Shown in pieces: positions 1 to 64,000 of a stretch of 64,000 nucleotides of DNA (position 1 is its first letter; each line of letters begins with the position of its first letter). A program made the translations under genes and the position numbers. The notes beneath the pieces were generated by a model that saw only the letters and a list, made by a program, of their open reading frames with translations, searched no databases and was not told where the DNA came from. This DNA comes from an uncultured Clostridia bacterium (lineage in GTDB: Bacteria > Bacillota > Clostridia > Lachnospirales > CAG-274): NCBI GenBank assembly GCA_947585865.1, contig CANPXH010000002.1, positions 1-64,000 on the forward strand. Reading direction: 5' to 3'.

Positions 1-9
1 CGCCTGAGG

Positions 10-137
10 ACAGGAACTTTTCTGTAATTTTGGCAGAATTGCCAAAATTGCGGAAAACACGGCTGGTTCCTACCTTAACTAACTGAAAGAAATGCCAAAA
101 AGCATTTCTTTCAAGCGTGTCGATTTTATCGACACGC
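10..137 (+). repeat. Structured intergenic repeat, copy A (left part outside window)
   Basis: This is one of three related copies (compare 34009-34251 and, on the minus strand, 29490-29727). Visible parts are AGGAAC (12-17), an 18-bp stem (18-35 with 40-57, loop GAAT), the conserved bulge CACGGCTG (58-65), GTTCCT (66-71) closing the outer stem, a TGAAAGAAATGC/GCATTTCTTTCA hairpin (about 85-112), and a GCGTGTCGA/TCGACACGC hairpin (115-137). The long stem has only two non-Watson-Crick positions and both would be G-U in RNA. The 5' third of the element lies beyond the window edge. It carries no open reading frame. Confidence 0.85.
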
Positions 138-140
138 AGA

Positions 141-169
141 AAGGATGCCTCAATAGGGCATCCTTTTTT
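141..169. terminator. Terminator hairpin after nfnB and at the right end of repeat copy A
   Basis: AAGGATGCC and GGGCATCCTT form a stem around a short loop, followed by a T-run on the plus strand. It lies 10 bp past the nfnB stop. It occupies the position where copies B and C carry their duplicated terminator-like hairpin. Confidence 0.7.
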
Positions 170-178
170 GGTTCATTG

Positions 179-1564
179 TTACTTGCTCAAATATTCATCT
201 ATTGCGGCTGCGGCTTTTTTACCGGCACCCATAGCCAGTATAACGGTAGCGGCGCCTGTCACGGCATCGCCTCCGGCATACACGCCTTCACGGCTTGTAA
301 GGCCGGTTTCCTCCTCAGCCACTATACATCTTCTTTTGTTTACTTCAAGTCCGGGTGTATTTGAGCTTATAAGAGGATTGGGAGAGGTACCGAGACTCAT
401 TATGACAGTGTCTACTTCCATTGTAAAATCACTGCCTTCTATAACGACAGGACTTCTTCTGCCGCTTTCATCAGGCTCGCCCAATCTCATCTTGACACAA
501 TTCATACCGCACACATTGCCTTCCTTATCCACAAGTATTTCTGTAGGGTTTGTGAGAAGGTCAAATATAATGCCTTCCTCCTTGGCGTGGTGCACCTCCT
601 CCACTCTTGCGGGGAGCTGTTCTTCGGCACGCCTGTATACTATATGGCTTTCGGCTCCCAGTCTTAAGGCAGTCCTTGCGGCATCCATGGCTACATTTCC
701 GCCGCCTATTACAGCAACCTTCCTGCCTATCTTAACGGGAGTGTCATAATCATCAAGGTATGCTTTCATAAGATTTACTCTTGTAAGCATTTCGTTGGCT
801 GAAAATACACCGTTGGCATTTTCGCCGGGTATACCCATAAACTTGGGAAGACCTGCGCCGCTGCCGATGAACACGGCCTCAAAGCCTTCGTCTTCAAAAA
901 GCTGGTCTATTGTAAGAGTCCTGCCTATTATAACGTTCGTCTCTATTTTAACGCCAAGCTTTTTGATATTTTCTATCTCTGTTTTGACAACGGTCTCCTT
1001 GGGGAGTCTGAATTCCGGTATACCGTATTCCAAAACGCCGCCTGCCTTGTGGAGCGCTTCAAATATAGTTACATCGTATCCCTTTTTGGCAAGGTCTCCA
1101 GCACAGGTAAGGCCGGCAGGGCCTGCGCCTATCACGGCTACCTTTTTGCCCTTTGGAGCTTCCTTTGCGGTAAGATCCACATTATGCTCTCTTGACCAGT
1201 CGGCAGTAAATCTTTCGAGCTTGCCTATAGACACGGCATCGCCCTTGTTGCCAAGCACGCATTTGCCCTCGCACTGTGTTTCCTGCGGGCAGACACGGCC
1301 GCAAACGGCAGGGAGAGCCGAATACTTTGCTATCTCCTTGGCTGCGCCTTCAAAGTCCTTTTCTTTTATATTCTTTATAAAAGCGGGTATATCTATATTT
1401 ACAGGACAGCCTGTTACGCACATGGGCTTTGGACAGTTAAGACATCTGGAAGCCTCAAGCACCGCTTCATCCTCGTTGTATCCGAGGCATACTTCTTTGA
1501 AATTAGTTGCTCTTACCTTAGGATCCTGTTCTCTTACAGGTATTCTTGTATAATTAACAGCCAT
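179..1564 (-). CDS. nfnB: NfnB-like large subunit (GltD/GltA-type NADPH oxidoreductase)
   Basis: A 461-residue flavoprotein of the glutamate-synthase small-subunit family. The N-terminus (about 40-105) has Cys-rich [4Fe-4S] motifs (CLNCPKPMCVTGCP, CGRVCPQETQCEGKC). It is followed by an FAD dinucleotide motif (VIGAGPAGL near 144) and an NADP-site motif (VIGGGNVAMDAAR near 289). With the adjacent FAD/[2Fe-2S] protein it matches NfnAB, the electron-bifurcating NADH-dependent ferredoxin:NADP oxidoreductase of anaerobic Firmicutes. The start ATG overlaps the upstream stop (TAATG), so the two genes are translationally coupled. A lone GltD-like glutamate synthase subunit is less likely because no large glutamate synthase subunit is adjacent and NfnA is. 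Confidence 0.88.
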   Translation of the reverse strand: MAVNYTRIPVREQDPKVRATNFKEVCLGYNEDEAVLEASRCLNCPKPMCVTGCPVNIDIPAFIKNIKEKDFEGAAKEIAKYSALPAVCGRVCPQETQCEGKCVLGNKGDAVSIGKLERFTADWSREHNVDLTAKEAPKGKKVAVIGAGPAGLTCAGDLAKKGYDVTIFEALHKAGGVLEYGIPEFRLPKETVVKTEIENIKKLGVKIETNVIIGRTLTIDQLFEDEGFEAVFIGSGAGLPKFMGIPGENANGVFSANEMLTRVNLMKAYLDDYDTPVKIGRKVAVIGGGNVAMDAARTALRLGAESHIVYRRAEEQLPARVEEVHHAKEEGIIFDLLTNPTEILVDKEGNVCGMNCVKMRLGEPDESGRRSPVVIEGSDFTMEVDTVIMSLGTSPNPLISSNTPGLEVNKRRCIVAEEETGLTSREGVYAGGDAVTGAATVILAMGAGKKAAAAIDEYLSK

Positions 1565-2454
1565 TATCTGTCACCTCCGCATCCGCATCCGCCGTTTTTA
1601 TGAGTAGCGCCTTCTTCATATCTGAGCTTTGCTTGGCCTTCTTCTGTTTTATACATAGCCTGGCGGCGCATAGCTTCATCATAATTTATGAGGTGGCCGT
1701 CAAATTCCGGACCGTCCACACAGGCAAATTTCACCTCGCTGCCCACAGTTACTCTGCAGGCTCCGCACATACCTGTGCCGTCTACCATAATAGGGTTCAT
1801 GCTGACTATTGTGTGTATATTTAATTCCTTTGTCATCATGGAAGTAAACTTCATCATTATCATTGGCCCTATAACGACTGCGTGATCATAGTTCCTGCCT
1901 TGCTTTTCAACAAGCTCCTTGAGAAGATCCGTAACCCTGCCGTTATAGCCGTAGGTACCGTCATCCGTGGATATGTACAGGTTTTTGGCAACCTCTGACA
2001 TTTCATCCTCGAGTATGATCAGATCCTTTGTTCTTGCGCCTATGATGACATCCGAGTCTATACCTCTGTTTTTGAGCCACTTTACCTGCGGATATACGGG
2101 GGCTGCGCCTACGCCGCCTGCCACAAATATAATGTGCTTTTTCTTAAGCTCATCTTCGGACATATCACAAAGATCGCTTGGCCTGCCGAGAGGGCCTACA
2201 AAATCACAGATGTGATCGCCTTCCTTGTAGGTCATAAGCTCCATTGTGGATTTGCCTATAGCCTGAGTCACTATAGTGACCGTACCCTTATTTTCATCGT
2301 AATCACATATGGTAAGAGGTATTCTCTCTCCCTTGTCACTGTTCTTCACAATGACAAACTGACCCGGCAATGCTGATTTTGCAACTCTGGGCGCTTCGAT
2401 CTCCATTAAGAAAATGGTATCTGTCAGCATTTCCTTTTTTACTATCCTGTACAT
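1564..2454 (-). CDS. nfnA: NfnA-like small subunit (ferredoxin-NADP reductase, FAD and [2Fe-2S])
   Basis: A 296-residue protein of the sulfide dehydrogenase/dihydroorotate dehydrogenase electron-transfer (PyrK-like) family. It has an FAD-binding barrel (about 1-100, GQFVIVKN, RIPLTI), an NAD-binding half (VAGGVGAAPVYPQ near 110) and a C-terminal [2Fe-2S] motif (GMCGACRVTVG, then a later Cys, about 228-245). The extreme C-terminus is Gly/Cys rich (GGCGCGG). It is the first gene of the nfnAB operon and the site of NADH oxidation and flavin bifurcation in characterised Nfn enzymes. A GGAGG-type ribosome site precedes the ATG. Confidence 0.88.
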   Translation of the reverse strand: MYRIVKKEMLTDTIFLMEIEAPRVAKSALPGQFVIVKNSDKGERIPLTICDYDENKGTVTIVTQAIGKSTMELMTYKEGDHICDFVGPLGRPSDLCDMSEDELKKKHIIFVAGGVGAAPVYPQVKWLKNRGIDSDVIIGARTKDLIILEDEMSEVAKNLYISTDDGTYGYNGRVTDLLKELVEKQGRNYDHAVVIGPMIMMKFTSMMTKELNIHTIVSMNPIMVDGTGMCGACRVTVGSEVKFACVDGPEFDGHLINYDEAMRRQAMYKTEEGQAKLRYEEGATHKNGGCGCGGDR

Positions 2455-2516
2455 ATTTATCCTCCTTATATATCTTTATATACAGCAGATGTTTTGTTCG
2501 TTTATGTCTTCCGATA

Positions 2517-2551
2517 ATTTATAGTATACTATAAATCACCGAATTTTCAAA
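2517..2551 (-). promoter_or_regulatory. nfnAB promoter inside a 20-bp perfect palindrome
   Basis: On the minus strand TTGAAA (2550-2545) lies 16 bp from TATACT (2528-2523). The -10 box sits in the centre of a perfect 20-bp palindrome, 2517-2536 (ATTTATAGTA and its complement). A dimeric repressor bound there would block RNA polymerase. No regulator gene is adjacent. Confidence 0.6.
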
Positions 2552-2643
2552 GGATTTTTTCGTTTTTTCCTTAAAAAAATTAATATTTACATAAAATACA
2601 TATTATCCGCAATTATTTTTTATTGTAATTTAAAAAAAATGCT

Positions 2644-2671
2644 TGTTATTTTTCTATATAATATGTAAAAT
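2644..2671 (+). promoter_or_regulatory. Candidate promoter of the PEGA gene
   Basis: TTGTTA (2644-2649), a 16-bp spacer and TAAAAT (2666-2671), upstream of a gene starting at 2713. The region is very AT-rich, so chance matches are possible. Confidence 0.4.
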
Positions 2672-2712
2672 ATAATTAAAGAATTATACCATGGCTTAGG
2701 AGTGACGTTATA

Positions 2713-4029
2713 ATGAACAGTAAGGGTAACAGCGACCTGACGAACCACAAGAAAAAAACAAAAAGCGTTATGCCGGTAATGATGACGCTCGTTGTGGCAA
2801 TGGGCTTTATTGTGAGTATAGCCAGCTTTTCCGTAGTGTACAAATATATTATGAGCGACTCGGAGGGAGAGATATCCACAGAAAGATTCAGCGCCAATGA
2901 TATTGCAGGGCAGGCTTTGGCCAATCTTACGGGCTCAGATATAGATGCCGTTGTAAAGGCGGTAGATGCCAATGCGGGTACCGTTACGTTCCTTAATCTC
3001 AAAAACGAGACTACCAATACGGTCAGTCTGACCGATGAGAGCATACTTCCCCAAAACGTTACTATCGATAACGTTACGCCGGGCGATATATATACATATA
3101 TATTTGACAAGGATAAGCAGCTTACCGAGCTTAAGGAATGCAAGAATGCGTGGGAATTTTCCGACTACGGCATCACAATAAACAAGACGGCTCAGCTTAT
3201 CAAATTCACAGGCGAGGCCAAGAGCCATGCCGATCAGACATACAAATATGTAGACGGCATCACCACTGCCAAAAGATATGATGCCGTTATAACATTTGAA
3301 GAACTGAGTCCTTTGGATCTTGTGCAGGTGAAGGGCTATGACAACGGCAAGATAAATAAGATATATTCCATAAATGTGCAAAAAGGACACGGCCAGCTGC
3401 AGCTCAGGAACCTTAACTCCATAAGCTATCCCACACTGTATATAAATAACGAAAAACGTTCTGTCAACAAGAACACTCCCAATATATATCTTGCAGAGGG
3501 AACCTATACCGTTAAGATAACGGGCTCCAATTGTGACGATATAGTAAAAGAGGTCAACATAAATCCAAAGGAACCCTATGTTTTGGATCTTGCAAAGGCC
3601 ATGGTCAAGTCCGGTGTGCTCAATGTGACCGCAAACGTATCCGATTATAAGCTCTATATCAATGACAAGGAATATTCGCCTACCGAATCGAATCTTCTGG
3701 AGTACGGAACATATACCGTAAAAGCGGTAAAGGACGGCTATCAGGACTTTACGACCCAAGTGACTATAGATGCGGATGAAAATACGTGTGCCATAAATAT
3801 GATAAAGTCCGAGCAAAGCGCTTCCGTAACATTCAGCACAAGTCCGGAAGACACGGTCATATATATAGACGATTCACCGATAGGCACAGGCTCATTTACA
3901 AAGGAACTGCCGTTAGGTTCATATATAGCAACGGCAAAGCATGCGGGCTACGGTGATGTTACAAAGCAAATAAACCTTTCCGTAGACGGTCAGAGCATTT
4001 CGGCTGACTTTGTTCTTATGGCTAATTAA
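2713..4029 (+). CDS. Membrane-anchored PEGA-repeat surface protein
   Basis: A 438-residue protein. A short basic N-terminus is followed by one membrane segment (about 17-44), so most of the chain is outside the cell. The C-terminal half contains three PEGA-like repeats with the typical pattern ...YTVKITGSN..., ...YTVKAVKDGYQDF... and ...YIATAKHAGYGDV... (about 235-430); the middle region is unassigned. PEGA domains are beta-rich modules of bacterial surface proteins, and no catalytic motif is visible. It is followed 12 bp later by the DUF1232 gene and shares that gene's terminator at 4405-4440, so the two form an operon. The molecular role is unknown. Confidence 0.7.
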   Translation: MNSKGNSDLTNHKKKTKSVMPVMMTLVVAMGFIVSIASFSVVYKYIMSDSEGEISTERFSANDIAGQALANLTGSDIDAVVKAVDANAGTVTFLNLKNETTNTVSLTDESILPQNVTIDNVTPGDIYTYIFDKDKQLTELKECKNAWEFSDYGITINKTAQLIKFTGEAKSHADQTYKYVDGITTAKRYDAVITFEELSPLDLVQVKGYDNGKINKIYSINVQKGHGQLQLRNLNSISYPTLYINNEKRSVNKNTPNIYLAEGTYTVKITGSNCDDIVKEVNINPKEPYVLDLAKAMVKSGVLNVTANVSDYKLYINDKEYSPTESNLLEYGTYTVKAVKDGYQDFTTQVTIDADENTCAINMIKSEQSASVTFSTSPEDTVIYIDDSPIGTGSFTKELPLGSYIATAKHAGYGDVTKQINLSVDGQSISADFVLMAN

Positions 4030-4041
4030 GGTCGTGAAGGT

Positions 4042-4359
4042 ATGGGCAGAATAAAAAAAATATTATATGAATTGAATATCGACAGCAGGTTCAAGGATCA
4101 CTTAGAGGATTTTAAGCTTGCTTGCAGTATGATAAGGGATTATATCAAAAAGGATTATAGGAACATATCCTTCAGTTCAAAGGTCATTATTATTTTTACA
4201 GCCATATATGTGCTGTCTCCCATAGACCTTATACCCAAGGCTGTTCCTGTTCTCGGCAAGCTTGACGATATTTCCGTTATAATATTTGCACTTAAGACGC
4301 TTAGATCGGAAATAGATATGTACAGACTGTGGCTCGATACAAAAGATATGAGAAAGTAA
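4042..4359 (+). CDS. DUF1232 (YkvA-type) small membrane protein
   Basis: A 105-residue protein with the family signature YVLSPIDLIPKAVPVLGKLDD (about 53-73, flanked by a hydrophobic helix) that defines DUF1232/YkvA proteins. It starts 12 bp after the PEGA protein gene and probably shares its mRNA. Family function is not established. Assignment to the family is strong; the role is not known. Confidence 0.8.
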   Translation: MGRIKKILYELNIDSRFKDHLEDFKLACSMIRDYIKKDYRNISFSSKVIIIFTAIYVLSPIDLIPKAVPVLGKLDDISVIIFALKTLRSEIDMYRLWLDTKDMRK

Positions 4360-4404
4360 ATAGGCTTTCACCGAAGAAATGTATATATTACAATGATCAC
4401 TTTC

Positions 4405-4440
4405 AGCAAAAGGAACTGTTCAAACGGTTCCTTTTCTGCT
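4405..4440 (+). terminator. Terminator of the PEGA-DUF1232 operon
   Basis: AAAAGGAAC...GGTTCCTTTT stem (imperfect outer arms AGCA/TGCT) with a small loop, 46 bp past the DUF1232 stop. Confidence 0.65.
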
Positions 4441-4462
4441 TTGATATCATCAAAATAAAATG

Positions 4463-4504
4463 ACCGATCTCCGGGTGACGCATCACCCAAAGATCGGTTT
4501 TTTT
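4463..4504. terminator. Bidirectional terminator abutting the GH28 stop codon
   Basis: A long two-part stem, ACCGATCT with AGATCGGT outside and GGGTGA with TCACCC inside, ending in a run of seven T on the plus strand. The T-run overlaps the GH28 stop codon, so it can end convergent transcripts from both sides. Confidence 0.75.
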
Positions 4505-5894
4505 ACTGTAGTTCGGAACGTGAATTGGCAATGTCGTCATCAGCCATGACCTTTATAAGATTTATATTGGTCTGGAAGATGTTGTGACAGTCCTTGAGCT
4601 CCACTTTTTCATTTGTCTTGCAAGTGAAATTGCTTATATGTATATCATGTATAGGCATCTGAGGCAGACCTGATATAGTGATAGGCTTGCCTGCCTTTGT
4701 ACAGTTCACATCGTTTATATATATATTTTTGAATTCAGGCACTTCTTCGGGAGTGATCTCCTGGCCTTCCTTTGTATCCATATCGTAGCCCATATTAAAC
4801 GTAAGAGCTTCGTTCCTTATGCTTATCATATTGATGTTGTCTATATATACCTTTTCGACAACACCGCCTCTGCCCAAGCAGCTCTTGAAACGTATGCCTA
4901 TATCTGTGCCTATGAAGGTACAATCGCTTACGAAAATATTGCGAAGGCCGCCTGACATCTCGCTGCCTGCCACAAAGCCGCCGTGGCCGTGATAAACTAT
5001 ACAGTTGGTGATATCTACAAATTCGGAAGGCATACCCAACTTTCTGCCGTCTTCATTTTTGCCGGATTTGATACAGATGGCATCATCGCCTACGTCAAAT
5101 ATGGAATTATATACCTTGACGTATTTGCAGCTGTCTATATCCAAACCATCGGCATTTTGAGCAAACCACGGATTTCTCACATTTATGTTCCTTATGGTAA
5201 CATTTTTGCAAAGCCATGGATGAATGCCCCAAGCAGGGGAATTCTGGAACGTAGGCCCGTCTAAAAGCACTCTGTTGCATCTTGTGAGGTTGAGAAGAAC
5301 AGGTCTTAAAAAGCTGTGGTATTTCTCACATACCTCTTTGTTCTTGTAGAGATCGGGATTGGGTATGAGAGTCTTGTTGGCTTCAAGATTTGTCTCGGAA
5401 GGCCACCAAACTATTTCGCTTCCCGTATCATCCACTATGCCGCCTGCCTTAATGGTCTCCGCCCAGTTGCACTCAGCCATTTTCCATTGTTTGACAGGCC
5501 GCCACAGTCTGCCGTTGCCGTTTATGACACCTTCTCCGGTAATGGCAATGTTCTCAAGATCCTTGCCGTATATGGGAGATACGCAGCGGTACATAAACAG
5601 TCCTTCAAAGCTTGTGTTTATAAGAGGATAGTCTGACGGATTGTTTGAGAAGAATATAACAGCGCCGTTTTGCAAATGCAGATTGACATTGCTCATAAGC
5701 TCTATAGGCCCGGTATACCACACACCTCTTGGCACTACCACATAGCCGCCGCCGTCAGCATTACATTTTTCTATGGCTTTTCTGAAAGCTTCCTTGTTGT
5801 CGGTCATGGCATCACATACGGCGCCGAAGTCCGTAATGGGATAGGACACATCTCTGAATATTGGAAGCAATACGTCAAAATCGGGTTTTTCCAT
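4503..5894 (-). CDS. Glycoside hydrolase family 28 (polygalacturonase-like)
   Basis: A 463-residue right-handed beta-helix enzyme. GH28 motifs are present in order: NADGLDID (counterpart of the family NTDG), GDDAICIKSG (catalytic Asp pair), GHGG (catalytic His) and RFK (substrate binding), between about 255 and 345. An N-terminal YPITDFGAVCD segment is typical of family members that act on oligogalacturonides from the chain end. There is no signal peptide, so it probably acts inside the cell on imported oligosaccharides; this is inference. The start at 5894 follows an AGGAGGG site at good distance, rather than the in-frame ATG 21 bp upstream. KduD at 48696 fits a pectin-related diet. Confidence 0.85.
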   Translation of the reverse strand: MEKPDFDVLLPIFRDVSYPITDFGAVCDAMTDNKEAFRKAIEKCNADGGGYVVVPRGVWYTGPIELMSNVNLHLQNGAVIFFSNNPSDYPLINTSFEGLFMYRCVSPIYGKDLENIAITGEGVINGNGRLWRPVKQWKMAECNWAETIKAGGIVDDTGSEIVWWPSETNLEANKTLIPNPDLYKNKEVCEKYHSFLRPVLLNLTRCNRVLLDGPTFQNSPAWGIHPWLCKNVTIRNINVRNPWFAQNADGLDIDSCKYVKVYNSIFDVGDDAICIKSGKNEDGRKLGMPSEFVDITNCIVYHGHGGFVAGSEMSGGLRNIFVSDCTFIGTDIGIRFKSCLGRGGVVEKVYIDNINMISIRNEALTFNMGYDMDTKEGQEITPEEVPEFKNIYINDVNCTKAGKPITISGLPQMPIHDIHISNFTCKTNEKVELKDCHNIFQTNINLIKVMADDDIANSRSELQ

Positions 5895-5981
5895 TATATA
5901 TTTCCCTCCTGTCATTAGTTGACATACATTTAATATTATTGTATAACATTATTTAAAAATAGTCTAGTCTTTTTTTTGTTT

Positions 5982-6000
5982 TTATGGTATACTTATGGTA
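5982..6000 (+). promoter_or_regulatory. Direct repeat over the candidate metA -10 region
   Basis: TTATGGTA occurs twice (5982-5989 and 5993-6000), 11 bp apart, one helical turn. TATACT (5988-5993) between them is a plausible -10 box. The -35 region is weak, as at activator-dependent promoters. No SAM riboswitch or T-box is visible in the short leader. Confidence 0.4.
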
Positions 6001-6036
6001 AGATATACAAAAAAATCCCGGAAAGAGTGATATTAT

Positions 6037-6963
6037 ATGCCTATTAAGGTTTCGGACAACTTGCCTGCAAAGGGCATTTTGAATGAAGAGAGAATATTTG
6101 TTATGGGAGAGGAGAGGGCTTTTCACCAGGATATAAGACCTCTTAAGATATTGATACTTAATCTTATGCCGAACAAACAGGAAACGGAGGTACAGCTTTT
6201 AAGACTTTTGTCCAACACACCGCTGCAGCTTGAGGTAAGCTTTTTACATATGGAAAGCCATATTTCCAAAAACACCTCGGAGGATTATCTGCAGGAATTC
6301 TACAAGGTATTTCCCGATGTAAAGGATCAAAAATTTGACGGTATGATAATAACGGGAGCGCCTGTAGAGCACCTGCCTTATGAACAGGTCAACTACTGGG
6401 CCGAGCTTACCGATATATTCGAGTGGACAAAGACTAATGTGAACAGCACCTTCCATATATGCTGGGGCGCACAGGCAGGACTTTATTACCACTATGGTGT
6501 GCCAAAATATCAGCTTGACAAAAAGGTGTTCGGCGTTTTCCCTCACACCAAGGTGTATAAGCACGAAGATCTTTTAAGAGGCTTTGACGATATATTTTAT
6601 GTTCCTCATTCACGTCATACAGAGGTGCGTGAAGAGGATATAAAAAAGGTCAAGGAGCTGAATATACTCTCCGCTTCGGAGGAATCGGGAGTATATATAG
6701 TGGCCGATGATGACGGAAGCCAAATATTTGTTATGGGACATTCGGAATACGATTCGGATACTCTCAAAAATGAATATTTCAGAGATGTGGAAAAGGGGCT
6801 TGACATAGAGATACCCAAGCATTATTTTAAAAACGACGATCCTTCTCAGGGCCCTCTTTCCCTTTGGAAGGCTCATAGCTCGCTTCTCTACACCAATTGG
6901 CTCAATTACTATGTATATCAGAAGACACCTTATGATATAAACGAAATCGGTAAAAAGAATTAA
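6037..6963 (+). CDS. metA: Homoserine O-acyltransferase (MetA family), probably acetyl-specific
   Basis: A 308-residue protein, full length for MetA. The catalytic Cys lies in [16 protein letters not shown] (about 139-154), and the His/Glu pair follows in [10 protein letters not shown] and the MGHSEYD region. At the position that sets acyl-donor choice, this protein has Glu (TGAPVEHLP) where E. coli MetA has Gly (TGAPLGLV). Studies of MetA enzymes associate Glu there with acetyl-CoA. That fits the O-acetylhomoserine sulfhydrylase at 29863, so the pathway is probably homoserine to O-acetylhomoserine to homocysteine. Specificity is inferred from one residue. Confidence 0.88.
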
Positions 6964-6977
6964 AAGGAGGAATGTAT

Positions 6978-7994
6978 ATGAATAAAAAATTATTGGGGCT
7001 CATTCTTTTTATCACCGTTTTGGCAATGAGTATAAATATAGGCATTGCCGCAGATAAGCCTGTGGAAATCCAAGTCGGCATAAACGCCGTAGCATCAGGC
7101 GCCGCCGTGGATTATCCCGCCGAAGGCGGAAGCATAAAGATAAACACGGCGACAGGTACCGTCATAGGCTACAGCGGAGCGGTAACAAAGGCCGACATAC
7201 CGGCTGTGCTGAACGGCGCACCCGTAAAGGCAGTGGGAAGCAATGCTTTTATGAATTGTAAAAGCCTTGCAAGGATAACATTCCCACAGTCTGTTGCAGC
7301 TATAGCGGCTGATTCCTTTGCCGGCTGCGACAAGACAAAGCTTGTTTTTGGCGTGATAAAGGGTTCGGCAGCGGAAAGCTATGCTGTGGCAAACGGCTTT
7401 AAAACAGAGTATGTTGAGGCCGTAACGGAGACGACCACATTACAGCATCCGGTACGCTACTACGGTGCAAAGAGATATAGGTGGAAGAATGTGACATCCT
7501 CCACAACGGAGGAAACTACCGAGGAGACTACCGATGAGCAGTATGAAGCCTCCGAAGACGAAGAGGAAAAAACGCTTTCAGGCGATGTCAGGGTGACGAT
7601 AGGCAGCAGTATCATCACAGTAGGCAATGAAGAATTTGTCGTAGATGCGGCGCCTTATATCCAAGCAGAGTCCAATTCAACTCTTGTTCCCCTTCGCTTT
7701 GCGGCAGTTGCCATAAGCGGCGGAAATGTTGAGAAGGCTCAGGACAGCTCTATGATAACATGGTATGCCGATACCAAAACGGCAGCCATAGATACAGGCG
7801 ACAGGACAGTTTCATTTACTGCCGGCAGCGACAAAATGGATATAGACGGTATATCCTATGATATGGACAACGGCGTGAAGGCTGAGATAACAGGCGGCAG
7901 GATGTTCATACCGATGAGAGCTTTAGGTGAAGCCCTTGATGTAAATGTATATTGGGATGCCGAGAACAGAACTGCGCTGTACAGTGAAAAATAG
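6978..7994 (+). CDS. Secreted BspA-type LRR protein with C-terminal amine-oxidase-N-like domain
   Basis: A 338-residue exported protein. It has a signal peptide (about 1-25, ending IGIAA), a short leucine-rich BspA/LRR_5 region (IPAVLNGAPVKAVGSNAF and CKSLARITFP, about 70-120), a Thr/Glu-rich spacer (TTEETTEETTDEQ), and a copper-amine-oxidase N-domain-like module (about 200-338, with LVPLRFAAVAI and MFIPMRALGEALDVNVYWD). The same C-terminal module ends the 5'-nucleotidase at 31394, and a related one is in the protein at 12692. No copper-oxidase catalytic domain is present, so it is probably a surface-binding module. The start at 6978 is 7 bp from AAGGAGG; the ATG at 6972 is too close. Confidence 0.7.
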   Translation: MNKKLLGLILFITVLAMSINIGIAADKPVEIQVGINAVASGAAVDYPAEGGSIKINTATGTVIGYSGAVTKADIPAVLNGAPVKAVGSNAFMNCKSLARITFPQSVAAIAADSFAGCDKTKLVFGVIKGSAAESYAVANGFKTEYVEAVTETTTLQHPVRYYGAKRYRWKNVTSSTTEETTEETTDEQYEASEDEEEKTLSGDVRVTIGSSIITVGNEEFVVDAAPYIQAESNSTLVPLRFAAVAISGGNVEKAQDSSMITWYADTKTAAIDTGDRTVSFTAGSDKMDIDGISYDMDNGVKAEITGGRMFIPMRALGEALDVNVYWDAENRTALYSEK

Positions 7995-8006
7995 ATACCG
8001 ATAAAC

Positions 8007-8046
8007 AGATCGCTCTCCACGGTCACAATACCGAGGAGAGCGATAA
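8007..8046. terminator. Bidirectional terminator between convergent genes
   Basis: CGCTCTCC (8011-8018) pairs with GGAGAGCG (8035-8042). AT-rich tails on both strands serve the plus-strand surface protein gene and minus-strand sigH. Confidence 0.65.
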
Positions 8047-8658
8047 TTATTTTTTATATGCTATTTTTTCCACCTTTTTTTTGATACGCTGCAGGGCGTT
8101 GTCTATACTTTTTTCTTCCTTGTCCATAATGACGGCTATCTCCGTATAGCTTTTGCCCTTAAGGTAAAGAGCCAATACCCTGCGTTCCATTTTGCTCAGG
8201 GCGTTTACTATAGCTCTTTCCATATTTTTGCGGCTTTCCTTTCCTATAACGAGCTCTTCGGGATTTATGTCCGAGCTGCTTATAAAATCCAAATAGGTAT
8301 GATCCTCACCGTCTCCCACAGGGTTGTCCATGGATACGGAGGAATTAAGAGGAAGATGCTTTTGTCTGCTTGCTGCCTTTATTGCGCTTATTATCTGTCT
8401 GTTTATGCAAAGCTCGGCAAATGCCACGAAGCTTACCTCTTTTTCGGGATCGAAATCCCTTATTGCCTTATACAGTCCTACCATGCCCTCTTGTATGACA
8501 TCTTCCTTATCTGCCCCCAGTATGAAATATCCTCTTGTTCTTTTCCTTATAAGACTTTTGCATTTGGTGTTTATAAGATATTCCAGCGCCGTAATGTCAT
8601 TTTCCTTTTGCACCTTCATAACAAGATATTCATAGGGCATATTCTCGTATATATCCAT
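8047..8658 (-). CDS. sigH: Sporulation-type RNA polymerase sigma factor SigH
   Basis: A 203-residue sigma-70 family factor. Region 2 has DVIQEGMVGLYKAIRDFDPEK (core binding and -10 melting, about 53-75) and region 4 has a helix-turn-helix (LYLKGKSYTEIAVIMDKEEKS, about 160-182) for the -35. Length and motifs match SigH, the transition/early sporulation sigma factor. It starts 6 bp after the yacP stop. The yacP-sigH order is conserved in Bacillus and Clostridia and supports the assignment over a generic ECF factor. Confidence 0.88.
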   Translation of the reverse strand: MDIYENMPYEYLVMKVQKENDITALEYLINTKCKSLIRKRTRGYFILGADKEDVIQEGMVGLYKAIRDFDPEKEVSFVAFAELCINRQIISAIKAASRQKHLPLNSSVSMDNPVGDGEDHTYLDFISSSDINPEELVIGKESRKNMERAIVNALSKMERRVLALYLKGKSYTEIAVIMDKEEKSIDNALQRIKKKVEKIAYKK

Positions 8659-8664
8659 AAACGA

Positions 8665-9180
8665 TCACTTCTTTCTCCTGAGCCTTTCAAGAAAATCCGC
8701 TGCATCCTTGTCAAGATTATCCATGAGCATATTGTTTTTAACAGGTCTGTACAGATCTATTTTCTCTCTTATGTCTTTTGTGACGGAGCGAACATCTGCA
8801 TACAGATCCCTTGCCGACATCCTGAGTGAGCCTTGCGAAAGTATAATGACCTGTTCCAGCCTGTCGGAAGTGGCAACGGTGACTTTATGATCTCGTGAGA
8901 GGACATGGCTCGTCTTTTCAATATATTGATCGGCAGTCTCGGCTTCTTTTGTATAGACAACGTATATGTTGCCTTCCTTGGTAACACTGCCTATTCCTCC
9001 TGCGACCTTATAGGCGTCAAACACAAGTATGAGTTCCATCTTTTTGACGCCTTGATAATTGCACATAATGTTCACAAGCTTGTCTCTTGCCGCATCGATG
9101 CTTTCCTCCGCCAGCTTATTGAGCTCATCCCATGCAAATATTATATTGTATCCGTCTACCAGTAAATATTCCTTGCTCAT
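8665..9180 (-). CDS. yacP: NYN-domain endoribonuclease YacP/Rae1
   Basis: A 171-residue PIN/NYN-fold nuclease. Acidic motifs are LLVDGYNII (about 6-14), LVFDAYK (about 52-58), ETADQYIE and VATSDRLEQ (about 80-107), consistent with a metal-dependent RNase site. B. subtilis YacP (Rae1) is a ribosome-associated endoribonuclease that cuts mRNA in the A site. It is directly upstream of sigH, the conserved arrangement. The C-terminal helix is Lys/Arg rich. Confidence 0.85.
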   Translation of the reverse strand: MSKEYLLVDGYNIIFAWDELNKLAEESIDAARDKLVNIMCNYQGVKKMELILVFDAYKVAGGIGSVTKEGNIYVVYTKEAETADQYIEKTSHVLSRDHKVTVATSDRLEQVIILSQGSLRMSARDLYADVRSVTKDIREKIDLYRPVKNNMLMDNLDKDAADFLERLRRKK

Positions 9181-9347
9181 AACAGATCTGCCTTAAACTA
9201 AATTTATTCATTATGATTATACTATATTTAATATGCAATAACAAGATTAAATTCTTTGCCGTCGTAAAGCTTCGGCCCGCACATGGCGGGCAAAAGCCGT
9301 ATAAACCATTGCTTCAAATGCCTTGCGGTGTATATTTTATATACTTG

Positions 9348-11699
9348 TCAAATAAATATATTTCCTATCACAGTTACGGCAAATGCGCATATCCATGCGA
9401 TAAGGCACTGCAGCACGACCATAACGGCAGCCCACTTTGCGCCGAGCTCTCTTTTCACGGAGGCAACGGCGGCAACGCATGGTGTATAGAGCAGGCAGAA
9501 CACAAGAAGGGCAAATGCAGCCAATGGAGTTATGGCAGACATAATTCCCTCCGTGGAGCCGAAGAGCACGGAAATAGTGGAGACTACGCTTTCCTTAGCC
9601 ATAAAGCCTGCCATAAGAGATGTGGAAACTCTCCAGTCGCCAAAGCCCAAAGGCTTGAATATGGGAGCTATGGCTCCCGCTATAACGGCAAGTATGCTCT
9701 CCTGTGAGTTTGCCACAACATTCAGCCTGAAATCGAAGGTCTGCAGGAACCATACTATTATTGTTGCCACGAATATGACGGTAAAAGCCTTTTGCAGAAA
9801 GTCCTTTGCCTTATCCCAAAGAAGATGAGCCACATTTTTTGCTCCGGGCATACGGTAGTTAGGCAATTCCATTACGAAAGGAACGGCTTCGCCTTTGAAA
9901 ATAGTGTTCTTTGCCAAAAGAGCCATTATTATTCCCACAAAAATACCTATGAAATACAGACATACCATTATAAGCCCGCTGTATTTAGGGAAAAATGCCG
10001 CTGTGAAGAAGCCGTATATGGGCAGCTTTGCGGTACAGCTCATAAAGGGCGTAAGCATTATGGTCATTTTTCTGTCTCTTTCGGAAGGCAGAGTCCTGCT
10101 TGCCATAACTCCAGGTACTGTACAGCCGAAGCCTATTAGCATAGGCACTACGCTTCTGCCCGAAAGGCCTATCTTTCTCAAAAGCTTGTCCATTACAAAG
10201 GCAACTCTTGCCATATATCCGCTGTCCTCCAAAAGCGAGAGGAAAAAGAACAATGTCACTATAATGGGTATAAAGCTCAGCACGCTTCCTACGCCGTTGA
10301 ATATACCGTCTATTACAAGGGAACGGAGCACGTCATTCACATGAGATGCTGTAAGCAGAGCATCAACACTGTTTGTTATATATCCTATGACCGCTTCCAA
10401 TATTGTTTGGAGCCAAGCTCCTATTACATTGAATGTGAGCCAGAATACAAGTGCCATTATGCCTGCGAAGGCAGGGATAGCCGTATATCTGCCTGTCAGC
10501 AGTATATCCGCCTTGCGGCTCCTTTCGTGCTCTTTGCTCTCTCTTGGCTTTACGACTGCGGCATCGCATACCTTATGTATGAATGAAAATCTCATATCGG
10601 CTATTGCCGCCGCTCTGTCAAGACCTCTTTCTTCTTCCATTTGAGCAATGATATCTTCTACGAATTGCTTTTCCTTATCTGAGAGCTTTAGAGCCTCAAG
10701 CACTCTTTCATCGCCTTCGATCAGCTTGTTTGCGGCAAACCTCACGGGAATATCAGCAGCCTTTGCATGATCCTCTATAAGGTGCATTATGCCGTGTATG
10801 CATCTGTGTACTGCACCGCCGTTGTCATCCTTGTCGCAGAAATCTTTTATGACGGAGCACTCCTGATATTTGGCAACATGAAGTGCGTGCTTTACAAGCT
10901 CATCAACGCCTTCGTTTCTGTTGGCGGCAATAGGTACAACGGGTATGCCCAGCAGGGCTTCCATTTCGTTTATATGTACGGAACCCCCGTTGCCTCTTAC
11001 CTCATCCATCATATTGAGAGCCAGTACCATAGGTATATCCAGTTCCATAAGCTGCATCGTAAGATAGAGATTACGCTCTATATTGGTAGCGTCAACTATA
11101 TTTATGATACCCTTCGGCTTTTCATTCAGTATAAACTGACGTGATACTATCTCTTCGCTGCTGTAGGGGGAAAGAGAGTATATGCCGGGGAGATCCGTCA
11201 CAAGAGTGTGGGAATGGCCTTTGATCTCGCCGCTCTTTCTGTCTACCGTAACTCCGGGGAAATTGCCTACGTGCTGATTGGAGCCTGTAAGCTGATTGAA
11301 TAAAGTTGTCTTGCCGCAGTTTTGATTTCCCGCAAGGGCAAATGTGAGCACTGTGCCCTCGGGCAAGGGGTTTTCTCCCTCTTTTTCGTGGTACCTGCCG
11401 CTTTCGCCCAAGCCGGGGTGAGGCCTTTTGGCGTGAAGAGCTTTTTTGTCAGCGGTATTTTTTTTCTCTTTTACAAGAGATGTATCTATGTCTATTTTAG
11501 CTGCGTCATCGAGGCGCAGTGTAAGCTCGTAGCCGTGTATCATAAGCTCCATGGGATCGCCCATAGGCGCATATTTAACAAGCGTCACCTCTGCGCCGGG
11601 TATAACGCCCATGTCCAAAAAGTGCTGGCGCAGAGAGCCTTCTCCGCCTACGGCGGTTATCACGGCAGTTTTTCCTATATCCAGTTCCTTAAGCGTCAT
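9348..11699 (-). CDS. feoB: Ferrous iron transporter, FeoA-FeoB fusion
   Basis: A 783-residue fusion. Residues 1-73 are a FeoA SH3-like domain (LDIGKTAVITAVGGEG, GAEVTLVKYAP). A charged linker follows (about 75-112, KKNTADKKALHAKRPH). The FeoB G domain has P-loop GNQNCGKTT (about 122), FPGVTVD (switch/G2), DLPG (G3) and NMMD (G4). The C-terminal half has many membrane segments with the Gate pattern (PMLIGFGCTVPGVMASR). It imports Fe(II) across the cytoplasmic membrane with GTP hydrolysis. FeoA and FeoB are usually separate genes, but fusions are known in Clostridia. No clear Fur box was seen in the 252-bp region upstream, which is shared with divergent rpsU. Confidence 0.93.
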   Translation of the reverse strand: MTLKELDIGKTAVITAVGGEGSLRQHFLDMGVIPGAEVTLVKYAPMGDPMELMIHGYELTLRLDDAAKIDIDTSLVKEKKNTADKKALHAKRPHPGLGESGRYHEKEGENPLPEGTVLTFALAGNQNCGKTTLFNQLTGSNQHVGNFPGVTVDRKSGEIKGHSHTLVTDLPGIYSLSPYSSEEIVSRQFILNEKPKGIINIVDATNIERNLYLTMQLMELDIPMVLALNMMDEVRGNGGSVHINEMEALLGIPVVPIAANRNEGVDELVKHALHVAKYQECSVIKDFCDKDDNGGAVHRCIHGIMHLIEDHAKAADIPVRFAANKLIEGDERVLEALKLSDKEKQFVEDIIAQMEEERGLDRAAAIADMRFSFIHKVCDAAVVKPRESKEHERSRKADILLTGRYTAIPAFAGIMALVFWLTFNVIGAWLQTILEAVIGYITNSVDALLTASHVNDVLRSLVIDGIFNGVGSVLSFIPIIVTLFFFLSLLEDSGYMARVAFVMDKLLRKIGLSGRSVVPMLIGFGCTVPGVMASRTLPSERDRKMTIMLTPFMSCTAKLPIYGFFTAAFFPKYSGLIMVCLYFIGIFVGIIMALLAKNTIFKGEAVPFVMELPNYRMPGAKNVAHLLWDKAKDFLQKAFTVIFVATIIVWFLQTFDFRLNVVANSQESILAVIAGAIAPIFKPLGFGDWRVSTSLMAGFMAKESVVSTISVLFGSTEGIMSAITPLAAFALLVFCLLYTPCVAAVASVKRELGAKWAAVMVVLQCLIAWICAFAVTVIGNIFI

Positions 11700-11853
11700 A
11701 ATATTATTCCCTTCATATTTTTTTTATATAATTTTATTCTAAGACCACATCCTTGTCAATATATTAAGTCGGATTTTGTTCTGTCAAATAATAATATGTA
11801 TATTGATATATAATGAAAACTTAATAAAAATTTAAAAAATTTATAATTTAAGG

Positions 11854-11882
11854 TTGACTACGGCTAAAAAATTGTGTATAAT
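11854..11882 (+). promoter_or_regulatory. rpsU-yqeY promoter
   Basis: TTGACT (11854-11859), a 17-bp spacer and TATAAT (11877-11882), a near-perfect sigma-A promoter about 70 bp before the rpsU ATG. AT-rich sequence upstream resembles an UP element. Confidence 0.8.
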
Positions 11883-11951
11883 TTTGTAGTGTGTAAAAAG
11901 GGGGAGACCTAACTACACAGGATTGATGTAACCGGAGGGAGGGAAGAAACA

Positions 11952-12128
11952 ATGTCTGAGGTCAGAGTAAAAGAAAATGAATCATTGGATAGCGCTCTTC
12001 GTCGTTTTAAGAGAAACTGCGCAAAGGCAGGTATCATGGGCGAGGTAAGAAAAAGAGAGCACTATGATAAGCCCAGTGTAAAGCGTAAGAAGAAGTCTGA
12101 GGCTGCAAGAAAGCGTAAGTACAATTAA
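11952..12128 (+). CDS. rpsU: 30S ribosomal protein S21
   Basis: A 58-residue basic protein starting [20 protein letters not shown] and ending in the Lys/Arg-rich tail expected of S21 ([15 protein letters not shown]). The length is normal. A GGAGGGAGGGAAG ribosome site precedes the ATG. It is followed 15 bp later by yqeY, the usual Firmicute pair. Confidence 0.95.
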
Positions 12129-12143
12129 AAGGACAGTGATTTT

Positions 12144-12596
12144 ATGTCATTAAAAGAACAGCTTCTCAATGACTTTAAGCAGGCAATGAAAGAAAAGGAT
12201 ACCGTAAGAAAAGAAGCGGTGCAAAGTATTCGTGCCGGCGTGCTGCAAATAGAAAAGGACAATCATATTGATGATCTTGATGATGACGGAGTTATAGGCG
12301 TTATTTCCAAGGAATTAAAAAAAATAGACGACGTTATGCCCGATTATATAAGGGCGGAGCGTCAAGATCTGATAGACATTGCCAATAAGAAGACAGAACT
12401 TCTCAGGGCTTACCTTCCCAAGCAGTTATCTGAGGAGGAAATAAGCGAGATCGTTTCGGCTGCCATTAAAGAAACAGGCGCTGCTTCTGTGAGAGATATG
12501 GGCAAGGTAATGGGCGCCGTATCTTCCAAAACAAGAGGCCGTGCAGATAATAAAAAGGTAAGCGAGATCGTCAGAAAAATGCTTATGCAGCTTTAA
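12144..12596 (+). CDS. yqeY: GatB/YqeY domain protein
   Basis: A 150-residue helical protein matching YqeY, whose domain is also the C-terminal tRNA-binding part of GatB (MSLKEQLLNDFKQAMKEKD at the start; MGKVMGAVSSKTRGRADNKKVSEIV near the end). It is encoded directly behind rpsU with one promoter and one terminator. Its role is probably tRNA-related by homology but has not been firmly established. Confidence 0.9.
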   Translation: MSLKEQLLNDFKQAMKEKDTVRKEAVQSIRAGVLQIEKDNHIDDLDDDGVIGVISKELKKIDDVMPDYIRAERQDLIDIANKKTELLRAYLPKQLSEEEISEIVSAAIKETGAASVRDMGKVMGAVSSKTRGRADNKKVSEIVRKMLMQL

Positions 12597-12608
12597 TTAT
12601 CGATACCT

Positions 12609-12639
12609 AAGGATGGGTAAATGCCCATCCTTTGTGTTT
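12609..12639 (+). terminator. rpsU-yqeY terminator
   Basis: AAGGATGGG pairs with CCCATCCTT around a 6-nt loop, with a T-rich tail, 12 bp after the yqeY stop. Confidence 0.75.
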
Positions 12640-12691
12640 GCTTACACTAAGGTGCAGGCGGGAAATAAAATATAAATTGGAGGAAACAAAA

Positions 12692-13372
12692 ATGAAAAAG
12701 AAATTATGTATGTTACTTGCTTTAGCTATGGCTATGGCAGCAGTTATCATTCCTGTACAGGCAGCAAACGGCGACGGCGACAGCGCAGCTAAGCTCGTTG
12801 CACACGATACAGCAGTATCAGGTTCAGCCGTTACCGTTATAGTATCAGGCGCAGCCGTAGAGAGCGACCAGCCTGCCGTTATAGTAAACGACAGAACTAT
12901 GGTACCCTTTAGAGTAATAGCTGAGGCTCTTGACTGTGACGTTGACTGGAAGGCAGATACAAAGACTGTTGTTATGGAAAAGGACGGTCTTACAGCATCT
13001 ATGACTATAGGCGAGCCTAAGTTAGTTTACAACGACGGCGACACAGAATATACTGTAGACATCGACACTCCTGCAACTATTATCAACAGCAGAACTATGG
13101 TGCCTGTAAGATTCCTTTCAGAGTACTTCGGCTTTGAAGTAGAATGGGATGCAGCTACAAGAACTGTAACGGTAAACGCTGCAAAGACAGAGGAAACTAC
13201 CGTTGAGGCAACTACAGAGGAGACTACCGAGGCAGTAACAGAGGCCGATGAGGAAACTACGGAAGCTGACGAGGAAGAAACTACAAAGGCAGACGAGGAA
13301 GAAACAGAAGAAACTACCGAGGAAGTTACTGCAGAAGATACTACAGCAGAGGCAACTACCGAGGCAGAATAA
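12692..13372 (+). CDS. Secreted protein with amine-oxidase-N-like domain and Thr/Glu-rich tail
   Basis: A 226-residue exported protein. It has a signal peptide (about 1-25, ending VQA), then a copper-amine-oxidase N-domain-like module (about 45-165) containing the paired motifs RTMVPFRVIAEALDCDVDWK and RTMVPVRFLSEYFGFEVEWD. It ends in an acidic repeat of TTEE/TTEAD units (about 168-226) with no anchor motif. Codon use in the tail is repetitive (gaggaaactacc). Ribosome site TTGGAGG lies 7 bp before the chosen ATG. The domain is shared with the proteins at 6978 and 31394. It probably binds the cell surface; no enzyme activity can be assigned. Confidence 0.7.
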   Translation: MKKKLCMLLALAMAMAAVIIPVQAANGDGDSAAKLVAHDTAVSGSAVTVIVSGAAVESDQPAVIVNDRTMVPFRVIAEALDCDVDWKADTKTVVMEKDGLTASMTIGEPKLVYNDGDTEYTVDIDTPATIINSRTMVPVRFLSEYFGFEVEWDAATRTVTVNAAKTEETTVEATTEETTEAVTEADEETTEADEEETTKADEEETEETTEEVTAEDTTAEATTEAE

Positions 13373-13422
13373 ACTGTAAATATTTGTGAATACTAAAGGG
13401 CTGTTTCACTAAGCCCAAAAAG

Positions 13423-13455
13423 AAAAAGGCTCGCTCCAAAAGGATCGGGCCTTTT
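13423..13455. terminator. Terminator-like hairpin between convergent genes, beside repeat remnant D
   Basis: AAAAGGCTCGCTCC pairs with GGATCGGGCCTTTT with two mismatches. It sits between the ends of the genes at 12692 and 13560 and directly abuts repeat remnant D. An additional GGGCT/AGCCC hairpin (13398-13416) lies just before it. Confidence 0.55.
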
Positions 13456-13458
13456 CTG

Positions 13459-13508
13459 TGTGTAGATAAAGTCGACACGCTTGAAAGAAATGCTTGTATT
13501 TCTTTCAA
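13459..13508 (-). repeat. Structured intergenic repeat, remnant copy D
   Basis: On the minus strand this matches only the last two hairpins of copies A-C: TGAAAGAAAT-type arms (13481-13508) and a decayed GCGTGTCGA hairpin (13459-13480, now GTCGACACGC on the plus strand with a mismatched partner). The rest of the element is absent. It lies downstream of the minus-strand gene at 13560, in that gene's sense direction. Confidence 0.7.
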
Positions 13509-13559
13509 TGTCCGTAAAGGGCTAACGAGCAAATATTTATGCTTGGCAAATGCTGTATC

Positions 13560-14039
13560 TCAGATACTGAAAGTAACTGTCACATTTCCTTTACCGAGAA
13601 TTTTTCGCAGTTCATCGGCATTGACGTTTTCTATTTTTCCTATGGGCGTAAGGCTCCATGAATTTGTATCGTAGTATATTACAAGGGTCCTGCCCTGATA
13701 GAGTATTATATTTCCCGGAACAGTATTCATAGGTACGTTATTCTGCGGAAGTGACGTGCTGAGCTCAGCGCCCTTTTCCATATTGGCATAGTCACTCATT
13801 TCGAGAGTGAGGGGTCCTTCTTTCATAAGCTCCTTAAGAGCCTCCACAGATGAGTTGTCTGCAAGCTTAGCTGTAAATTCTCTGCCGCCTATATTTATTT
13901 TCATTACTGCTTCCTCCTTGCTTTCCTGTACGGTCTGTTCTGCTGCTGCAGACACGTTTTTTTCTGTTATATTTTCCTCACGGCAGCCCTGAGCCGTAAC
14001 AAGAGCGGCAATAAAGGGCGCCAAAAACAATAATTTCAT
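13560..14039 (-). CDS. Cyclophilin-like fold lipoprotein
   Basis: A 159-residue protein. The N-terminus has a hydrophobic stretch ending TAQGC, a plausible lipobox, so the mature protein is probably a membrane-anchored lipoprotein. The rest (about 45-159) resembles the small bacterial cyclophilin-like fold family: KINIGGREFTAKLADNSS, then LTLEMSDYANMEKG, then GNIILYQGRTLVIYYDT and PIGKIE. It is the last gene of a three-gene minus-strand operon, 15 bp after the DUF3737 gene. The function of this family is not known; proline isomerase activity should not be assumed. Confidence 0.7.
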   Translation of the reverse strand: MKLLFLAPFIAALVTAQGCREENITEKNVSAAAEQTVQESKEEAVMKINIGGREFTAKLADNSSVEALKELMKEGPLTLEMSDYANMEKGAELSTSLPQNNVPMNTVPGNIILYQGRTLVIYYDTNSWSLTPIGKIENVNADELRKILGKGNVTVTFSI

Positions 14040-14054
14040 ATTTTTTTCTCCTTA

Positions 14055-14912
14055 TCAGGCGCAGCACATACGCTTTTTGCCGCCTGTTATTATCTTGCAT
14101 TTTGAATTTTCATCGTTCATTATTATTTCCCCTACGGCTGCGGCATATATATGCCCTGAAAGGGGATTTTTTATGCTCTCCACTCTTGTGGTAATGTCGG
14201 CTTCCACCTCGGATCTTTCAAAGGCGAGGTCTGTGTCCGTCATCTCACAGTTTATGAGCATAAGGTTTTTACAGTAGCAGAAGGGCTGTGTGCCTATTAC
14301 GGTGCAGTTTATGAGAGTAAGCCCTTCGGAGTACCATGCCGGATATTCGCCTTTTATAATGCTGTTTTTAACGGTAATGTTCCTGCCGTGCCAAAATGCG
14401 TCTTTGGTGTCGAAAACGCAGTTTTCAAACACAGCGTTTTCTGTGTACTGGAATGAATATTTGCCCTTGAAATTCACATTTTTGAAATTCAAGTTTTCGG
14501 AGCGCATCATAAAATATTCGCTTTCGGCTCTTGTGCTTTCCATTGTTATATTCTTAACGGACCAGCCGAATTCGGGAGATATTATGTCGCAGTCTCTTAT
14601 TATGACATTGCTGCATTCACGCAGTGCCTTTATGCCGTGAAGTCTGCTGTCGTATATTTTGATATCATCGGAATACCAAAGAGCGGCTCTGCAGTTTTCT
14701 GTCATTACGGAACCCTGTATTTTAAGCTTCTTGTTATGCCAAAATGGGTAGCGCAGGTCAAAATAACAGTCCTTTGCCTCTACATTGCGGGCTTCCTTTA
14801 AGGCGCTTTCTCCGTCTGCAGGACCGTCAAAGCTGCATTTCCTCACAGAAATATTCTTTCTGCCGTAGAGCGCCCTTTCTTCGTCAAAGCTTCTGTTCTC
14901 TATTATATCCAT
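14055..14912 (-). CDS. DUF3737 beta-helix protein
   Basis: A 285-residue protein matching DUF3737. It shows short repeated units such as FDLRYPFWHNKKLKI, ENCRAALWYSDDIKI and GEYPAWYSEGLTLINC, which suggest a right-handed beta-helix of stacked turns with conserved Trp/Cys. No signal peptide or catalytic motif is seen. It is common in gut Firmicutes beside LysR regulators and reductase-like genes. It is the middle gene of the operon 15164-13560. Cytoplasmic by inference; function unknown. Confidence 0.75.
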   Translation of the reverse strand: MDIIENRSFDEERALYGRKNISVRKCSFDGPADGESALKEARNVEAKDCYFDLRYPFWHNKKLKIQGSVMTENCRAALWYSDDIKIYDSRLHGIKALRECSNVIIRDCDIISPEFGWSVKNITMESTRAESEYFMMRSENLNFKNVNFKGKYSFQYTENAVFENCVFDTKDAFWHGRNITVKNSIIKGEYPAWYSEGLTLINCTVIGTQPFCYCKNLMLINCEMTDTDLAFERSEVEADITTRVESIKNPLSGHIYAAAVGEIIMNDENSKCKIITGGKKRMCCA

Positions 14913-14924
14913 ATTTGCTGCCTC

Positions 14925-15164
14925 CTAACATTTTCTTATCTGATGCACAAGGTAGTCAAGACAGTCTATCTGCCTTTCTTCCTTATGTATGCTGTCCAGT
15001 ATGCTGCTCCTGTGGGCATACAGCATTTCCAAAAGCTCGTTTTTTCTGTTTCTGTCCATACAGGCTACACAGCTTTTTATTGTTTCACTGCTGCAGCCGG
15101 CATCCTTCATATTCTGTATTATATCCTCTCTTGAGGAATACTGGGGTATATCCATATGCTTCAC
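14925..15164 (-). CDS. Small Cys-containing helical protein, unrecognised
   Basis: A 79-residue, mostly helical, charged protein with Cys in GCSSETIKSCVACMDRNRK (about 24-42) and at the C-terminus. It is the first gene of the minus-strand operon divergent from lysR. An alternative ATG three codons in (15155) is possible. I do not recognise a characterised family. The context (LysR regulator, DUF3737, cyclophilin-like protein) and the cysteines are compatible with a redox-responsive unit, but this is only inference. Confidence 0.6.
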   Translation of the reverse strand: MKHMDIPQYSSREDIIQNMKDAGCSSETIKSCVACMDRNRKNELLEMLYAHRSSILDSIHKEERQIDCLDYLVHQIRKC

Positions 15165-15185
15165 CGACCTTATGCTTTTGTAATT

Positions 15186-15270
15186 ATTATATTCAAAAAA
15201 CTGCTTAATAGCAAATACTTATAAATAATACATTTGTATAGTTGAAAGCTATACAAAATCGTGGTATACT
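15186..15270. promoter_or_regulatory. Divergent promoters and LysR-type operator
   Basis: Plus strand: TTGAAA (15242-15247), 17 bp, TATACT (15265-15270) drives lysR. Minus strand: TTGCTA (15214-15209), 17 bp, TATAAT (15191-15186) drives the small-protein operon. A perfect inverted repeat TTTGTATAG-N7-CTATACAAA (15233-15257) covers the lysR -35 box. It is centred about 66 bp upstream of the expected minus-strand start. That is the classic placement for LysR autorepression plus activation of the divergent operon. Confidence 0.8.
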
Positions 15271-15291
15271 TATTAAAAAGGAGCTGATAAT

Positions 15292-16197
15292 ATGGAGATA
15301 AGGGTACTTCAATATTTTCTTGCCGTAGCAAGGGAGCAGAGCATAATAAGAGCGGCAGAGTCACTGCATCTTTCTCAGCCTACTCTTTCTACACAGCTCA
15401 GAGCGCTTGAGGATGAGCTTGGAAAACAACTGCTTATAAGGGGAACAAAGGGCTCAAGAAGGGTCACGCTTACAGACGAGGGAATGATACTGCGCAAAAG
15501 GGCTGAGGAAATAATACAGCTTGTGCAGAAGACCGAAAAGGAGATATCTCTTTCCGACAGCGTTGTAATGGGCGACGTATACATAGGAACGGGTGAGACC
15601 GATGCTGTGCGCTATATTGCAAGAGCCGCAAGGGAGCTGTATGCCGTTTATCCCGGCATACACTACCATATATCCAGCGGCAATTCGGAATTTGTACTGG
15701 AGCAGCTGGACAAGGGTCTTATAGATTTCGGCATAGTTTTCGGCTCTGTGGACACAGGAAAATTCAACTACACAGAGCTTCCTTTCAAAGATACATGGGG
15801 AGTGCTTATGCAGAAAAGCTCGCCCCTTGCGAAAAAGAAGAAAATAACTGCCGAAGATATATGCGATAAGCCTCTTATAATATCTCAGCAGGAAAAAGCC
15901 GGCGGCGGACTTATGAAATGGCTTGGGAAGGATATTTCAAAGCTTGAGATCACAGCCACATACAATCTTATATTCAATGCTTCCCTTATGGTGGAAGAGG
16001 GTCTTGGCTATGCCATAGGCCTTGACAAGATAATAAACACATCGGGCAGCTCACAGCTTTGTTTCAGACCTCTTTCGCCTAAAAGAGAGGCTTCCATGAG
16101 CATAATATGGAAAAAATATCAGGTGCTTACAAAGGCTGCCGAAAAATTTATAGAAAAAATAAATGAAACACTGCGGCAAAAGGAAACGCCGCATTGA
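15292..16197 (+). CDS. LysR-family transcriptional regulator
   Basis: A 301-residue regulator. The N-terminal winged helix-turn-helix is typical (SIIRAAESLHLSQPTLSTQLR, about 18-38). The remainder (about 90-295) is a LysR substrate-binding domain that senses a small ligand. It is divergent from the DUF3737/cyclophilin-like operon, with a perfect inverted repeat in between (15233-15257), so it most probably controls that operon and itself. The inducer is unknown. Confidence 0.85.
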   Translation: MEIRVLQYFLAVAREQSIIRAAESLHLSQPTLSTQLRALEDELGKQLLIRGTKGSRRVTLTDEGMILRKRAEEIIQLVQKTEKEISLSDSVVMGDVYIGTGETDAVRYIARAARELYAVYPGIHYHISSGNSEFVLEQLDKGLIDFGIVFGSVDTGKFNYTELPFKDTWGVLMQKSSPLAKKKKITAEDICDKPLIISQQEKAGGGLMKWLGKDISKLEITATYNLIFNASLMVEEGLGYAIGLDKIINTSGSSQLCFRPLSPKREASMSIIWKKYQVLTKAAEKFIEKINETLRQKETPH

Positions 16198-16387
16198 CGA
16201 ATAAATCACCGAAAACACATTTATAGCAATACTCTTGCTGTTTACCAAAATGCTTAAGCGGCTTATACAGACTGCCGCACAGCATATAGATGCCGCCGTG
16301 TAAGACAGGGTATATACATTGGCATCTGCTGTGCTCATTATCATATCATCCCTTCTGCAAAAACTTAAATTTTTACCCCAAAAACAG

Positions 16388-16416
16388 TTGACTTTATGGG
16401 AATAAGGTGTTACAAT
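16388..16416 (+). promoter_or_regulatory. str operon promoter
   Basis: TTGACT (16388-16393), a 17-bp spacer and TACAAT (16411-16416), about 93 bp before rpsL. The rest of the 311-bp gap after lysR (16198-16508) shows no gene, RNA or repeat that I can recognise. Confidence 0.75.
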
Positions 16417-16508
16417 AACCTTTGTGTGCGTAGAATACAGGTGAACTATGCCAATTTTACGTTTTTTACACAGTACAGATCATATTATTATTTAAGGAGG
16501 TGCAGTTA

Positions 16509-16922
16509 ATGCCAACATTTAATCAGTTAGTAAGAAAGGGCAGACAGACAAAGGTCACTAAGTCTACAGCCCCTGCTTTGCAGAAGGGTCTTAACACTCT
16601 TAAAAAGAGACAGACAGATGTAAGCTCTCCGCAGAAGAGAGGCGTATGTACATCAGTTAAGACTGCTACACCCAAGAAGCCTAACTCAGCGCTCAGAAAG
16701 ATCGCCAGAGTTCGTCTTTCTAACGGTATCGAAGTTACAGCATATATCCCCGGCGAAGGTCACAACCTTCAGGAGCATAGTGTTGTGCTTTTAAGAGGCG
16801 GCAGAGTTAAGGATGTTCCCGGTGTGCGTTACCACATCATAAGAGGAACTCTGGATACAGCCGGTGTTGCCGACAGAAAGCAGGCTCGTTCAAAGTACGG
16901 CGCAAAGCGCCCCAAGAAATAA
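16509..16922 (+). CDS. rpsL: 30S ribosomal protein S12
   Basis: A 137-residue decoding-centre protein. It starts [13 protein letters not shown] and contains the conserved [14 protein letters not shown] and [22 protein letters not shown] segments. The ATG at 16509 follows AAGGAGG; an upstream in-frame start at 16500 overlaps that ribosome site and is rejected. It heads the str operon from its own promoter. In many Clostridia this gene follows rpoC, but here lysR is upstream. Confidence 0.97.
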
Positions 16923-17014
16923 TAAAATATTTCTTTGTTTTAATTAATGCCTCGTACATTAATGATGTGATCTGTTACTGTTAGATGGATCATTAGTAGT
17001 GCAGGGCATGTATA

Positions 17015-17039
17015 GCAGCCGATAGTTGTATCGGGCTGC
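17015..17039 (+). promoter_or_regulatory. Hairpin in the rpsL-rpsG intercistronic region
   Basis: GCAGCCGATA pairs with TATCGGGCTGC (one bulged G) in the 162-bp gap before rpsG. In E. coli the rpsL-rpsG gap is the S7 translational-control site. A similar role here is a guess from position only. Confidence 0.4.
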
Positions 17040-17084
17040 AAGTACCGTTGATTTAATAAGATTATGATTAAGGAGGGAAGAATC

Positions 17085-17555
17085 GTGCCAAGAAAAGGTC
17101 ATGTTTCAAAAAGAGAAGTACTGCCTGATCCAATGTATAACAGCAAGCTTGTTACAAAGCTTATAAATTCTGTTATGTTAGATGGTAAGAAGGGCGTTGC
17201 CCAAAAGATAGTATACAATGCATTCGCTACGGTAGAGAGCAAGACAGGAAAGCCTGCTCTTGAAGCCTTTGAGGAGGCTTTGGGCAACATCATGCCTGTG
17301 CTTGAGGTAAAGGCTCGTCGTGTAGGCGGTGCAACATATCAGGTGCCTATGGAGATCAGACCTGACAGAAGACAGGCTTTGGCTCTCAGATGGCTTACAT
17401 TATTCAGCAGAAAGCGTGGAGAAAAAACTATGGATGCCCGCCTTGCCGCTGAGATAATGGATGCTCTTAACAACGCCGGCGGCGCAGTTAAGAGAAAGGA
17501 TGAAATGCATAGAATGGCAGAAGCTAATAAGGCTTTCTCACATTACAAGTGGTAA
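17085..17555 (+). CDS. rpsG: 30S ribosomal protein S7
   Basis: A 156-residue protein, exactly the family length. It begins [15 protein letters not shown] and ends FSHYKW. Translation starts at GTG 17085, 7 bp after AAGGAGGG; this places the family-standard Pro-Arg-Lys start correctly, and an upstream ATG at 17064 would add seven foreign residues. S7 binds the 16S 3' major domain and is often a translational regulator of its own operon. Confidence 0.97.
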
Positions 17556-17576
17556 TTATAAGGAGGATATATTAAT

Positions 17577-19685
17577 ATGTCTACGAGAGAATTCCCATTG
17601 GAGAGGACTCGTAATATCGGTATTATGGCTCATATCGATGCAGGTAAGACCACTCTTACAGAGAGGATCTTATTCTACACAGGCCGTACTTACAAGATAG
17701 GAGACACTCACGAGGGTACAGCCGTTATGGACTGGATGGATCAGGAGCAGGAAAGAGGTATCACTATCACCTCTGCCGCAACTACTACTCAGTGGCATAT
17801 TGGCGATGCTCCTATGCACAGAATAAATATTATCGATACTCCCGGTCACGTTGACTTTACAGTAGAGGTAGAGCGTTCATTGAGAGTGCTTGACGGATCT
17901 GTAGCGGTTTTCTGTGCTAAGGGCGGTGTTGAGCCTCAGTCCGAGACGGTTTGGCGTCAGGCTGATAAATACAATGTACCCAGAATGGCTTTTGTAAATA
18001 AGATGGATATTATGGGTGCGGATTTCTACAATGTTGTAGATATGATAAAAACAAGATTAAATGCCAATCCTATCGCCGTACAGCTCCCTATAGGTGCTGA
18101 AGACGATTTCAGAGGTATAATAGACCTTATGGAGATGAAGGCATATTTCTATAATGACAAGCAGGGTACGGATATTTCAATAGAGGATATCCCTGCCGAT
18201 ATGGCAGATAAGGCTCAGGAGTACAGAGAGCTTATGGTCGAGTCCATAGCTACTACAGACGAAGAGCTTATGGAAAAATATCTTGAGGAAGGCGATCTTG
18301 AGATCGCAGAGATGAAGAAGGCACTGAGAAAGGCCTGTATAGCCTGCGAAGCGGTTCCCGTATTTTGCGGCTCAGCCTACAGGAACAAGGGCGTTCAGAA
18401 GATGCTTGACGGCGTACTTGAATATATGCCGGCTCCAACCGATATCCCTGCCATAAAGGGTCATATTCCCGGAGACGAAGAGCACATTATCGAAAAGCAT
18501 TCTTCAGACGAAGAGCCCTTTGCCGCTCTTGCCTTTAAGATAATGAACGATCCTTTTGTAGGAAAGCTTGCTTTTTTCAGAGTTTATTCAGGCGTGCTTG
18601 AATCAGGCTCTTATGTATATAATTCAGTAAAGGGCAAGAAGGAAAGAATAGGCCGTATCCTTCAGATGCATGCCAATGACCGTAAAGAGATCGACAAGGT
18701 CTATGCAGGCGATATAGCCGCAGCCGTAGGTCTTAAGCTTACTACCACAGGCGATACTCTTTGCGATGAAAACAATCCGGTTATACTGGAATCAATGAAC
18801 TTCCCGGATCCCGTTATATCTGTTGCCATTGAGCCTAAGACGAAGGCCGGCAGAGATAAAATGGGCATTGCGCTTGCAAAGCTTGCCGAAGAAGATCCTA
18901 CATTCAAGACTTATACAAATCAGGAAACAGGCGATACTATAATAGCAGGTATGGGTGAACTCCATCTTGAGATAATAGTTGACCGTCTTTTGCGTGAATT
19001 TAAAGTCGAAGCCAATGTAGGCGCACCACAGGTAGCTTACAGAGAGGCATTTGGCCATAACGTGGATCAGGAACACAAGTATTCAAGACAGTCAGGCGGC
19101 CGTGGTCAGTACGGTCACTGTAAGGTCAGATTTGAGGTCATCGATGCAGATGCCGAGAATGAATACGAATTTGTCAACGAAGTCGTAGGCGGTGCTATTC
19201 CCAAGGAATACATCCCCGCTGTAGACGCAGGTATACGAGAAGCTATGCAGGCAGGCGTTATAGGCGGCTATCCTGTAGTGGGCTTAAGAGCTGTTGTATA
19301 TGACGGCTCATATCATGAAGTGGACTCTTCCGAAATGGCGTTTAAGATCGCCGGCTCTATGGCGTTCAAAGAGGCGATGAGGAAATCCGATCCCAAGCTC
19401 CTTGAGCCTATAATGAAGGTTGAGATCACTATCCCCGAAGAATACATGGGCGATGTAATGGGCGATGTAAGCTCCAGAAGAGGCAGGATAGAGGGTATGG
19501 ACGATCAGAACGGCGCAAAGGTGATACACGCATATGTACCCCTTGCCGAAATGTTCGGCTACTCCACAGCCCTTCGTTCATCCACTCAGGGAAGAGGTAC
19601 CTACAATATGGAAGTACACCATTATGAGGCTGTTCCCAAGTCAATACAGGACAAGGTAGCAGAGGGCAGAGCCAACGACAGATAA
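17577..19685 (+). CDS. fusA: Elongation factor G
   Basis: A 702-residue translational GTPase. G motifs are AHIDAGKTT (P-loop), RGITI (switch I), DTPGHVDF (G3) and NKMD (G4), followed by the later EF-G domains to SRRGRIEGM and [10 protein letters not shown]. It catalyses ribosomal translocation and recycling. It lies 21 bp after rpsG in the str operon. The length is normal. Confidence 0.97.
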
Positions 19686-19702
19686 AATTGTTAAAATAAT
19701 AC

Positions 19703-19731
19703 TTGCAAAATTTCAAAAAATTTACTATAAT
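19703..19731 (+). promoter_or_regulatory. tuf promoter
   Basis: TTGCAA (19703-19708), a 17-bp spacer and TATAAT (19726-19731) in the 122-bp fusA-tuf gap. It gives tuf extra transcription beyond the str operon read-through. Confidence 0.75.
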
Positions 19732-19807
19732 AAGTTATAGTATTTTGATCAGTAGGATTTATTGATGAAAAAGAAAAATCTATTTATTTTTAAGGAGGAA
19801 ATTTTAA

Positions 19808-20995
19808 ATGGCTAAGGCAAAATTTGAAAGAACCAAACCTCATGTTAATATCGGTACTATCGGTCATGTTGACCATGGTAAGACTACATTAACAGCAGCT
19901 ATCACAAAGACATTACACGACAGATATCAGTTAGGTGAAGAGGTAGCCTTTGATAATATCGATAAGGCTCCTGAGGAAAGAGAAAGAGGTATCACTATCT
20001 CTACTGCTCACGTTGAGTATGAGACTCCTAATCGTCACTATGCTCACGTTGACTGCCCGGGTCATGCCGACTACGTTAAGAACATGATCACAGGTGCTGC
20101 TCAGATGGACGGCGCTATCCTTGTTGTTGCTGCAACAGACGGTCCTATGGCGCAGACAAGAGAGCATATCCTTCTTTCAAGACAGGTTGGCGTTCCTTAC
20201 ATCGTTGTATTTATGAACAAGTGTGATATGGTAGACGATGAGGAATTATTAGACTTAGTAGAGATGGAGATTTCTGAGCTTCTTGAAGAATACGGCTTTG
20301 AAGGCTGTCCTATCGTAAGAGGTTCTGCTTATCAGGCACTTCAGGATACAAGCGGCAAGTGGGGCGACGGTATCGTTGAGTTACTTGAGACTGTTGATAA
20401 CTATATCCCCAATCCCGAAAGAGATACAGACAAGCCTTTCCTTATGCCTGTAGAAGACGTATTCTCTATTACAGGTAGAGGTACTGTTGCAACAGGTAGA
20501 GTTGAGAGAGGCGTTCTCCACGTTTCAGAAGAAGTTGAGATCGTTGGTATCGTTGAGAAGGCAAGAAAAGTTGTTGTAACAGGTATCGAGATGTTCAGAA
20601 AGCTTCTTGACGAGGCTCAGCCTGGTGATAACATCGGTGCTCTTTTAAGAGGTGTTGCAAGAGATGAGATCGAAAGAGGTCAGGTTTTGGCAGCTCCCGG
20701 TACTATCACTCCTCACACCAAGTTTACAGCTCAGGTTTACGTTCTTACAAAGGATGAGGGTGGCCGTCATAAGCCATTCTTCAACAACTATCGTCCTCAG
20801 TTCTATTTCAGAACAACTGACGTTACAGGCGTTATCTCTCTTCCCGAGGGTACAGAGATGTGTATGCCCGGCGATAATGTAGAAATGACTGTTGAGCTTA
20901 TCAGCCCTATCGCTATGGAAGTCGGTCTTAGATTCGCTATCCGTGAGGGCGGCAGAACAGTAGGTTCAGGCGCCGTTGTTTCAATCATCGAGTAA
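19808..20995 (+). CDS. tuf: Elongation factor Tu
   Basis: A 395-residue GTPase that delivers aminoacyl-tRNA. It shows [22 protein letters not shown] and NKCD motifs, then domains 2 and 3 with [14 protein letters not shown] and RTVGSGAV. Strong AAGGAGG site. Codon use is highly biased, with more C/T-ending optimal codons than its neighbours, as expected for the most abundant protein. Confidence 0.97.
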
Positions 20996-21030
20996 TATAT
21001 TGAAACAGGTTTGAAAATATATTTAATAAT

Positions 21031-21066
21031 AAAGACCGCAAGGCTAAAGGCTTTGCGGTCTTTTAT
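21031..21066 (+). terminator. tuf terminator
   Basis: AAAGACCGCAA pairs with TTGCGGTCTTT, followed by a T-rich tail, 35 bp past the tuf stop. Confidence 0.8.
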
Positions 21067-21172
21067 TTGAGCAAATGATTTTTGGCTTTTTGCCTATCCG
21101 ACCGATATCGGATCAAGAATAATCGGCTTTTGCATACCTATCGTAAGAGGGTGACACGTCAGCCTTGTACGA

Positions 21173-21772
21173 TCATTTTATGTGCTTTGAATTGAATATT
21201 CGTACAGTAGGCTTTTGGGGGTTTATTTTTTTTAGTATCTTGGCGGTATAGTAGGCATCACCCAAGGCGTTGTGGAATTGCTTATCCTCATCTATGGTAA
21301 TGTCAAGAGCCTCAACGGCATTTTTGAGCCCAATGGCGCCGCCTTTGCTAAAGCCTATGAATTTTGTGGCAATCCGCTGTATATCCACATATTTCATAAT
21401 AATGGGAGGCTCTGCAATATGATGATATACCACGTTTCTGAAAAGCGCCTTTATATCGCTGTAGCCCCAAGTGCCAAGCACGATATCCCCGCCTGCAAAT
21501 TTTTTAAACTGAGCAAAGGCTTCGGGAAAATTAGGCGCACCGTAAAAATCCTTATCGCAAAAGCCCGTTATTTTTTCAACATAGGGATGTATCTTAGGGT
21601 AGAGTATAGGCTTTATAAGTATGCTGAATGTATCCGTCACATTATAATTTTCGTCGACCTTTACTGCGCCTATCTGTATTATCTCAAAGCGGCATTTGGG
21701 CTCTACCGTGCTGCCGCTTCCGCCGTCGCCAAAGTCAAAGGCCTGATTGAATTCCAAGTCGAGCACTATCAT
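21173..21772 (-). CDS. DEDDh-type 3'-5' exonuclease (KapD/ERI-like)
   Basis: A 199-residue exonuclease-fold protein. Exo motifs are IVLDLEFN (Asp-Glu pair at the start), a middle LGTWGYSDIKAL Asp, and HNALGDAYYTA (His and Asp of the DEDDh site, about 163-173). It probably trims RNA or DNA 3' ends. The start at 21772 overlaps the lysR stop (ATGA) and follows CAGGAGG; a longer in-frame extension would run back into lysR. It is co-transcribed with lysR. Confidence 0.8.
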   Translation of the reverse strand: MIVLDLEFNQAFDFGDGGSGSTVEPKCRFEIIQIGAVKVDENYNVTDTFSILIKPILYPKIHPYVEKITGFCDKDFYGAPNFPEAFAQFKKFAGGDIVLGTWGYSDIKALFRNVVYHHIAEPPIIMKYVDIQRIATKFIGFSKGGAIGLKNAVEALDITIDEDKQFHNALGDAYYTAKILKKINPQKPTVRIFNSKHIK

Positions 21773-22689
21773 TGTTTTTCCTCCTGAGAGCCCACTACCG
21801 TTTTGACGGTCTGAGCAAAGGCATTGACCGCCTTTGTCCTGTAGGTATTTTCTCTGTATGCCAGTACGAGAGTCCAATTCATATTGTTGCTGAGAGAATA
21901 GTATTTAGGCTGATTTGTAAGGCCCGAATACTTTGCGGAAAACTCAGGCACAAGGCAAAATCCCATACCGGCTGCCGAAAGCCTCAGAGCGGTCTCTATT
22001 CCCGTAGTTTCCAAAAGCACCTTAGGCTTCATATTGGCCTGAGCAAAAATATTGTCGGCTATTTGTCTGAGCCTTTGGCTGTGATGCAGCAGTATAAACT
22101 GCTCATCGGCAAGATCCCTTATATCTATTTGAGGATAGGGAGTGTCATTTTTTACCGTATTTATGGGAGTGTAATCGGGAGGTGCTGCCAAGTAAAGATT
22201 TTCCTTTACTATCTCTTCATATTCTATGCCCTTGCTTTTTATAGGCAGATTCATAAGACACAGATCCACCTGACCCCTTAAAAGCATATCCTCCAGCACA
22301 GATGAATTCCCTTCGGTTATTTTAAGCTCTATGCCGGGATATTCTTTTTTGAACACGGGAAGAATAGCGGGAAGAGGATTATTGGCTTTGGAAGGAGTGA
22401 GCCCTATATTCACACGGCCCTTTTTAAGCTCCGACATATCGTCAAATTCCTTGTGCAGGTCCTCGACTATATTTATTATGCGCTTTACGGATTTTATATA
22501 CATTTCGCCTTCATACGTAAGCGAAAGCGGTATAGTGTTCCTGTCGAATATCGTTATTCCCATTTGGCTTTCCAGCCTGTTGATATATTGAGATAAAGAG
22601 GGCTGTGATATAAAAAGCTTCTTCGCAGCCTTGGAAAAACTTTTTTCTTCATTTATCGCCAATACGTATTCAAATTCCTTAAGATCCAC
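21769..22689 (-). CDS. LysR-family regulator, divergent from the decarboxylase operon
   Basis: A 306-residue regulator with an N-terminal helix-turn-helix (SFSKAAKKLFISQPSLSQYIN, about 16-36) and a periplasmic-binding-like ligand domain (about 90-295). It is divergently arranged with the biotin-dependent decarboxylase genes across a 144-bp AT-rich gap, so it is the likely regulator of that operon. I found no clean inverted repeat in the gap; TATAAT at 22780-22785 is a candidate -10 for the plus-strand operon. Confidence 0.85.
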   Translation of the reverse strand: MDLKEFEYVLAINEEKSFSKAAKKLFISQPSLSQYINRLESQMGITIFDRNTIPLSLTYEGEMYIKSVKRIINIVEDLHKEFDDMSELKKGRVNIGLTPSKANNPLPAILPVFKKEYPGIELKITEGNSSVLEDMLLRGQVDLCLMNLPIKSKGIEYEEIVKENLYLAAPPDYTPINTVKNDTPYPQIDIRDLADEQFILLHHSQRLRQIADNIFAQANMKPKVLLETTGIETALRLSAAGMGFCLVPEFSAKYSGLTNQPKYYSLSNNMNWTLVLAYRENTYRTKAVNAFAQTVKTVVGSQEEKQ

Positions 22690-22833
22690 TAAAATACCCC
22701 CTTATAGGATGAATGTTATATATAATATACAATAAAAAATATTTTATATAATTTCGTATTTATAGTACAATAAATTATGTATAATTACAAGTTTTTTATC
22801 GAATTTTTTTAAAATTTCACAGGAGGTTTTATA

Positions 22834-24213
22834 ATGAGCAGACTTGATAAGATCAATGAGCTTATTGACAAATTACAGCAGGAGCCCACGGCTGCTTACA
22901 AAAGACTTGAAAAGCTTTTTGACGAAAACAGTTTTGTCGAACTGGGAGCATACAACAAGAACGCAGGCGTTGTAACAGGCTACGGTACGGTAAACGGAAA
23001 ACTGGTATATGCCTTTGCTCAGGAAGGCGTTGTAAGCACAGAACACGCACGCAAGATAGACAATGTATATGCTCTTGCTCTTAAGATGGGCTGCCCGGTA
23101 GTGGCTGTTATGGATTCCAACGGTATGAAAATAGATGACGGTTTGGATACTCTTGAAGCCTATGGCATAATGTTTAGGAACCAAACGGCTGCCAGCGGAG
23201 TTATTCCTCAGATAAGTGTTGTTTTGGGCAACTGCTTAGGTATAAGCAGCTTCTTGTCAATACTTTCGGATTTTGTCATTATGTCTGACACAGGCGCCAA
23301 GATGTTTATGTCAAGCCCCAGCATATTTTCCGGCATAGAAGGCAAGGCAACTACCTATGAGGCGCTTGGCGGCGCAAAGACTCTTGCCGAAAACGGAGTC
23401 GTTCATTTCAATTGCCCCGATGAAGAAGCGTGCTTTGACAAGGCAAGAAGACTTATAGATTTTCTTCCTTCCAATAATTTAGACGATTACAGTCAAATAC
23501 AGCCTTCCGATGATCTTAACAGAGAGGATCCTTCCCTCGATGCGATCGTGCCGGAAGACAATACGACCTCCATAGATATGAAATATATTATAAAATCTGT
23601 AGCCGATAACGGTGATTTCTTTGAAATATGCAAAAGCTATGCAAAAGAGATCATATCGGGATTTATACATCTTGACGGCGTTACGGTAGGCGTGGTCGCA
23701 AACAACGGCCAGCTTTCCGCAGCCGCTGCAAAGAAGGCAGGAGAAATAGTGAATATTTGCGATGCGTTTAATATTCCCATAATCACATTTACGGATATAG
23801 ACGGATATGTTCATGACGATACCCACGAGCAGAGCTCCATTATAAAGTACGGCGCCAAGTTTATGTTTGCCTTTGCAAACGCTACGGTGCCAAAGATCAA
23901 TGTCATAGTCAGAAACGGTATAGGCAATGCCTATCTTCTCATGAATTCAAAGCACATAGGTGCGGATATCGTGTACGCATGGCCTTCTGCCTGTGTTGCG
24001 CTTATGTCCAAGGATGCCGCAATCAATATCATGGGTACCTCAAGCGAAAGGTATGATGAGGTATCATCACCTTACGATGTGGCTGCAAAGGGCTATATAG
24101 ATGGCGTTATACTTCCCTCCACAACAAGAAAGAGACTTCTTGTTGCTCTTGAAATGCTTATGACCAAGAGAGAAAATACTGTTGCCAAAAAGCATTCAAG
24201 CGTTGAGTTCTAG
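22834..24213 (+). CDS. Carboxyltransferase subunit (methylmalonyl-CoA decarboxylase alpha / transcarboxylase 12S-like)
   Basis: A 459-residue crotonase-fold acyl-CoA carboxyltransferase, somewhat shorter than the roughly 510-residue MmdA/12S proteins. The N-half carries the acyl-CoA-binding part (GTVNGKLVYAFAQEGVVSTEHARK). The C-half carries a carboxybiotin-side region (VVANNGQLSAAAAKKAGEIV; NGIGNAYLLMNSKHIGADIVYAWP). It is the first gene of a five-gene operon with a biotin carrier and a sodium pump. It would move carboxyl groups between an acyl-CoA and biotin. The exact substrate (methylmalonyl-, malonyl- or glutaconyl-CoA) cannot be read from sequence. Confidence 0.78.
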   Translation: MSRLDKINELIDKLQQEPTAAYKRLEKLFDENSFVELGAYNKNAGVVTGYGTVNGKLVYAFAQEGVVSTEHARKIDNVYALALKMGCPVVAVMDSNGMKIDDGLDTLEAYGIMFRNQTAASGVIPQISVVLGNCLGISSFLSILSDFVIMSDTGAKMFMSSPSIFSGIEGKATTYEALGGAKTLAENGVVHFNCPDEEACFDKARRLIDFLPSNNLDDYSQIQPSDDLNREDPSLDAIVPEDNTTSIDMKYIIKSVADNGDFFEICKSYAKEIISGFIHLDGVTVGVVANNGQLSAAAAKKAGEIVNICDAFNIPIITFTDIDGYVHDDTHEQSSIIKYGAKFMFAFANATVPKINVIVRNGIGNAYLLMNSKHIGADIVYAWPSACVALMSKDAAINIMGTSSERYDEVSSPYDVAAKGYIDGVILPSTTRKRLLVALEMLMTKRENTVAKKHSSVEF

Positions 24214-24230
24214 GAATGGGAGGCGGAAAT

Positions 24231-24611
24231 ATGGATATATTGAGTATTCTTCATTTTGAAAATTTTGCCGAAGGACTTATGGTCACCGTAATAGGCTTTT
24301 CCGTTGTATTTTTTGTGCTTATATTCATATGCGTCATACTTATGATAAGCGGCAGGCTCCTTAACGAAAAACCGAAGGCAGATCAGACAAAGCCCGGTGC
24401 CAAGCCTGTGCAGATCATAAAGCCTAAAGCGGCTGATGCAGAGGAAAGCACGGCAGTTGACGATACAGAACTTGTGGCAGTCATAGCGGCAGCCATATCA
24501 GCCTACGAGGGCAGAACGATAGGCCCTGACAAACTTGTGGTAAAACGTCTCAGAAGAGTGAGCGGATGGAACAAGGAAGCTATAATCGAACAGCAAAACA
24601 GAGTATTTTAG
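24231..24611 (+). CDS. oadG: OadG-like gamma subunit of sodium-pumping decarboxylase
   Basis: A 126-residue protein with one N-terminal membrane helix (about 14-41, LMVTVIGFSVVFFVLIFICV) and a cytoplasmic tail containing VAVIAAAISAYEGR and a basic end, typical of OadG. It anchors the carboxyltransferase to the OadB pump. The start at 24231 is chosen because GGGAGGCGG lies just before it; the ATG at 24216 overlaps that ribosome site. Confidence 0.8.
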   Translation: MDILSILHFENFAEGLMVTVIGFSVVFFVLIFICVILMISGRLLNEKPKADQTKPGAKPVQIIKPKAADAEESTAVDDTELVAVIAAAISAYEGRTIGPDKLVVKRLRRVSGWNKEAIIEQQNRVF

Positions 24612-24623
24612 GAGGATATTAAA

Positions 24624-25007
24624 ATGAAAAGCTATAAAATCACCGTAAACGGCAATGTATATGACGTACAGGTAGAGGAAACAAAGGGTACACAGGCAGG
24701 CGCACCCGTGCAGGCACCAACACCTGCACCTGCACCGACACCGGCTCCCGCTCCCGCTGCTGAGGCAGCTCCCGCTCCGGCATCCGGCAGCGGCACAAAG
24801 ATACCTGCTCCTATGCCGGGTACGGTTTTGGATATAAAGGTAAATGTAGGCGACAAGGTAAGCACCAATCAAGTAGTAGTCGTTTTGGAAGCTATGAAGA
24901 TGGAAAACGATATCGTGACCACTGCGGCAGGTACTGTCACAGCCGTTAATGTTACAAAGGGTCAGACGGTAAATTCAGGCGATGCTCTTATAACTGTAGC
25001 TGAATAA
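24624..25007 (+). CDS. Biotin carboxyl carrier protein
   Basis: A 127-residue carrier. An N-terminal stretch (about 1-30) is followed by an Ala/Pro swivel linker (about 34-58) and a biotinyl domain ending at 127. The biotin-accepting Lys is in VLEAMKMEND. It shuttles carboxyl groups between the two carboxyltransferases and OadB, like the 1.3S subunit of transcarboxylase or MmdC. A birA gene is not in the window. Confidence 0.92.
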   Translation: MKSYKITVNGNVYDVQVEETKGTQAGAPVQAPTPAPAPTPAPAPAAEAAPAPASGSGTKIPAPMPGTVLDIKVNVGDKVSTNQVVVVLEAMKMENDIVTTAAGTVTAVNVTKGQTVNSGDALITVAE

Positions 25008-25025
25008 GGATCGGGAGGCAGTATT

Positions 25026-26261
25026 ATGTTAGATATGATCACGGAGGCTATTGCCAAGTTTTGGGCAAGCTCCGGTTTCGCACAGTTTTTTATAGATGAT
25101 AATTACAAATTTATTATTATGATCTGTGTGGCTTTGTTTTTCCTGTGGCTTGCCATTGCCAAGAAGTATGAGCCCCTTTTGCTCCTGCCTATATCCTTTG
25201 GTATGCTTCTTGCCAATCTGCCCAACAGCGGACTTATGAACGAGCCTGTAAAGGAATTGATAGACGTACTTGGCATACAGATGGATCAGTACGGAAACGC
25301 CATTCCCATACTTACCCAAGTTCCGGGAGAGGTATCCAAAAACGGCGGACTTCTGTATTATATATTTCAGGGCGATGCACTGGGCATATTCCCGCCCCTT
25401 ATATTTATGGGCGTAGGCGCACTTACGGACTTTGGCCCTCTTATTGCCAATCCAAAGAGCCTTCTTTTGGGTGCGGCGGCACAGTTCGGTATATTTGCCG
25501 CTTTCTTAGGCGCTCTCCTGCTGGGCTTCGACTTAAGGGAAGCCTGCTCTATAGGTATTATAGGCGGTGCCGACGGCCCTACCGCTATTTTTACCACGAC
25601 GCAGCTTGCCCCTCACCTTCTTTCAAGAATAACAGTGGCGGCATATTCATACATGGCTCTTATTCCCGTTATACAGCCTCCTATTATGAAGCTTCTTACC
25701 ACTAAGGAGGAAAGGGCTATAAAGATGGAACAGCTCAGGCCTGTTTCCCGCAGGGAAAAGATACTCTTTCCCATAATAACGGCAATGCTTGTCATACTTA
25801 TACTTCCCGATACGGCATCTCTTATAGGTATGCTTATGCTGGGCAATCTTTTCAGAGAATCGGGAGTCACTCAAAAACTTGCTGTCCATGCTTCTGAGGC
25901 TATGATGTATATAGTAAGTATATTTATCGGCGTGACTGTAGGCGCTACCACAAGAGCCGATCAGTTCCTTGAGCTCCAGACTATATTCGTGCTTTTGCTC
26001 GGACTTTTTGCTTTTGCCATTTCCACGGCAGCGGGAGTCATATTCGGAAAGATAATGTGTAAGCTTACCGGCGGCAAGGTCAATCCTCTTATAGGTGCGG
26101 CAGGCGTTTCCGCTGTGCCTATGGCGGCAAGGGTCGCACAGAAGGTAGGCCAGGAAGAAAATCCCAACAACTATCTTCTCATGCACGCTATGGGTCCAAA
26201 TGTCGCAGGTGTTATAGGCTCAGCCATAGCATCGGGTATTTTCTTGTCATTCTACAGATAG
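25026..26261 (+). CDS. oadB: OadB-like beta subunit, carboxybiotin decarboxylase sodium pump
   Basis: A 411-residue polytopic membrane protein. It contains the functional motif GIIGGADGPTAIFTT (about 178-192), whose Asp is essential for sodium transport in OadB, and GNLFRESGVTQ. Decarboxylation of carboxybiotin drives sodium export. It lies 18 bp behind the biotin carrier gene with a GGGAGG site. The length is normal for MmdB/OadB. Confidence 0.93.
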   Translation: MLDMITEAIAKFWASSGFAQFFIDDNYKFIIMICVALFFLWLAIAKKYEPLLLLPISFGMLLANLPNSGLMNEPVKELIDVLGIQMDQYGNAIPILTQVPGEVSKNGGLLYYIFQGDALGIFPPLIFMGVGALTDFGPLIANPKSLLLGAAAQFGIFAAFLGALLLGFDLREACSIGIIGGADGPTAIFTTTQLAPHLLSRITVAAYSYMALIPVIQPPIMKLLTTKEERAIKMEQLRPVSRREKILFPIITAMLVILILPDTASLIGMLMLGNLFRESGVTQKLAVHASEAMMYIVSIFIGVTVGATTRADQFLELQTIFVLLLGLFAFAISTAAGVIFGKIMCKLTGGKVNPLIGAAGVSAVPMAARVAQKVGQEENPNNYLLMHAMGPNVAGVIGSAIASGIFLSFYR

Positions 26262-26274
26262 GAGGTAAAATCAT

Positions 26275-27678
26275 ATGGCTAAGGCTATCAAAATATGTGA
26301 CTGTACATTAAGAGACGGTCAGCAGTCGCTGATCGCTACAAGAATGAGAATAGAAGATATGCTTCCTATTCTTGATAAAATGGATAAGGTGGGTTTCGGC
26401 GCCGTTGAAGTGTGGGGAGGCGCTACGTTTGATTCCTGCCTCAGATTCTTAAAGGAAGACCCGTGGGAAAGACTCAGGAAGTTCCGTTCCGCATTTAGCA
26501 ATACAAAGCTCCAAATGCTTTTGAGAGGCCAAAACATATTGGGCTACAGACATTATGCCGATGACGTTGTGGAGACCTTTGTGAGAAAAAGCATAGAAAA
26601 CGGTATAGACATACTGAGGATATTCGATGCGCTTAACGATGCAAGAAATCTTGAAACGGCTGTGAAGGCAGTGAAAAAAGAGAACGGCGCTCAGGCTCAG
26701 CTTGCTATAAGCTATACGTTAAGCGATGTCCATACACTTGAATATTATGTCAAGCTTGCAAAGCAGTACAGAGATATGGGTGCGGACAGTATATGTATAA
26801 AGGATATGGCAGGACTTCTTTTGCCTAAGCCGGCATACGATCTTGTAAAGGCCATAAAGGAGGAAGTGGAGCTTCCGATTGAGGTACACAGCCATTATAC
26901 AAGCGGTGTTGCGGCTATGACCTATATGAAGGCGATAGAGGCGGGAGCCGATATAATAGATACGGATATGTCTCCGCTCAGCATGGGTACCGCTCAGCCT
27001 GCAACGGAGGTAATGGTTGCCGCTCTCAAGGATACGGAGTACGACACAGGCCTTGATGAAAACCTTCTTAAAGAGATTTCCGACTATTTCAAGCCTATAA
27101 GAGAAAAGGCTATAGAAAGCGGTCTCTTAAGCACAAAGGTGCTTTCCGTGGATATAGCTACTCTTCTTTATCAGGTTCCCGGCGGTATGCTTTCAAATCT
27201 TGTAAGTCAGCTAAAGGGTGCGAATGCAGAAGATAAGTATGACGAGGTTTTAAAGGAAATACCGAGAGTAAGAGCAGATCTCGGCTATCCTCCTCTTGTT
27301 ACGCCGTCAAGTCAGATCGTCGGCACACAGGCTGTGCTTAATGTTATAATGGGCGAAAGATATAAGATGGTGCCAAAGGAGACAAAGGATATCGTAAGAG
27401 GTATGTATGGCAAGACTCCCGTTCCCATATCCGAGGAAATAAGGAAGAAGATAATAGGCGACGAAGAGCCTATCACATGCAGACCTGCCGATAACCTGGA
27501 GCCTGAGCTTAAAAAGCTGGAGGCGGAAATGAAGGACTATAAGGAAAAGGAAGAGGATGTTCTAAGCTACGCACTTTTCCCGCAGCAGGCTCTTGATTTC
27601 TTTAAATTCAGGCAGGCTCAGAAGTTTGGCATAGATCCGAAGCTTGCGGATGTGGACAATAAGGTATATCCTATTTAA
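26275..27678 (+). CDS. oadA: Oxaloacetate/pyruvate carboxyltransferase (OadA N-terminal/5S type)
   Basis: A 467-residue TIM-barrel carboxyltransferase, the PycB/5S form without an attached biotinyl domain. Motifs are CDCTLRDGQQSLIATRM (metal Asp, about 8-24), a conserved Lys in SICIKDMAGLL, metal ligands EVHSHYTSG, and IDTDMSPLSMG. It moves carboxyl groups between oxaloacetate and biotin. Because a 12S-like subunit is also in the operon, the set could run as two decarboxylases sharing one pump, or as a transcarboxylase. It is the last gene; a hairpin terminator follows. Confidence 0.88.
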   Translation: MAKAIKICDCTLRDGQQSLIATRMRIEDMLPILDKMDKVGFGAVEVWGGATFDSCLRFLKEDPWERLRKFRSAFSNTKLQMLLRGQNILGYRHYADDVVETFVRKSIENGIDILRIFDALNDARNLETAVKAVKKENGAQAQLAISYTLSDVHTLEYYVKLAKQYRDMGADSICIKDMAGLLLPKPAYDLVKAIKEEVELPIEVHSHYTSGVAAMTYMKAIEAGADIIDTDMSPLSMGTAQPATEVMVAALKDTEYDTGLDENLLKEISDYFKPIREKAIESGLLSTKVLSVDIATLLYQVPGGMLSNLVSQLKGANAEDKYDEVLKEIPRVRADLGYPPLVTPSSQIVGTQAVLNVIMGERYKMVPKETKDIVRGMYGKTPVPISEEIRKKIIGDEEPITCRPADNLEPELKKLEAEMKDYKEKEEDVLSYALFPQQALDFFKFRQAQKFGIDPKLADVDNKVYPI

Positions 27679-27690
27679 TATATGTGAAAT

Positions 27691-27726
27691 AAAAAGGCGT
27701 GCCGCTTATAATGGGCACGCCTTTAT
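27691..27726. terminator. Terminator between the decarboxylase operon and MATE gene
   Basis: AAAGGCGTGCC pairs with GGCACGCCTTT around a 10-nt loop, with an AT-rich tail on both strands, between convergent genes. Confidence 0.8.
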
Positions 27727-27783
27727 TGTATTTGTGTACAGAGCCAAGCATTTACTTCGGCTTGTATGATCCCATAGGGATAT

Positions 27784-29148
27784 TTACGTCATGATCTTTT
27801 TAAATATTCGGCTAAGGGCAATCACGGCAGCTAATGAAAGTATGAGCTCCGCAGAAAACTGCGCATAGGCAAGGCCGTACATCGGAAACAGATGATTCAG
27901 TATAAAGAGGAAGGGTATCTCAAATATTATCTTGCGCAGTATTGCAAACAGCAGAGAAAGCCTTCCTATGCCGCACGCCTGGAACACTGCCACGGCAAGG
28001 AAATCCATACCCATAAAGGGCAGCGATATACACAGTCCTCTCAGAAAGTGTGCGCCGTAGGATATGATAGTATCATCGCTTATGAACATTGTCATAAATA
28101 CGGGAGCAAATATAAAGAACACAAGTGTGACAAGGGCAAGCATCCCTACTGCTATACCGGCGGAAAATACAATAGAGTCCTTGGCTCTTTTGTATGTTTT
28201 GTTTGCATAATTGTAGCTGACAAGAGGCATTATGCCCTGGGAAAGGCCGAGGGCTATATACATAGGCACAAGATTTATCCTGTTGGCAATACCCATTGCC
28301 GCAACGGCGTCTGCGCCGTAGGATGACGTAAAGTTATTGAGTATCGTCATGCCTGTCACATTAAGGAGATTCTGTATGGAAGCGGGTATGCCTACGCCGC
28401 ATATACCAAGTATTATTTCTTTTTTGAATTTAAACATATTTGGGGATATACATACGCAGGTCCTGCCCCTTTTTGCCCAAAGCAAAATAAGGAAGTAAAT
28501 ACAGGCGGCACAGTTGGATATGAATGTGGCAAGCCCGGCACCCTCTGCGCCCAGCCCCAAGCCGAAAGGAAGCACGAATATGGGATCCAGTATTATATTT
28601 AATATACATCCGCTCATAGTGCCCAAGCTTGCGTGCAGGGCAGAACCCTCCGCTCTCACCATATAGGCGAACACTACATTAAGTATGGCGGGCACGGCGC
28701 CAAAAGCAACGGTCCATTTGAGATATCTTCCCGTTGCATTAAGTGTATCGGGCTTTACGCCAAGTATTTCCAAGAACTGAGAACGGAATATAATGTATAT
28801 AAATGAAAACATAAGAGCAAAGAAAAGCGAGCAGTAAAAGCCGAAGGCTGAGCTTTTGTACACTGTGTCCATATCCTTGCGGCCAAGAGCCCTGCTCATC
28901 ATACTTGAAGTACCCACTCCGAAAAGATTGTTTATGGCATTGAAGGCCAAAAGTACGGGAGCGGCAAGAGCCACGGCCGCATTTTGTACAGGATCGTCTG
29001 TAAGGCCTACGAACCATGTATCGGCAAGACTGTATATGACCATTACAAGGGAACTTGTTATGGTAGGCACGGCAAGAGCCGCAACAGACTTGGGAACGGG
29101 CATTTTTTCAAACAAATATATTTTTTTGATATCTTCTCTGTTTTGCAT
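27784..29148 (-). CDS. MATE-family efflux protein
   Basis: A 454-residue membrane protein with about twelve transmembrane helices in two halves. The N-half has IPAVPK-like start features (PVPKSVAALAVPTITSSLV, TWFVGLTDDPVQNAAVALA). It matches the MATE/DinF family of cation-coupled drug and metabolite exporters. The substrate is unknown. It is monocistronic; the 312 bp upstream hold its promoter region. Confidence 0.85.
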   Translation of the reverse strand: MQNREDIKKIYLFEKMPVPKSVAALAVPTITSSLVMVIYSLADTWFVGLTDDPVQNAAVALAAPVLLAFNAINNLFGVGTSSMMSRALGRKDMDTVYKSSAFGFYCSLFFALMFSFIYIIFRSQFLEILGVKPDTLNATGRYLKWTVAFGAVPAILNVVFAYMVRAEGSALHASLGTMSGCILNIILDPIFVLPFGLGLGAEGAGLATFISNCAACIYFLILLWAKRGRTCVCISPNMFKFKKEIILGICGVGIPASIQNLLNVTGMTILNNFTSSYGADAVAAMGIANRINLVPMYIALGLSQGIMPLVSYNYANKTYKRAKDSIVFSAGIAVGMLALVTLVFFIFAPVFMTMFISDDTIISYGAHFLRGLCISLPFMGMDFLAVAVFQACGIGRLSLLFAILRKIIFEIPFLFILNHLFPMYGLAYAQFSAELILSLAAVIALSRIFKKIMT

Positions 29149-29461
29149 ATCTGTACTCCTGTATCACATACCATAGACAGGAACATTAGAAAAAGCGTAT
29201 CGGCTTTGCAAAGAGTCGGGCGGATATAGCTGTAAGCACCGCCCTTGTCCTTTGGCGTATGTATGGAGGGTATGTGAAAAATTTATAAAAAATTATAGAC
29301 AAATGCATATCGTTATGATATAATTATCAATACAAAAGAGATGTATTATTTGTGTAATCATGAATATACGATCTATAAACAAAATGTTTTATTTTGTATA
29401 ATAATGCTGTTATTCGGCTTATTATAACATAATGGTCACTCCGTGTGACAAAACCCCAAAT
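29149..29461. other. Gap upstream of the MATE gene, no gene seen
   Basis: This 313-bp AT-rich stretch has no supported ORF or RNA gene. On the minus strand TATAAT (29297-29292) is a candidate MATE -10 box, with no good -35. TGATA-TAAT-TATCA (about 29316-29329) is a near-palindrome upstream of it. The part near 29190-29260 (CGGGCGG..., CACCGCCC) can form weak hairpins. Nothing else is recognised. Confidence 0.4.
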
Positions 29462-29462
29462 A

Positions 29463-29489
29463 AACGGACTGTCTTTTGACAGTCCGTTT
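29463..29489 (-). repeat. Terminator-like hairpin, direct repeat flanking copy C (right end of element)
   Basis: A hairpin with arms AACGGACTGTC/GACAGTCCGTT. It is identical over 27 bp to 29728-29754 on the other side of repeat copy C. The pair is in direct orientation. Confidence 0.85.
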
Positions 29490-29727
29490 CAGCGTGTCGA
29501 TAAAATCGACACGCTTGAAAGAAATGCTTGCATTTCTTTCAGTTGAATTAAGGTAGGAACCAGCCGTGTTTACTTATATTTTGGCATATTTGCCAAAATA
29601 TAAGTAAAGTTCCTGTCCTCGGAGGAAGTGAATTCCTCCTGCGGATTAAAGTCTGCGACGCTTTTTTTGCAGGCTGTTCTTTATTTTAATCCATATTTAC
29701 TGTCAAAATATTGTTTTTCGACAGTCT
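29490..29727 (-). repeat. Structured intergenic repeat, copy C
   Basis: A 238-bp copy read on the minus strand. In order from its 5' end: an AAACAATATTTTGA segment, AAAGAACAG, the conserved block AGCGTCGCAGACTTTAATCC, a GGAGGAA/TTCCTCC hairpin (29639-29621), AGGAAC, a perfect 18-bp stem (29608-29591 with 29586-29569), CACGGCTG (29568-29561), GTTCCT (29560-29555), a TGAAAGAAATGC hairpin with a 2-nt loop, and the GCGTGTCGA hairpin (29514-29492). It lies downstream of metY in the sense direction. The 18-bp stem differs from copy B in sequence but stays fully paired. Confidence 0.88.
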
Positions 29728-29754
29728 AACGGACTGTCTTTTGACAGTCCGTTT
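29728..29754 (-). repeat. Terminator-like hairpin, direct repeat flanking copy C (metY side)
   Basis: Exact 27-bp copy of 29463-29489 in direct orientation. It follows metY by about 109 bp. Between it and the metY stop another hairpin (CTCCGATAA/TCTCGGAG arms, about 29800-29835) may be the main metY terminator. Confidence 0.85.
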
Positions 29755-29862
29755 CTATCATTTTTATAATTAAAATTTGGCATCGGCTCTCTATCCCTGC
29801 TCCGAGAGATCGATGTTTTTTTATCGGAGCTGTGGCTGTTGCCGAAGCGAAAGGCCGATATA

Positions 29863-31134
29863 TCACATTATAGCGTCAAGCGCCTGCTGTATATCGGCAA
29901 TGATATCATCGGCATTCTCAATACCTACAGACATTCTTATAAGTTCGGGCTTAACGCCGCATTCCACAAGCTGTTCATCGGTAAGCTGTCTGTGAGTGGA
30001 GGAAGCAGGGTGAAGAACGCTTGTTCTTACATCGGCAACGTGGCACACTATCTTAGCCAGCTTAAGGCTGTCCATAAGCTTGGCGGATGCTTCCCTTCCG
30101 CCCTTTGGACCAAAGGCGATCACACCGCTGCAGCCCTTTGGCAAATACTTCTGAGCCAAAGCGTGATCCGGGCTTGACTCAAGACCGGGATAGCTTACCC
30201 AAGCTATTTTGTCATTGTTCTCAAGATATTGTGCTACCTTTAAGGCGTTTTCGGAATGCCTTTCCATTCTGAGATGGAGCGTATCGAGTCCGAGATCGAG
30301 CAAAAAGCAGTTCATAGGTGCGGGAGTACAGCCCAAGTCTCTCATAAGCTGAACTCTTGCCTTTACGATATAAGCCGATCTGCCGAAAGCTTTTGTATAG
30401 ACAATGCCGTGATAGGATTCATCGGGAGTGGTGAGCTCTTCAAACTTTTTGCTTGCCTCCCAGTCAAAGTTGCCGCTGTCGACTATGACGCCGCCCAGCG
30501 AAACAGCGTGTCCGTCCATATATTTGGATGTTGAATGCAGCACTATATCCGCCCCAAACTCAATGGGATTGCAGAGATATGGAGTGGGAAATGTATTGTC
30601 TATTATAAGCGGGATATTGTTGTCATGAGCGGCCTTTGCGAATTTTTCTATATCCAGCACACGCAGCGCAGGATTTGCAAGGGTCTCGCCAAATATTATC
30701 TTTGTGTTTTCCTTTATTTTATTTTGCAGTTCCTCAGGTGAGATATCGGGGTCTACAAAGGTCACGTCTATGCCGAATTTTTTAAGCGTAACGGACAGGA
30801 GATTAAATGTACCGCCGTATATGGCTGTGGAGCTTATGATGTGATCTCCCGCATGGCATATATTCATAATGGCGATGAGTGACGCTGCCTGTCCGGCAGA
30901 CGTGAGCATGGCGCCTACGCCGCCTTCAAGGTCTGCTATCTTTTTTTCCACGGCGTCTGCCGTAGGGTTTGCAAGACGTGTATAGAAAAAGCCGTCTTCC
31001 TTAAGATCGAACAGGTCTCCCATTTCCTGTGCGGATGAATATTTATAAGTTGTGCTCTGCACTATAGGTACCACTCTGGGTTCTCCGTTTTGCGGTTCAT
31101 AGCCTGACTGTACGCATTTTGTTTCGATTTTCAT
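29863..31134 (-). CDS. metY: O-acetylhomoserine aminocarboxypropyltransferase (sulfhydrylase)
   Basis: A 423-residue PLP enzyme of the Cys/Met metabolism family. The PLP lysine is in LHSTSKYMDGHAV (about 205). SAGQAASLIA and the IDNTFPTPYLCNPIEFGAD region give the cofactor pocket. The length and the start KIETKCVQSGYEP match O-acetylhomoserine sulfhydrylases rather than the shorter MetB/MetC enzymes. It makes homocysteine (or methionine) from O-acetylhomoserine and sulfide (or methanethiol). It pairs functionally with the MetA at 6037. No SAM riboswitch is visible upstream. Confidence 0.92.
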   Translation of the reverse strand: MKIETKCVQSGYEPQNGEPRVVPIVQSTTYKYSSAQEMGDLFDLKEDGFFYTRLANPTADAVEKKIADLEGGVGAMLTSAGQAASLIAIMNICHAGDHIISSTAIYGGTFNLLSVTLKKFGIDVTFVDPDISPEELQNKIKENTKIIFGETLANPALRVLDIEKFAKAAHDNNIPLIIDNTFPTPYLCNPIEFGADIVLHSTSKYMDGHAVSLGGVIVDSGNFDWEASKKFEELTTPDESYHGIVYTKAFGRSAYIVKARVQLMRDLGCTPAPMNCFLLDLGLDTLHLRMERHSENALKVAQYLENNDKIAWVSYPGLESSPDHALAQKYLPKGCSGVIAFGPKGGREASAKLMDSLKLAKIVCHVADVRTSVLHPASSTHRQLTDEQLVECGVKPELIRMSVGIENADDIIADIQQALDAIM

Positions 31135-31287
31135 GCTTTTACCTCCATCAAATTCATATTAAAGAAATAATATCATAATATTGCTCGGTTTTCAATATTT
31201 TTTTAAAAGCAAGGTATACGGATGTGCCGTACAGAGGCGCGTATAATATCGATATCATATATGCAGGATGACACAAACAGTCGGTTT

Positions 31288-31329
31288 ATCGGCATAAACA
31301 GTTTTTTTATCGGCATAAACAGTTTTTTA
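31288..31329 (+). repeat. 21-bp tandem repeat upstream of the 5'-nucleotidase gene
   Basis: Two units of ATCGGCATAAACAGTTTTTT, and a third partial unit (AAACAGTCGGTTT) just before them, end 6 bp before the -35 box TTGATA. With a period of two helical turns this could be a regulator-binding array or a simple slippage repeat. Confidence 0.6.
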
Positions 31330-31334
31330 ACGGC

Positions 31335-31363
31335 TTGATATTTCTGAAATAATGGTGTAAAAT
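31335..31363 (+). promoter_or_regulatory. Promoter of the 5'-nucleotidase gene
   Basis: TTGATA (31335-31340), a 17-bp spacer and TAAAAT (31358-31363), about 30 bp before the start codon. Confidence 0.65.
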
Positions 31364-31393
31364 AATCATATAAATATTCGGGAGGGAATTATT

Positions 31394-33973
31394 ATGATAT
31401 CAAGACCATGTAAAAAGATAATAGCCGCAACGCTGACGGCTGTCCTTGTATTTTCTTCTGTTACGGTACACTACTGTGCGGAGGAGATCGAAAGGACCGT
31501 GACTGTTTTTCACACAAACGATATGCACGGCAGCCTTATAGGCTCAGACAGCGTAATAGGTATCGATAAGGTATCGGCTCTTAAAAAGGAGACAGAGGGT
31601 TCTATACTTGTAGATGCAGGCGATGCCACACAGGGGGTTGCTCTTGCCACTCTTTCAAAGGGTGAAGATGTCATAGAACTTATGAATTCCGCAGGCTACG
31701 ATGTTATGGCGGCAGGCAATCACGAGTTTGACAACGGCACAGAGCATTTGAGCAAGCTTGTTTCCATGGCAAGCTTTCCTATCATATCAGCCAATACATA
31801 CCTGAACGGAAGGCCGTTGTTTGAAAACGAAAATTCAAACGGCAGCAATGTCATCATAGAAAGAAACGGCATAAAGGTGGGTATATTTGCGCTTACCACA
31901 TCCAACACAGCCACATCCACCAACCCAAAGGGTATCGTTGGCGTAGAATTTAAAAACGAAATAGAGACTGCAAAGGAACAGACGGCGCTCCTTGATGAGG
32001 AAGGCGCAGATGTTGTAATAGCAATAACACATATGGGTATAGACAATAACGAGTCCGACATCACAAGCTATGAGCTTGCTCAGGCTATGGCGGATACGGA
32101 ACTGGATGCCATAATAGACGGCCACAGCCATTCTGTGGTAAATGAAAAAATAGGCAATATAACCATTGCTCAGACAGGTACAGGGCTTGTCGATCTGGGC
32201 AGGATGGATATAACTGTAGACGAGCAGGGCAATACCGACATTGTGGAAACCATGCTTACAGCAGAGGATACCAAAAACGCTGCAGCAGATGAGACCGTAA
32301 CGGCAAAAATAGATGAAATAAGCTCAAAGCAGAAGGAAATGCTTTCAGAGGTAATAGGCGAGACCGAAGGCACTCTTTGGGGCGGCGCTATAAATCAGAT
32401 AGCCGAAGCCAGAGTAGGCGAGACCAATCTTGGCAGCCTTATTTCAGACAGTATATTATACAGCGTTAAGGACATATTGCCTGAAGAATATAAGGCTTTG
32501 CCCGTTGTTGCAGTGGAGAACGGCGGCGGCTTCAGGACATCTGTGCCTAACGGCAAGATCACAAGGGAGCATATAGTAAACACGTTGCCGTTTGCAAATA
32601 CTGTAATGTATAAGGTGATAACTCCCAATGTGCTTTATGCCGTGCTTGAGGGAGGAGTTTCATCGGTTAATTCACAGGACAAGGATACCGGATTTATGAA
32701 TGCCGCATATTCAGGCAGCTTTTTGCAGATAGGCGGTATGCGCTTTGAATACGATCCCAATGGGGAGACAGGCAATAAAGTAAAGGCTATATATATTGAC
32801 GGACAAACAGAGATGCTTGACAGAAACGATACCTCTTCAAATATAGTGCTCGGCTCAAACGACTATGTTATAGGCTCAGGCGCTCTTGAAAACATACCGA
32901 TATCAGGCGAGGGCAGCGGACTGAACGAAGCTGTCACAAGCTATATCGCACATATTACCGAAAACGGTACAAAGCCTATATCCATGCCCGTCACAACAGG
33001 CAGGATAAAGACGGTGGGCGATTATGTACCTAAGGATTATACGGCTCATGTGAGGATCAAAAATGCCGACGGTTCCACGGCGGCAGAGGGTACAAATACA
33101 GATGTGTATGTTGACGGAACAAAGACTGAGGGTATTATAGGTGCAGACGGTGTACTCGATATCCCGGTATCTGACGGACCTCACAGCATAAAGCTTTATC
33201 CCGAGCAGGCGGAAATTTATGTAAATAATTACAGCGGTGCGGGAGTTATAGAGTCATTCGGCACATGGAACGGCGGCTATCCGGTATTGCAGCTTGCAAA
33301 GACCGAAGCTTCAGAGACAACGACACAGAGCACGGAAGCCACGACTCAAAGCACCGAGGCTACGACACAGAGCACCGAGGCTACGACTCAAAGCACGGAG
33401 GCTACGACACAGAGCACCGAGGCTACAACGCAGAGCGGCGGCACATCATCCAATGGCAAACGGGATTACGGCGGTCATATATATGACAGACCCGATGCAG
33501 TAAAGAGCGAGACTTCATCGGAAACAACGACCGAAGAAAAAGAAGAAAGTCCTATAAGATCAGAGGTGAGGGTATCCGCAGGCAAGAGTGAAATATCCGT
33601 AGAGGATGATGTATATGACATAGATGCGGCGGCTTACATACAGCCGATATCACAGTCAATGCTCGTTCCTCTCAGATTCGTATCCGTAGCTATTGCAGGC
33701 AAGAATGTAAACAAGGCGGATAAGAGCTCGCTCGTGGAATGGGATGCCAATACAAAGACGGCATATATATATGCGGGCGAAAATATAATAAGCTTTACTG
33801 CGGGCAGCGATATTATGAAGATCGGCAACAGAAGCATCAAAATGAGCAACGGCGTAAAGGCCGAAATAAAGAACGAAAGGATGTATATACCTTTCAGAGC
33901 CTTGGGAGAAGCGCTGGATGTGGATGTAAAATGGAATGCCGAAACAAAGACTGCAATATATGCGCTCATGTAA
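31394..33973 (+). CDS. Secreted 5'-nucleotidase-family phosphoesterase with amine-oxidase-N-like C-domain
   Basis: An 859-residue exported protein. Signal peptide about 1-28. The metallophosphatase domain (about 32-290) has FHTNDMHG, DAGDATQG, AAGNHEFDNG and DGHSHS metal motifs. The 5'-nucleotidase C-domain (about 310-545) has GFRTSVPNGKI. A middle segment (about 560-640) is followed by a TTQSTEA repeat tract (about 643-681). The last 140 residues are the amine-oxidase-N-like module also found at the end of the protein at 6978 (LVPLRFVSVAIAGK, MYIPFRALGEALDVDVKWN). It probably hydrolyses extracellular nucleotides for salvage, which fits the purine enzymes downstream. The natural substrate is not proven. 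Confidence 0.85.
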   Translation: MISRPCKKIIAATLTAVLVFSSVTVHYCAEEIERTVTVFHTNDMHGSLIGSDSVIGIDKVSALKKETEGSILVDAGDATQGVALATLSKGEDVIELMNSAGYDVMAAGNHEFDNGTEHLSKLVSMASFPIISANTYLNGRPLFENENSNGSNVIIERNGIKVGIFALTTSNTATSTNPKGIVGVEFKNEIETAKEQTALLDEEGADVVIAITHMGIDNNESDITSYELAQAMADTELDAIIDGHSHSVVNEKIGNITIAQTGTGLVDLGRMDITVDEQGNTDIVETMLTAEDTKNAAADETVTAKIDEISSKQKEMLSEVIGETEGTLWGGAINQIAEARVGETNLGSLISDSILYSVKDILPEEYKALPVVAVENGGGFRTSVPNGKITREHIVNTLPFANTVMYKVITPNVLYAVLEGGVSSVNSQDKDTGFMNAAYSGSFLQIGGMRFEYDPNGETGNKVKAIYIDGQTEMLDRNDTSSNIVLGSNDYVIGSGALENIPISGEGSGLNEAVTSYIAHITENGTKPISMPVTTGRIKTVGDYVPKDYTAHVRIKNADGSTAAEGTNTDVYVDGTKTEGIIGADGVLDIPVSDGPHSIKLYPEQAEIYVNNYSGAGVIESFGTWNGGYPVLQLAKTEASETTTQSTEATTQSTEATTQSTEATTQSTEATTQSTEATTQSGGTSSNGKRDYGGHIYDRPDAVKSETSSETTTEEKEESPIRSEVRVSAGKSEISVEDDVYDIDAAAYIQPISQSMLVPLRFVSVAIAGKNVNKADKSSLVEWDANTKTAYIYAGENIISFTAGSDIMKIGNRSIKMSNGVKAEIKNERMYIPFRALGEALDVDVKWNAETKTAIYALM
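33320..33436 (+). repeat. In-frame 21-bp minisatellite coding TTQSTEA units
   Basis: Five full 21-bp units and one partial unit. Units 1, 3 and 5 begin ACGACACAG and units 2 and 4 begin ACGACTCAA, so there is a 42-bp higher-order period. A change in copy number keeps the frame and alters linker length by seven residues. Confidence 0.85.
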
Positions 33974-33985
33974 ATACGATATAAA

Positions 33986-34008
33986 GATCCTGTGAAAATC
34001 ACAGGATT
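33986..34008 (+). repeat. Terminator-like hairpin, direct repeat flanking copy B (left)
   Basis: GATCCTGTGA and TCACAGGATT arms with a 3-nt loop, 12 bp after the stop of the 5'-nucleotidase gene. It is repeated with one extra A at 34252-34275. It lacks a long T-run here, whereas the right copy has one. Confidence 0.8.
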
Positions 34009-34251
34009 CAAGCGTGTAGATAAACAATATTTTGATATAAAATATGAATTTTAAGTAAAGAACAGTTTGCAAAGAAGCGTCGCAGACTTTAATCCGCAGG
34101 AGGAATTCACTTCCTCCGAGGACAGGAACTTTTCTGTAATTTAGGCATTTGTGCCTAAATTACAGAAAACACGGCTGGTTCCTTCTTTAGATAACTGAAA
34201 GAAATGCCAGAAAGCATTTCTTTCAAGCGTGTCGATTTTATCGACACGCAG
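34009..34251 (+). repeat. Structured intergenic repeat, copy B
   Basis: A 243-bp element. In order: CAAGCGTGTAGAT, AAACAATATTTTGA, AAAGAACAG, GCGTCGCAGACTTTAATCC, a GGAGGAA/TTCCTCC hairpin (34099-34117), AGGAAC (34124-34129), a perfect 18-bp stem (34130-34147 with 34152-34169), CACGGCTG (34170-34177), GTTCCT (34178-34183), a TGAAAGAAATGC hairpin (about 34196-34225) and the GCGTGTCGA hairpin (34227-34249). No ORF is present. With its flanking hairpins and the promoter at 34281 it fills the 371-bp gap 33974-34344. Confidence 0.9.
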
Positions 34252-34275
34252 GATCCTGTGAAAAATCACAGGATT
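34252..34275 (+). repeat. Terminator-like hairpin, direct repeat flanking copy B (right)
   Basis: Same arms as 33986-34008, with a 4-nt loop and followed by a run of T, so it is a functional-looking terminator immediately before the xdh promoter. Confidence 0.8.
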
Positions 34276-34280
34276 TTTTA

Positions 34281-34309
34281 TTGTATTATTTGGTGTTTTA
34301 TTGTAAAAT
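34281..34309 (+). promoter_or_regulatory. Candidate promoter of the molybdenum hydroxylase operon
   Basis: TTGTAT (34281-34286), a 17-bp spacer and TAAAAT (34304-34309). It starts 6 bp after the terminator hairpin of repeat B. No purine riboswitch precedes the first gene. Confidence 0.55.
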
Positions 34310-34344
34310 TATAATAGGATATTATATAGAGAGGCAGGATATAT

Positions 34345-35124
34345 ATGCTGAGATGCAATAATTATGTTTTCGCTAAAAGCCTTGAGGAAGCTTATGAGCT
34401 CAATCAAAAAAGGAACAATGCCGTGGTAGGCGGCAACGGCTGGCTCAGGCTGAGAAAAAGGCAGTGGGATACCGTTATAGATATTTCCGAACTGGGGCTT
34501 GACAATATAGAAGAAAACGACGATGTATTCAAGATAGGAGCGATGGTCACTCTGAGCGATCTTGAGCATGACCCGGGTATTGAAAAATACACAAAAGGCG
34601 CAGTCAGAGAAAGCCTTATGCATATTGTGGGAACGCAGTTCAGAAACACCGTTACCGTTGGCGGCAGCATATTCGGCCGCTTCGGTTTTTCCGATGTGCT
34701 GAGTATGTTTATAGTGCTTGACAGCTATGCTGAGCTGTATAAGAGCGGTATCGTGCCTATGCATGAGTTTGCAAAAATGCCTTATGATAACGATATACTT
34801 ACGGGCATCGTCGTTAAAAAGACGCCTCTCAAGATCGCATATTCGTCTTTTAGGAACCAATCCACCGATTTTCCCGTGGTGACCTGTGCTATCGCCATAG
34901 GCAGCGATAAAATAACAACCGCCATAGGAGCAAGACCGTCAAAGGCCGATATACGCACAGCCCATATCGATGAGCTTAAGGATAAGGAAGGCTATGCGGC
35001 AAAAATTGCAAAAAGCTTTGACTACGCAAGCAACCTGAGAGCAAGCGGAGAGTACAGAGAACATATAGCCGAGGTCCTTATAAAAAGAACATTGGAAAAG
35101 ATAGAGGTGTCCTATGGAAATTAA
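34345..35124 (+). CDS. Xanthine dehydrogenase-type FAD subunit (YgfM-like)
   Basis: A 259-residue CO/xanthine dehydrogenase FAD-binding subunit, the same length class as E. coli YgfM. The FAD-binding PP-motif is VVGGNGWLRL, then a second Gly-rich segment GTQFRNTVTVGGSIFGRFG (about 93-111). It passes electrons from the FeS subunit to an acceptor. It is the first gene of a ten-gene overlapping operon for a selenium-dependent molybdenum hydroxylase. The gene overlaps the FeS subunit gene by 11 bp. Confidence 0.88.
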   Translation: MLRCNNYVFAKSLEEAYELNQKRNNAVVGGNGWLRLRKRQWDTVIDISELGLDNIEENDDVFKIGAMVTLSDLEHDPGIEKYTKGAVRESLMHIVGTQFRNTVTVGGSIFGRFGFSDVLSMFIVLDSYAELYKSGIVPMHEFAKMPYDNDILTGIVVKKTPLKIAYSSFRNQSTDFPVVTCAIAIGSDKITTAIGARPSKADIRTAHIDELKDKEGYAAKIAKSFDYASNLRASGEYREHIAEVLIKRTLEKIEVSYGN

Positions 35125-35584
35125 ATTATGGATAAACGATAAGCTTATAACAGATAATGTCGAGCCGGATATGCCTATGCTGGAATTTCTTAGGGATAAG
35201 GGCTGCTACAGCGTAAAAAGAGGATGCGAGACATCCAATTGTGGGCTTTGTACGGTATGGCTGGAGGGCAAGCCCATACTCTCCTGCACTATGCCTCTTA
35301 TGCGTGCCAACGGAAAGCATATAACCACTCTTGAGGGCTTGCAGAACGAGGCCATGGAGTTCGGCGCTTTTTTGGCCGATGAGGGAGCAGATCAGTGCGG
35401 ATTTTGCAATCCCGGCTTTATAATGAATGTGCTGGCAATGGAAAGAGAACTTGAAAGCCCAACAGAAGAGGATATAAAGGAATATCTGACAGGCAATCTT
35501 TGCCGCTGTACAGGCTATATGGGGCAGCTGCGTGCGGTAAAGAAATATATAGAGCATAAGAGGGGAGTGAAGTTTGATGGCTGA
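35114..35584 (+). CDS. Molybdenum hydroxylase [2Fe-2S] subunit
   Basis: A 156-residue protein with the two xanthine oxidase-family clusters. The plant-type cluster is RGCETSNCGLCTVW plus a later Cys (about 37-62). The second is QCGFCNPGFIM and GNLCRCTGY (about 97-141). The family usually has Thr before the Pro-Gly; here it is Asn (CNPG). It transfers electrons from molybdenum to FAD. The stop overlaps the start of the molybdenum subunit gene. Confidence 0.93.
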   Translation: MEIKLWINDKLITDNVEPDMPMLEFLRDKGCYSVKRGCETSNCGLCTVWLEGKPILSCTMPLMRANGKHITTLEGLQNEAMEFGAFLADEGADQCGFCNPGFIMNVLAMERELESPTEEDIKEYLTGNLCRCTGYMGQLRAVKKYIEHKRGVKFDG

Positions 35585-37865
35585 TCATAAGGCGGTAAAC
35601 AAACCTGTGAGAAAAAAAGACGCTATGGCGCTTGTAACGGGCAAGCCCGTTTACTGCGATGACCTTGCTCCAAAGGATTGCCTTATAATAAAGCTTTTGA
35701 GAAGTCCTCATGCTCACGCTCTTGTTGAGGATATAAATACATCGATCGCAGAAAAGGTGCCCGGTATAGAGGCTATATTCACTTATAAAGACGTACCCGA
35801 CAACAGGTTCACTATGGCAGGGCAGACATATCCCGAGGCAAGCCCTTATGACAGGCTCATTTTGGATAAAAGGCTGAGATATGTAGGCGATCCCGTTGCG
35901 ATAGTGGCGGGAGAAAATGAAAAGGCTGTGGACAAGGCGCTTAAGCTCATAAAGGTAAAATACGATGTGCTTGAGCCCTTGCTGGATTTCAGAAAGGCAA
36001 AGGATAACGACATAATAGTTCATCCGGAAGAAAATTGGAGGTCTCTTTGCCCTGTAGGTGCAGATAATAAAAGGAATCTTTGCGCAAGAGAGGTAAGTGA
36101 AAACGGCGATATAGAAAAGGCATTTTCACAATGTGACGTGATAGTTGAGGAAACCTATCACACAAAGGCAAATCAGCAGGCAATGATGGAGACGTTCAGA
36201 GCCTACGCCACTAAGGATGTATACAATAGGCTAACTATAGTGTCCGCCACACAGATAACATTCCATGTAAGACGTATAGTTGCCACGGCTTTGGGCATAC
36301 CCAAAACAGACGTAAGGGTGATAAAGCCCAGGATAGGCGGAGGCTTCGGCGCAAAGCAGACAGCGGTGATGGAAGTATATCCCGCCTTTGTTACATATAA
36401 GACGGGCAAGAATTCCAAGCTTGTATTTACAAGGGAGGAAACACAGACCGCCTCATCTCCCAGACACGAGATGGAGGTAAGGGTAAAAATAGGAGCAACA
36501 AAAGACGGCGTTATAAAGGCTCTTGAAATGAATACACTTTCCAACACAGGAGCCTACGGTGAGCACGGCCCTACAACTGCAGGACTTACAGGCCACAAGG
36601 CTCTTGCTCTCTACAGCAGGGCAGAGGCATATCGGTTCGTGTATGACGTTGTGTATACCAACGTTATGTCTGCCGGAGCATACAGAGGCTATGGCGCTAC
36701 ACAGGGTATGTTTGCCGTAGAATGTGCCGTAGACGAGCTGGCTCATAAGCTGGATATGGATCCTGCCCGTCTGAGGGAGATAAACATAACAAAGGAAGGC
36801 GACCTTATGCCCGCCTACTATAATGAAACGGCAAATAGCTGTGCTCTTGACCGCTGCCTTGACAGAGTAAAGAAAATGATAGATTGGGATAATAAATATC
36901 CTGCAAGAGATATGGGCAACGGCAAGATACGTTCTGTAGGGCTGGCTCTTGCCATGCAGGGTTCATGTATATCCAATTTGGATGTGGGCTCCGTAGCTCT
37001 TAAGGTAAATGACGATGGCTTTTATTCCCTTATGATAGGCGCTTCGGATATGGGCACAGGCTGCGATACCATACTTTCGCAGATGGCGGCAGACTGTATG
37101 TGCTGTGATGTGGACAACATAATAGTACAAGGCGTAGATACAGACTCTTCGCCTTACGATTCGGGCTCATATGCTTCAAGCACAACATACATCACAGGTA
37201 TGGCTGTTGTAAAGACGTGCGCCGCTCTTACGGAGAAAATAAAGAAATATGGCGCAATACTTTTGGGCTGTGATGAAAAGGATGTGGACTTCAACGGAAA
37301 AGAGGTCTATAAGATATCCTCCGATGAAAAAATATCCTTAAAGGATATAGCCAACAGCTCCATGTGCAATAATCCAAATGCCCTGTATGCTTCGGAGGGC
37401 CATGCTTCTCCCATATCTCCGCCGCCGTTTATGGCAGGCGCCGTAGAGATAGAAGTGGATAAGGAGACGGGCAAGATAGATATTATAGACTATAAGGCCG
37501 TAGTGGACTGCGGCACGGTCATCAATCCGAATCTTGCAAGGGTGCAGACAGAGGGAGGCATTGCTCAGGGCATAGGCATGGCGCTTTATGAGGATATAAG
37601 CTATAACGAAAAGGGCGTTTCAAGATCCAATTCCTTTATGCAATACAAGATACCCACAAGACAGGATATAGGCAATGTGGAGGTGGAGTTTGAATCAAGC
37701 TATGAGCCTACGGGGCCCTTCGGCGCAAAGTCCATAGGCGAGATAGTCATAAACACACCGCCGCCTGCCATTGCAAATGCAGTATATAACGGAACGGGAG
37801 TAAGGATAAGAGAGCTTCCCATAACATCGGAGAAGGTATACAAAGGGATCAAAAATGAAGATTGA
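35577..37865 (+). CDS. Molybdenum hydroxylase catalytic subunit (XdhA/XdhD-like)
   Basis: A 762-residue molybdopterin-binding subunit. Domain a/b hammerhead is at about 15-120. The Mo-binding region contains GGGFGAKQ (about 252), an AYRGYGATQG segment, and the C-terminal FGAKSIGE, whose Glu matches the catalytic base of xanthine oxidase. With the FeS subunit it equals the size of fused E. coli XdhD. The neighbouring selD/yedF/yqeB/mocA genes indicate a labile selenium on the Mo site. Purine hydroxylation (xanthine or a related base) is the likely reaction, because xpt follows; nicotinate is an alternative. ATG 35577 is preferred to TTG 35574. Confidence 0.9.
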   Translation: MADHKAVNKPVRKKDAMALVTGKPVYCDDLAPKDCLIIKLLRSPHAHALVEDINTSIAEKVPGIEAIFTYKDVPDNRFTMAGQTYPEASPYDRLILDKRLRYVGDPVAIVAGENEKAVDKALKLIKVKYDVLEPLLDFRKAKDNDIIVHPEENWRSLCPVGADNKRNLCAREVSENGDIEKAFSQCDVIVEETYHTKANQQAMMETFRAYATKDVYNRLTIVSATQITFHVRRIVATALGIPKTDVRVIKPRIGGGFGAKQTAVMEVYPAFVTYKTGKNSKLVFTREETQTASSPRHEMEVRVKIGATKDGVIKALEMNTLSNTGAYGEHGPTTAGLTGHKALALYSRAEAYRFVYDVVYTNVMSAGAYRGYGATQGMFAVECAVDELAHKLDMDPARLREINITKEGDLMPAYYNETANSCALDRCLDRVKKMIDWDNKYPARDMGNGKIRSVGLALAMQGSCISNLDVGSVALKVNDDGFYSLMIGASDMGTGCDTILSQMAADCMCCDVDNIIVQGVDTDSSPYDSGSYASSTTYITGMAVVKTCAALTEKIKKYGAILLGCDEKDVDFNGKEVYKISSDEKISLKDIANSSMCNNPNALYASEGHASPISPPPFMAGAVEIEVDKETGKIDIIDYKAVVDCGTVINPNLARVQTEGGIAQGIGMALYEDISYNEKGVSRSNSFMQYKIPTRQDIGNVEVEFESSYEPTGPFGAKSIGEIVINTPPPAIANAVYNGTGVRIRELPITSEKVYKGIKNED

Positions 37866-39117
37866 TGTTATATTGATGGCGGCAGGTGCAAGCAAAAGAT
37901 ACGGCAGCGAAAATAAGCTTTTGCACGATCTTAACGGCAAGCCCGTGTTTACCTATGCACTTGAAAATGCCATAGGCCTGAGAAATAAATTAAAAGACGT
38001 GATACAAAATATAATAGTTGTATCCAAATTTGAAGAAATAGAGAAAATATGCTCAGTCTATGAGAACATACTCTATGTTTACAATCCCGATTCTCAAAAG
38101 GGCATATCAGCTTCCATACATAAAGGAGTAGAGACGGGCAATGCCGATAATGCTCTTATGTTTATGGTGTGCGATCAGCCCAATCTGACGATAGATACTC
38201 TCATAGGTCTGACAGCAGGCTTTTTGGCATCGGATAAAACCTTGGGAGCGGTCATATCGCCTGAGGGCGAAGCCTGCAATCCCTGTATATTTGCACCTAA
38301 ATGGCGTAATGAACTGAACCTTATACAGGGAGATAAGGGCGGCAAATCCATTATAAATAAAAATCTTCAGGATGTTTATTTCTATAAATGCGAGAACAGT
38401 GCGGAGCTTATGGATATAGACAAAAAGAATTTTGTCATCTCCATAGTGGGCGCAGGGGGCAAGACATCTCTTATGTACTGTCTTGCCGAAATGTACAGTA
38501 AAAACAATATGAATGTGCTCATGACTACGACCACCCATATATATAAGCCTGAAAGATACAAGTATGCAGCCGATGAGGAGCAGCTTAAAAAAATATGGAG
38601 CAGGGGCGGTATCGGCGTTGTGGGCAAGCCCTGTAAAGACAATAAGCTGACACGGCCGGATGATATGGAAAAATATATTTCTCTTGCCGATGCTGTCATA
38701 ATAGAAGCAGACGGCTCACGGGGAATGCCCTGTAAAGTGCCTTATGACCACGAGCCGGTCATACCGGAAGAAAGCGATATGGTAATAGGCGTAGTCGGTA
38801 TAGATGCAGTGGGCAGAGCCATAAAGGATGTTTGCTACGGCAGTGACAGAGCGGCACAGCTTTTAAACACAGACGAAAGCCATATACTCACGGAAGAAGA
38901 CATTGCCGAGATACTTTCTTCGCCAAGCGGCACAAATAAAAACGTAGGCGGCAAAAAATATTATGTTGTTATAAACAAGTGCGATAACAAGTTATCAAGA
39001 GATAAGGGCAGAAAAATAAAGAGGCTTCTCAAGGATAAGGGCATAAAGGCCTTTGTATGCTCTCTTAAGGACAGCATATATCTGATTGAGAATATAGGTG
39101 GTATGGTATATGACTGA
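37855..39117 (+). CDS. MocA-like cytidylyltransferase fused to YqeC
   Basis: A 420-residue two-domain protein. Residues about 1-185 are a MobA-like nucleotidyltransferase ([18 protein letters not shown], the NTP loop; MVCDQPNL). By homology to MocA/YgfJ it would add CMP to molybdopterin. Residues about 190-420 are YqeC, with a P-loop-like [15 protein letters not shown] and [14 protein letters not shown]. In E. coli the homologues ygfJ and yqeC are separate genes. The fusion places two steps of cofactor maturation on one chain. The end overlaps the selD start. Confidence 0.88.
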
Positions 39118-40141
39118 TAAAAACATATTCTGTAAGGGCGGCGGATGTACGGCAAAGCTGGGTGCGGGAGTGCTTTCCCGCATACTTGAAAAGCTGCCGA
39201 AGGCGCCTTTTGACAAAAATCTCATCGTGGGCTTTGACAGCAGGGATGACGCTGCCGTATATAAAATTTCGGAAGATACGGCTATTGTGCAGACCCTGGA
39301 TTTTTTCCCGCCTATGGTGGAAGACCCATATACCTTCGGGAAGATAGCGGCGGCAAACGCTTTAAGTGATATATACGCTATGGGCGGCTGTGTAAAGACT
39401 GCCCTTAATATCGTATGCTTCCCCGAAAATATGGATCTGAACATACTGGGTCAAATAATGTGCGGCGGATCGGAAAAGGTCATCGAAGCAGGCGGCATAC
39501 TTGCGGGAGGACATTCCATTGCAGACAGCGATGTAAAATACGGCTTGTCCGTCATGGGAATAGCAGACCCACGCAGGATATACAAAAACAACGAAGGAAA
39601 AGCGGGAGATCTGCTTGTGCTCACCAAAAAGCTGGGCGTAGGCATAGTGTGTACGGCAGGCAGAGTCGGAGAGGCTTCAAAAAGAGCTATGAACGAGGCT
39701 GTGGACTCCATGACTATGCTTAACAAATATGCTGCCGATATATGCAAAGGCTATGACGTACACGCCTGTACCGATGTTACGGGCTTCAGCTTGCTGGGGC
39801 ATATCCACGAGATGCTGGACAACAGACTTTCCTGCGAGATATTTGCAGACAGGATACCTTATATTCCCGAAGCGAGAGATTATGCCGATGAGTTCTTACT
39901 GACGGCGGCAGGGCAGAGAAACAGAAACTTTGTGGGAAACAATGTTTTGTTTGAAAATATCAGCTTTGCAATGGAAGAGATACTTTTCGATCCACAGACC
40001 TCGGGGGGATTGCTTATAGCTCTTTCAGAGGATCAGGCGGAAAAAATGCTTTCCGAAATGAAGGAAAAGGGTATGCCTGCCGAAATAGTGGGAAGGCTTA
40101 CGGAAAAAAAGAATATAGAAATACTTGTAAAAGGAGAATAA
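39110..40141 (+). CDS. selD: Selenophosphate synthase
   Basis: A 343-residue enzyme that makes selenophosphate from selenide and ATP. The catalytic loop reads [11 protein letters not shown]. Compared with E. coli GAGCGCK, the essential Cys and the Lys are kept and the second Cys is Ala. Metal and ATP motifs [25 protein letters not shown] and [13 protein letters not shown] are intact. There is no in-frame TGA, so this is the Cys form, not a selenoprotein. ATG 39110 is preferred over GTG 39098, with GGTGG 8 bp before it. No selA/selB is in the window, so selenium here may serve the cofactor only. Confidence 0.92.
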
Positions 40142-40143
40142 TT

Positions 40144-40746
40144 ATGATAAAGGTAAACGCTATGGGAGACCCTTGTCCCATACCTGTTGTAAAAACTAAA
40201 AATGCAATAAAGGAGCTGGGTGGCAGCGGTCAGGTGGAAACGCTTGTGGATAATGAAATAGCCGTTCAGAACCTGACTAAGATGGCAAATCAGAAGGGCT
40301 ACAAGGTTGCCTCCGAAAAGCTTGGAGACAACAGATACAAGGTGGTAATGACAATAGGCGAGGCCGCAGCCGAAGAAAAAAAAGATGATATATGCGTACC
40401 CGATATGCGTGGAAACAAGCTTGTCGTCATATCATCATCCCATATGGGCAGCGGCGATGATGAGTTGGGAGCTGTTCTTATGAAGGCTTTTATATTTGCT
40501 CTTACTCAGCAAGACGAGCTCCCGTCAGCTATTGTTTTTTATAACGGCGGAGCCAAGCTTACCTGCGAAAACTCACCTACGCTGGAGGATATAAGATCTC
40601 TTGAAGCACAGGGCGTCGAGATAATGACCTGCGGCACCTGTCTCGATCACTATGGACTGAGCGACAAGCTCATGGTAGGCAGCGTTACCAATATGTATGC
40701 CATAGTTGAAAAAATGATGGGTGCAGGTCTTATAATAAGGCCATGA
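40144..40746 (+). CDS. yedF: Selenium metabolism protein YedF (TusA-DsrE-like)
   Basis: A 200-residue protein. An N-terminal TusA-like domain with the MGDPCPIPVVKTKNAI Cys motif (about 6-21) is joined to a C-terminal DsrE-like half with GSGDDELGAVLMKAF and MTCGTCLDHYG (about 98-175). It is a marker of selenium-dependent molybdenum hydroxylase clusters and probably carries selenium to the cofactor. The stop overlaps the next start (ATGA). Confidence 0.9.
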   Translation: MIKVNAMGDPCPIPVVKTKNAIKELGGSGQVETLVDNEIAVQNLTKMANQKGYKVASEKLGDNRYKVVMTIGEAAAEEKKDDICVPDMRGNKLVVISSSHMGSGDDELGAVLMKAFIFALTQQDELPSAIVFYNGGAKLTCENSPTLEDIRSLEAQGVEIMTCGTCLDHYGLSDKLMVGSVTNMYAIVEKMMGAGLIIRP

Positions 40747-41861
40747 TATATTTTGACAATGCGGCAACGACTATACAAAAGCCAAGGTCTGTGAAAAGGG
40801 CTGTGTACAATGCCATAGATACTATGGGCAATCCTTCCAGAGGCGCTCATGAGCCTGCGCTTAAAGCGGCAAGGCTGGTGTATGATACAAGAGAAAGACT
40901 TGCCAGGCTCTTCGGCATAAGCGATCCTTCAAGGATAGCCTTTGCACTGAATGCCACAGATGCTCTTAATATGGCGGTAAACGGTCTTGTAAGAAGCTCG
41001 GACAATATCATCACATCCATGTGGGAGCACAATTCCGTATTAAGGCCGCTTTACGCAAGAGGCGCCAAGCTTACGCTTATAAAGTCGGACAGGCTTGGCA
41101 GGCACGATTATACATTTGAGGTAAAGGAAAACACAAAAGCGATATTTATAAACCATGCTTCAAATGTGACCGGCAACGTGACCGATATAAAAAGGATATC
41201 TGACATCGCTCATAAAAATAATGCGCTTCTCGTTGTGGATGCCGCCCAGACAGCAGGCTGTACAGATATAAATGTTGAAGATATGGGTATAGATGTGCTT
41301 TGCTTTACAGGGCATAAAGGACTTATGGGCCCACAGGGAACAGGGGGCATATATGTGCGAAAGGGCGTGGATATCAAGCCCTTCCGTACAGGTGGCAGCG
41401 GTATACACAGCTTTGACAAAAGGCATCCGTCTGATATGCCTGAAGCCCTTGAGGCCGGCACGCTTAACTGCCATGGCATAGCAGGGCTAAACGCTGCGCT
41501 CATATTTATGGAAAACATCGGCACAGAAAATATATACGGCAGAAAAAAAGCGCTTGAAAAACGGTTCATAAGCGGCATAGAAGATATAAAGGGCATAAGG
41601 ATATACGGCGATATATCTGCGGAGGAAAGAGCCTGCGTTGTCACACTCAATATTGAAGGCATATCCTCGGATGTGCTTTGCGACAGGCTTTGGACAGAAT
41701 ATGGCATATGCACGAGAGCGGGAGCGCATTGCGCACCGCTTATCCATAAGGCTCTCGGCACAGACGATATAGGAGCAGTACGATTCAGCTTTTCCTATTT
41801 CAACACAGAAGAAGAGATAGACAAAGGGATACAGGCTCTTAAGGAGATATCCGAACTATGA
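40743..41861 (+). CDS. Cysteine desulfurase/selenocysteine lyase-like aminotransferase
   Basis: A 372-residue class V PLP enzyme. It begins MIYFDNAATTIQKP, has the Schiff-base Lys in CFTGHKGLMGPQG (about 188-196) and a mobile-loop Cys in TRAGAHCAPLIH (about 326-337). This is the CsdB/SufS-like type. Placed between yedF and the DUF3343 gene, it probably mobilises selenium (or sulfur) from amino acid for the Mo cofactor rather than making FeS clusters. Substrate preference is inferred from context. Confidence 0.87.
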   Translation: MIYFDNAATTIQKPRSVKRAVYNAIDTMGNPSRGAHEPALKAARLVYDTRERLARLFGISDPSRIAFALNATDALNMAVNGLVRSSDNIITSMWEHNSVLRPLYARGAKLTLIKSDRLGRHDYTFEVKENTKAIFINHASNVTGNVTDIKRISDIAHKNNALLVVDAAQTAGCTDINVEDMGIDVLCFTGHKGLMGPQGTGGIYVRKGVDIKPFRTGGSGIHSFDKRHPSDMPEALEAGTLNCHGIAGLNAALIFMENIGTENIYGRKKALEKRFISGIEDIKGIRIYGDISAEERACVVTLNIEGISSDVLCDRLWTEYGICTRAGAHCAPLIHKALGTDDIGAVRFSFSYFNTEEEIDKGIQALKEISEL

Positions 41862-42082
41862 AAGAAAAAAGGCTTTATACCATAATTACATTCAGCCATA
41901 CCACAGAAGCCATGGCATTTGAAAAAAGGTGTATGGCGGAAAGCATACCGGGCAGGCTCATACCCCTGCCTGTTAAAATTTCGGCAGGCTGCGGTCTGGC
42001 ATGGCGTATGGCGCAGGAGGAGTATGTAATATACTCTGATAAAATAACGGGCTTTGAGGGCATATATACCCTTGAGATGTAA
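41858..42082 (+). CDS. DUF3343 protein (putative Se carrier-like)
   Basis: A 74-residue protein of the DUF3343 family, starting with YTIITFSHTTEAMAFEKRC and ending with an SAGCGLAWR segment. The Cys-Gly pair is the only obvious reactive site. It occurs regularly beside yedF, csd and selD in selenium-dependent hydroxylase clusters. The start overlaps the preceding stop by 4 bp. The biochemical role is unknown. Confidence 0.8.
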   Translation: MKEKRLYTIITFSHTTEAMAFEKRCMAESIPGRLIPLPVKISAGCGLAWRMAQEEYVIYSDKITGFEGIYTLEM

Positions 42083-42093
42083 GGAGGAGCACG

Positions 42094-42909
42094 ATGAAGA
42101 AACCGTTTATTGTTGTAAGGGGGGGAGGAGATATTGCCACGGGTACGATACATACCTTGTGGACAGCAGGGCTTATACCCGTTGTGCTCGAAACAGACAA
42201 GCCCTCTGCAATAAGACGCAGGGTATCCGTGTGCGAGGCTGTGTATGACGGCGAAAGTACAGTTGACGGAATGAAGGCGGTAAGAGCGTATGGCATTGAA
42301 AATGTTTACGATATAATAAATGAAAATAATGTGCCTGTGCTTACAGATGAGAAGGGAGAAAGCATACAAAGGCTTGCTCCCGATATTTTAATAGACGGCA
42401 TACTGGCCAAAAGAAATATAAATACCCATATCCGTATGGCTCCCTTGACTATCGCTTTGGGACCGGGCTTTAGGGCAGGCGTTGATGTACACTATGTTAT
42501 AGAGACCCAAAGAGGACACGATCTGGGCAGGATAATAGAAAAGGGCAGTGCGGCAAAAAATACGGGTATCCCCGGGAATATAGGAGGATATACCGCAGAA
42601 AGAGTGATACATTCACCTGCCGACGGTATCATCAAAACAGTTAAGGACATAGGCAGCTTTGTGGAAAAAAACGACATTATCGCCCTTGTGGGAAATGAAG
42701 GAGTGCCTGCTTCCCTTACAGGCATCATAAGAGGTATTATAAGGGATGGATACAGCGTGCATAAAGGACTTAAAATAGCCGATATAGATCCGCGCAGGGA
42801 GGAATACGGCAATTGCTTTACCGTTTCGGACAAGGCAAGATGTATAGGCGGCAGCGTACTTAGGCTTGTGTGCAGGTTTATGGTGGATATGAATGAAAAG
42901 GATATTTGA
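42094..42909 (+). CDS. yqeB: Selenium-dependent molybdenum cofactor protein YqeB
   Basis: A 271-residue protein, with an N-terminal VVRGGGDIATGTIHTLW nucleotide-like loop (about 6-22) and a later PVLTDEKGESIQRLAPDILIDG. It matches YqeB, a genome-context marker of labile-selenium molybdenum enzymes; the reaction is not known. It overlaps xdhC by 17 bp. GTG/TTG alternatives are not needed because GGAGGAG precedes the ATG. Confidence 0.87.
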   Translation: MKKPFIVVRGGGDIATGTIHTLWTAGLIPVVLETDKPSAIRRRVSVCEAVYDGESTVDGMKAVRAYGIENVYDIINENNVPVLTDEKGESIQRLAPDILIDGILAKRNINTHIRMAPLTIALGPGFRAGVDVHYVIETQRGHDLGRIIEKGSAAKNTGIPGNIGGYTAERVIHSPADGIIKTVKDIGSFVEKNDIIALVGNEGVPASLTGIIRGIIRDGYSVHKGLKIADIDPRREEYGNCFTVSDKARCIGGSVLRLVCRFMVDMNEKDI

Positions 42910-43792
42910 AATACTTAGGGAAAGAAACAAAACCATGCTTACCGTCGTAATAAATACCGAAGGCTCCGTTCCGGGAAAAACGGGAGCATATATGCTGGTA
43001 GGAGACGAAGGCAGAATATACGGCAGCGTAGGCGGAGGAAAGCTTGAATATTTTGTTGTGTCAAAAGCAAAGGAGCTTATGGATAAAAAGGTATGCTGCG
43101 TCTGTGATATCGATACTGCCGATATGGGAATGGTATGCGGCGGCAGGGCAAGCATACTCTTTTATTATGCGGATGACCATATTGGGCAAAAGGGCGCTGA
43201 CGCCTGTAAAAGCGGCAGACCCTACTGGCTTATGCTCCCTCTTCACAAGGGCAGGGCCGATATAATATATGATATCGAAAAGGATGTATACAGATTTACG
43301 GATGACAAATATTATTATGAAAAATTTAATTACGATGGCATTGTATATGTTTTCGGCGGAGGGCATTTGGCTCGGGAAACGGTGCCTTTGTTAAAACACA
43401 CGGGCTTCAGGGTAACTGTGATAGACGACAGAGATGAATATGTGCGGCTTTTCTCCGAGGCTGATGACACACTGTGTACAGACTATGACAATATACCTGT
43501 CCATGTAAATGAAAATGATTATATAGTCATAATGACAAGAGGGCATATGGGAGATCACAAGTGTGAAAGGTTTGCTCTTGGCACAAGGGCATCATATATA
43601 GGAGTCGTAGGCAGCAAGGCAAAGACACGGTATATAAACGAAAAGCTTTTATCCGAAGGGATAAGTGAGGATCAGCTCAAGCGTATCACTACGCCCATAG
43701 GGCTCGACATAGGGAGCAAAACTCCCGAAGAAATAGGCATCAGCATTTGTGCGCAGCTTATAAAAATAAGATCGGAAAAGTTTAAAAAGTAA
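42893..43792 (+). CDS. xdhC: XdhC/CoxI family molybdenum cofactor insertion protein
   Basis: A 299-residue protein. The N-terminal XdhC_CoxI part has VINTEGSVPGKTGAYMLV and VCGGRASILF (about 16-90). The C-terminal Rossmann part has VYVFGGGHLARETVPLLK (about 149-166) and IGVVGSKAKTRYINEKL. XdhC binds Mo cofactor, promotes its sulfuration (here perhaps selenation) and inserts it into the hydroxylase. It is the last gene of the operon; xpt follows with its own promoter. Confidence 0.9.
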   Translation: MKRIFEILRERNKTMLTVVINTEGSVPGKTGAYMLVGDEGRIYGSVGGGKLEYFVVSKAKELMDKKVCCVCDIDTADMGMVCGGRASILFYYADDHIGQKGADACKSGRPYWLMLPLHKGRADIIYDIEKDVYRFTDDKYYYEKFNYDGIVYVFGGGHLARETVPLLKHTGFRVTVIDDRDEYVRLFSEADDTLCTDYDNIPVHVNENDYIVIMTRGHMGDHKCERFALGTRASYIGVVGSKAKTRYINEKLLSEGISEDQLKRITTPIGLDIGSKTPEEIGISICAQLIKIRSEKFKK

Positions 43793-43821
43793 TTGAAAAA
43801 TGTGTTTATATGTTGTAAAAT
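43793..43821 (+). promoter_or_regulatory. xpt promoter
   Basis: TTGAAA (43793-43798), a 17-bp spacer and TAAAAT (43816-43821), directly after the xdhC stop. The leader is only about 30 nt, too short for a purine riboswitch. Confidence 0.75.
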
Positions 43822-43859
43822 GTAGGAAATATAAATACATTAAGAAAGGACTGTGCTTT

Positions 43860-44447
43860 ATGAATTTCCTGGAAAAAAAGATAGTGGAACAAGGTGTTGT
43901 TGAAGAGGGCAATGTTTTAAAAGTCGACCGTTTTTTAAATCACCAAATGGATATAAATTTATTCAATGAAATGGGAAAGGAATTTAAAAAGCGCTTTAAG
44001 GATGTGGAAATAAACAAGATAATAACAATAGAGGCTTCAGGCATAGGCATTGCGTGCGTGGTGGCGCAGCACTTTGACGTGCCTGTGGTATTTGCCAAGA
44101 AGTCAAAGAGCATAAATATAGAAGGCGAAATGTACATAGCGGAAGTAGAGTCCTTTACCCATAAGTGCAAGAATCAGGTGATAGTTTCCAAAAAGCTTAT
44201 AAGCCCCGATGACAAAATACTTATAATAGACGATTTTCTTGCAAACGGCTGTGCTCTTCAAGGACTGATCTCCATAGTGAAGGATGCCGGGGCAGAGGTG
44301 GCAGGCATAGGCATAGCTATAGAAAAGGGCTTCCAAAACGGCGGAAAGATAATAAGAAATTTAGGCTACAAACTTGAATCTCTTGCAATAGTGGAGTCTA
44401 TGGATCCAAGCACGGGAAAGGTATCCTTTGCATCTCAGGGTATATAA
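43860..44447 (+). CDS. xpt: Xanthine phosphoribosyltransferase
   Basis: A 195-residue PRTase. It begins MNFLEKKIVEQGVV and has the PRPP-binding loop ILIIDDFLANGCALQG (about 124-139), where Ala-Asn-Gly is the typical Xpt form. It salvages xanthine to XMP. ATG 43860 follows GAAAGGA and is chosen over an upstream in-frame ATG at 43800, which would add 20 residues without homology. Next to the hydroxylase operon it offers the anabolic branch of xanthine use. Confidence 0.93.
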   Translation: MNFLEKKIVEQGVVEEGNVLKVDRFLNHQMDINLFNEMGKEFKKRFKDVEINKIITIEASGIGIACVVAQHFDVPVVFAKKSKSINIEGEMYIAEVESFTHKCKNQVIVSKKLISPDDKILIIDDFLANGCALQGLISIVKDAGAEVAGIGIAIEKGFQNGGKIIRNLGYKLESLAIVESMDPSTGKVSFASQGI

Positions 44448-44522
44448 GCGGTATGCCGATAGCTGCTTGCAAAAGCCGTGTGCGGACCTTTCGGACAGTA
44501 TGATATCAAGCTGTTTTACATA

Positions 44523-44558
44523 AAAAACGGACTGTTTTTTGCAGTCCGTTTTTTATGT
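44523..44558 (+). terminator. xpt terminator
   Basis: AAAAAACGGACTG pairs with CAGTCCGTTTTTT around a 7-nt loop, ending in T. Its stem core is the same as the hairpins that flank repeat copy C. Confidence 0.85.
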
Positions 44559-44561
44559 ATT

Positions 44562-44588
44562 ATAATGCAGATGATGGGAGTTGAACCC
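44562..44588 (+). repeat. attL-like 27-bp copy of the tRNA-Leu 3' end
   Basis: Identical over 27 bp to 48448-48474, the 3' end of the minus-strand tRNA-Leu gene with its discriminator base, T-stem and half of the T-loop. The remaining tRNA body is missing here. The repeat in direct orientation brackets 3.9 kb containing the macAB-like genes. Confidence 0.85.
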
Positions 44589-44677
44589 GTAAACCGTCTC
44601 TTAAAACACAAGTAAATAATGAGGTTTCGCCGTACACTATTTTGGCAACAGTTTTGGCAACAACTGCGCAGCCTCAT

Positions 44678-44824
44678 CTATGTGCTTTTCAAAGGCAAGC
44701 AAGCCCATATGGTCGGGATGTTTTTCGCTTTGTCCGTGGGATATCCTGACTGTTTTTTGCCGTTTGTTACAAAGCAGCCTGTCAGGAATAAAGCCGAGAT
44801 CAATAAAAGTAGTATTTTTTTCAT
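44678..44824 (-). pseudogene. Truncated lipoprotein gene at the island edge
   Basis: On the minus strand a GGAGAGA site precedes MKKILLLLISALFLTGC, a clear lipoprotein signal with lipobox, but the frame stops after 48 residues. A second frame (minus, ending at 44637) runs open through the same DNA and ends QLLPKLLPK. Endings of that sort occur in some recombinases, but I cannot confirm one. The region is probably the remains of genes cut by a deletion next to the attachment site. It may also be a genuine small lipoprotein. Confidence 0.45.
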
Positions 44825-44863
44825 AAATTCTCTCCTAACTTAGTTGTGGTTAGTATCTGAATT

Positions 44864-44922
44864 TAATTGATTTTTAATCTTTTCTAATCGTTATCTAATT
44901 TAGGACTAATATATACTTAATC
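44864..44922 (+). promoter_or_regulatory. Six helically phased TAAT boxes upstream of the exporter operon
   Basis: TAATT 44864, TAATC 44875, TAATC 44885, TAATT 44896, TAATA 44907 and TAATC 44918 (first base given) are spaced 11, 10, 11, 11 and 11 bp. The array ends next to TTGCTT (44923-44928), which with TAATAA 16 bp later could be the promoter. This looks like a tandem activator array or phased A/T bends. The rest of the 521-bp gap 44448-44968 holds the xpt terminator, the att copy and the gene remnant. Confidence 0.65.
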
Positions 44923-44968
44923 TTGCTTTAGTATCATAAATTCATAATAATTACATGGAGGGATATAT

Positions 44969-46609
44969 GTGAATAGGAGAATAAAGACAGTTATAGTCAT
45001 AGCTCTTGCTGTGGTCATAGCAGGAGGCGGCATGGGGATATACAGACATATTAAAAATAAAAGCAATACCTCGGACATGAACAGGGAACACCCTATAACA
45101 GAGACAGTGTCCAAAACATCACTTACAGATACCATAACTGCATCGGGAAGTGTTCTCCTTGATGATGAAATTGAAGTATATGCAGAGGGCGAGACCAATA
45201 TTATAAAGAATATACTTGTAGAGGAAGGCGATGATGTAAAGGCAGGCGATCTTCTTGTAGAGTATGATGTAGAGGACAGGAAAGAAGAACTTGAAAAGCA
45301 GATAAGGGATACCGAAAGAGAAATAGAAAATACGCAGCTATCTCTTAAGGATATGACAACTCCCACATCAGATACAGAGATAACAAAGCTCAAAAATGAG
45401 GTCATTTCAAAGCAGAAGGCATTACAGGAGGCGCAGACATCATATGACAGCTATGCCTCACGTCTTTCAATACAGCAGACAGCTATTGACAATGCACAGC
45501 AGGATGTAAAAGATGCCGAAAAAGAGGTAAGCGATATGGAAGAACTTTTAGCTGTAGGCGGCACTACGCAGAATGAGTATGATGCAGCGGTCACAACAGC
45601 AAAGAAGGCGGATGCCCAGCTTACAGAGGCCAAGACAGCCTATGATGATCTTATAACCGAGCAGAACAATGCAAAGCTTACAATAACAACAGCGCAGAAT
45701 GATGTTACATATGCGCAGAATGCTCTTAAGGATGCGCAGACGGTACTTGGTGACAGTGAGAGCAGGACTAAGTATGAGCAGTCACAGCTTACATTAAAGG
45801 GTCTGCAGGACAATCTGGCAGACTATAAAAAGGATCTAAGTGAGCTTGTGTATTCTACATCTGCTGCCGTAGATGGCAAAGTAACGGAAGTATGCGTAGA
45901 CGAGGGTACATATACGGAGGAAAATACAGTTATATTAAAGCTGGCAGACTTCAACAAGCTTATAGTAAGTGCAAACATCGAAGAATATGATGCGCCTCTT
46001 TTAGAACTGGGGCAGAAGGTAGTAATGACTTCAGACGGACTGGAGGGTAAGGAATATACAGGAAGTATTATAAGGATAAATGACAGCGCTCTTGCCACTG
46101 ATACAAATATGGGCAGTGAAACGGCAGTACCTGTTGAAATATCAGTTGACAATCCGGATGGCGTGCTTAAGCCCGGTTATAATCTGGATTTGGAAATTAC
46201 TGTACTGGATAAGCCTGATATATTGACGGTATCTTCTTCTGCTGTAAAGACCGATGCAAAGGTTGGCAAGAAATATGTATTTGTATCCGACGGTACTAAG
46301 GTAAGCCAAAGAGAGATAGCTGCAGGAGAGGAAAACGATACGGTAGTTGAAATAATCTCAGGCTTAAGTGAAGGCGAAGATGTGCTGACCTCTGTAGACG
46401 ACAGTATTAAGGACGGTATGACATTAGATGAAATAAAGGATCAGAGAAACAGTGAAAGAGAGCAGAGCCAGGAGGACAACAAAAACTCTGAGGAAAATAT
46501 CATGAGAGGAGGTATGATGGGCAATGATCAAAATAGAAGATCTGGCCAAGGTGTACCGCCAGGGGGCCCTGGAGGTGGAGGCTTTGGCGGGGGTAGACCT
46601 ATGGGTTAA
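44969..46609 (+). CDS. MacA/HlyD-type periplasmic adaptor-like subunit of ABC exporter
   Basis: A 546-residue protein starting at GTG 44969, after TGGAGGG. One N-terminal membrane helix (about 8-24). A barrel-sandwich hybrid half (LTDTITASGSVLLDDEIEVYAEGETNI) is followed by a long coiled coil (about 95-285, rich in KNEVISKQKALQEAQTSYDS) and the second lipoyl half plus beta-barrel (about 290-475). The Gly/Pro-rich tail (about 525-546) overlaps the ATPase gene. In a Gram-positive cell it forms the extracellular part of a MacAB-like exporter. The substrate is unknown. Confidence 0.85.
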   Translation: MNRRIKTVIVIALAVVIAGGGMGIYRHIKNKSNTSDMNREHPITETVSKTSLTDTITASGSVLLDDEIEVYAEGETNIIKNILVEEGDDVKAGDLLVEYDVEDRKEELEKQIRDTEREIENTQLSLKDMTTPTSDTEITKLKNEVISKQKALQEAQTSYDSYASRLSIQQTAIDNAQQDVKDAEKEVSDMEELLAVGGTTQNEYDAAVTTAKKADAQLTEAKTAYDDLITEQNNAKLTITTAQNDVTYAQNALKDAQTVLGDSESRTKYEQSQLTLKGLQDNLADYKKDLSELVYSTSAAVDGKVTEVCVDEGTYTEENTVILKLADFNKLIVSANIEEYDAPLLELGQKVVMTSDGLEGKEYTGSIIRINDSALATDTNMGSETAVPVEISVDNPDGVLKPGYNLDLEITVLDKPDILTVSSSAVKTDAKVGKKYVFVSDGTKVSQREIAAGEENDTVVEIISGLSEGEDVLTSVDDSIKDGMTLDEIKDQRNSEREQSQEDNKNSEENIMRGGMMGNDQNRRSGQGVPPGGPGGGGFGGGRPMG

Positions 46610-47213
46610 GCCCGGTGAATTTGTTTCCATTATGGGTTCTTCAGGCTCAGGAAAATCTACTATGATGAATATACTGGGCTGTCTTGATAAGCCTACAAGA
46701 GGCAGTTATATACTTGACGGCATAGATATTTCAAAGACACCCGATAAAAAGCTTTCCGAAATACGCAATAAGAAAATAGGATTTGTATTTCAGTCATTTA
46801 ATTTACTGCCTAAGATGAGCGCTCTTGAAAATGTGGAGCTGCCTATGCTATATGCGGGGGTCGAAAAGACTGCAAGGCGGAAAAGGGCAATGGAAGCCCT
46901 TGAGAGAGTAGGGCTTGCAGAGAGAGTAAAGCATAAGCCCAATGAAATGTCAGGCGGACAGCGGCAGAGGGTAGCAATAGCAAGAGCATTGGTAAACGAT
47001 CCTGCCGTAATACTTGCCGATGAGCCTACAGGCAATCTTGACAGCAAATCTACCTTTGAAATAATAGATATATTCCGTCGGCTGAACGAAGAGGGCTCTA
47101 CTATAGTAATGGTAACTCACGAGCCTGATGTGGCTGCCTATACAAAAAGGATAGTGACCTTCAAAGACGGAAGAAAAATAAGTGATGAGCCTGTTAAGGG
47201 AGGTAATGCATAA
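46524..47213 (+). CDS. MacB-type ABC transporter ATPase
   Basis: A 229-residue LolD/MacB-family ATPase with Walker A GSSGSGKSTMMN, Q-loop FVFQSFNLLPKM, signature MSGGQRQRVAIARAL, Walker B VILADEPTGNLD and an H-loop VMVTHEPD. It powers the FtsX-type permease encoded next. It starts inside the adaptor gene (86-bp out-of-frame overlap) after AGGAGG at 46507-46512. Confidence 0.92.
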   Translation: MIKIEDLAKVYRQGALEVEALAGVDLWVKPGEFVSIMGSSGSGKSTMMNILGCLDKPTRGSYILDGIDISKTPDKKLSEIRNKKIGFVFQSFNLLPKMSALENVELPMLYAGVEKTARRKRAMEALERVGLAERVKHKPNEMSGGQRQRVAIARALVNDPAVILADEPTGNLDSKSTFEIIDIFRRLNEEGSTIVMVTHEPDVAAYTKRIVTFKDGRKISDEPVKGGNA

Positions 47214-48436
47214 TGCATCTTACAGAAAATATAAAGTCAGCCTTTAATAATGTTCTTGGCAATAAAATGAGGACATTTCTTACAATGCTTGGTATTATAA
47301 TAGGTATAGCATCAGTTATTGCCATTACTTCCATAGGCAACGGTTCACAAAAGCAGATAGAGGATCAGTTTGACGATTTGGGCGTAGGCAGAATGACAGT
47401 TTCACTGAGAAACAATTCTCCCAGAAATATGTATACAAGCGATGCGCTTACACTTGATGATTATGAGCTTTTAAAGAATCAATCAGGCATAAAATATATA
47501 TCGCCTACATATCAGGCAAATTATTATTCCGTAAAGCTTTTTGATCCAAAAGAGACAAATACAGCACAGATAACAGGCGTAGGTGCAGACTACTATGATA
47601 TAATGGCTCCCGAGCTGCTTTACGGAGAGTATATAAGTCAGGAAAATATAGACAGTAAAAGTAAGGTAGTTGTTATTACAGATACAACTGCTCAGAAGGT
47701 ATTCGGATACTGTGACGAGTCTGTTGTGGGTCAGCAGATATCAATAAAGTCGTGGAAAGGTTCACAGAAATATACTGTAACAGGCATTGTCAAAAATCCC
47801 AATGCAGAGGCAGAAATGCAGTATGAAAACGAATACCCCGAAAGTATGGTTATGCCAATATCCACTGCCCAAAGGCTTTTTGGGCAAAAGACACTTACAA
47901 ACATAACTCTTGTTGCTGAAGACCCTGATAATACAGATGCCTTAAGTGAGAAAATTGTAGCGATGCTCGATAATTTTCACAATACCTCCGATAAATATAG
48001 CTGCGAAAGCACTACAGAGCAGCTTGAGGCTATGAACGAAGTAACCGGAACAGTAACGCTTCTTATAAGCAGTGTAGCCGCAATATCTCTTATAGTAGGC
48101 GGTATAGGCGTTATGAATATTATGATGGTGACTGTAACTGAAAGAACAAGGGAAATAGGTATAAGAAAATCTATAGGTGCAAAGAACAGCGACATTATGT
48201 TCCAGTTTGTAGTTGAGGCTATAATACTGACCTTTATGGGAGGCATACTGGGAATTGTTTTCGGCTTTATAGCCGGGTTGGCAGCAGGTAAAATAATGGG
48301 TATGGAAAGTGTTGTTTCCATTAACTCAATTATAATAGCCGTGGTTATATCAAGTGCAATAGGTATTATATTCGGAGTATACCCTGCCAGAAAGGCTGCA
48401 TTGCTTGATCCTATAGAGGCATTGAGATATGAATAA
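47213..48436 (+). CDS. MacB/FtsX-type ABC transporter permease
   Basis: A 407-residue permease. An N-terminal helix (TFLTMLGIIIGIASVIAITS, about 19-38) is followed by a large extracellular MacB-type domain (about 45-280) and three C-terminal helices with the FtsX cluster (MNIMMVTVTERTREIGIRKSIGAK). It ends with EALRYE, the usual terminus. TAATG couples it to the ATPase. It probably exports peptides, antibiotics or lipids. Confidence 0.9.
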   Translation: MHLTENIKSAFNNVLGNKMRTFLTMLGIIIGIASVIAITSIGNGSQKQIEDQFDDLGVGRMTVSLRNNSPRNMYTSDALTLDDYELLKNQSGIKYISPTYQANYYSVKLFDPKETNTAQITGVGADYYDIMAPELLYGEYISQENIDSKSKVVVITDTTAQKVFGYCDESVVGQQISIKSWKGSQKYTVTGIVKNPNAEAEMQYENEYPESMVMPISTAQRLFGQKTLTNITLVAEDPDNTDALSEKIVAMLDNFHNTSDKYSCESTTEQLEAMNEVTGTVTLLISSVAAISLIVGGIGVMNIMMVTVTERTREIGIRKSIGAKNSDIMFQFVVEAIILTFMGGILGIVFGFIAGLAAGKIMGMESVVSINSIIIAVVISSAIGIIFGVYPARKAALLDPIEALRYE

Positions 48437-48447
48437 AATACAAAAAA

Positions 48448-48474
48448 ATAATGCAGATGATGGGAGTTGAACCC
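48448..48474 (+). repeat. attR-like 27-bp repeat in the tRNA-Leu 3' end
   Basis: The intact-gene copy of the 27-bp sequence duplicated at 44562-44588. The exporter operon lies between the two copies. Confidence 0.85.
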
Positions 48475-48535
48475 ACACCGCTCTTTCGAGGACAGGAATC
48501 TGAATCCTGCGCGTCTGCCATTCCGCCACATCTGC
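48452..48535 (-). tRNA. tRNA-Leu (anticodon CAG)
   Basis: An 84-nt class II tRNA including discriminator A. Acceptor GCAGATG/CATCTGC, the D-arm, anticodon stem CAGGA/TCCTG with loop TTCAGAT (anticodon CAG, codon CUG), a long variable arm (CTCGAAAGAG) and the T-arm GTGGGTTCAACTCCCAT can all be paired. CCA is not encoded. A T-rich stretch follows, then the permease gene's end. Its 3' end is duplicated 3.9 kb away. Confidence 0.95.
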
Positions 48536-48632
48536 AAAGCAATATTATTTTATCATTAAATCAAAAAAGTGTCAACAAAAAAATAGCATTTGATCAAAAA
48601 ACAGATAGGTGTCAAGGCATACTTAATCATAC

Positions 48633-48661
48633 TTGAACTTAGCAGGTTCTTATGTTATAAT
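48633..48661 (+). promoter_or_regulatory. kduD promoter
   Basis: TTGAAC (48633-48638), a 17-bp spacer and TATAAT (48656-48661), 34 bp before the kduD start. Confidence 0.7.
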
Positions 48662-48695
48662 TAATGCTGTAAGTCATAAAGGGAAGGATGATATA

Positions 48696-49457
48696 ATGAT
48701 ACTTGACGATTTCAGATTGGACAATAAAGTAGCGGTAGTGACAGGAGCCAATACGGGGCTCGGCCAGGGAATGTGCGTAGCATTGGCGCAGGCAGGAGCC
48801 AAGGTCGCAGGAGTAGCAAGGCGAAGCTGTGATGAGACAAAGGCTCTTATAGAGGAAAACAATGGCGAATTCCTTGAGGTCACGGCGGATCTCGGCACCA
48901 CCGAACATATAGGCAGGATAATAGATGAGGTAAAAAGTAAATTCGGAAGAGTGGACATACTTGTGAACAATGCCGGAGTCATAATGCGTGAAGACGCCTT
49001 GGATGTAAGCGAGGAAAACTGGAACAAGGTATTGGACATAAATCTCAATGTCGTGTTTTTCCTGTCACAGGCATTTGCAAGGGAATTTGAAAGGCAGCAA
49101 AGCGGCGGCAAAATAATAAATGTTGCCTCTATGCTCAGCTATCAGGGCGGTATAAGAGTGCCGTCTTACACGGCGAGCAAGTCTGCCGTAATGGGCCTTA
49201 CAAAGGCCTTGGCCAATGAATGGGCGGACAAGGGTATAAATGTAAACGCCATTGCTCCCGGATATATGGCAACAAATAATACAAACCAGCTAAGAAAGGA
49301 TGCAGATCGTTCCGAGGCCATACTGGAGAGGATACCCGCAGGCAGATGGGGTACTCCGGAGGATATGAAGGGTGCGGTGGTATTCCTTGCCTCAAAGGCA
49401 TCGGATTATGTCAATGGCTTTACTTTGGCCGTAGACGGCGGCTGGCTGGCAAGGTAG
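48696..49457 (+). CDS. kduD: 2-deoxy-D-gluconate 3-dehydrogenase (KduD-like SDR)
   Basis: A 253-residue short-chain dehydrogenase. NAD(P) motif VVTGANTGLGQGM (about 14-26), VNNAGVIM, catalytic Ser in VASMLSYQGG and YTASK (Tyr and Lys, about 156-160). The end RIPAGRWGTPEDMKGAV is typical of KduD, which converts 2,5-diketo-3-deoxygluconate in pectin breakdown. Other SDR substrates are possible. The ATG 48696 with GGGAAGGA is used; an upstream in-frame start overlaps the promoter. Confidence 0.82.
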   Translation: MILDDFRLDNKVAVVTGANTGLGQGMCVALAQAGAKVAGVARRSCDETKALIEENNGEFLEVTADLGTTEHIGRIIDEVKSKFGRVDILVNNAGVIMREDALDVSEENWNKVLDINLNVVFFLSQAFAREFERQQSGGKIINVASMLSYQGGIRVPSYTASKSAVMGLTKALANEWADKGINVNAIAPGYMATNNTNQLRKDADRSEAILERIPAGRWGTPEDMKGAVVFLASKASDYVNGFTLAVDGGWLAR

Positions 49458-49466
49458 GAGGATATT

Positions 49467-50099
49467 ATGTCAGGTCTTTTTATAACGATAGAGGGAACCG
49501 ACGGCGCAGGCAAGACAACACAGATCGGCCTTTTGGAAAAATATCTTACGGACAAGGGCTTTAAGGTGGTATGCACGAGAGAGCCCGGAGGTACTCCTAT
49601 CAGCGAGAAGATAAGAGAGATAATCATAGACAGGAACAATGCCGAGATGACGGATATCACAGAGGCTCTTTTATATGCTGCGGCAAGAGCTCAGCATACC
49701 TCAGAGGTCATACTGCCCACTCTCAATGACGGCGGCGTGGTCATAAGCGACAGGTATTTGGACAGCAGCATAGTATATCAGGGCTTTGCCAGAGGTATGG
49801 GCGAAAAGCTCATAAAGAGTATAAACAAATACGCTGTAGGCGAGCTTGAGCCGGATATTACCTTTCTGCTAAGATTAAAGCCGGAAGACGGCATACTCCG
49901 TAAGGAAAAGCAGAGCGAACTGGATCGTATAGAAATGGAAAAGGCAGGTTTTCATCAAAGGGTATACGACGGCTACATAAGGCTTTCAAAAAGATATAAA
50001 GACAGGATAAAGGTGATAGATGCCTTGGGAAGCGTAGAAGAAATACACAGCCGTATAGCGGCATATATAGACGAGCTCATAGCAAACAGCAGCATTTAG
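49467..50099 (+). CDS. tmk: Thymidylate kinase
   Basis: A 210-residue dTMP kinase. P-loop EGTDGAGKTTQIG (about 8-20), the TREPGGTP substrate motif and DRYLDSSIVYQG. It makes dTDP for DNA synthesis. It is at the head of a Bacillus-like DNA maintenance/translation cluster (tmk-holB-ricT-yabB-rsmI), 9 bp behind kduD. Confidence 0.94.
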   Translation: MSGLFITIEGTDGAGKTTQIGLLEKYLTDKGFKVVCTREPGGTPISEKIREIIIDRNNAEMTDITEALLYAAARAQHTSEVILPTLNDGGVVISDRYLDSSIVYQGFARGMGEKLIKSINKYAVGELEPDITFLLRLKPEDGILRKEKQSELDRIEMEKAGFHQRVYDGYIRLSKRYKDRIKVIDALGSVEEIHSRIAAYIDELIANSSI

Positions 50100-50110
50100 A
50101 GGTAAGGCAT

Positions 50111-51106
50111 ATGGATCTTGACAGTATTGTGGGACACAGTGAAATAAAGGAACATATAAAAAGCTCTATAAAAAACAACAGAGTAAATCATGCCTATATA
50201 TTTGACGGGCCTGACGGCATAGGCAAGATGACGTTGGCAAGAGCCTTTGCCAAAACTCTCAACTGTGAAGAGGGCGGCACCGAGGCCTGCGGAAGATGTA
50301 CAAGCTGCAGGACATTTGATGAAGACAATAACCCGGATGTAATATATGTTACTCACAAATCATCGGTCATATCCGTAGATGACGTAAGGGATCAGATAGT
50401 TAAAAATTTGGCTCTTAAGCCCTACAAGAACAGATACAAAATATTTGTGATACCCGATGCTCATAAAATGAATGAGGCGGCTCAGAACGCTTTTTTGAAA
50501 TCTCTTGAGGAGCCTCCTGATTATGGTATTTTCATACTGCTGAGTGAAAACTACAACAATTTTTTGGTTACGGTACTTTCACGCTGTATACTCTTTAAGC
50601 TCAAGCCGCTGCCCTACGATACCGTAGCGGATCATCTGATCAATAAGGAAGGCATAGACAGTGAACAGGCTCGGCTTTATGCAGGATATTCCATGGGCAA
50701 CATAGGCAGGGCAAAGATGCTTATGGATTCGCCTCAGTTCAGGGATATAAGAGATAAGGCGGCAAAAACAGCCGCAGAGCTTGAGAGCGCCGATATGACA
50801 AAGCTGTATGATATCATAGACGAAATAAAAGCTTATATAAAAGAGGACAAACAGATACTCGATACCATACTTGAAAACATTTATATGATATACAGAGATG
50901 CTCTCGTATATATAAAAACAGGAGACGAACAGCGGCTCATACAGTCCGATAAGCTTTCGGATGTGTTCTTTATAGCCGATACGGCAAGCGGCTCTTCTCT
51001 CATAAAAAGATGCGAGGCCATAGAGGACACAAGAGTCAAACTGAGAAACAACGGCAATGTACAGCTTTTGCTGGAAACTTTGTTTTTTAAGATAAAGGAG
51101 AAATGA
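50111..51106 (+). CDS. holB: DNA polymerase III subunit delta prime
   Basis: A 331-residue clamp-loader subunit. P-loop-like GPDGIGKMTLARAFAK (about 35-50), a four-Cys zinc module (CEEGGTEACGRCTSC, about 55-70) and sensor region LKSLEEPPDYG. It helps load the sliding clamp. The next gene (ricT) starts 2 bp after it. Confidence 0.92.
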   Translation: MDLDSIVGHSEIKEHIKSSIKNNRVNHAYIFDGPDGIGKMTLARAFAKTLNCEEGGTEACGRCTSCRTFDEDNNPDVIYVTHKSSVISVDDVRDQIVKNLALKPYKNRYKIFVIPDAHKMNEAAQNAFLKSLEEPPDYGIFILLSENYNNFLVTVLSRCILFKLKPLPYDTVADHLINKEGIDSEQARLYAGYSMGNIGRAKMLMDSPQFRDIRDKAAKTAAELESADMTKLYDIIDEIKAYIKEDKQILDTILENIYMIYRDALVYIKTGDEQRLIQSDKLSDVFFIADTASGSSLIKRCEAIEDTRVKLRNNGNVQLLLETLFFKIKEK

Positions 51107-51107
51107 T

Positions 51108-51977
51108 ATGATAGTAGTAGGCGTAAGATTTAAGCCGGCAGGCAAGGTATATTACTTTGATCCGGATGATATGGATATTGTAAACGGCGAAAACGTTATA
51201 GTGGAAACAGTGCGTGGCGTAGAATTCGGCACTGTGGTTTTGCCCAACAGGGAGATAAATGAAGATGAAATAGTATCTCCTTTAAAAAAGGTAATGCGTA
51301 TCGCCACAACAGAAGACAAGGAAAAAAACGAAAAGAACAAGGAAAGGGAAAAGGAAGCTTTTTCTATTTGTATAGACAAGATAAAGAAGCACGGCCTTGA
51401 AATGAAGCTTATAGACACCGAGCTTACATTTGACAACAGTAAGCTTATTTTCTACTTTACGGCTGACGGAAGGATAGACTTCAGAGAGCTTGTAAAGGAT
51501 CTTGCGGCAATATTCAGAACAAGGATAGAGCTGAGACAGATAGGCGTCAGAGACGAAGCCAAAATGATGAACGGCATAGGCATATGCGGCAGGACTTTAT
51601 GCTGCGCTACGTTTTTGGGAGACTTTCATCCCGTGAGCATCAAAATGGCAAAGGATCAAGGACTTTCCCTTAATCCTTCAAAGATATCGGGCATATGCGG
51701 CAGGCTTATGTGCTGTCTTAAATATGAGCAGGAGGCTTATGAGGATCTGCTCAAGGATCTGCCCAGAGAAGGAGATATCATAGATACTCCCGAGGGCGAG
51801 GGAGAGGTACTTAATGTAAACGTGTTGAAGCAGATAATAAAGACGGCTATCAGAAAACCGCCTAAAAACGATGTGACGATAAGCTTTTTCTCACCCGAGG
51901 AAATAACCATAGTGAAGAGAAAGCATTACAAGGAAGATCAGATATCTGCCGAGGATCTAAAGGAATTGCTTGATTAA
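51108..51977 (+). CDS. ricT: PSP1-domain protein RicT/YaaT
   Basis: A 289-residue protein with the PSP1 core (about 60-150) and two Cys motifs, ICGRTLCCATFLGDF and ICGRLMCCLKYEQ (about 160-210). In B. subtilis YaaT (RicT) works in the Y-complex with RicA and RicF to guide RNase Y processing, and affects sporulation; it carries FeS clusters. Its stop overlaps the yabB start by one base. Confidence 0.9.
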   Translation: MIVVGVRFKPAGKVYYFDPDDMDIVNGENVIVETVRGVEFGTVVLPNREINEDEIVSPLKKVMRIATTEDKEKNEKNKEREKEAFSICIDKIKKHGLEMKLIDTELTFDNSKLIFYFTADGRIDFRELVKDLAAIFRTRIELRQIGVRDEAKMMNGIGICGRTLCCATFLGDFHPVSIKMAKDQGLSLNPSKISGICGRLMCCLKYEQEAYEDLLKDLPREGDIIDTPEGEGEVLNVNVLKQIIKTAIRKPPKNDVTISFFSPEEITIVKRKHYKEDQISAEDLKELLD

Positions 51978-52708
51978 TGGAATTATTGGAAAACGAAAGA
52001 ATAGATGACCTTAACAGAAAGGGATATAAAATAATACAGAGCACAGAGGCCTTTTGCTTTAGCATAGATGCAGTGCTTTTAAGCGGCTTTGCCAAGGTGA
52101 AAAAGGGCGAAAGGGTGCTGGATATGTGTACGGGAACGGGAGTCATACCCATACTTCTGGAGGCCAAGACAGAGGGCAGGCATTTCTATGCCATAGAGAT
52201 ACAGCGGCAAAGTGCAGATATGGCAAGGCGTTCCGTAGCTCTTAATAAACTGGAGGATAAGATCACCGTAATCGAAGGGGATATAAAGCTGTCGGATACA
52301 TATTTTGATTTGGGCAGCTTTGATGTCGTCACTTGTAATCCGCCTTATACTCCCGTAGGCACAGGCTTTGTAAACGATATAGGCCCTGTGGCAATAGCAA
52401 GGCACGAGCTTATGTGCAATATGGAGGATGTATTTTCTGCTGCCAATAAAATGCTTAAATATGGCGGCAGATTTTATATGGTGCATCGTGGGGAAAGGCT
52501 GTGCGATATATTCTGTACCGCAAGGAAATATATGCTCGAACCTAAGTTTATGAGGCTTGTACAGACTACGGCAAACAAGACGCCTGTGCTTGTGCTCATA
52601 GAGTTTATAAAAGGCGGCAGAGCAGGGCTTAAGACGGGTATGCCTCTTGTGGTATACAATGCCGACGGCAATTACAGCGATGAGGTAAGAGATATTTATG
52701 ATAAATAG
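51977..52708 (+). CDS. yabB: tRNA(adenine-N6) methyltransferase-like (YabB/TrmN6)
   Basis: A 243-residue SAM-dependent methyltransferase. SAM motif VLDMCTGTGVIPI (about 47-59) and catalytic CNPPYTPVG (about 118-126), which is typical of N6-adenine methylation. It matches YabB/TrmN6 (tRNA A37 in E. coli). Position between ricT and rsmI fits the Firmicute cluster. Confidence 0.88.
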   Translation: MELLENERIDDLNRKGYKIIQSTEAFCFSIDAVLLSGFAKVKKGERVLDMCTGTGVIPILLEAKTEGRHFYAIEIQRQSADMARRSVALNKLEDKITVIEGDIKLSDTYFDLGSFDVVTCNPPYTPVGTGFVNDIGPVAIARHELMCNMEDVFSAANKMLKYGGRFYMVHRGERLCDIFCTARKYMLEPKFMRLVQTTANKTPVLVLIEFIKGGRAGLKTGMPLVVYNADGNYSDEVRDIYDK

Positions 52709-52717
52709 GAGAAGGCT

Positions 52718-53548
52718 ATGTTATATATATGCGGTACGCCTATAGGCAATATGGAGGATATGACATACAGAGCGGTGAGGATACTTTCCGAAGCTGATAT
52801 AATTGCGGCGGAAGATACCAGAAATACTATGAAGCTCCTCAATCATTTTAATATAAAGACAAGGCTTACAAGCTATTATGAGCACAACAAGGAAAGCAAA
52901 GGTCCTCAGCTCATAGAGATGCTCAAGGAAGGCAAAAACGTTGCCCTTGTGACCGATGCAGGTATGCCCGGCATATCCGACCCCGGCGAAGACATTATAA
53001 GAATGTGCTATGAAAACGATATAGAAGTAACGGCTGTTCCGGGCCCTACGGCAGTTGTGACCGCTGTAGTCCTAAGCGGGCTCAGTTGCCGCAGTTATAT
53101 ATTTGAGGGCTTTTTGCCCAAGAACAAAAAGCAAAGGGCGGAGGTGCTCGACAGGCTTAAAAACGAAACGAGAACGACTGTGTTCTATGAGGCGCCGCAT
53201 CATCTTTTATCCACTCTTGAGGAAATATATGCTGCCTTGGGCGACAGAAGGTGCGCCGTGGAAAGAGAGCTTACCAAGAAGCACGAAACCGTTGAAAGAG
53301 GATATATTTCGGAAATGATAAGTCATTTCACAGAAAATGAGCCCAAGGGCGAGTTTGTCATAGTGGTAGAGGGAATAGGATATGAGGAAATAAAAAATGC
53401 GGAGCTTATGAAATATGCCGAACTCAGCATAAAAGAGCATTTTGAAAAATATATTTCGGAAGGGCTTGATGAAAAGACTGCTATGAAGCAGGTGGCCAAG
53501 GACAGGAATATAGGCAAGAGAGATGTATATAAGGAAGTAAAGAGTTAA
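52718..53548 (+). CDS. rsmI: 16S rRNA 2'-O-ribose C1402 methyltransferase
   Basis: A 276-residue tetrapyrrole-methylase fold protein. Motifs are YICGTPIGNMEDMTYRA (about 3-19), AAEDTRNT, TDAGMPGISDPGEDII and AVPGPTAVVTA (about 84-127). It methylates C1402 of 16S rRNA with RsmH. The stop and the DUF454 start share one base. Confidence 0.93.
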   Translation: MLYICGTPIGNMEDMTYRAVRILSEADIIAAEDTRNTMKLLNHFNIKTRLTSYYEHNKESKGPQLIEMLKEGKNVALVTDAGMPGISDPGEDIIRMCYENDIEVTAVPGPTAVVTAVVLSGLSCRSYIFEGFLPKNKKQRAEVLDRLKNETRTTVFYEAPHHLLSTLEEIYAALGDRRCAVERELTKKHETVERGYISEMISHFTENEPKGEFVIVVEGIGYEEIKNAELMKYAELSIKEHFEKYISEGLDEKTAMKQVAKDRNIGKRDVYKEVKS

Positions 53549-53874
53549 TGGAAACGATACTTGTCATATTGGGTTTTATATCTTTAATACTGGGTATTAT
53601 AGGCACGCTTTTGCCCGTAGTGCCTACGATACCCTTTTTGTTTGTGGCATATATATGCTTTTCAAAGGGCTCGCCGCGTTTCAGACGGTGGTATATCCAT
53701 TCTATGTTTTACAAAAAAATGATAAAGGCACGAAAATTCTACAATTCCGTGCCTCTTATATATAAGATAATGTATGTGATAGGCGTGTCTGCCTTTGTGA
53801 TAGCCGTTATAACGGTTTGGCTCATATTCTATCCGATCATTATGGAATACATAAGAAATCTTTTGGGGATGTGA
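53548..53874 (+). CDS. DUF454 (YbaN-type) membrane protein
   Basis: A 108-residue protein with two to three hydrophobic helices. Family pattern LLPVVPTIPFLFVAYICFSKGSPRFRRWYI is split across about 21-50 and fits DUF454/YbaN inner-membrane proteins. It is translationally coupled to rsmI. Function unknown. Confidence 0.82.
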   Translation: METILVILGFISLILGIIGTLLPVVPTIPFLFVAYICFSKGSPRFRRWYIHSMFYKKMIKARKFYNSVPLIYKIMYVIGVSAFVIAVITVWLIFYPIIMEYIRNLLGM

Positions 53875-53890
53875 TCAATCCCCTTTTTTT
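53865..53890 (+). terminator. Terminator covering the convergent 3' ends of DUF454 and CmpB-like genes
   Basis: GGGGAT (53865-53870) pairs with ATCCCC (53878-53883), followed by T7. Both stop codons lie inside it. Confidence 0.75.
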
Positions 53891-54750
53891 ATATGCTCTC
53901 TTATTTCCTTCAAAAATCCGTTATGACATTTTGCTCCGGGATTTCGTCTCAGCAAGGCGGCTCTCCTTTTGTCAACGGAGGACAGGTTCTTTTTCAGATC
54001 CATCATCCTGTTATGCAGTCTGTACGTAGGATATTCAAGATCCGTATTCTTCCATTCATTGATCTTTTCTTTTATATAATCGTCAAATTCCGTATAGGAA
54101 AGGGCGGTCTCCATTTTCTCTTTTATCTCCGCAGCAACAGCAGCTCTTTTTTCCTCGGCATTTTCAATGGCGGCCGTGATATCTTCTTTGATCTCCTTAA
54201 GCTCAGACATAAGCCTTTCGTTGGAGAGTATCATCTCTCTTAAGCTGTAAGCGGCATTGAAGGAACGCACAAAGTCAATTGCAAATATAACGGTAAGCAC
54301 GGATGCGGCGGCTATTGTAAAGGCTTCGGTCAGGGAAAATACAAAATCGGCTATGGGAGCGTTTACCGCATATGTTATGAGAAGCCCCATAAAGCCCCAT
54401 GTAATGCTGGATTTAAGACAAATATGTCCCTTATAGTTCATAAAATTTTTGCTGTAATCCCAGTATTTTACCTTGAATAGCTTTTCCATAACGGATCCGG
54501 TAAAAAATTCGAGCACGGTAGCTGTGACGGCAGCTACTATATATACGAGCAAGGGGGTTGAGATAAAGGGCAGTGTTGTAAAGATTATGCTTACTGCACC
54601 GAAGCCGTATATGGGCAAAAAGGGTATGGTCATAAAACCTCTGTTCACCCACTTTTTTTCCTTTAAGGAAACATAGCAGCTTTCAAAACACCAGCCTAAA
54701 AAACTGTATATAAAAAACATCATATAAAATGTCAGAAAATCATATTCCAT
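53875..54750 (-). CDS. Putative ABC transporter permease CmpB-like membrane protein
   Basis: A 291-residue protein. The N-half has five to six helices with LGWCFESCYVSLKEKKWVN and the DYSKNFMNYKGHICLKSS motif typical of the CmpB-type putative permease family. The C-half (about 185-291) is a charged cytoplasmic coiled-coil region. No ATPase is adjacent, so ABC transport is a family label rather than shown. It is monocistronic, downstream of wecB across a terminator. Confidence 0.78.
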   Translation of the reverse strand: MEYDFLTFYMMFFIYSFLGWCFESCYVSLKEKKWVNRGFMTIPFLPIYGFGAVSIIFTTLPFISTPLLVYIVAAVTATVLEFFTGSVMEKLFKVKYWDYSKNFMNYKGHICLKSSITWGFMGLLITYAVNAPIADFVFSLTEAFTIAAASVLTVIFAIDFVRSFNAAYSLREMILSNERLMSELKEIKEDITAAIENAEEKRAAVAAEIKEKMETALSYTEFDDYIKEKINEWKNTDLEYPTYRLHNRMMDLKKNLSSVDKRRAALLRRNPGAKCHNGFLKEIREHIKKGD

Positions 54751-54771
54751 ATTTATACCCCATATTATTTG

Positions 54772-54798
54772 AAGGCTGCCATATCAGGCAGCCTTTTT
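54772..54798 (-). terminator. wecB terminator
   Basis: GGCTGCC and GGCAGCC arms with a six-base loop, flanked by A/T runs, immediately after the wecB stop on the minus strand. Confidence 0.75.
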
Positions 54799-54802
54799 AT
54801 TT

Positions 54803-55948
54803 TTAATAATCCTCGGGTCTGTCCTGTCTGAGACCGAAGTAATATCTTATTGCTTCGACTATCCTCTCGGCAGCATAGCCATCGCCGAAGGGGTTCTTGG
54901 CGGCAACCATTTTGCTGTAGGTATCCTTGTTTTCCAAAAGCTCCTTAGCCTGAGCATATATCTCATCCTCATGTACACCTGCCAGCTTAAGGGTACCGGC
55001 TTCAACGCCTTCCGGTCTTTCGGTAACGTTTCTGAGCACAAGTACAGGCTTGCCCATGGAAGGCACCTCTTCCTGAAGCCCGCCGCTGTCGGTCATTACC
55101 ATATAGCTTAGGTTCATAAGGTTATGCATATTTCTGATATCGATAGGGTCTATAAGGCGTATCCTGTCATGACCGCCGAGAACTCTGTCAGCCACATCTC
55201 TTACTGCCGGATTGGGATGTACCGCATATACCACTTCAATATCATCATAGTCGTTTACCAGCCTTAAAACAGCCCTGCATATATTCTCAAGAGGTTCGCC
55301 CAAATTTTCTCTTCTGTGAGCGGTCATCGTTATGACTCTCTTGTTCTTATAATCTATATTATTCAGTATATCCACATCGAATACAAAGTTATCCGTGATC
55401 GTGGTCTTAAGACAGTCTACGGCAGTGTTTCCCGTAATAAATATACCGTCGGGGCTTATGTTCTCCTTTAAAAGATGCTCCTTGGCAAGCTTTGTGGGAG
55501 CAAAGTGCAGATCCGCCATATGCCCCGTAAGCACTCTGTTCATTTCTTCGGGGAAGGGCTGGGTCTTGTCGTATGTCCTTAAGCCCGCTTCAACATGGCC
55601 AAGCTTTATACCGCTGTAGAAGGCGGCAAGAGAGCCTGCAAATGTAGTGGTGGTATCGCCGTGTACAAGCACAAGATCGGGCCTTGCCTCGGACATTACT
55701 TCTTCAAGACCCTTAAGAGCCTTTATTGTAATATCCGTAAGAGTCTGGCGCTGTGTCATAATATCCAAGTCATAGTCGGGGCTGAGCTTGAATATATCCA
55801 GTACCTGATCCAGCATCTCTCTGTGCTGTGCCGTAACGCATACTATCTGCTCTATTTCGTCACACTTGTCCATAGCCTTTATAAGAGGAGCCATTTTAGT
55901 GGCTTCAGGCCTGGTGCCGAATATACTCATAACCTTTATTTTATCCAT
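54803..55948 (-). CDS. wecB: UDP-N-acetylglucosamine 2-epimerase (non-hydrolysing)
   Basis: A 381-residue GT-B fold epimerase. It begins with the MSIFGTRPEATKMAPL motif and has VHGDTTTTFAGSLAAFYSG, GHVEAGLRTYDK, and DSGGLQEEVPSMGKPVLVLR (about 285-304). It interconverts UDP-GlcNAc and UDP-ManNAc for wall polymers. The ATG 55948, 6 bp after GAGGTG, is chosen over GTG 55957. Confidence 0.94.
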   Translation of the reverse strand: MDKIKVMSIFGTRPEATKMAPLIKAMDKCDEIEQIVCVTAQHREMLDQVLDIFKLSPDYDLDIMTQRQTLTDITIKALKGLEEVMSEARPDLVLVHGDTTTTFAGSLAAFYSGIKLGHVEAGLRTYDKTQPFPEEMNRVLTGHMADLHFAPTKLAKEHLLKENISPDGIFITGNTAVDCLKTTITDNFVFDVDILNNIDYKNKRVITMTAHRRENLGEPLENICRAVLRLVNDYDDIEVVYAVHPNPAVRDVADRVLGGHDRIRLIDPIDIRNMHNLMNLSYMVMTDSGGLQEEVPSMGKPVLVLRNVTERPEGVEAGTLKLAGVHEDEIYAQAKELLENKDTYSKMVAAKNPFGDGYAAERIVEAIRYYFGLRQDRPEDY

Positions 55949-56020
55949 AATAAACACCTCATGATCTTTTATTTCTTATATATATTTAAACATAAATTAC
56001 ACTTTTTTTCAACAATTATT

Positions 56021-56749
56021 TCAATAATCCACGCTTTTGAGCGTAAGGCCTCTCGGCGGCATTGTTATGCCTGCCTTGGAGCGGTCGCGGGAAAGTATTA
56101 TCTGCTTTACATATTCGGGAGGAAATTTGCCTGTGCCTGCGTCTAAAAGGGTGCCTGTCATTATTCTCACCATATTGTAAAGGAAGCCGTTTCCCTTAAA
56201 TGTAAACGTTATCTCGGTGCCCTCTTGTTCTATATCTATGGAGTAAACATTCCTTACCGTGGATTTTTTGATCCTTTTGTTTGAGCAGAAGGCCTTGAAA
56301 TCCTTTTCGCCTACCATATAGCCCGCCGCTTTTTTAATGCCTTCCATATCTATGTCATAGGGAAAGTGCTGGACTGTCCTTCTTGTAAATACATTGGGCT
56401 TTTTGCCTGTGTCTATTTTGTATATATATGTTTTGCCTTTGGCGCTAAGCCTTGCGTGAAATCTGTCATCTACAGCTTGACAGTGTATTATCCTTATATC
56501 GGCAGGCAGAATATTATTTAGCTTGTCCATAATGTCGGCGCATTCCCTTGTCAGCTTGAAATTTGCCGTTTGACCCAAGGCATGGACTCCTGCATCGGTC
56601 CTGCCGGAGCCGTTTACCTCCGCTCTCTCTCCCGTAATTTCATAAACGGCATTTTCTATTATATTTTGTATAGTGTCGGCAGCATTTTTCTGACGCTGCC
56701 AGCCGTTGTATCTTGTGCCTTCGTATTCTATGATTATTTTGTAGTTCAT
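56021..56749 (-). CDS. truA: tRNA pseudouridine(38-40) synthase
   Basis: A 242-residue TruA. The catalytic Asp is in GSGRTDAGVHALGQ (about 47-60). RFHARLSAKGKTYIYKID and GNGFLYNMVRIMTGTLL are family segments. It modifies the anticodon arm of tRNAs. There is an ATG with GAGGA upstream; the gene is independent of wecB. Confidence 0.95.
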   Translation of the reverse strand: MNYKIIIEYEGTRYNGWQRQKNAADTIQNIIENAVYEITGERAEVNGSGRTDAGVHALGQTANFKLTRECADIMDKLNNILPADIRIIHCQAVDDRFHARLSAKGKTYIYKIDTGKKPNVFTRRTVQHFPYDIDMEGIKKAAGYMVGEKDFKAFCSNKRIKKSTVRNVYSIDIEQEGTEITFTFKGNGFLYNMVRIMTGTLLDAGTGKFPPEYVKQIILSRDRSKAGITMPPRGLTLKSVDY

Positions 56750-56897
56750 ATCTGTCCTCGTTTTTTTATTTAAGTATATCCCAATAATATAAATATTGCA
56801 ACAGTAAAGAGACCGCTGAGTTAAATTTGCGGTGCAAAAGAGATATGCTTGATCGGCAGGCCTTCGCCGACACAGTATGGTAAAGGCCGTAATATAA

Positions 56898-56930
56898 AAG
56901 GGCTGCCGCTTTTAATGCGACAGCCCTTAA
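56898..56930 (-). terminator. lon terminator
   Basis: AAGGGCTGTCGC pairs with GCGGCAGCCCTT with one mismatch on the minus strand, a few bases beyond the lon stop. The remaining truA-lon gap (56750-56897) shows nothing recognisable. Confidence 0.75.
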
Positions 56931-56932
56931 GC

Positions 56933-59236
56933 TTATCTTATCAAACTGTTTGTAAGAACTTCGTTCATAGCTTCCGCCAAAACGAATTCCATATTTTCCC
57001 TGCCGTATTCAGGTATCTCCTCTAAGTCGGGAGCGTTTTCAACAGGTATTATTACCTTTTTCACTCCGGCTCTCTTGGCGGCAAGAACTTTTTCTTTAAG
57101 TCCGCCTATAGGCATTACCTTACCTCTTATGCTTATTTCTCCGGTCATGGCAATGTCAGCCCTTATGGGAGTTTTGGTCATAGCGGATATCATGGCGGTT
57201 GCCATAGTTATGCCTGCTGAAGGGCCGTCTTTAGGGGTAGCCCCTTCGGGGATGTGTATATGAACGTCTGTATTGTCAAAGTCTATATCCACGCCTAATG
57301 CCTCGGCATTTGCTCTTATATAGCTGAGGGCGGCATTATAGCTTTCCTCCATGACCTTGCCTACGTTGCCTGTTATTTTAAAGTTGCCGCTGCCCTTAAG
57401 TATATTTACCTCTACGTCAAGAGTCGTACCGCCTACCGTTGTCCATGCAAGACCCTTGCATACGCCTATCTCATTTTTGGAATTGATAGTTTCGGGATGG
57501 AACCTCTTCTTGCCTAAAAAGTCTGTGAGATTCTTCTTTGTGACTACAACGGGAGTATCGTTCTCAAGCTGGAGCTTAACGGCTTTGCGGCATATTGTGC
57601 CTATAAGCCTTTCAAGAGTTCTTACTCCTGCCTCACGGGTATAGCAGTCTATTATCTCATCTATGGCGTCTTTCCTTATTCTGAGCTGTGCTCTTGTAAG
57701 TCCGTTTTCCTTAAGCTGCTTCGGCACAAGGTAGTCGGCAGCTATGTGATACTTTTCTTCGGCAGTATAGCTTGAAAGCTCCACTATCTCAAGTCTGTCT
57801 CTTAAAGGAGCGGGAATAGTGTCAAGACTGTTGGCTGTACATATGAAAAGACAATGGCTCAGATCATAGGGCATCTCTATATAGTTATCTCTGAAATTGA
57901 CATTTTGCTCGCCGTCAAGCACCTCAAGAAATGCTGCTGAAGGATCGCCCTTGTAATCCCGACCCATTTTGTCTATCTCATCCAAAAGCATAAGGGGATT
58001 GGAAGCGCCTGCCTGCTTTATAGCCGTTATGATCCTTCCGGGCATAGCGCCTAGGTATGTTCTTCTGTGTCCTCTTATCTCGGCCTCATCGCTTATGCCG
58101 CCAAGGCTCATCCTCACATATTCTCTGCCCAAGGCTCTTGCCACAGACTTTGCTATAGATGTCTTTCCCACGCCGGGAGGGCCTACAAGACAAAGTATGG
58201 GGGCATTGGGATTTTCAACATTGAGTCTGACTGCAAGATATTCTATGATCCTTTCTTTCACCTTTTCAAGACCGTAGTGATCTTTATTAAGTATCTGCTC
58301 TGCTTTTTTGAGAGACTTACTTTCCGTAGTCATATTGCCCCACGGAAGTGAAAGCACATTGTCTATATAATCCCTTATGATAGAACCCTCGGCTGTGCCT
58401 TGAGAAACACGCTTGAGCCTGTCGAATTCCTTTTCAAGCTTTTCAACAGCGTATTCAGGCATATCCAGCTCAGTCATTTTCTTTCTGTAAGCGGCTATTT
58501 CTTCGCCTACGCCGCTTTTATCGCCAAGCTCTTCGTTTATAGCCTTGAGCTCTTCACGAAGGAAGTATTCCTTTTGAGCCTCTTCCATATTTTCTCTTGC
58601 CTTCATTATGATATCATTTTTGACATCGGCTCTTTTTATTTCCTTTTCGATAAGACGTATGGTAAGGAGAGCTCTTTCGTATACATCCGTTTCTTCCAAA
58701 ACGGCTCTCTTGTCTGCAAAGCTCTTTACCAGCTTATCTGCCAGCTTGTCGCAGAGAACGCCCAAATCGTTTATGGATCTGATCTCGTTTACAAGATGGG
58801 GCTGAAGCATGGGCACCGAACCTCTGTATTTGGCAAAAAGCTCATGCAAAAGCTCTATCGTAATGTTTGTCTTTTCATCATCGGCTGTGTTTATCTCGAC
58901 CATTGTTTCAAGCTGACAAAGTGAAAAGTCTTTATTTTTTTGAACACTGTCGATATATGCTCTTTCCGTACATCTTACAGAAAGCTTTATACCGCCGTCA
59001 AGACCTCTTATGGCATTTTTTATTTTTGCCACGGTGCCGATCCTGAAAATGTTCCCTTCCGTAATGCCGTTGTCATAGACCTTGGCATTTACAAGCATTA
59101 TATAACTGTCAGTACCCATAGCCGCTTTTATGGACTCAAGATACTTCTCCTCGTCTACACTAATAGTATAATTGCATTTGGGGTAGGGAACTGTTTCATC
59201 AAGCAATAATATAGGCATAACTCTCATATTCTCCAT
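56933..59236 (-). CDS. lon: ATP-dependent protease Lon
   Basis: A 767-residue Lon. N-domain (about 1-200), AAA+ module with P-loop CLVGPPGVGKTSIA and Walker B MLLDEIDKMG, sensor GMS-type region, and the protease domain with catalytic Ser in EGATPKDGPSAGITMATA and Lys in GLKEKVLAAKRAG. It degrades misfolded and regulatory proteins. The ATG 59236 is 7 bp behind GAGGTG; a longer GTG start at 59269 has no good site. Confidence 0.95.
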   Translation of the reverse strand: MENMRVMPILLLDETVPYPKCNYTISVDEEKYLESIKAAMGTDSYIMLVNAKVYDNGITEGNIFRIGTVAKIKNAIRGLDGGIKLSVRCTERAYIDSVQKNKDFSLCQLETMVEINTADDEKTNITIELLHELFAKYRGSVPMLQPHLVNEIRSINDLGVLCDKLADKLVKSFADKRAVLEETDVYERALLTIRLIEKEIKRADVKNDIIMKARENMEEAQKEYFLREELKAINEELGDKSGVGEEIAAYRKKMTELDMPEYAVEKLEKEFDRLKRVSQGTAEGSIIRDYIDNVLSLPWGNMTTESKSLKKAEQILNKDHYGLEKVKERIIEYLAVRLNVENPNAPILCLVGPPGVGKTSIAKSVARALGREYVRMSLGGISDEAEIRGHRRTYLGAMPGRIITAIKQAGASNPLMLLDEIDKMGRDYKGDPSAAFLEVLDGEQNVNFRDNYIEMPYDLSHCLFICTANSLDTIPAPLRDRLEIVELSSYTAEEKYHIAADYLVPKQLKENGLTRAQLRIRKDAIDEIIDCYTREAGVRTLERLIGTICRKAVKLQLENDTPVVVTKKNLTDFLGKKRFHPETINSKNEIGVCKGLAWTTVGGTTLDVEVNILKGSGNFKITGNVGKVMEESYNAALSYIRANAEALGVDIDFDNTDVHIHIPEGATPKDGPSAGITMATAMISAMTKTPIRADIAMTGEISIRGKVMPIGGLKEKVLAAKRAGVKKVIIPVENAPDLEEIPEYGRENMEFVLAEAMNEVLTNSLIR

Positions 59237-59269
59237 AAAACAACACCTCACAAAAAAATTATTCTCCAC

Positions 59270-59334
59270 AGCACATAAGTGCTTAACTTACCTCACGTTA
59301 ATTATACCTTAAAACAAATGCTATTTCAATAGCA
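59270..59334 (-). promoter_or_regulatory. lon promoter with inverted repeat on the -35 box and a leader hairpin
   Basis: Minus strand TTGAAA (59329-59324), 17 bp, TATAAT (59306-59301). A perfect TGCTATT-N2-AATAGCA repeat (59319-59334) covers the -35. A second inverted repeat, AGCAC-N4-GTGCT (59270-59283), lies just after the expected start. Neither is CIRCE or a CtsR heptad pair. Confidence 0.7.
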
Positions 59335-59341
59335 TAAAAGC

Positions 59342-61201
59342 TTATTTTTCTGCCAAAAGCTCCATAATTTTATTGCTTCTCGCAATAAATTCCGTCATGG
59401 CTTCCATAGACAGGGGCTTGTGGCTCATAACGGCAAGATCGTATATATGCTTGCATATCATATCCGCCTCGTCCTTCTTGCTGTCCTTTATATCCAAAAG
59501 AAGCTTTACGACATTGTTATTGCTGTTGAGCACAAGTGTTTCGTCGGAGGGGAAGGTATTGTTTCCCATGCCGTACATTATGCTCATTTCCTGCATACGC
59601 CTTGACTGCTCGCTAAGCTCTATCATGGCTGACACACTTTCATCCTTAAGGTTCTCAACGCTTATTTTAATATCGTCTTTGCCCAGCACGCTCTTGAAAA
59701 GCTCCTCAAGGGCATCCTTATCTATGTCGGTTTCATTTTCTGACTTGAGCATATCGGATACCGCCGAGTCTATTCTTGCAAACTGCACGCCGCCGCTGTA
59801 TGCCTCAAGAAAGCTGACATAAGGTATATCGAGCTTTGTATCCAGCACAACGGCTTCCATGCCTTCATCCTTGAACATTTTTATATACTGAGCCTGCTGC
59901 TGTATATCGCTTACATAGAATACCTTGTTTTCGGCCTTATCCTTGTTGTTATCAGTATATTCACTTAAGGTCTCATACTTTCCGTCTGTGGTCTTGAAAA
60001 GAAGTATGTCTTTTACCTTTTCGTAGAATTCATGCTCTCTCATAGCGCCGTATTTTATAAACGGACTGATGTCCTCCCAAAACCTTTCGTACTCCGCTCT
60101 GTCCTTTTTAAAAAGTGAATTGAGCTTGTCTGCCACCTTTTTGGTGATATACTTGCTCATCTTCGTAACATAACCGTCGTTTTGAAGGAAGCTCCTGCTT
60201 ACATTGAGCGGAAGATCGGGGCAGTCGATCGTACCCTTTAGCAGAAGAAGGAATTCGGGGATCACTTCCTTAAGGTTATCGGCTATGAATACCTGATTGT
60301 TATATAGCTTTACCTGACCCTCTATAGACTCCAGCTCATGCTTGAGCTTTGGGAAATAAAGTATGCCCTTTAATCTGAAGGGGTAGTCCATATTCAGATG
60401 TATCCAAAAAAGAGGATCGTTGAAGTCGGAAAATACCTTGTGATAAAATGCCTTGTATTCCTCATCGGTACACTCGGAAGGCTTCTTGAGCCAAAGAGGC
60501 GCCGTGTCGTTTACAGGCTTTTCTTCTGCATCGCCGGTATTGTCATCCTCCTTCTTTTCACTTTCCTTTTTTTCTTCTTCAAAGTAGATCTCAACAGGCA
60601 TAAAATAGCAGTATTTTGCAAGTATCTCCTTAAGCTTCCAGCCATTTAAAAATTCCTTGCTCTCTTCGCCTATATGCAGTGTGATGACGGTACCTCTGTC
60701 CACCTTATCACTGTCGCCGATCTCATACTCAACGCCGCCGTCGCATATCCACTTTGCGGCGGGAGCATCGGGTATGTAGCTCTTGGAGTCTATCTCTACC
60801 TTGTCCGCCACCATAAATGCAGAATAGAAGCCAAGACCAAAGTGACCTATTATATCGTTGCCGTTTTCAAACTTGTCCTGATACTTGGCGATGAAGTCAC
60901 TTGCTCCCGAAAAGGCTATCTGAGTAATGTACTCTTTTATCTCGTCTGCCGTCATTCCTATACCGTTGTCTATGACCTGTATCGTCTTTTCTTCTTCGTT
61001 GAGTCTGACGGTGACCCTGTATTCCACGCTGTCGCTTACATCCGCTTCACCCATGGACTTAAGCTTTTTAAGCTTGCTTATGGCGTCACAGCCGTTGCTC
61101 ACAAGCTCTCTGAGAAAAATATCTGTATCTGAGTATAACCATTTCTTGATAATAGGGAAAATATTTTCACTGTTGATTGATAAATTGCCTTTTTCCATCA
61201 T
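59342..61201 (-). CDS. htpG: Molecular chaperone HtpG (Hsp90)
   Basis: A 619-residue Hsp90. N-terminal ATPase (about 1-220) has ELVSNGCDAISKLK, DNGIGMTADEIKEYI and HFGLGFYSAFMVADKV. The middle and dimer domains follow, without the eukaryotic MEEVD end. An acidic stretch (about 212-232, KKESEKKEDDNTGDAEEK) is a longer linker than in E. coli HtpG. CIRCE lies upstream. Confidence 0.95.
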   Translation of the reverse strand: MMEKGNLSINSENIFPIIKKWLYSDTDIFLRELVSNGCDAISKLKKLKSMGEADVSDSVEYRVTVRLNEEEKTIQVIDNGIGMTADEIKEYITQIAFSGASDFIAKYQDKFENGNDIIGHFGLGFYSAFMVADKVEIDSKSYIPDAPAAKWICDGGVEYEIGDSDKVDRGTVITLHIGEESKEFLNGWKLKEILAKYCYFMPVEIYFEEEKKESEKKEDDNTGDAEEKPVNDTAPLWLKKPSECTDEEYKAFYHKVFSDFNDPLFWIHLNMDYPFRLKGILYFPKLKHELESIEGQVKLYNNQVFIADNLKEVIPEFLLLLKGTIDCPDLPLNVSRSFLQNDGYVTKMSKYITKKVADKLNSLFKKDRAEYERFWEDISPFIKYGAMREHEFYEKVKDILLFKTTDGKYETLSEYTDNNKDKAENKVFYVSDIQQQAQYIKMFKDEGMEAVVLDTKLDIPYVSFLEAYSGGVQFARIDSAVSDMLKSENETDIDKDALEELFKSVLGKDDIKISVENLKDESVSAMIELSEQSRRMQEMSIMYGMGNNTFPSDETLVLNSNNNVVKLLLDIKDSKKDEADMICKHIYDLAVMSHKPLSMEAMTEFIARSNKIMELLAEK

Positions 61202-61246
61202 AATAACATCTCCTTGAAAATTAAAAGTAGAACTCTCTCATATATA

Positions 61247-61274
61247 ATTATACATACAAGTTTGAAAATGTCAA
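61247..61274 (-). promoter_or_regulatory. htpG promoter
   Basis: TTGACA (61274-61269), a 16-bp spacer and TATAAT (61252-61247) on the minus strand, about 45 bp before the start codon. Both boxes are consensus. Confidence 0.85.
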
Positions 61275-61281
61275 GAGAAAA

Positions 61282-61308
61282 TTAGCACTCATTTAAAAAG
61301 AGTGCTAA
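61282..61308 (-). promoter_or_regulatory. CIRCE element (HrcA operator) upstream of htpG
   Basis: Perfect CIRCE inverted repeat TTAGCACTC-N9-GAGTGCTAA. It sits 8 bp upstream of the -35 box, not over or after the start point as at groE and hrcA promoters. HrcA repression is the expected control; hrcA is not in the window. Confidence 0.93.
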
Positions 61309-61351
61309 CAATTTTGCAAATATTTTGTTTGAAATGAAATTTCCGTATATT

Positions 61352-63205
61352 TTATGCTTTGCTTCTGAAAAAATCATAGACCGCTTGGGCAGATTTTTTG
61401 TCCATTCCCTTTACCTTGGACAATTCCTCAACATCCGCCGCCATTATCTTGTCTATATCTCCGAAATGGAGCATAAGAGCCTTCCTTCTGACGGAGCCTA
61501 TGCCGTTTATATCATCGAGTATGCTGTGTATTTGCTTTTTGGAGCGAAGGGAACGATGATATTCTATGGCAAAGCGATGGACTTCATCCTGTATTCTGGT
61601 AAGGAGCTTAAAGCCCTCCGATGAGTAGGGCAATGTTATTTCCTTTCCGTTGTATATGATACCTCTTGTCCTGTGGCGGTCGTCTTTTATCATACCGCAT
61701 ACCGCCACATTTATATTGAGATCGGCAAGAGCCTGCTCCACAGCCGTTATCTGTCCTTTGCCTCCGTCAATGAAAAGCATATCGGGTAGTCTGTCAAAGC
61801 CTGCCTTTTTGCCTATGTTGTTTTTTTCGTTTATATATCTTGTGAAGCGTCTTGTTATGACTTCATACATAGAGGCATAATCGTTAGCTCCCACAACGCT
61901 TTTTATCTTGAATTTTCTGTAATCGCTTCTCTTGGGTCTTCCGTTTTCAAACACCACCATGGAAGCAACGGACTCAAAGCCCTGTGTGTTGGATATATCG
62001 TAGCTTTCTATCCTGTTCAGCTCGGTATCTGTACCAAGTGCCGACTGTATCTCACCAAGAGCACCCTTTGTTCTGTCCTGTTCTCTTTTCATTTCTGCGC
62101 CGAATTTATCCAATGTGATATGGGCATTTTGCCTTGCCATATCCACAAGCCTTTTTCTTTCGCCCTTTTGAGGTATCAGTATGTTTACTCTTTGGCCTTT
62201 CTGTTCGCTGAGCCATTGGCTTATTATATCGTGATCGTCTATGTCGCACTGAAGCATTATCTCCTTGGGTATAAAGGGAGTGCCGCTGTAGAACTGCTGA
62301 GTGAATTCGGAAAGCACGGCGGAGTCTGTCATATATCGGCAATCCTCCAGCATAAAATGCTCTCTTCCCGTTATTCTGCCGCCTCTTATAAAGAATACCT
62401 GTATAACGTATTCGCCCTCGTCTCCCTTTGCAAAGGCTATTACGTCTCTGTCATTTGTGTGCATATTTTCTATTATCTGCTTTTCGTTGAGCGTTTTTAC
62501 GTTTTCTATGGTATCTCTGTATTCCGCCGCCTTTTCAAACTCTAGATCCTCAGACGCACGCATCATTTTTTCTTTTAGCTCGGCAATTATGCCGTCTGTT
62601 TTGCCGCTTAAAAAATTTATTATGCCGTCTATCATATTATTGTATCTTTCCTCCGATATAAGTCCGTTACAGGGGGCGTTGCACAGACCTATGTGATAAT
62701 TAAGGCACGGCCTTTCTTTGCCTATATCTCTGGGGAATACCTTGCTGCATCTTCTCAGCTTCCATATTTTGTTTATAAGCTCTATATTTTCCTTTACGGT
62801 AAGTCCACTTGTAAACGGGCCGAAATATCTTGCCTTGTCCTTTAAATGCTTTCTTGTCATAAAGACACGGGGGAACATTTCGTTTGTGGTCACTTTTATA
62901 TAGGGATATGTCTTGTCGTCTTTAAGAAGTATGTTATAGCGTGGAGAATACTTTTTAATAAGGGAATTTTCCAATATAAGAGCCTCCACCTCGCTGCCCG
63001 TTACGATGTATTCAAAATGGTCGATATGGCTGACCATAGTCTTCACCTTCGGGGAATGATTGGAGTTATGCTGAAAATATTGTCTTACTCTGTTTTTTAA
63101 TATCTTGGCCTTGCCCACATATATCACTTCATCACTTTCGTTTTTCATTATATATACGCCCGGGTCTTCGGGCAGCTTTTTAAGCTCAGCCTGTATATCA
63201 AACAT
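61352..63205 (-). CDS. uvrC: Excinuclease ABC subunit C
   Basis: A 617-residue UvrC. GIY-YIG domain (DPGVYIMKNESDEVIYVGKAK, about 14-34), a UvrB-binding UVR motif (about 200-240), an RNase H-like nuclease region (SYDISNTQGFESVASMV; FIDGGKGQ) and a C-terminal helix-hairpin-helix (INGIGSVRRKALMLHFG; KVKGMDKKSAQAVYDFF). It makes both incisions in nucleotide excision repair. The start at 63205 follows GAGGTGA. Confidence 0.95.
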   Translation of the reverse strand: MFDIQAELKKLPEDPGVYIMKNESDEVIYVGKAKILKNRVRQYFQHNSNHSPKVKTMVSHIDHFEYIVTGSEVEALILENSLIKKYSPRYNILLKDDKTYPYIKVTTNEMFPRVFMTRKHLKDKARYFGPFTSGLTVKENIELINKIWKLRRCSKVFPRDIGKERPCLNYHIGLCNAPCNGLISEERYNNMIDGIINFLSGKTDGIIAELKEKMMRASEDLEFEKAAEYRDTIENVKTLNEKQIIENMHTNDRDVIAFAKGDEGEYVIQVFFIRGGRITGREHFMLEDCRYMTDSAVLSEFTQQFYSGTPFIPKEIMLQCDIDDHDIISQWLSEQKGQRVNILIPQKGERKRLVDMARQNAHITLDKFGAEMKREQDRTKGALGEIQSALGTDTELNRIESYDISNTQGFESVASMVVFENGRPKRSDYRKFKIKSVVGANDYASMYEVITRRFTRYINEKNNIGKKAGFDRLPDMLFIDGGKGQITAVEQALADLNINVAVCGMIKDDRHRTRGIIYNGKEITLPYSSEGFKLLTRIQDEVHRFAIEYHRSLRSKKQIHSILDDINGIGSVRRKALMLHFGDIDKIMAADVEELSKVKGMDKKSAQAVYDFFRSKA

Positions 63206-63326
63206 AGTATCACCTCGCTGTTTCAAGTATACCTCAGATCCTTATTTTTATCAACAATTATTAATACCCTGAAATAAAATATCCCATGCTTTCATAGAAT
63301 AGACCTATAAGGACAAGGAGGCTGTC

Positions 63327-64000
63327 ATGTCAAGACATACTATTATAAAAGGTGCGTTGATACTGACGGCAGCGGGTATCATCACTCGCGTGCTGGGATT
63401 TTTCTACAGGATATATATGGCAAAGGTCATAGGAGCGGAGGGCATGGGGCTGTATCAGCTCATAACGCCTTTGTATATGCTTGTATGGTCGCTGTCTTCA
63501 TCGGGCTTTTCCACTTCCATGTCAAAGCTGACCGCACAGGAAAAGGCAAGGGGAACGGAGGGAAATGTCAAAAGACTTCTGCATTTGTCTCTTATGATAT
63601 CATTTGCCATTGCTTCGGTATTAAGTATCATTACATATTTATATGCCTATGAGATATCCCTTTACATAATAAGAGATATAAGGACAGAGCTTTCTCTCAG
63701 GATAATAAGCCTTTGCTTCCCGTGTATGGCATTGGGCTCTGTGATGCGGGGATATTATTTGGGTCTTCAAAACACAGTGATATCCGCCGTGAGCCAAGTG
63801 ACCGAGCAGGGCGTAAGGATGGCAGTCATATATATGCTGTCTTCGTTTCTTATACCGAAGGGTTTGGAGTTTGCATGCGCCGCCGCCGTATGGGGAATGT
63901 CGGCAGGAGAGATCATATCCTTTTTATATGTGCTGATATATTATATGGCAAAGAGGAAAAAGTATAAAGCGCCTACATTGGAGTTGAGAGGCTGTATAGC
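63327..64000 (+). CDS. spoVB: Polysaccharide flippase SpoVB-like (3' end outside window)
   Basis: The first 224 codons of a MATE/MurJ-superfamily membrane protein, open to the window edge. It begins MSRHTIIKGALILTAAG and continues VLGFFYRIYMAKVIGAEGMG, the N-terminal pattern of SpoVB/YtgP lipid-linked sugar flippases. ATG 63327 follows AAGGAGG. SpoVB supports spore cortex formation in B. subtilis, while vegetative YtgP homologues are also possible. Confidence 0.85.
   Translation, partial: MSRHTIIKGALILTAAGIITRVLGFFYRIYMAKVIGAEGMGLYQLITPLYMLVWSLSSSGFSTSMSKLTAQEKARGTEGNVKRLLHLSLMISFAIASVLSIITYLYAYEISLYIIRDIRTELSLRIISLCFPCMALGSVMRGYYLGLQNTVISAVSQVTEQGVRMAVIYMLSSFLIPKGLEFACAAAVWGMSAGEIISFLYVLIYYMAKRKKYKAPTLELRGCI

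Follow-up and report, generated by a model that had tools for sequence, protein, structure and literature searches.

Group IIC introns are associated with transcription terminators. REP/BIME sequences and IS200/IS605 derivatives have no inverted terminal repeats and produce no target duplication. Insertion with duplication of a whole palindrome has been reported for IS1630, a member of the IS30 family in Mycoplasma fermentans (Calcutt et al. 1999). As summarised in papers citing that work (PMC3317919, PMC7648426), this insertion sequence duplicates inverted repeats of variable length, and its M. fermentans copies show duplications of 16–26 bp. In a cruciform model of insertion (PMC5678879), one of the pathways drawn, pathway b, joins the element ends at the 5′ feet and thereby duplicates the stem-loop. 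IS1272 is proposed in the same work to use the 3′ feet, and the hairpin is lost.

Here we describe a non-coding element found in the genome of an uncultured Clostridia bacterium (GCA_947585865.1), starting from a 64-kb window, i.e., the whole stretch of DNA that was analysed. The element represents a genuine MITE-like family, in which insertion is directed by structure and the whole hairpin is duplicated. The insertion outcome is already known, as whole-palindrome duplication has a precedent in IS1630. In contrast, a family of palindrome-duplicating, MITE-like elements with a modular, structured body and a near-invariant core appears to be new, i.e., undescribed in the resources searched. An earlier note on this DNA had stated that no described family has this design. 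For the insertion outcome this went too far, given the IS1630 duplications reported in the citing papers and the cruciform model; the family and its structured core, however, still look undescribed.

Copies of the element in the window

The window contains copies A, B and C as well as a remnant, with the following features.

33986..34008, + strand: left copy of the duplicated target hairpin of element B, GATCCTGTGAAAATCACAGGATT
34009..34251, + strand: element B, a non-coding hairpin chain (fold z = −12.1)
34009..34024, + strand: left terminal repeat of B, CAAGCGTGTAGATAAA, which resembles the right-end form and not the usual CAGACTGTCGAAAAA
34079..34098, + strand: near-invariant core in B, GTCGCAGACTTTAATCCGCA
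34099..34117, + strand: first hairpin after the core in B, GGAGGAATTCACTTCCTCC, with strong covariation between copies
34125..34182, + strand: long central hairpin in B, GGAAC...GTTCC
34196..34225, + strand: 3′ hairpin in B, TGAAAGAAATGC...GCATTTCTTTCA
34227..34251, + strand: right terminal hairpin and terminal repeat of B, GCGTGTCGATTTTATCGACACGCAG
34252..34275, + strand: right copy of the duplicated target hairpin of B, GATCCTGTGAAAAATCACAGGATT, followed by a T-run
29462..29489, + strand: one copy of the duplicated target hairpin of element C, AAACGGACTGTCTTTTGACAGTCCGTTT
29490..29727, − strand: element C, core at 29640–29659 (−), fold z = −10.3
29728..29754, + strand: second copy of the duplicated target hairpin of C, AACGGACTGTCTTTTGACAGTCCGTTT, identical over 27 nt
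1..139, + strand: copy A, truncated at the start of the contig; a terminator-like target hairpin of its own follows at 140–166
13460..13507, − strand: right-end-only remnant, adjoining a terminator-like hairpin (about 13424–13455)

Elements B and C share the same hairpin chain, and each lies between its own pair of hairpins, just as the earlier note had read them. The GATCCTGTGA-type hairpins that bracket B differ by a single A, located in the loop, and element C is bracketed by two AACGGACTGTC-type hairpins that match exactly over 27 nt. The core GCGTCGCAGACTTTAATCCGCAGGAGG is an exact match in both B and C (0 expected by chance). Together with its T-run, the hairpin at 34252..34275 likely is the terminator of the gene at 31394–33973. 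This gene, located just upstream of copy B, also contains a 21-bp in-frame tandem repeat at 33293–33457, which encodes a Thr/Glu/Ser-rich linker. At sites B and C, the orthologous neighbourhoods in other genomes were insufficiently syntenic to reveal an empty site, and other copies were used for this comparison.

Copy number, ends and distribution

Like a MITE, the element is short (about 210–410 bp), multi-copy and non-coding, with no ORF confined to it, and it has both terminal inverted repeats and a target duplication. The search for further copies proposed in the earlier note was productive: the host genome contains about 30 complete or almost complete copies and, in addition, right-end remnants, and relatives contain more copies. 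With the core pattern, we counted 32 cores in the host genome and 15–42 in each of four same-genus genomes. Two copies, L028 and L029, look identical over the element though they lie at different sites, and from this sequence identity recent movement is suggested.

Left ends read CAGACTGTC(G/A)A(A/T)AAA, and right ends, read inward, CAGCGTGTCGATAAA or AGGCTGTCGAAAAA. The terminal inverted repeats (CAGACTGTCGAAAAA / CAGCGTGTCGATAAA) are imperfect and short, and in some copies, including B, the left end resembles the right-end form. Right-end-only remnants are frequent in the host genome, and left-end-only remnants occur as well. Some junctions lie inside hairpins, as expected for deletion at palindromes, and in two truncated copies the left hairpin is truncated as well. 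Elements from other lineages (L093, L075, L144, L145, L069, L071) share the core but end differently, as in GGGGCTGTCGCATTAA...GCTTAATGCGACACCC, and two of them, L093 and L075, also have a modified core, with GCCGCAGGC in place of GTCGCAGAC.

A scan of genome contigs yielded at least 107 stretches that contain the core, and these come from roughly a dozen genomes or more. Carriers are uncultured Clostridia (several isolates named 'Lapin'), deer-gut Bacillota and a Defluviitaleaceae MAG, and the core is also present in the complete genome of Chakrabartyella piscis, Lachnospiraceae. Matches were found in 29 of 61 relative genomes, nearly all of them in the same family, and a covariance model of the core, used with stricter filters, gave no match when applied to 397 further genomes sampled from across the phylum. 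From this distribution, the element appears to be lineage-restricted. Plasmid and phage records gave no match to the element; one IMG/VR contig with phage genes carries a copy, with no evident transposase among the ORFs of this contig.

Hairpin targets are duplicated upon insertion

For 104 copies with both ends recognisable, we determined the best direct repeat between the left and the right flank. It scored at least 13 in 82 copies and at least 16 in 78, whereas none of 2000 mismatched flank pairings reached 13 (maximum 12). In the 78 copies scoring at least 16, the repeated unit comprises 16–40 nt and differs in sequence from site to site, so that the range of 23–27 bp given in the earlier note was too narrow. 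These units are palindromic in 91% of cases compared with 6% after shuffling (stem score of at least 6). The duplicated target hairpins are usually terminator-like and unrelated in sequence between copies, and an A- or T-tract borders the hairpin in 64 of the 78 copies. The tract agrees with transcription along the element in 20 of these, opposes it in 27 and runs both ways in 17. Since orientations for (20) and against (27) are both well represented, we see no insertion bias toward the direction of transcription.

Comparison of flanks between species revealed five orthologous empty sites with one hairpin and no element (L011/L121, L017/L282, L249/L297, L091/L300 and L111/L109), and a sixth, less clean pair (L058/L281). 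L011 and L017 are host-genome copies, and the L017/L282 site reads ATACGGATGATACCATCATCCGTAT. Furthermore, the host-genome copy L018 is inserted in a hairpin of another repeat family, which is found many times in a sister genome without the element. This targeted family has the form CCGCGGCTGACAGCTCCCC...GGGGAGC(C/T)TTAGGT and occurs in G003 at L293, L294, L298–L301, L310 and L311. In the reconstructed empty sites, the length of the duplication tracks the length of the hairpin (r = 0.67; maximum of 2000 permutations 0.39), and the boundaries of the duplication lie near the stem base. The duplication length thus is not a fixed stagger. Of the two options left by the earlier note, insertion into terminators with duplication of the target is supported, because sites have their own hairpin sequence and just one hairpin is present at empty sites. 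A single hairpin at empty sites was also what the note had named as support. Neither of the outcomes it had set against insertion, i.e., mostly unrelated flanks or orthologous sites that always carry two hairpins without the element, was seen.

About one-fifth of the two-ended copies show no clear duplication. Some of them have unrelated hairpins on the two sides, e.g., L062 and L121, as recombination between copies would give. In L003 (host genome C2:120547-120770), and possibly in L004, the bracketing hairpins agree in their stem while their loops are inverted relative to each other, as though one of the palindromes had turned around once the element was in place. At L046/L253 (G002:C64:61-114), an inverted left end also adjoins the target hairpin from outside (TCGACAGTCTG-hairpin-CAGACTGTC), which suggests a second, decayed insertion at the same hairpin.

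A structured body around a near-invariant core

The body of the element is a chain of hairpins, in which replaceable modules are placed around a fixed core. Copies B and C fold far better than their shuffles (z of −12.1 and −10.3), and the opposite strand folds about equally well. In an alignment of 26 diverse copies, 91% of the pair cells are standard pairs, compared with at most 48% when the alignment is slid, although this measure is favoured by the structure having been drawn on one of the aligned copies. In the same alignment, 128 cells are changed on both sides compared with 43 in shuffles. An alignment of the core with 37 sequences has 97.5% of its cells paired and supports a mini-hairpin GUC-GCA-GAC, a UUUAA linker, a UCC/GGA stem and a freely varying hairpin; two sequences have a U-A to C-G double change in the mini-hairpin.

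The 20-nt core barely varies while the neighbouring sequence does, an invariance that is partly by construction, as most copies were fetched with the core pattern. A core search that allowed two mismatches in the host and sister genomes returned mostly exact matches. Mismatches lean mildly toward G.T over A.C on the element + strand (36 versus 23 unique contexts), which is a weak hint of RNA. Rfam 15 gave no match at gathering score for the window and for 17 loci with diverse copies, and weak matches remained far below gathering scores. We infer that the structured body and the near-invariant core are kept by selection for function, be it as RNA or for recognition by the mobilising machinery.

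Modules such as CTGGTC-stem-TGCTCGCC-ATGCA-CC and GCCAGCC..GGCTGTCCGATAAATCTTTCGGTGCAATGCTGG were found inside several element types (L025, L027, L065, L079, L046). Such modules also occur in unrelated repeats at contig ends (L200, L211, L213), as if these small hairpin modules were shared or themselves mobile.

Search for a mobilising enzyme

We searched for a transposase with ends matching those of the element. None was found in the host genome, a draft assembly that breaks at repeats and may lack one. Likewise, no parent IS sharing these ends was present in the host genome or in the sister-genome stretches, again draft assemblies that may lack it. In the shared-end search, left ends of the host genome were assigned to known element copies, and looser end searches returned just unrelated hits or remnants of truncated copies. 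No candidate transposase emerged from small contigs, from contig ends or from repeated ORFs, with no repeated transposase-like ORF in the 1.8 Mb scanned. IS30 was rejected as a mobiliser, as the IS30 model NF033563 had no match in the host genome or in four same-genus genomes. With no matching-end transposase in the host genome, no IS30 in the genus and no repeated transposase-like ORF in the 1.8 Mb, the enzyme that moves the element is thus hypothetical. In two genomes of the family (G025 and G033), we noted IS30-family transposase genes (L178 and L189) flanked by direct repeats of 16–17 nt, which exceed the few bp usual for the IS30 family; their ends are unrelated to the element.

Discussion

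Our analyses showed insertion into palindromes of unrelated sequence, mostly terminator-like, at many sites and in either orientation, with duplication of the palindrome. We are probably dealing with a non-autonomous, MITE-like DNA transposable element that enters palindromes and duplicates them through a trans-acting transposase working at a cruciform. Such a transposase, probably of the DDE type, would act on the element in trans and join the two element ends at the two 5′ feet of the palindrome, which probably is extruded as a cruciform. Gap filling might then copy the stem-loop. Joining at the 5′ feet followed by gap filling would give a duplication as long as the palindrome, without fixed stagger. 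A two-fold symmetric target could account for the lack of a fixed orientation. Moreover, this insertion strategy should leave the upstream gene terminated, because a hairpin would remain on each side of the element. Several observations speak against this reading: no transposase with matching ends turned up in the host genome, the inverted ends are short and imperfect, a passive MITE fails to explain the nearly invariant internal 20-nt core, and the copies without clear duplication need later decay or recombination.

What the core does divides two further proposals. The structured body might be an RNA with its own function, be it regulatory or selfish, hitch-hiking on the MITE and taking no part in movement. 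Compensatory changes, the near-invariant core and the replaceable modules around it agree with such an RNA, which we regard as possible if somewhat doubtful, because sites after or between terminators are an unlikely place for an expressed RNA. Hitch-hiking is compatible with trans-mobilised insertion into palindromes and differs from it solely in the role of the core. Alternatively, the core and its helices may act in movement itself as RNA or structured DNA, for example, as a cofactor guiding the integration enzyme to hairpins. We hold this to be unlikely; if true, a non-coding mobile element would contribute its own folded core to the machinery that targets palindromes, whereas a passive MITE depends on its ends only.

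Other readings concern the enzyme or the origin of the flanking hairpins. An IS1182-family transposase could move the element by joining at the other feet of the stem-loop, with the hairpin duplicated and not lost. IS1272 does target hairpins without primary sequence preference, terminators included and in both orientations (PMC4923244, PMC5678879), and the genus lacks IS30, the other candidate with palindromic targets. IS1272, however, removes its target hairpin without duplication (PMC4923244, PMC5678879), and we consider an IS1182-type mobiliser quite improbable. Still less credit goes to movement through an RNA copy, in which a reverse transcriptase would integrate a structured RNA at terminator hairpins, much as for a SINE or a degenerate group IIC intron. 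The RNA-like conserved structure with its compensatory changes and near-invariant core, the 36:23 lean toward G.T on the element + strand, and the common right-end-only remnants in the host genome would be in agreement with it. Yet the inverted ends are paired, there is no orientation bias relative to the terminator, and left-end-only remnants occur too, while the truncated left hairpin of two truncated copies fits deletion and not 5′ truncation during reverse transcription. The lack of an Rfam intron match points in the same direction, and the comparison with group IIC introns drawn in the earlier note found no support, given this lack and the clear target duplication. Finally, the flanking hairpins might belong to the element and be kept alike within each copy by gene conversion or template switching. 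Paired loops that differ or look inverted (L003, possibly L004) do show that palindrome arms change after insertion. Nevertheless, orthologous empty sites that have the hairpin and no element contradict an element-carried end hairpin, which was the other option of the earlier note. Hairpin sequences are also unrelated between copies, and one copy is inserted in a hairpin that belongs to another repeat family, which leaves this explanation barely credible.

Returning to trans-mobilised insertion into palindromes, insertion rarely ends in the duplication of a whole hairpin at targets that vary in length; such an outcome has been described for a Mycoplasma IS and is found in one of the pathways drawn for cruciforms. 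Dozens of natural insertions at different sites, together with matched empty sites, now make structure-based target choice testable. Passive MITE biology does not account for a near-invariant core within a fast-changing, modular element; the core points to a structure not yet described, either an RNA or one that binds protein.

Comparison with known systems

A REP/BIME or IS200/IS605 derivative is ruled out by the inverted ends of the element and its duplication. Group II intron identity was rejected as well, as there is no Rfam match in the window and the 17 loci and no RT/maturase ORF. Compared with group IIC introns, the element has neither an Rfam intron match nor an ORF, and it features paired inverted ends and a large target duplication. 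The BOX elements of Streptococcus pneumoniae are comparable to our element in being modular, non-coding repeats with strong folding, and they too are assumed to be mobilised in trans (PMC3049150). BOX is not known to insert with duplication of a hairpin, and by inspection its sequence and core are unrelated to those of the element.

Bacterial MITEs, as reviewed in PMC10969869, share with the element that they are short, gene-less, intergenic and multi-copy, with inverted ends, flanking direct repeats and strong predicted folding. In contrast to MITEs in general, the element duplicates whole palindromes of variable length and has a modular body with a nearly invariant core, and no parent IS was found. 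IS1272 and TnSha1 of the IS1182 family resemble the element in targeting hairpins, including terminators, of any sequence and in either orientation (PMC4923244, PMC5678879). However, IS1272 deletes or replaces its target hairpin without duplication and encodes a transposase, whereas the element is gene-less and its hairpin is duplicated in most copies. As far as the citing papers describe it, IS1630 is an autonomous element that has ends of 27 bp and encodes an IS30-type transposase, whereas the element has no gene, short imperfect ends and no IS30 in its genus. Nevertheless, as portrayed there, IS1630 is like the element in duplicating palindromes of variable length.
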